DNA of 12,033 nt, taken from contig JAHLWJ010000128.1 in assembly GCA_019057975.1 (NCBI GenBank), forward strand, positions 1 to 12,033, read 5' to 3'. The translations under genes and the position numbers were made by a program. The notes under the pieces were generated by a model. That model did no database searches. It was not told the DNA's origin and saw nothing but the letters and a program-made list of their open reading frames with translations. Source of the DNA: Promethearchaeota archaeon (GTDB taxonomy: Archaea > Asgardarchaeota > Lokiarchaeia > Sigynarchaeales > SOKP01). Positions 1-12,033 of the stretch are shown in pieces (the first letter of the stretch is position 1; each line of letters opens with the position of its first letter).

Positions 1-316
1 TGCACAGCTGCTGGGTCTGGCTAAGAATTACTATGTGTTTTTTCTTTCCTGTTACCATTGCCCATATGGGGTAAGACAAGCTCATAATAGTAGATTTGGC
101 TGATCCTCTAAATGCAGTTATTACTGCTGATCTTATCTTTTCATTTTCAGTTAAGAAAAACATTTTCTTTTGAAATGCTGCTGTTTTGTATTTTATATAA
201 TCGCTTAAGTAAATGATAAAAAACCAGTAATGGGATCTTCTTGCAAGCTCTCTTTTAAATTTTGGGTCTTTTTTTATTTGTTTTTCTATATCCCTTTTAC
301 TTACTTGTTTTTTCAT
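1..316 (-). CDS. phage terminase large subunit, N-terminal part (runs off window)
   Basis: This is the first 105 residues of a phage terminase large subunit, the ATPase/nuclease motor that packages DNA into proheads. The ATG is at 316-314 and the gene leaves the window at base 1. A Walker A loop, AFRGSAKST, lies at about residues 68-76. It is preceded by a basic helical stretch and an aromatic segment (HYWFFIIYL), followed by hydrophobic strands typical of the terminase ATPase core. The start is supported by a strong Shine-Dalgarno site, AAGGGGG, 8 bases upstream. The gene overlaps the end of the small-subunit-like gene by 20 bases, so the two are probably translationally coupled. The Walker B and nuclease parts lie outside the window, so integrity cannot be judged. 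The family call rests on the Walker A context and the neighbouring small subunit. Confidence 0.88.
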   Translation of the reverse strand, partial: MKKQVSKRDIEKQIKKDPKFKRELARRSHYWFFIIYLSDYIKYKTAAFQKKMFFLTENEKIRSAVITAFRGSAKSTIMSLSYPIWAMVTGKKKHIVILSQTQQLC

Positions 317-764
317 TTCTATTACCCCCTTCTAATTCAAATGTTTTATCGGATGATGTAATTTTAAGTGCTTCTTTAATAATTTCTTCTTGCCTTGGAG
401 TTAGCTTTTCTTTGGTTCTGCTAGGTGCCTGCCTTAGTTCAATTCTTGTCTCATATGCTGGGTGATGATGCTTTAACCAGAAAATAATGGCAGTCATATT
501 TTTATCCCTAATAGCACCAAGTAGCTGTGATTCTGCCATATCATTTACAAGAAGGCTTCCTTCAAGAATTGCTGCGTCAGCCTGACTTGTAAACTTGCTA
601 TCTTCCTTTTTCCACCTATAGTATGTAGATCTACCAATTCCTGTCTTTTCACAGACAACTTGTACTATTGGAGTTTTTTTAAGCTGCTCTAAGATTAGTT
701 CTTTTTCTTTCTGTATTCGTCTCTTTATAGTTTCTTCCTTTGGGCTGTTTAATTTATTTTTCAT
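297..764 (-). CDS. terminase small subunit-like HTH protein (phBC6A51 type)
   Basis: A 155-residue protein that probably recognises the phage packaging site and hands DNA to the large subunit encoded next. After a basic N-terminus, residues about 30-55 form a helix-turn-helix (VCEKTGIGRSTYYRWKKED). A helical section with AESQLLGAIRDKNMTAIIFW and HHPAYE follows. This arrangement is seen in phBC6A51-type HTH proteins that sit directly before large terminase genes. The tail is charged and probably disordered. The start at 764 has a strong ribosome site (AAAGGTGAT) about 7 bases upstream. It overlaps the methyltransferase before it by 11 bases and the large subunit after it by 20. The role is inferred from HTH type, size and position; direct homology to a named terminase was not tested. 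Confidence 0.8.
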   Translation of the reverse strand: MKNKLNSPKEETIKRRIQKEKELILEQLKKTPIVQVVCEKTGIGRSTYYRWKKEDSKFTSQADAAILEGSLLVNDMAESQLLGAIRDKNMTAIIFWLKHHHPAYETRIELRQAPSRTKEKLTPRQEEIIKEALKITSSDKTFELEGGNRNEKTSK

Positions 765-1500
765 TATTTATATCACCTTTTAATCTTTTATATCTTGAAA
801 TAATTGTCTTGCAGTAATCTGGGTCTATTTCAACTGTTAAGCACCTTCGTTTCGTTTGTTCACATGCAATTAAAGTAGTTCCTGAGCCTGCAAATGGGTC
901 ATATACAATATCACCGACTTTAGAGCTATTTAGTATCAGTCTTCTTATAAGACCAGCTGGCTTGGTGGTGGGATGGAGTGGGCTTTTATTTGGTTTTGGG
1001 TAGTAAAGAACACTTTTATCCTTAGATTTAAAAAACTTATGAGCCCCATACCAACCGTACGCAATTAGCTCATGCTTTGCTAGATAATCGCGTCTCCCTA
1101 TTACCTGATTGCTTTTTACCCATATCAGAAGTTGAGCAAGCTTAAATCCAGAGAAGTCCATTGCCTCTTTTAACGCAAAGATCATCCTATCTGAGTTAAA
1201 AATATAGGTGGAGTTTTTTTCTGCAAAGTATGGTTTTACTGCAGTCAGCCAATCAATTGTAAATTGTCTGTAGCTATCTTCATTTTTGAAGGTATCATTT
1301 TCTATTATCTTATCTGCCTTTTTAATCTTTCCAAAATTAGCCTTGCTCTCAACATAGCTAACTCCATATGGGGGATCGGCAGCTACTAAGGTAACTTTGC
1401 TTGCTCCAATTAGTTTTTTTACTAAGCGGCTGTCCCTGCAGTCTCCACAGGCAAGTTTATGTTCTCCAAGTTTATATATCTCACCTTTTTTAATTAACAC
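754..1500 (-). CDS. beta-class DNA methyltransferase (N6-adenine or N4-cytosine)
   Basis: A stand-alone S-adenosylmethionine-dependent DNA methyltransferase that modifies an amino group of adenine or cytosine. The order of motifs is that of the beta class. The catalytic DPPY (DPPYGVSY) comes early, at about residues 42-45 from the preferred start. HPTTKP follows near 178, and the cofactor loop DPFAGSG is near 203, followed by TLIACEQ and VEIDP. I prefer GTG at 1500 because an AGAGGTGA ribosome site lies 8 bases upstream. A GTG at 1512 would extend the protein by 4 residues but places that same site on top of the start. With this start the gene overlaps its upstream neighbour by 11 bases, the same overlap as at its other end. 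Its start (YKLGEHKLACGDCRDS) closely resembles the middle of the neighbouring fusion protein, so the two are paralogues. The target sequence cannot be read from the sequence. Confidence 0.88.
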   Translation of the reverse strand: MLIKKGEIYKLGEHKLACGDCRDSRLVKKLIGASKVTLVAADPPYGVSYVESKANFGKIKKADKIIENDTFKNEDSYRQFTIDWLTAVKPYFAEKNSTYIFNSDRMIFALKEAMDFSGFKLAQLLIWVKSNQVIGRRDYLAKHELIAYGWYGAHKFFKSKDKSVLYYPKPNKSPLHPTTKPAGLIRRLILNSSKVGDIVYDPFAGSGTTLIACEQTKRRCLTVEIDPDYCKTIISRYKRLKGDINNEK

Positions 1501-2782
1501 GAACTGCTTCACCTCTGGTTAATTTTTTATATCTATTTATTATTAGATCACAAAATATCGGCTCAATTTCTGCTATAAAACACTTTCTTTTCAGCTGCTC
1601 GCAGGCAATAAGAGTTGAGCCAGAGCCCCCAAATAAATCAAGGATTGTATCTCCAACTTTTGTGCATCTTTTTAGCGGCTTCTCGTGTAAAGTGGGGGGC
1701 TTTTCCGTTGGATGATTATAATTCTGTGCAGGCAGTCTTCTAGCTAGCCAGATGTTAAACAGGTCATATATATCATCAATTATTCTATTTCCCGTTTCCA
1801 CTTCCTTATTTAGAACCTCAGTTAGATTGGTTAACCCGCCTGTTAAATAGGGATTTCCTATAGTGCCATAAACGCAGGCTTCATAAGCTTTGTTAAATGC
1901 TACTTGAGGAGTGACATTCTGATTATTTTTAATCCACAAACATACCCTTTTAAAATCAATACCTATTTGCTTATAGATTTGCTGAAGTAGTCCTATATAT
2001 CTTTCATCACAGTAGCAAAATACGTGAGCATCTTTTTTTACTTTTCTGAGCGTATTTTGTATACTTTTGGCTAAAAAATCCTTGTATTCAGTCTCTGATT
2101 TGTTGTCTTTTGTAAGATGTCCGCCGTATTTTCCTTTGGTTCCTATACCACTGCTATAGTCAAGGGATATATTATATGGCGGGTCAAGGTATACCATGTC
2201 AATTTGAACACTGCCAACAAGCCTGTCTACAAAATAGGTATCTGTTGCATCCCCACAGCCAAGGATATGAGCTCCAAGTGTGTATATACATCCTTGTTTT
2301 GTCTTAATCTCTTTTATTTTTAACAGCTCTTCCTGGGTGTTGAACTCATCGTCCTCAATAGATAAGTTCTCGTCCCAGATGGCTGATAGGTCGGCCTCAT
2401 CAAACCCAATATCAAGAAGTAAGTCAATGTCAAAAGATTTTAAAAGGTCGTAGTCCCAATCTCCTGTATTTCTGTTAAGGCGCAGGTTAAGCTCCTTTTC
2501 TTTATCAATATCTGGAATGTTTACATAAACCACAGGTATTTTTTTAATGCCAAGCTTTTTGGCAATCTCGTATCTAAAATGGCCACCGACCAGGATATTT
2601 TTTCTGTTTGGTGCATTGTTTACTATAAGAGGATCGACAAGGCCAAACCTTTTAATGCTTTCGGTTAGTTTATCTGCTGCAGAGCTGTCCCAGGTCCTAG
2701 GGTTATATTCTGCTGGTTTAAGTTCTGATGCATCGATATAAACTACATTTATTTTTTCACTTGTTCTTTTATTTTTAGCCAT
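1490..2782 (-). CDS. ParB-like nuclease domain / beta-class DNA methyltransferase fusion
   Basis: A 430-residue two-domain protein. Residues about 11-105 form a ParB/Srx-like domain with the conserved box ILVGGHFRYEIAKKLG near 63-78. A linker follows, then a beta-class amino-methyltransferase: YTLGAHILGCGDATD near 167-181, catalytic DPPYNI at 200-205, HPTEKP at 357-362, and the cofactor loop DLFGGSGST at 382-390. Such ParB-methyltransferase fusions are common in phages and prophages, often close to terminase genes, where they probably protect phage DNA from host restriction. The ParB part may aid DNA binding. The start at 2782 has only a weak ribosome site (AAGAAAG). It is the first gene of a four-gene overlapping minus-strand operon and begins 32 bases after a strong hairpin. 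All key motifs look intact. Confidence 0.9.
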   Translation of the reverse strand: MAKNKRTSEKINVVYIDASELKPAEYNPRTWDSSAADKLTESIKRFGLVDPLIVNNAPNRKNILVGGHFRYEIAKKLGIKKIPVVYVNIPDIDKEKELNLRLNRNTGDWDYDLLKSFDIDLLLDIGFDEADLSAIWDENLSIEDDEFNTQEELLKIKEIKTKQGCIYTLGAHILGCGDATDTYFVDRLVGSVQIDMVYLDPPYNISLDYSSGIGTKGKYGGHLTKDNKSETEYKDFLAKSIQNTLRKVKKDAHVFCYCDERYIGLLQQIYKQIGIDFKRVCLWIKNNQNVTPQVAFNKAYEACVYGTIGNPYLTGGLTNLTEVLNKEVETGNRIIDDIYDLFNIWLARRLPAQNYNHPTEKPPTLHEKPLKRCTKVGDTILDLFGGSGSTLIACEQLKRKCFIAEIEPIFCDLIINRYKKLTRGEAVRVN

Positions 2783-2814
2783 ATTATTCTTTCTTAAAAG
2801 AGTATTAATAAAAT

Positions 2815-2843
2815 AAAAGGGAGACCATTTTGGTCTCCCTTTT
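2815..2843. terminator. strong bidirectional rho-independent terminator
   Basis: A perfect 13-bp inverted repeat (AAAAGGGAGACCA and its complement) closes on a 3-base loop and is flanked by T runs in both orientations. On the minus strand it ends the transcript of the MerR-like gene that stops at 2885. It lies only 32 bases before the start of the ParB-methyltransferase gene. Confidence 0.9.
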
Positions 2844-2884
2844 TAGATTTATAATTTTTAATTATTTTTTAAATTCTTTTATAC

Positions 2885-3676
2885 TTAGGCTACTTTTACC
2901 CCACTTTTGTTAAAAATTACTTTCTTTTCCGGATTTTCGAAAAACTTAACTATTATTTCAAACTCACCACTTTTACCTTTATCTATAGTTACATCTACAA
3001 TTGACAAAGAATCATTAACCGAATCTATTCTGCCTAGCTCAAAAAAGGCTCTTAGGATTGAAAACATTTCAAATTCTGTAATTTCCAAAATATTTTTATC
3101 GAAGTATGTCCCTTGGTTTTTTTTCTCACCTTTATTTCTTACCCTATGTGATTCATAATGTTCCCAGTACAGTTCTAACTTTTCTTTATCTTTAAAGTTT
3201 AAAATATTGGATAATTTTATTATTTTTTTAAGTGTAAATTTATGACGTTTTTTTAAGATATTATAAAAATTAATAATCCCTGGTATATTTTCCTTGTATA
3301 TTGAAACAGAACCTTTAATGCCTGGTATTTTTGTAACAATGCCAGGCTCTATTAGTCCTTCAGTTCCATAATATTTAAGCATCCTTTTACTAAGCTCAAT
3401 TCCATACTTTTTCTTAAGAACTTCAATTATTTCATCTTTTGTTAAATATTCACTTTTATGTATTTCTTCAATAGTTCTCATTATAATATTTGAAACATCC
3501 TCGTCTTCAAAACTTGATGGAGATAGTGTAGCTATTATATTTCCATCTCTATCGACCGCAGACCATAATACTCCCTTACAATTACCAAACCTATAATTGC
3601 TGCATAAAAATCCAGCACACTTATTGCCGATTGCTGTGCAATAATTCTTTTTTTGATAGTTTCCTGAGTAAGGCAC
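2885..3676 (-). CDS. cysteine-rich protein with MerR-like helix-turn-helix, function unknown
   Basis: A 263-residue protein of no family I can name. The N-terminus carries a cysteine cluster (NKCAGFLCSNYRFGNC, about residues 18-33) that could hold a metal, followed by VDRDGNIIATLSP. Residues about 78-150 resemble a MerR-type winged HTH: LTKDEIIEVL, then ELSKRMLKYYGTEGLIEP, then a basic helical segment. The remainder is charged, with a beta-rich tail (EFEIIVKFFENPEKKVIF). A DNA-binding regulator is the best guess. The GTG start at 3676 is supported by AAGGGG 12 bases upstream, which is longer than ideal spacing. A second open frame overlaps the 5' end (ATG at 3750, or ATG near 3714). It would join this one if a run of seven A gained one base or slipped, so the true N-terminus is uncertain. 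A single-gene transcript is expected: promoter at 3756-3784, terminator at 2815-2843. Confidence 0.65.
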   Translation of the reverse strand: MPYSGNYQKKNYCTAIGNKCAGFLCSNYRFGNCKGVLWSAVDRDGNIIATLSPSSFEDEDVSNIIMRTIEEIHKSEYLTKDEIIEVLKKKYGIELSKRMLKYYGTEGLIEPGIVTKIPGIKGSVSIYKENIPGIINFYNILKKRHKFTLKKIIKLSNILNFKDKEKLELYWEHYESHRVRNKGEKKNQGTYFDKNILEITEFEMFSILRAFFELGRIDSVNDSLSIVDVTIDKGKSGEFEIIVKFFENPEKKVIFNKSGVKVA

Positions 3677-3721
3677 TTCTTTTTATTACCCCTTGGACTT
3701 AATTTTGGCAACATTACACCT

Positions 3722-3740
3722 ATATTATGGTCAATAATAT
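3722..3740. promoter_or_regulatory. 19-bp dyad in the 5' leader of the MerR-like gene
   Basis: Perfect 7-base arms (ATATTAT / ATAATAT) surround the 5-base centre GGTCA, just downstream of the predicted transcription start. It could be a second operator or a weak hairpin in the leader RNA. The arms contain only A and T, so chance is a real alternative. Confidence 0.3.
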
Positions 3741-3753
3741 TTTGTACCATGTT

Positions 3754-3790
3754 CCATACTATATTATTTTTTTATAACTGTCAAGTATGG
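3754..3790. promoter_or_regulatory. inverted repeat bracketing the promoter (possible operator)
   Basis: Seven-base arms CCATACT (3754-3760) and AGTATGG (3784-3790) are exact complements. They enclose the promoter, touching its -10 and -35 boxes, and their centre falls in the spacer. MerR-family regulators bind dyads in promoter spacers, although usually with more compact arms. Autoregulation by the downstream gene is an inference. Confidence 0.4.
3756..3784 (-). promoter_or_regulatory. sigma-70 type promoter of the MerR-like gene
   Basis: On the minus strand a perfect -35 box TTGACA (3784-3779) is followed after exactly 17 bases by TAGTAT (3761-3756). Transcription should start near 3749. 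The leader to the GTG at 3676 is then about 73 bases, and the upstream ATG at 3750 would lie at or before the transcript start. Confidence 0.7.
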
Positions 3791-3804
3791 TTTTATTTAA
3801 GATT

Positions 3805-3823
3805 TGAAATTTAACTATAAGAA
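3805..3823 (+). repeat. left terminal inverted repeat of the IS
   Basis: TGAAATTTAACTATAAGAA matches the complement of 6026-6044 except at one position (A versus C at the ninth base). It lies 14 bases beyond the promoter dyad of the neighbouring regulator gene. Confidence 0.85.
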
Positions 3824-3998
3824 CTTAAAAAACAGCTAAGTATTGGTGAAAAATTACTATCAAACTAAAATATTGATTTTATTTATAAAATTTATGGTGA
3901 AATTAAGAATAAAATATAAATTATTAGAAAATTAACCGGTAAAATTATTTTAGAGGAAAATTTTAGAGTAGCTTAAATACTGCTGTTAAAATTTATAA

Positions 3999-5507
3999 CT
4001 AATCGGCCAGTCCCAATCTTTTCTTAGCTTCTTCTGGATCTATACGAAAAAATATTTTAGGTGGAGCTCTTACAATAATTGAATATTCTTCTACATCAAA
4101 TATTGCAAAATATTCTCCAGAAAATACAATAAGTTTATGAATAGTGCTCATATCTTCATCTCTTAGTCTTCTTATCCCTTTATTGGTAAGGGCTCTTCCC
4201 AGTTTAGTTTGAAAACAGGCGTTGAGTGAATACATTATAAGAGTAAGTATAGTATGTGATACTATAGCACTTTTTTTCTTCATAGAAATCTTAGCTAGAT
4301 TCCAGCCTTGTTTTAGTTCTCTAAAGAGTTTGTTTTCAATTAAACTTCTAAGCGAGTAGTTATCTATAATCTTTAAAGGCTCAGTAACATCAAGGCTTGT
4401 GGCAAATACTTTTTCATGTCCTGGGCCATACTGCCTGCCATTCCACTCTGTTACCATTACACAATTTATTAAGTTTGGTTTAAAATTTTTCTTGTATCTA
4501 TTTTTGTAGTGCTCCTCATCTCCATACTGATCATATGTTGTAAGAGAAGCTACTGCCAAAATCCTAAGACCTCTTTTTTTGTCTTCTCCTATAGTCGCAA
4601 AGTCAGAGTCTCTAAAGCTTCTAACATCGGAGGCCAGATGCATATTTGTTCTAATTCTTACAATAAAATCTACACCCAGTTTATATTTTATTATCCACAG
4701 AGTTTTCCCATCCATAAATCCGTTGTCAATAAGTAGAAGTCTTATTTTTCTCTTCCCGATATTCCTTTTGGCCTGGGCAAGTAAGCTAAGTGTATGCTTT
4801 GACTCATGGTCGGCTATCTTTACTACTTTTGCTGCTACTATCACTCTGGATACTTTCTCCCATATAACAATAAGTTTATAACCGTAAACAAGTTCCTCCC
4901 TCTCTATCCACTTTCCTTTTTGTTTTAGATACCTTTTTCTTTTTACCTTTTTTACCCCTCTACCTTCACATCTTTCCGTGGTCTCTATATCTGTAGCATC
5001 CAGGATGAATTTAGAACCACAAATAAATCCTTTTTTGGCCAAGATTTGTACAGTGCTGTCCAGCATTTCATTTACTTCAGCTGCAGTTAACCTGGAAAGC
5101 ATACGTGCTAGTGTATTTTTATTTATAGGTATTGATTTACCTTTGCCTCTGGCACATGATCCATTTTTTATCTGTGTAGCTGTAAATCCAATCATAGAAA
5201 GTAGGGCTATCTCTCTAAAAAGAAGAGCGGGAACCTTGTTCATAGATGATATTCCAAGTAGAATCTTCATAGAGTAGGTGGTTATTAGCATAACAATAGG
5301 TAGCATTATTCTTTTGTATCCAACTGATTTTATATCAATTATTTTAAGGAATCTTATGCTGTATAAAAAGTAGAAAAAGTTGTCCAGAAATCCCCAGCCT
5401 GTACCAGTAATGGTATCAACATTTCCTTCCCTTACTGCTTTTGCAACCTTTTTGTCATTTCTTTCGTGAAACTTCCAGAATATTTTACTGTTTTCTATTA
5501 TTGCCAT
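3999..5507 (-). CDS. IS4-type DDE transposase
   Basis: A 502-residue transposase that catalyses cut-and-paste movement of the surrounding element. The RNase H-like triad is visible. D170 is in ILDATDIETTE and D261 in LLIDNGFMDG. E391 is in YSLRSLIENKLFRELKQ, the Y-x2-R-x3-E pattern of the IS4 superfamily followed by lysine. The N-terminal third is largely hydrophobic and basic. Length and motifs indicate an intact protein. The ATG at 5507 is created by the end of a run of nine A, has no recognisable ribosome site, and overlaps the preceding DUF6788-like gene by 23 bases. Translation is therefore probably coupled, or depends on slippage at the A run to make a fusion. Placement in a specific IS family beyond the IS4 type is not certain. 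Confidence 0.88.
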   Translation of the reverse strand: MAIIENSKIFWKFHERNDKKVAKAVREGNVDTITGTGWGFLDNFFYFLYSIRFLKIIDIKSVGYKRIMLPIVMLITTYSMKILLGISSMNKVPALLFREIALLSMIGFTATQIKNGSCARGKGKSIPINKNTLARMLSRLTAAEVNEMLDSTVQILAKKGFICGSKFILDATDIETTERCEGRGVKKVKRKRYLKQKGKWIEREELVYGYKLIVIWEKVSRVIVAAKVVKIADHESKHTLSLLAQAKRNIGKRKIRLLLIDNGFMDGKTLWIIKYKLGVDFIVRIRTNMHLASDVRSFRDSDFATIGEDKKRGLRILAVASLTTYDQYGDEEHYKNRYKKNFKPNLINCVMVTEWNGRQYGPGHEKVFATSLDVTEPLKIIDNYSLRSLIENKLFRELKQGWNLAKISMKKKSAIVSHTILTLIMYSLNACFQTKLGRALTNKGIRRLRDEDMSTIHKLIVFSGEYFAIFDVEEYSIIVRAPPKIFFRIDPEEAKKRLGLAD

Positions 5508-5895
5508 TTTTTTTTATCGCGTCTATTTTAACTGTACTTGCTTTTTCAATCTCGTCAAGAAGCGTAAGTATTTCTTTGTTTATCTTTGAAATATCAGCAC
5601 GTGATTTTCTCCACTGCTTGTAATTGTTATTTAATTTTATTGCTTTATCCCACAGGTGTCTTCTTATAAATATCATCTTTGTTTTTTTATCCTTACTGAA
5701 GGATAGATAATAAAATGGACCATGAAGCTCACCTCTTGTGCATTTGCAGCCTGCCTTGCCACATGCTTTGTATTTTTTTACAACTGAGCCGTATAGCATC
5801 TTTTTTCTTGAGAGAATCCTTAACATGTTCATCTCAATTTTAAATCTATCAAGGCTTAAGTCTTTAATTTTTTTTCTTATTTTTGATATATCCAT
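5485..5895 (-). CDS. DUF6788-like accessory protein of the IS
   Basis: A small, basic 136-residue protein. An N-terminal helix is followed by a core with YGSVVKKYKACGKAGCKC and GELHGPFYYLSF, about residues 35-66. The cysteines at about 45, 50 and 52 could bind metal. A charged coiled-coil-like helix then runs to the end. This core matches my recollection of the DUF6788 family, found beside IS4-like transposases. Its biochemical role is unknown; DNA or transposase binding is a guess. It is the first gene of the IS operon, with a promoter at 5932-5960. The ATG at 5895 has a poor ribosome site, and the final codons run through the A9 tract where the transposase begins. Confidence 0.75.
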   Translation of the reverse strand: MDISKIRKKIKDLSLDRFKIEMNMLRILSRKKMLYGSVVKKYKACGKAGCKCTRGELHGPFYYLSFSKDKKTKMIFIRRHLWDKAIKLNNNYKQWRKSRADISKINKEILTLLDEIEKASTVKIDAIKKNGNNRKQ

Positions 5896-5931
5896 ATTAT
5901 CAGGGACTTATATATTTATATTACAGACCTG

Positions 5932-5960
5932 ATTTTAGTTAAAAAAATACAAAATGTCAA
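5932..5960 (-). promoter_or_regulatory. promoter of the IS operon
   Basis: On the minus strand TTGACA (5960-5955) is followed after exactly 17 bases by TAAAAT (5937-5932), a near-consensus sigma-70 promoter. Transcription would begin around 5925, about 30 bases before the DUF6788-like start, and read through both IS genes. Confidence 0.75.
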
Positions 5961-6025
5961 ATTTTTTGAAATTTTTTTATCATAGCCAAAAATCACTGAT
6001 TTTAAGTTGATTTTTTATTAGCTAA

Positions 6026-6044
6026 TTCTTATAGTGAAATTTCA
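6026..6044 (-). repeat. right terminal inverted repeat of the IS
   Basis: Read on the minus strand it is TGAAATTTCACTATAAGAA, the partner of the left repeat with one mismatch. The LVIVD-repeat reading frame resumes almost immediately outside it, which helps to place the element boundary. Confidence 0.85.
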
Positions 6045-6046
6045 GT

Positions 6047-6352
6047 TATTTAATAGATATTTCAGACAAAGAGAACCCAACAATGGTAGGAGAAGCTTTT
6101 GCTTCCGGTAATATAGGATACGTTTTTGTTGAAGGAGACTATGCTTACATAACATGTGTAGTTAGGGACGATGATTGGCAAGTTAAGGAAAGCGGCATGC
6201 AAATAATAGGTGTTTAAAACAAGAATGCTTCTACAGTTGTCACGGGGGTTGAAATTCCACGCGAAGCAACATGAATTTTTATTGAGGGAGATTATGCTTA
6301 TGTTGGAGCTGGTCCAGTAGGCTTACATATATTAAAATTATACGCAGATTAA
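6047..6352 (+). pseudogene. 3' remnant of an LVIVD-repeat (beta-propeller) protein
   Basis: One reading frame (codon starts at 6047, 6050 and so on) encodes LIDISDKENPTMVGEA, GYVFVEGDYAYIT, GMQIIGV, NKNASTVVTGVEIP, IFIEGDYAYVGAG and GLHILKLYAD. These are successive blades of the LVIVD-repeat type, which form extracytoplasmic beta-propellers. The frame is broken by TAA at 6215-6217, where a serine TCA would be expected, and TGA at 6272-6274. Its natural stop is TAA at 6350-6352. The 5' part is missing, and the frame begins directly at the IS right end. Both breaks look like point mutations, so the gene is long dead or was inactivated after truncation. Original partners and substrate are unknown. 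Confidence 0.85.
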
Positions 6353-6385
6353 AACTTCCTCTAACAATTAAATAAAAAGCATCTT

Positions 6386-6416
6386 AACACCCTAATCTTT
6401 ATAGTTAGGGTGTTTT
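6386..6416 (+). terminator. rho-independent terminator after the LVIVD remnant
   Basis: A perfect 10-bp stem (AACACCCTAA / TTAGGGTGTT) with a 9-base loop is followed by a short T tract on the plus strand, 34 bases after the pseudogene stop. It isolates the downstream endonuclease gene from read-through. Confidence 0.8.
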
Positions 6417-6427
6417 ACTCCTGATAG

Positions 6428-6433
6428 TATAAT
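6428..6433 (+). promoter_or_regulatory. possible -10 box for the HNH endonuclease gene
   Basis: TATAAT is a perfect -10 match, but 17 bases upstream there is only TTAGGG, within the terminator. It would give a leader of about 95 bases. No better promoter was found in 6417-6534, which is otherwise AT-rich with no gene. Confidence 0.2.
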
Positions 6434-6534
6434 TTTAAGAACATCTTAATGTCTTTATGGGGTGAACCCTATTTATACTTTTTAATAATATGATGATATT
6501 ATAAATCCACATACCAATTATTTATAGTGATAAT

Positions 6535-7647
6535 ATGAAAAGTGTTAAATATATAATCTTTCGTTATCTAACTAATGCAGAATTTTTTAATATTAATAAA
6601 CCATCAGGTACAGAGGAGAGTGGTGGAGGTCAAGCATATATTGATTTTCCTATAATATCGATTCCCATATCAAAATGGGATATGTTTTTTTCTAATTCCC
6701 CTAATGTACAAAAATCTACACGTACTAGAGGACCAAGTTGGGAATTTATAGTTCAAAGCATCGGATGTAATAAACAACAGAAACTTACAATTTATCAACG
6801 TAGACCTCAATCAGTTTGTATAGGATCTCAACGTATAACAAGTCCTAGAGAAAATAGAGTTAAAGCTTGGCATCCAGAAAATGGTTTTCCTGTACCCGAT
6901 GATTCTATGAACCGAAAAGCTCTGCCTCCAAATTTGGCAGTTTTTCTTATTAAAACTTACGATAATCAATTTTGGGCAGGTTGGTTTCAAAAAGAAATAC
7001 CAACTAAAGATACAAGATCTGTTTCAAGAATCTTATACATGTTAAATAATTCAGGAGAAGAAGGATTTGCTGGATTTCTTGAATATGAAAAAGACATTCT
7101 TTTTATTGATAAAAGTGATAGAAATCATCCTTTTTACTCTACAAGAATTATTGCAAAAAAAGAGGAAAAACGGAAAGTTTTAGATCAACAGAAAGAAATT
7201 AATAAACAAGAAGAACAAGATATAACCCAAAAGCTTTTCAAAGAAGACCAAAAAAAACATTTAGACACATCGACAAAAGAGATTATAAAAAGAGTTAGAA
7301 AAAGAAATATACAAGCAATAAAAGATTTAAAAATTTTATATGGAGGAAAATGTCAAATAACAAATGAATATTCATTCCTTAAAAAAGATGGGACAATGTA
7401 TTCAGAAGGCCATCACCTTATACCTTTAGGAGAAAAAGGTGCTGATGATCCATATAATATAATTATTGTAAGCCCATTAATTCATAGAATGCTCCACTAT
7501 GCAGATGTCGGAAAAATAGACTTAAGTAAAATTTCTAAAGTCAATAATACACTACCAGTTATTATAAACAGAAAGAAATACACTATAAAATGGCATCCCG
7601 GACATGCTAAATACGTAAGACGCTATCAAGCGAAAAAGATCAAATAA
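6535..7647 (+). CDS. HNH-type restriction endonuclease (predicted)
   Basis: A 370-residue protein predicted to cleave DNA lacking the modification made by the two methyltransferases that converge on it. The C-terminal HNH (beta-beta-alpha metal) nuclease is clear. C273 is in KCQITN, histidines 293-294 are in EGHHLIPLG, N308 is in DPYNIIIVSP, and histidines 317 and 321 are in LIHRMLHYADV. Residues about 205-265 are a lysine- and glutamate-rich helical linker. The N-terminal 200 residues (GGGQAYIDFP, IYQRRPQSV, AWHPENGFPV, FWAGWF) are conserved-looking but not a domain I can name, and probably recognise the target sequence. The start ATG has no clear Shine-Dalgarno site. The function is inferred from domain plus genomic context; the cleavage site is unknown. 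It could also be a modification-independent HNH enzyme, but its placement argues against that. Confidence 0.8.
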   Translation: MKSVKYIIFRYLTNAEFFNINKPSGTEESGGGQAYIDFPIISIPISKWDMFFSNSPNVQKSTRTRGPSWEFIVQSIGCNKQQKLTIYQRRPQSVCIGSQRITSPRENRVKAWHPENGFPVPDDSMNRKALPPNLAVFLIKTYDNQFWAGWFQKEIPTKDTRSVSRILYMLNNSGEEGFAGFLEYEKDILFIDKSDRNHPFYSTRIIAKKEEKRKVLDQQKEINKQEEQDITQKLFKEDQKKHLDTSTKEIIKRVRKRNIQAIKDLKILYGGKCQITNEYSFLKKDGTMYSEGHHLIPLGEKGADDPYNIIIVSPLIHRMLHYADVGKIDLSKISKVNNTLPVIINRKKYTIKWHPGHAKYVRRYQAKKIK

Positions 7648-7663
7648 TACTTTATTTTTTCTT
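7636..7663. terminator. weak AT hairpin shared by two convergent genes
   Basis: The arms AAGA-tc-AAATAA and TTATTT-tt-TCTT pair around a TACT loop with a 2-base internal mismatch. The stop codons of the endonuclease and the D12 methyltransferase both fall within it, and T runs follow on each strand. It has almost no G-C pairs, so any termination would be leaky. Confidence 0.35.
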
Positions 7664-8734
7664 AATGTAAAAAAGATATTCTACTAATATTGGAGACAAA
7701 GAACTCTTATTACTTCGAAAACGTTTATGTTTAAATTTATAAGTTTCTACTTTACCAAATTGAGAAAATAAAGATATCAATTCATCAAAACTGAGTAAAC
7801 CATCTTCACTATAACTTACAAAAAAGTTTTGGCAATCCATTTTATTTATAATTTTTTCAAAAGAAGATTTTATTTTAGTCTTAGTACAAAAATTTGAATA
7901 CTGATCTCTCCAAGGTCTTAAACCACTTTTACCGACTGCTATTGGATTATCCCCTCGGGCTAAAGTCTCGAGAATATGATAATTAGCAGCATATTGACGT
8001 TTCATGTATGGTGGATCTATGTAACAAACATCACATTTAATCATAGATGCAATATCTTCAGCATATCCTTGAATAACAGTATGCTTTGATTGTTTTTCAG
8101 ATAATAAGATTTTTAATGGTTTTAACAATATTTTATCATTTGCACGTCCAGATAGTTTAGAAAGATAGTGGCCATAAGTACCTGAAATGTTTGCAATATT
8201 ATTTGTTGCCATAATAAGATTATGAAGTAATAATGAATATTCTAATTCAGTAATACAATCCTCTTCTTTTAATTTCTTTACCCAATATCGGATAGAATCA
8301 ATTTTTTTAGCATTAAACGGTGAAAAATAATTCCTTGGTTCAGAACCATTTTTTGGTATACCTTCCCTCGAAAACTCCCTCCAAAAGTAACCTTTTTTTA
8401 AAGGTAGGTTATTAAATGCTGCGATTATTTTTTCATATGGTGTTTTTTCAAAAAGAGAATTATTGCCTTCTTTATAAAATTTTAAAATAAATGATTTTGC
8501 TTTTGAAAATCTAGGCATAGATTTAAATAACAAAGCTACTCTAGCATGATGATATGAATATGTCATTATATCAACTGCAGTGACCCGAAAACCATGTTTT
8601 TTAAAAATCAAAGATACTGAAGCAGTTCCACACATCAAATCTGTAATATGTGCATTCTTAGAATCAACTTTTTTAATCTTTGGTAGTATTTCATCAATTA
8701 CTTGTGTTTTTGTTCCTATGTATCTAAATCCCAT
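7652..8734 (-). CDS. D12-class adenine-specific DNA methyltransferase
   Basis: A 360-residue alpha-class N6-adenine methyltransferase. The cofactor motif near the N-terminus reads DLMCGTASVS (about residues 32-41), a variant of the usual DxFxGxG with a cysteine, followed by AVDI near 54. The catalytic motif CYIDPPYMKRQY is at about 237-248, with YHILETLARGDNP just after, as in D12-family enzymes of type II and IIS systems. The region between motifs (about 70-220) is probably the target-recognition part. It overlaps the upstream TaqI-like methyltransferase by 11 bases and has no Shine-Dalgarno site, so translation is likely coupled. Its stop is 4 bp from the stop of the convergent nuclease. 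It probably methylates one strand of an asymmetric site, with its neighbour methylating the other. The length is normal. Confidence 0.88.
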   Translation of the reverse strand: MGFRYIGTKTQVIDEILPKIKKVDSKNAHITDLMCGTASVSLIFKKHGFRVTAVDIMTYSYHHARVALLFKSMPRFSKAKSFILKFYKEGNNSLFEKTPYEKIIAAFNNLPLKKGYFWREFSREGIPKNGSEPRNYFSPFNAKKIDSIRYWVKKLKEEDCITELEYSLLLHNLIMATNNIANISGTYGHYLSKLSGRANDKILLKPLKILLSEKQSKHTVIQGYAEDIASMIKCDVCYIDPPYMKRQYAANYHILETLARGDNPIAVGKSGLRPWRDQYSNFCTKTKIKSSFEKIINKMDCQNFFVSYSEDGLLSFDELISLFSQFGKVETYKFKHKRFRSNKSSLSPILVEYLFYIKKK

Positions 8735-10505
8735 AATTGAATATATCTGTTAAAGAAATATTTTTTAAAGCTTTTACAGGTAGTAATTCTTCTGATTTAT
8801 ATATTGTATTAAAGATTATTTCATAATCTTTTTCAGACAACCCAAAGAGTTCAGCAATTAATTGTTCAATTTTAGCATCTATGTTCTTAGGTATAGTGTA
8901 ACCTTTCTTTAGTGAACTCCTAATGAGCTTCGTAATTCTTTGAATAGTTACATTATAAGATGAGCTAAAAATCAGCTTTGGTAGTGGGAAATTAAGAATT
9001 TGTGATTGAGTAAGATAGGGATGAGAACGCCATTCAATTTCACCATGATTTTTAATTAGAAAATAATACAATGCTCGTGAATTTAAAATTGCTAACAATA
9101 ATTCAATGGTTATATTCTTTGGACATGTCTCTTTTAATTTAAGAATATAGACAACTTGGTTTGTCATAGAATTAGTATAATCAATAGAAGCCACGATGCC
9201 AACTCCAGTTTTTCTAACAAGGATTTTTGGACTTTTATATATTTTATAATCCTTATAATTTATCCCATTACGATCTAGTAATACATATTTGTTAATACTC
9301 AATGCGTATCTTGAAATATTTTCACCAACTATTAGAGGTACATCACTTTTACAAGATTTAAAATCTTTAATAATGATATCATGCTCAAGTTTTGTCAAAT
9401 TAAGAGATGAACCGCAGTGCGGGCACATAGGTTCTTTGGAACAAGGATATGGCAACCAAAGCATGCATTTATTACACTTGACAACCTTACCATTTTTTGA
9501 AAGTTCAATACCACGAGCAGAATTTGCAATTTTTCCAAAAGTATATTGATCTTGAAGAATTCTTATTGCTTTCTCTTCATTGGAGTTTAGGTCAATATTA
9601 AATAAATAATCACTATTTTTGTAAAAACGATATTGTTTAACTTTATGAGAAAGTACTTTTTCAGCATCGATAAATGTAATCCTTGAATTATTTATTTGTT
9701 CTCGCGTTTGCTTGGTTAAACGAAAGCATAGAGTAGAATTATTTTTCGATGGCTTTTTTTTCCTAGCAATTATGACTGCACAACCTCTATTAATTTTTTT
9801 AAAAATTTTCTCTCCCAATCGAGCTATTAATAATATTTCAGTTTTTTGTAATAATATTTTTCTCAAAGATGATTTTTCTTTATTAAATAAGGAATCTGGA
9901 ATAATAAAAGCAAGATACCCACCATACTTAACAATATATAAAGCAAGTTCAATGAACAAATCATAAGAATCATATTGACCTAGAGCAAGAGAAAAATTTT
10001 GTTTTAGTTTATCTTGATAGTATGTAAGGTCTGCCCCCCAAGGTGGGTTAGCAATTAAAATGTCAAATCCCTTTTGTGCCCCAAATTCGGTTTTCAAATC
10101 TTGCCAACTTTTCCAAGTGTTCAAATTACCATTTGGTAATAAAGCGTTTGTAATTAAAAAATTATGCTTAAAGTTTTTATTTCTAAAAATTCTTTCTTTT
10201 GCTTTCAATATAAGTTTTTTATTAATATCGATACCATAAAAAATTTTCTCTGGAGAATTTATTTTAAATTTACTAAAATTTTCCATCGTTTCTTTGATTG
10301 ATACTAACAAATTACCATCTCCACAAGCTGGGTCAATTACTTTGAGATGATTGAATAACTGTTTCAGGTTTGTTTTTTTAGTAGTTTCGCTAATATAATT
10401 GATTATCTTCCATGCCACATAATTTGAAAGATTGTCAGGTGTAAAAAAGATTCCATTTTTTTTAATATAATCATCAGAAAATTTTAATTTTGAACCTTCA
10501 TTCAT
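8724..10505 (-). CDS. TaqI-like (gamma-class) adenine methyltransferase with internal zinc ribbon
   Basis: A 593-residue N6-adenine methyltransferase of the TaqI/Eco57I type. FFTPDNLSNYVAWKI at about 20-34 is motif X. The cofactor loop VIDPACGDGNLL is at 56-67, the acidic motif YGIDI near 90-94, and the catalytic NPPW at 153-156. After the catalytic domain lies a TaqI-like specificity region with RGIELSKNG, VPLIVGENISRY, ILVRKTGVGI and TNQVVYILKL. Within it is a CxxC-x13-CxxC zinc ribbon (C344, C347, C361, C364). No nuclease motif was seen, so this is a modification subunit rather than a fused restriction enzyme. It starts 28 bp after the XRE regulator gene and overlaps the D12 gene by 11 bases. 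The ribosome site is weak. Specificity cannot be inferred. Confidence 0.88.
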   Translation of the reverse strand: MNEGSKLKFSDDYIKKNGIFFTPDNLSNYVAWKIINYISETTKKTNLKQLFNHLKVIDPACGDGNLLVSIKETMENFSKFKINSPEKIFYGIDINKKLILKAKERIFRNKNFKHNFLITNALLPNGNLNTWKSWQDLKTEFGAQKGFDILIANPPWGADLTYYQDKLKQNFSLALGQYDSYDLFIELALYIVKYGGYLAFIIPDSLFNKEKSSLRKILLQKTEILLIARLGEKIFKKINRGCAVIIARKKKPSKNNSTLCFRLTKQTREQINNSRITFIDAEKVLSHKVKQYRFYKNSDYLFNIDLNSNEEKAIRILQDQYTFGKIANSARGIELSKNGKVVKCNKCMLWLPYPCSKEPMCPHCGSSLNLTKLEHDIIIKDFKSCKSDVPLIVGENISRYALSINKYVLLDRNGINYKDYKIYKSPKILVRKTGVGIVASIDYTNSMTNQVVYILKLKETCPKNITIELLLAILNSRALYYFLIKNHGEIEWRSHPYLTQSQILNFPLPKLIFSSSYNVTIQRITKLIRSSLKKGYTIPKNIDAKIEQLIAELFGLSEKDYEIIFNTIYKSEELLPVKALKNISLTDIFNYGI

Positions 10506-10533
10506 AAACTTATCTAATTCTTAAATTATTGCC

Positions 10534-10860
10534 TTAACCTCTTTCTTCATTTATTCTAAAAGATTTAATTACATTAGCAATAGTTTTTTTTGCTTCTTTG
10601 CTAAGACTCTCATAATCTTTGAAAAGAACTTGTGCCTCAGCACAAAGATTGTCCAAAGCATTTTTGCTCTTAAGCAATTGGCTTAATGAGACATTAAGTA
10701 CTTTAGAAATTTTATCCAAAGTTTTCAAAGAGGGGTTTTTCCCACTATTTTCGAATTGGGATAAAACTGAGCGCGAGATGCCAGCTCTAAAAGCTAACTC
10801 CTTTTGTGTCAAACCCACTACATTTCTATACTCTTTGATTCTATTAGGTATTTTATACAT
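10534..10860 (-). CDS. XRE-family HTH regulator, probable controller of the R-M cassette
   Basis: A 108-residue protein. The N-terminal XRE/Cro-type helix-turn-helix covers about residues 7-62 (IKEYRNVVGLTQKELAFRAG, ISRSVLSQFENSGKNPSLKT, LDKISKVLNVSLSQLL). The helical C-terminal tail of about 45 residues is longer than in the smallest C proteins. It is first in the operon with both methyltransferases and is followed after 28 bp by the TaqI-like gene. By analogy with controller proteins of type II restriction-modification systems, it probably binds its own promoter, sets methyltransferase output and may time nuclease expression. The predicted leader is very short and no ribosome site is visible. 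The regulatory role is inferred from position and family. Confidence 0.82.
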   Translation of the reverse strand: MYKIPNRIKEYRNVVGLTQKELAFRAGISRSVLSQFENSGKNPSLKTLDKISKVLNVSLSQLLKSKNALDNLCAEAQVLFKDYESLSKEAKKTIANVIKSFRINEERG

Positions 10861-10877
10861 TGTTTAACATCTGTTTA

Positions 10878-10911
10878 CTATAGATTAACAATAAAGTTGC
10901 TATAAGTCAAC
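10878..10911 (-). promoter_or_regulatory. promoter with 22-bp-spaced direct repeat, probable operator of the XRE gene
   Basis: On the minus strand TTGACT (10910-10905) is followed after 17 bases by TAATCT (10887-10882). Overlapping the two boxes are similar 12-mers, GTTGACTTATAG and GTTAATCTATAG, exactly 22 bp (two helical turns) apart. A third pair, TGTTTA repeated at 10861-10866 and 10872-10877, lies between the promoter and the ATG. The transcript would start about 15 bases before the ATG at 10860. Confidence 0.5.
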
Positions 10912-11003
10912 ATTTAAATTTATTCAAAAGCAATTTATTCAATCAATTATGTAAAAACATTCTCACCTAAACAAATTTTTAGTTCCAATTCTACTAGTCC
11001 ATT

Positions 11004-11036
11004 TCCTAACTCTCAACTTAGACTAGTTTTTGGGGG
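11004..11036 (+). repeat. 33-bp direct repeat, copy 1 (IS3-type end)
   Basis: It matches 11786-11818 at 30 of 33 positions. Its last 18 bases (11019-11036, ending ACTAGTTTTTGGGGG) are one of three direct copies of the same IS end, followed by ACCCTCA. It looks like the 3' end of an IS3-family element whose body is missing. Confidence 0.75.
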
Positions 11037-11042
11037 ACCCTC

Positions 11043-11741
11043 ATGCGCATAAGGGATATTGCCTCGACAAGGGTTAGGTATGGGTACAAGCGGATACATG
11101 TGCTACTCTGCCGTGAGGGGTGGAAGGTAAACCATAAACGTGTATACCGCATTTATCGCCAGGAAGGATTGAATCTGCGTCATAAAGGAAGACGAAAACA
11201 AATCAGTAGAGCCAGGATCCCGATAGTGGATGTGACTGGAGTCAATCAGTGTTGGGCCATGGATTTTGTATCTGATGCTCTCTTTAATGGGAGGCGCTTT
11301 AAGGCACTTACCATGATGGATGTTTACAGTAGAGAGTGCTTGAATATTTATGCAGATAAGAAAATTACTGGAGATACGGTAGTAGACATACTAGATAGTA
11401 TTAGCTACCATAGAGGACGACCTGAAAGGATAAGAGTGGACAATGGCCCTGAGTTTATCTCCAGGGCGCTTGATGCCTGGAGTTATGAAAATAACATTAA
11501 GCTGGAGTTCTCTCGTCCTGGAAAGCCAACTGACAATGCCTTCATTGAGTCGTTTAATGGTAGTCTAAGAGATGAGTGTTTTAATACTAACTGGTTCTTG
11601 TCAATCGAGGATGCACAGAGTAAGCTAGAGGCATGGCGAAGAGACTATAATGAGTTTCGTCCTCATAGTTCTCTGGGTAATATGACACCTTATGATTTCG
11701 CCAGAAGCCTGCCGGTAGGGGCAGATAAGCCATATTACTGA
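11043..11741 (+). pseudogene. IS3-family transposase OrfB, N-terminally truncated
   Basis: This stretch encodes 232 residues of an IS3-type OrfB integrase. The HTH_21 part (VRYGYKRIHVLLCREGWKVN) is followed by the rve core with D74 in WAMDF, D133 in RVDNGPEF and E169 in FIESFNG. That is an exact D-35-E spacing. HSSLGNMTPYDF closes the domain. The catalytic triad is intact, but about 50 N-terminal residues and the whole OrfA are absent. Upstream in frame there is a stop at 11019-11021, and an IS end directly abuts the first codon. The fragment is therefore unlikely to support transposition alone, though it could be translated. Its base composition is visibly more GC-rich than the genes to the left, consistent with separate origin. 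Confidence 0.85.
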
Positions 11742-11750
11742 CATTTTAAG

Positions 11751-11768
11751 TGGACTAGTTTTTGGGGG
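11751..11768 (+). repeat. 18-bp IS end, copy 2
   Basis: TGGACTAGTTTTTGGGGG lies 10 bases after the orfB stop and is followed by CCCTCA. It is probably the right terminal repeat of the orfB-bearing element, because IS3-family ends finish in CA. Confidence 0.75.
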
Positions 11769-11785
11769 CCCTCAACCGGCCTGAA

Positions 11786-11818
11786 TCCTAACTTTCAAAT
11801 TGGACTAGTTTTTGGGGG
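11786..11818 (+). repeat. 33-bp direct repeat, copy 2, containing third 18-bp IS end
   Basis: It repeats 11004-11036 with three mismatches. Its last 18 bases (11801-11818) are identical to 11751-11768. It directly precedes the frame of a truncated nuclease-like gene, so it marks the outer boundary of the IS3 cluster. Confidence 0.75.
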
Positions 11819-11819
11819 A

Positions 11820-11960
11820 AAGGTCATATCACCAGATATGTTGCGATCAGCAAATACTGTTCGCTATGTTATGGAATCTGGAAAGGTTAGTTCTAAAAAT
11901 AGAAATAGTCGAATGGCATCTGATCATTTTGCAGTTTATTGTAAAATCGAGATAGATTAA
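11820..11960 (+). pseudogene. C-terminal remnant of an endonuclease/exonuclease/phosphatase-like protein
   Basis: A frame running from the IS3 cluster edge to TAA at 11958-11960 encodes about 46 residues, KVISPDMLRSANTVRYVM to RMASDHFAVYCKIEID. The SDH motif near the end (ASDHFAVY) is the characteristic C-terminal active-site motif of the endonuclease/exonuclease/phosphatase fold, where the histidine is catalytic. Everything upstream is replaced by IS sequence, so the gene is broken here. The assignment rests on a short segment; a chance match is possible but the position of SDH just before the C-terminus fits well. The remaining 73 bases of the window contain no gene that I can see. Confidence 0.6.
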
Positions 11961-12033
11961 TATACAATACTTTATAAATTAGGTAATTATACCATAGGAG
12001 CACGTATTGTAAATGCGGTTTTCCTTTTATTTA

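Follow-up and report, generated by a model that had tools for sequence, protein, structure and literature searches.

A scattered family of probable restriction-modification cassettes combining two adenine-type methyltransferases with a nuclease of predicted B3-like and HNH parts

Genes and domains of the cassette

The stretch of DNA analysed here (the window, 12,033 nt, from a Promethearchaeota archaeon) had been described from its letters as carrying an HNH nuclease, a D12 methyltransferase, a TaqI-like methyltransferase and a regulator. The open reading frame listing of the window confirms all four genes, each at the position and on the strand claimed for it; the catalytic motifs are intact. 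The genes and their main features are as follows.

6535–7647, plus strand: HNH nuclease, 370 aa
6535–7149, plus strand: predicted B3-like DNA-recognition pseudobarrel of the nuclease, about residues 1–205
7150–7269, plus strand: variable low-confidence linker, about residues 206–245 (pLDDT block means 46–78; mean top-residue fraction 0.34)
7411–7485, plus strand: HNH active site, H293-H294 / N308 / H317, within a nuclease part of about residues 246–370
7652–8734, minus strand: alpha-class D12 adenine-type DNA methyltransferase, 360 aa
8006–8017, minus strand: D12 catalytic motif IV, DPPY, residues 240–243, invariant in 28 aligned sequences
8724–10505, minus strand: gamma-class TaqI/BseCI-like adenine-type DNA methyltransferase, 593 aa
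8982–9338, minus strand: TaqI_C target-recognition domain of the gamma enzyme, residues 390–508 (PF12950, E 9.9e-13)
9414–9476, minus strand: CxxC...CxxC zinc-ribbon-like insert of the gamma enzyme, residues 344–364, between the catalytic and recognition parts
10038–10049, minus strand: gamma catalytic motif IV, NPPW, residues 153–156, invariant in 28 aligned sequences
10534–10860, minus strand: XRE-family HTH regulator, 108 aa, 28 nt upstream of the gamma gene (HTH_3, E 9.2e-18)

The two methyltransferase genes share 11 nt; the nuclease gene converges on the D12 gene, with 4 nt separating them. The D12 protein matches PF02086 (E 1.6e-29) and the PADLOC model MTase_II (PDLC03287, E 6.4e-68, matched over positions 2–339 of 646); its motif I is followed by about 200 aa and then by DPPY, and the insert between motifs I and IV is presumed to be its recognition part. 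The gamma enzyme matches the Pfam models N6_Mtase (1.4e-19), Eco57I (1.4e-18) and TaqI_C (9.9e-13), as well as M.BseCI (7qw5; E 1.7e-12 over residues 15–275). The cysteines of its insert (C344, C347, C361 and C364) are invariant in the 28 aligned sequences, which represent all of the 38 cassettes except L002, L024, L026 and the viral contigs L043–L049; the CxxC pattern is also found in L040 and L041.

The AlphaFold model of the nuclease has a mean pLDDT of 89.6. Structure matching of this predicted model gives the N-terminal region, which the preliminary description had not recognised, the fold of a B3 pseudobarrel, with LlaJI.R1, UbaLAI and BfiI as its nearest neighbours; we predict that the region is a B3-like recognition domain. 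The C-terminal domain aligns with HNH structures and has no BfiI-type PLD (HKD) domain. Residues H293, H294, N308 and H317 are invariant across 112 aligned nuclease proteins; the match to Pfam HNH models is sub-threshold, and that to EcoKMcrA (E 6.3e-6) covers part of the HNH domain. The TagI and VcaM4I chains align by structure to residues 234–365 and 233–364, i.e. to the HNH part only; neither matched the N-terminal domain, although a PUA-superfamily sensor fold before the HNH might escape such matching. The HNH domain follows the B3-like domain in this protein, with no McrB-like AAA+ motor.

An IS4-type transposase (3999–5507) flanks the cassette on one side and an IS3-family fragment (11043–11741) on the other. 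The G+C content of the cassette is 27–30% (windows over 6501–11000), as against 34–38% over 1–3000; since 2501–4500 is equally low (27–30%), composition says little on transfer. Comparison of 6000–11050 with plasmid DNA found no close relatives, the matches being to two records with 3% covered at 71%. Promoter-like sites (34 versus 27.7 in shuffles) and terminator-like sites (3 versus 1.8) at 6300–11050 were given no weight, and a search for repeats at 10830–11000 found nothing convincing. Upstream of the nuclease gene, at about 6063–6350, lies a broken gene remnant interrupted by in-frame stops, which by eye reads as LVIVD-like repeats.

Recurrence and gene order of the family

Homologues of the nuclease number 321 at E<=1e-3; among the 120 matches listed, identity is 41–53% over 79–100% of the query. 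Scanning genome contigs with nuclease-only peptide patterns gave 37 loci, and gene order was scored in the 23 whose nuclease match runs from residue 24 or earlier to residue 357 or later. The D12 gene is adjacent and convergent to the nuclease gene in all 23, with stop-to-stop gaps of -23 to +105 nt (-23 to +3 in 18 of them), and the gamma gene comes next on the D12 strand in 22; in the remaining one, L024, the contig ends first. These loci include L026, whose nuclease match lacks the first 23 residues. Hosts include Chloroflexota, Bacteroidota, Pseudomonadota, Planctomycetota, Ignavibacteriota and Deferribacterota together with two archaea. The convergent pair is also present in an additional genome (G010), and the same arrangement occurs in three Rhodobacterales plasmids (16–19 kb) and in seven viral contigs, one of which (L043) scores like L012 throughout and is possibly the same element. 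Flavobacterium chungbukense CS100 (L019), Gilliamella sp. wkB108 (L011) and Roseobacter litoralis B14 with its plasmid pROLI18 (L003) are among the carriers whose cassette is intact. Among plasmids, nine records match the nuclease protein, and in three of these the match covers most of it; the phage collection gave no match to it. The motifs and the fixed order of the scored loci uphold the reading of a restriction-modification cassette in which an HNH nuclease stands apart from two methyltransferases of adenine type, one alpha and one gamma.

The 14 unscored genome loci comprise four AAA+ fusions (L032, L034–L036), two with NOV_C-type ends (L040, L041) and eight that were set aside: L027 and L028 (matches over 1–310, with broken frames at the contig end and neighbours out of sight), the C-terminal fragments L029 and L039, the short HNH match L042, and three Nostoc loci in which the HNH part only is matched (L033, L037, L038). 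An alignment of clade I matched 4 of 295 genomes of the phylum of L016, at full length in L016's own genome only, and an alignment of clade II matched 15 of 400 genomes of the phylum of L040, via the N-terminal domain in G001, G002, G005 and G010 only. The family is real, scattered and sporadic.

Contig-end cuts aside, the damaged copies among the 38 cassettes are L002 and L026, the gamma reading frame being shortened in the latter. On plasmid CP081163.1 (L002, 7109–9500) both methyltransferase genes are in pieces and the nuclease reading frame is whole, unlike in the close relative L003; either nature has here tried out the nuclease by itself, which would show whether it does harm, or the sequence contains an error. 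A recombinase-family gene lies directly upstream of the nuclease gene in L001, L002 and L003 (Rhodobacterales plasmids, 5380–5919), suggesting that the cassette may move with this gene of the plasmids.

The preliminary description had also proposed a C-like regulator and expected the four genes to co-occur elsewhere. Co-occurrence holds for the nuclease and the two methyltransferases, and for the regulator in a minority of cassettes. An XRE protein is indeed encoded upstream of the gamma gene, but its match to the PADLOC control protein (4.2e-11) ranks behind HTH_VI (1.4e-17), and other XRE models fit it better. The C-box consensus is GACTNNNAGTC; allowing up to 2 mismatches, the window holds 29 matches versus 34.1 expected, which is not above chance. 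An HMM built from seven XRE sequences places an XRE frame no more than about 700 nt away from 11 of the 38 cassettes, seven of which supplied the training sequences (L007, L017, L019 and L030 did not); the frame precedes the gamma gene, the nuclease gene or both. The regulator is therefore accessory, and the core of the cassette is three genes.

The B3-like domain on other nucleases

Relatives of the B3 domain are fused to an McrB-like AAA+ motor (with McrC), to a PD-(D/E)XK-like domain or to another HNH, and at the loci read they adjoin a related gamma methyltransferase. The AAA+ fusion is found in Bacteroidota relatives, with an McrC-like gene next to it in L034. As it recurs on several cutters beside a related methyltransferase, the B3-like domain appears to be a specificity module that can be carried from one kind of cutter to another. 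The protein tree leaves out seven of 274 proteins (P0220, P0228, P0238, P0259, P0267, P0271 and P0273), and its labels for P0252–P0274 and for seven AAA+ rows come from precomputed Pfam annotation.

Two clade II proteins, P0255 and P0258, match 1023 and 242 plasmid records; among the 20 and the 12 matches listed, these start at residue 215 or later and at residue 145 or later, respectively, and so lie chiefly outside the B3 domain and add no context. The L040 protein matches only the three Rhodobacterales plasmids already found, and the clade II alignment gave no match in the viral contig collection. In P0238 and P0273 a partial methyltransferase (MT-A70 or, judged by eye, a D12-like tail) shares one chain with a B3-like domain; either the fusion is genuine or the ends of two genes have been joined in one frame. 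In the Nostoc loci (L033, L037 and L038, about 10001–10450) the HNH part alone matches, from residue 199 or 222 of the query up to residue 351, and no window-type methyltransferase was detected in the stretch analysed around each locus; the L033 protein starts with a different N-terminal region.

Proposed mechanism and relation to known systems

Very probably, the cassette is a Type II-like restriction-modification system for an asymmetric DNA site, consisting of two methyltransferases and a B3-HNH nuclease. Computation shows the gene order, the integrity of the motifs, the predicted B3 and HNH folds, conservation, and the natural exchange of cutters on the B3 family. We infer the base modified, the asymmetry of the site, the strand served by each enzyme, the blocking of binding by methylation, the cleavage and its distance, and the role of the XRE protein. 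One strand of the site would have an adenine methylated by the gamma TaqI-like enzyme, and the opposite strand would have one methylated by the alpha D12 enzyme. The N-terminal B3-like pseudobarrel of the nuclease would read the unmethylated site, and its C-terminal HNH (beta-beta-alpha-metal) domain would cut, probably a short distance away, since a flexible linker joins the two domains. Methylation would block B3 binding and thereby protect the host, and the methyltransferase operon is probably under the control of the XRE protein. The cassette would then be of the known two-methyltransferase, B3-guided Type II kind.

Several known systems share parts of this design. The length of the PADLOC D12 model (PDLC03287, 646 positions) presumably fits M.FokI; unlike M.FokI-type D12 enzymes, the window has a single D12 domain, and a gamma-class enzyme would serve the second strand. 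The gamma enzyme has a partial match to TIGR02987 (Alw26I/Eco31I/Esp3I; E 3.4e-22, 78.9 bits, under the cut-off of 353.5), a family whose methyltransferase is likewise of the gamma m6A type; Alw26I, Eco31I and Esp3I have an HNH REase, and their partner methyltransferase is 5mC. In LlaJI, an unmodified asymmetric site is recognised via a B3 domain and there are two methyltransferases (PMC1459862; PMC12707154; PMC7680126). LlaJI is a Type II/IV hybrid that recognises GACGC, with R1 combining B3 and an McrB-like AAA+ motor, R2 of the PD-(D/E)XK type and two 5mC methyltransferases. The window cassette resembles it in having a B3-type domain on the restriction protein, two methyltransferases and plasmid-borne copies of its family (PMC1459862); it differs in having HNH in place of AAA+ and no second restriction subunit, in methyltransferases of alpha and gamma adenine type rather than 5mC, and in a convergent nuclease gene where the four LlaJI genes are similarly oriented. 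Working like LlaJI need not mean being LlaJI, whose defining AAA+ motor is absent from the window; the LlaJI-type AAA+-B3 fusion and its McrC-like partner, also absent there, are present in the relative L034. BfiI joins a B3-like domain to a nuclease of unrelated type and reads an asymmetric site (PMC4081073); BfiI/BmrI are Type IIS enzymes (ACTGGG) with a PLD nuclease and C-terminal recognition, whereas the window protein is HNH with its recognition domain N-terminal. HpyAV, an HNH Type IIS enzyme like Hin4II (CCTTC 6/5, C5 and N6A methyltransferases), has catalytic residues H294/H295/N311/H320, whose spacing resembles that of the window H293/H294/N308/H317, and its asymmetric site is served by two methyltransferase activities (PMC2816704); the window has two adenine-type enzymes where that system has one C5, and the likeness is one of description, not of protein alignment.

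The symmetry of the site is left free by all of our computations, and the B3 domain of UbaLAI, among the nearest structural matches, reportedly reads a nearly symmetric site. We nevertheless regard as unlikely a palindromic or partly symmetric site for which the two methyltransferases would be redundant, act on different substrates, or include one as a backup: both enzyme classes are kept together in all 22 genome loci where both genes are visible, the recognition regions of both are conserved, and LlaJI and BfiI use their B3-type domains to read sites that are asymmetric (PMC1459862; PMC4081073). By this analogy the B3-like fold of the window protein indirectly favours an asymmetric site.

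The HNH domain is also shared with the Type IV, modification-dependent nucleases EcoKMcrA, TagI and VcaM4I, and the HNH protein might be such a nuclease, a chance neighbour of the methyltransferases or one aimed at foreign methylation. This is very unlikely, and we rejected it as the main reading: the matches to these enzymes are confined to the HNH part, their N-terminal sensors are unmatched, the N-terminal domain of the window protein matched B3 structures instead, and constant pairing with two adjacent methyltransferases would make a nuclease that targets their product suicidal. Decay of the window copy, within a family that is itself real, is suggested by the IS4-type transposase, the IS3-family fragment and the broken LVIVD-like remnant around it; yet the three core reading frames are full length and retain every position that is invariant in the aligned relatives, so that a non-functional copy between insertion elements is quite improbable.

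As restriction systems diverge, their recognition regions usually drift. Across the 28 aligned cassettes, mean identity to the window is 0.43 in the gamma recognition region (residues 371–520) versus 0.33 for residues 1–330, and 0.45 in the zinc-ribbon insert; the D12 insert between motifs I and IV has an identity of 0.41 and 25 invariant positions, with 0.48 and 0.67 in the flanking motif regions. Because recognition regions are conserved where such drift would be usual, clade I may share one target, although the conserved residues could instead be structural; the D12 figures back the idea less than the gamma figures do. A single asymmetric target from Chloroflexota and Bacteroidota to archaea, read by a fixed recognition set (B3, gamma recognition domain, D12 insert) with an exchanged cutter (HNH, McrBC-type motor nuclease or PD-(D/E)XK), is conceivable but rather doubtful, the lower conservation of the D12 insert than of its catalytic flanks weakening it. 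If true, it would be a restriction-modification 'chassis' whose specificity is frozen as its effector evolves, the reverse of Type I, in which specificity is swapped and the motor kept; it predicts, for testing, that distant family members share one target.

Since the B3-like domain family is common to both and the methyltransferases are related, the family joins simple HNH enzymes with LlaJI/McrBC-type motor nucleases, which are usually handled as separate kinds, and its naturally swapped domains are material for studying how bases are selected by B3 domains. An HNH enzyme that is site-specific and comes with two separate adenine methyltransferases would also have value as a reagent. Among the papers listed in searches of an open-licence PMC library, no title or abstract shown describes a B3-HNH restriction enzyme or this three-gene family, and named members may exist in subscription papers or REBASE; a 2026 BREX survey, in its available text, mentions other HNH fusions only (PMC12839542).

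Elsewhere in the window, three copies of the 17-mer GGACTAGTTTTTGGGGG, one of them carrying a mismatch, lie at 11020, 11752 and 11802 around the IS3-family fragment, as against none in 200 shuffles; the copies are possibly insertion-element ends. The left end (1–2782, minus strand) holds a phage-like module, with a terminase-like ATPase motif read by eye in the frame at the edge, an HTH protein (297–764) whose matches, of terminase-small and transposase type, are weak, and two more N6_N4 methyltransferases (754–1512 and 1490–2782); one of the two carries a ParB domain, and its relatives match 580 phage records. A 263-aa reading frame follows (2885–3676, minus strand), its start overlapped by a 71-aa frame; it has no Pfam or NCBIfam match over cut-off and may be a mobile-element gene of unknown kind.
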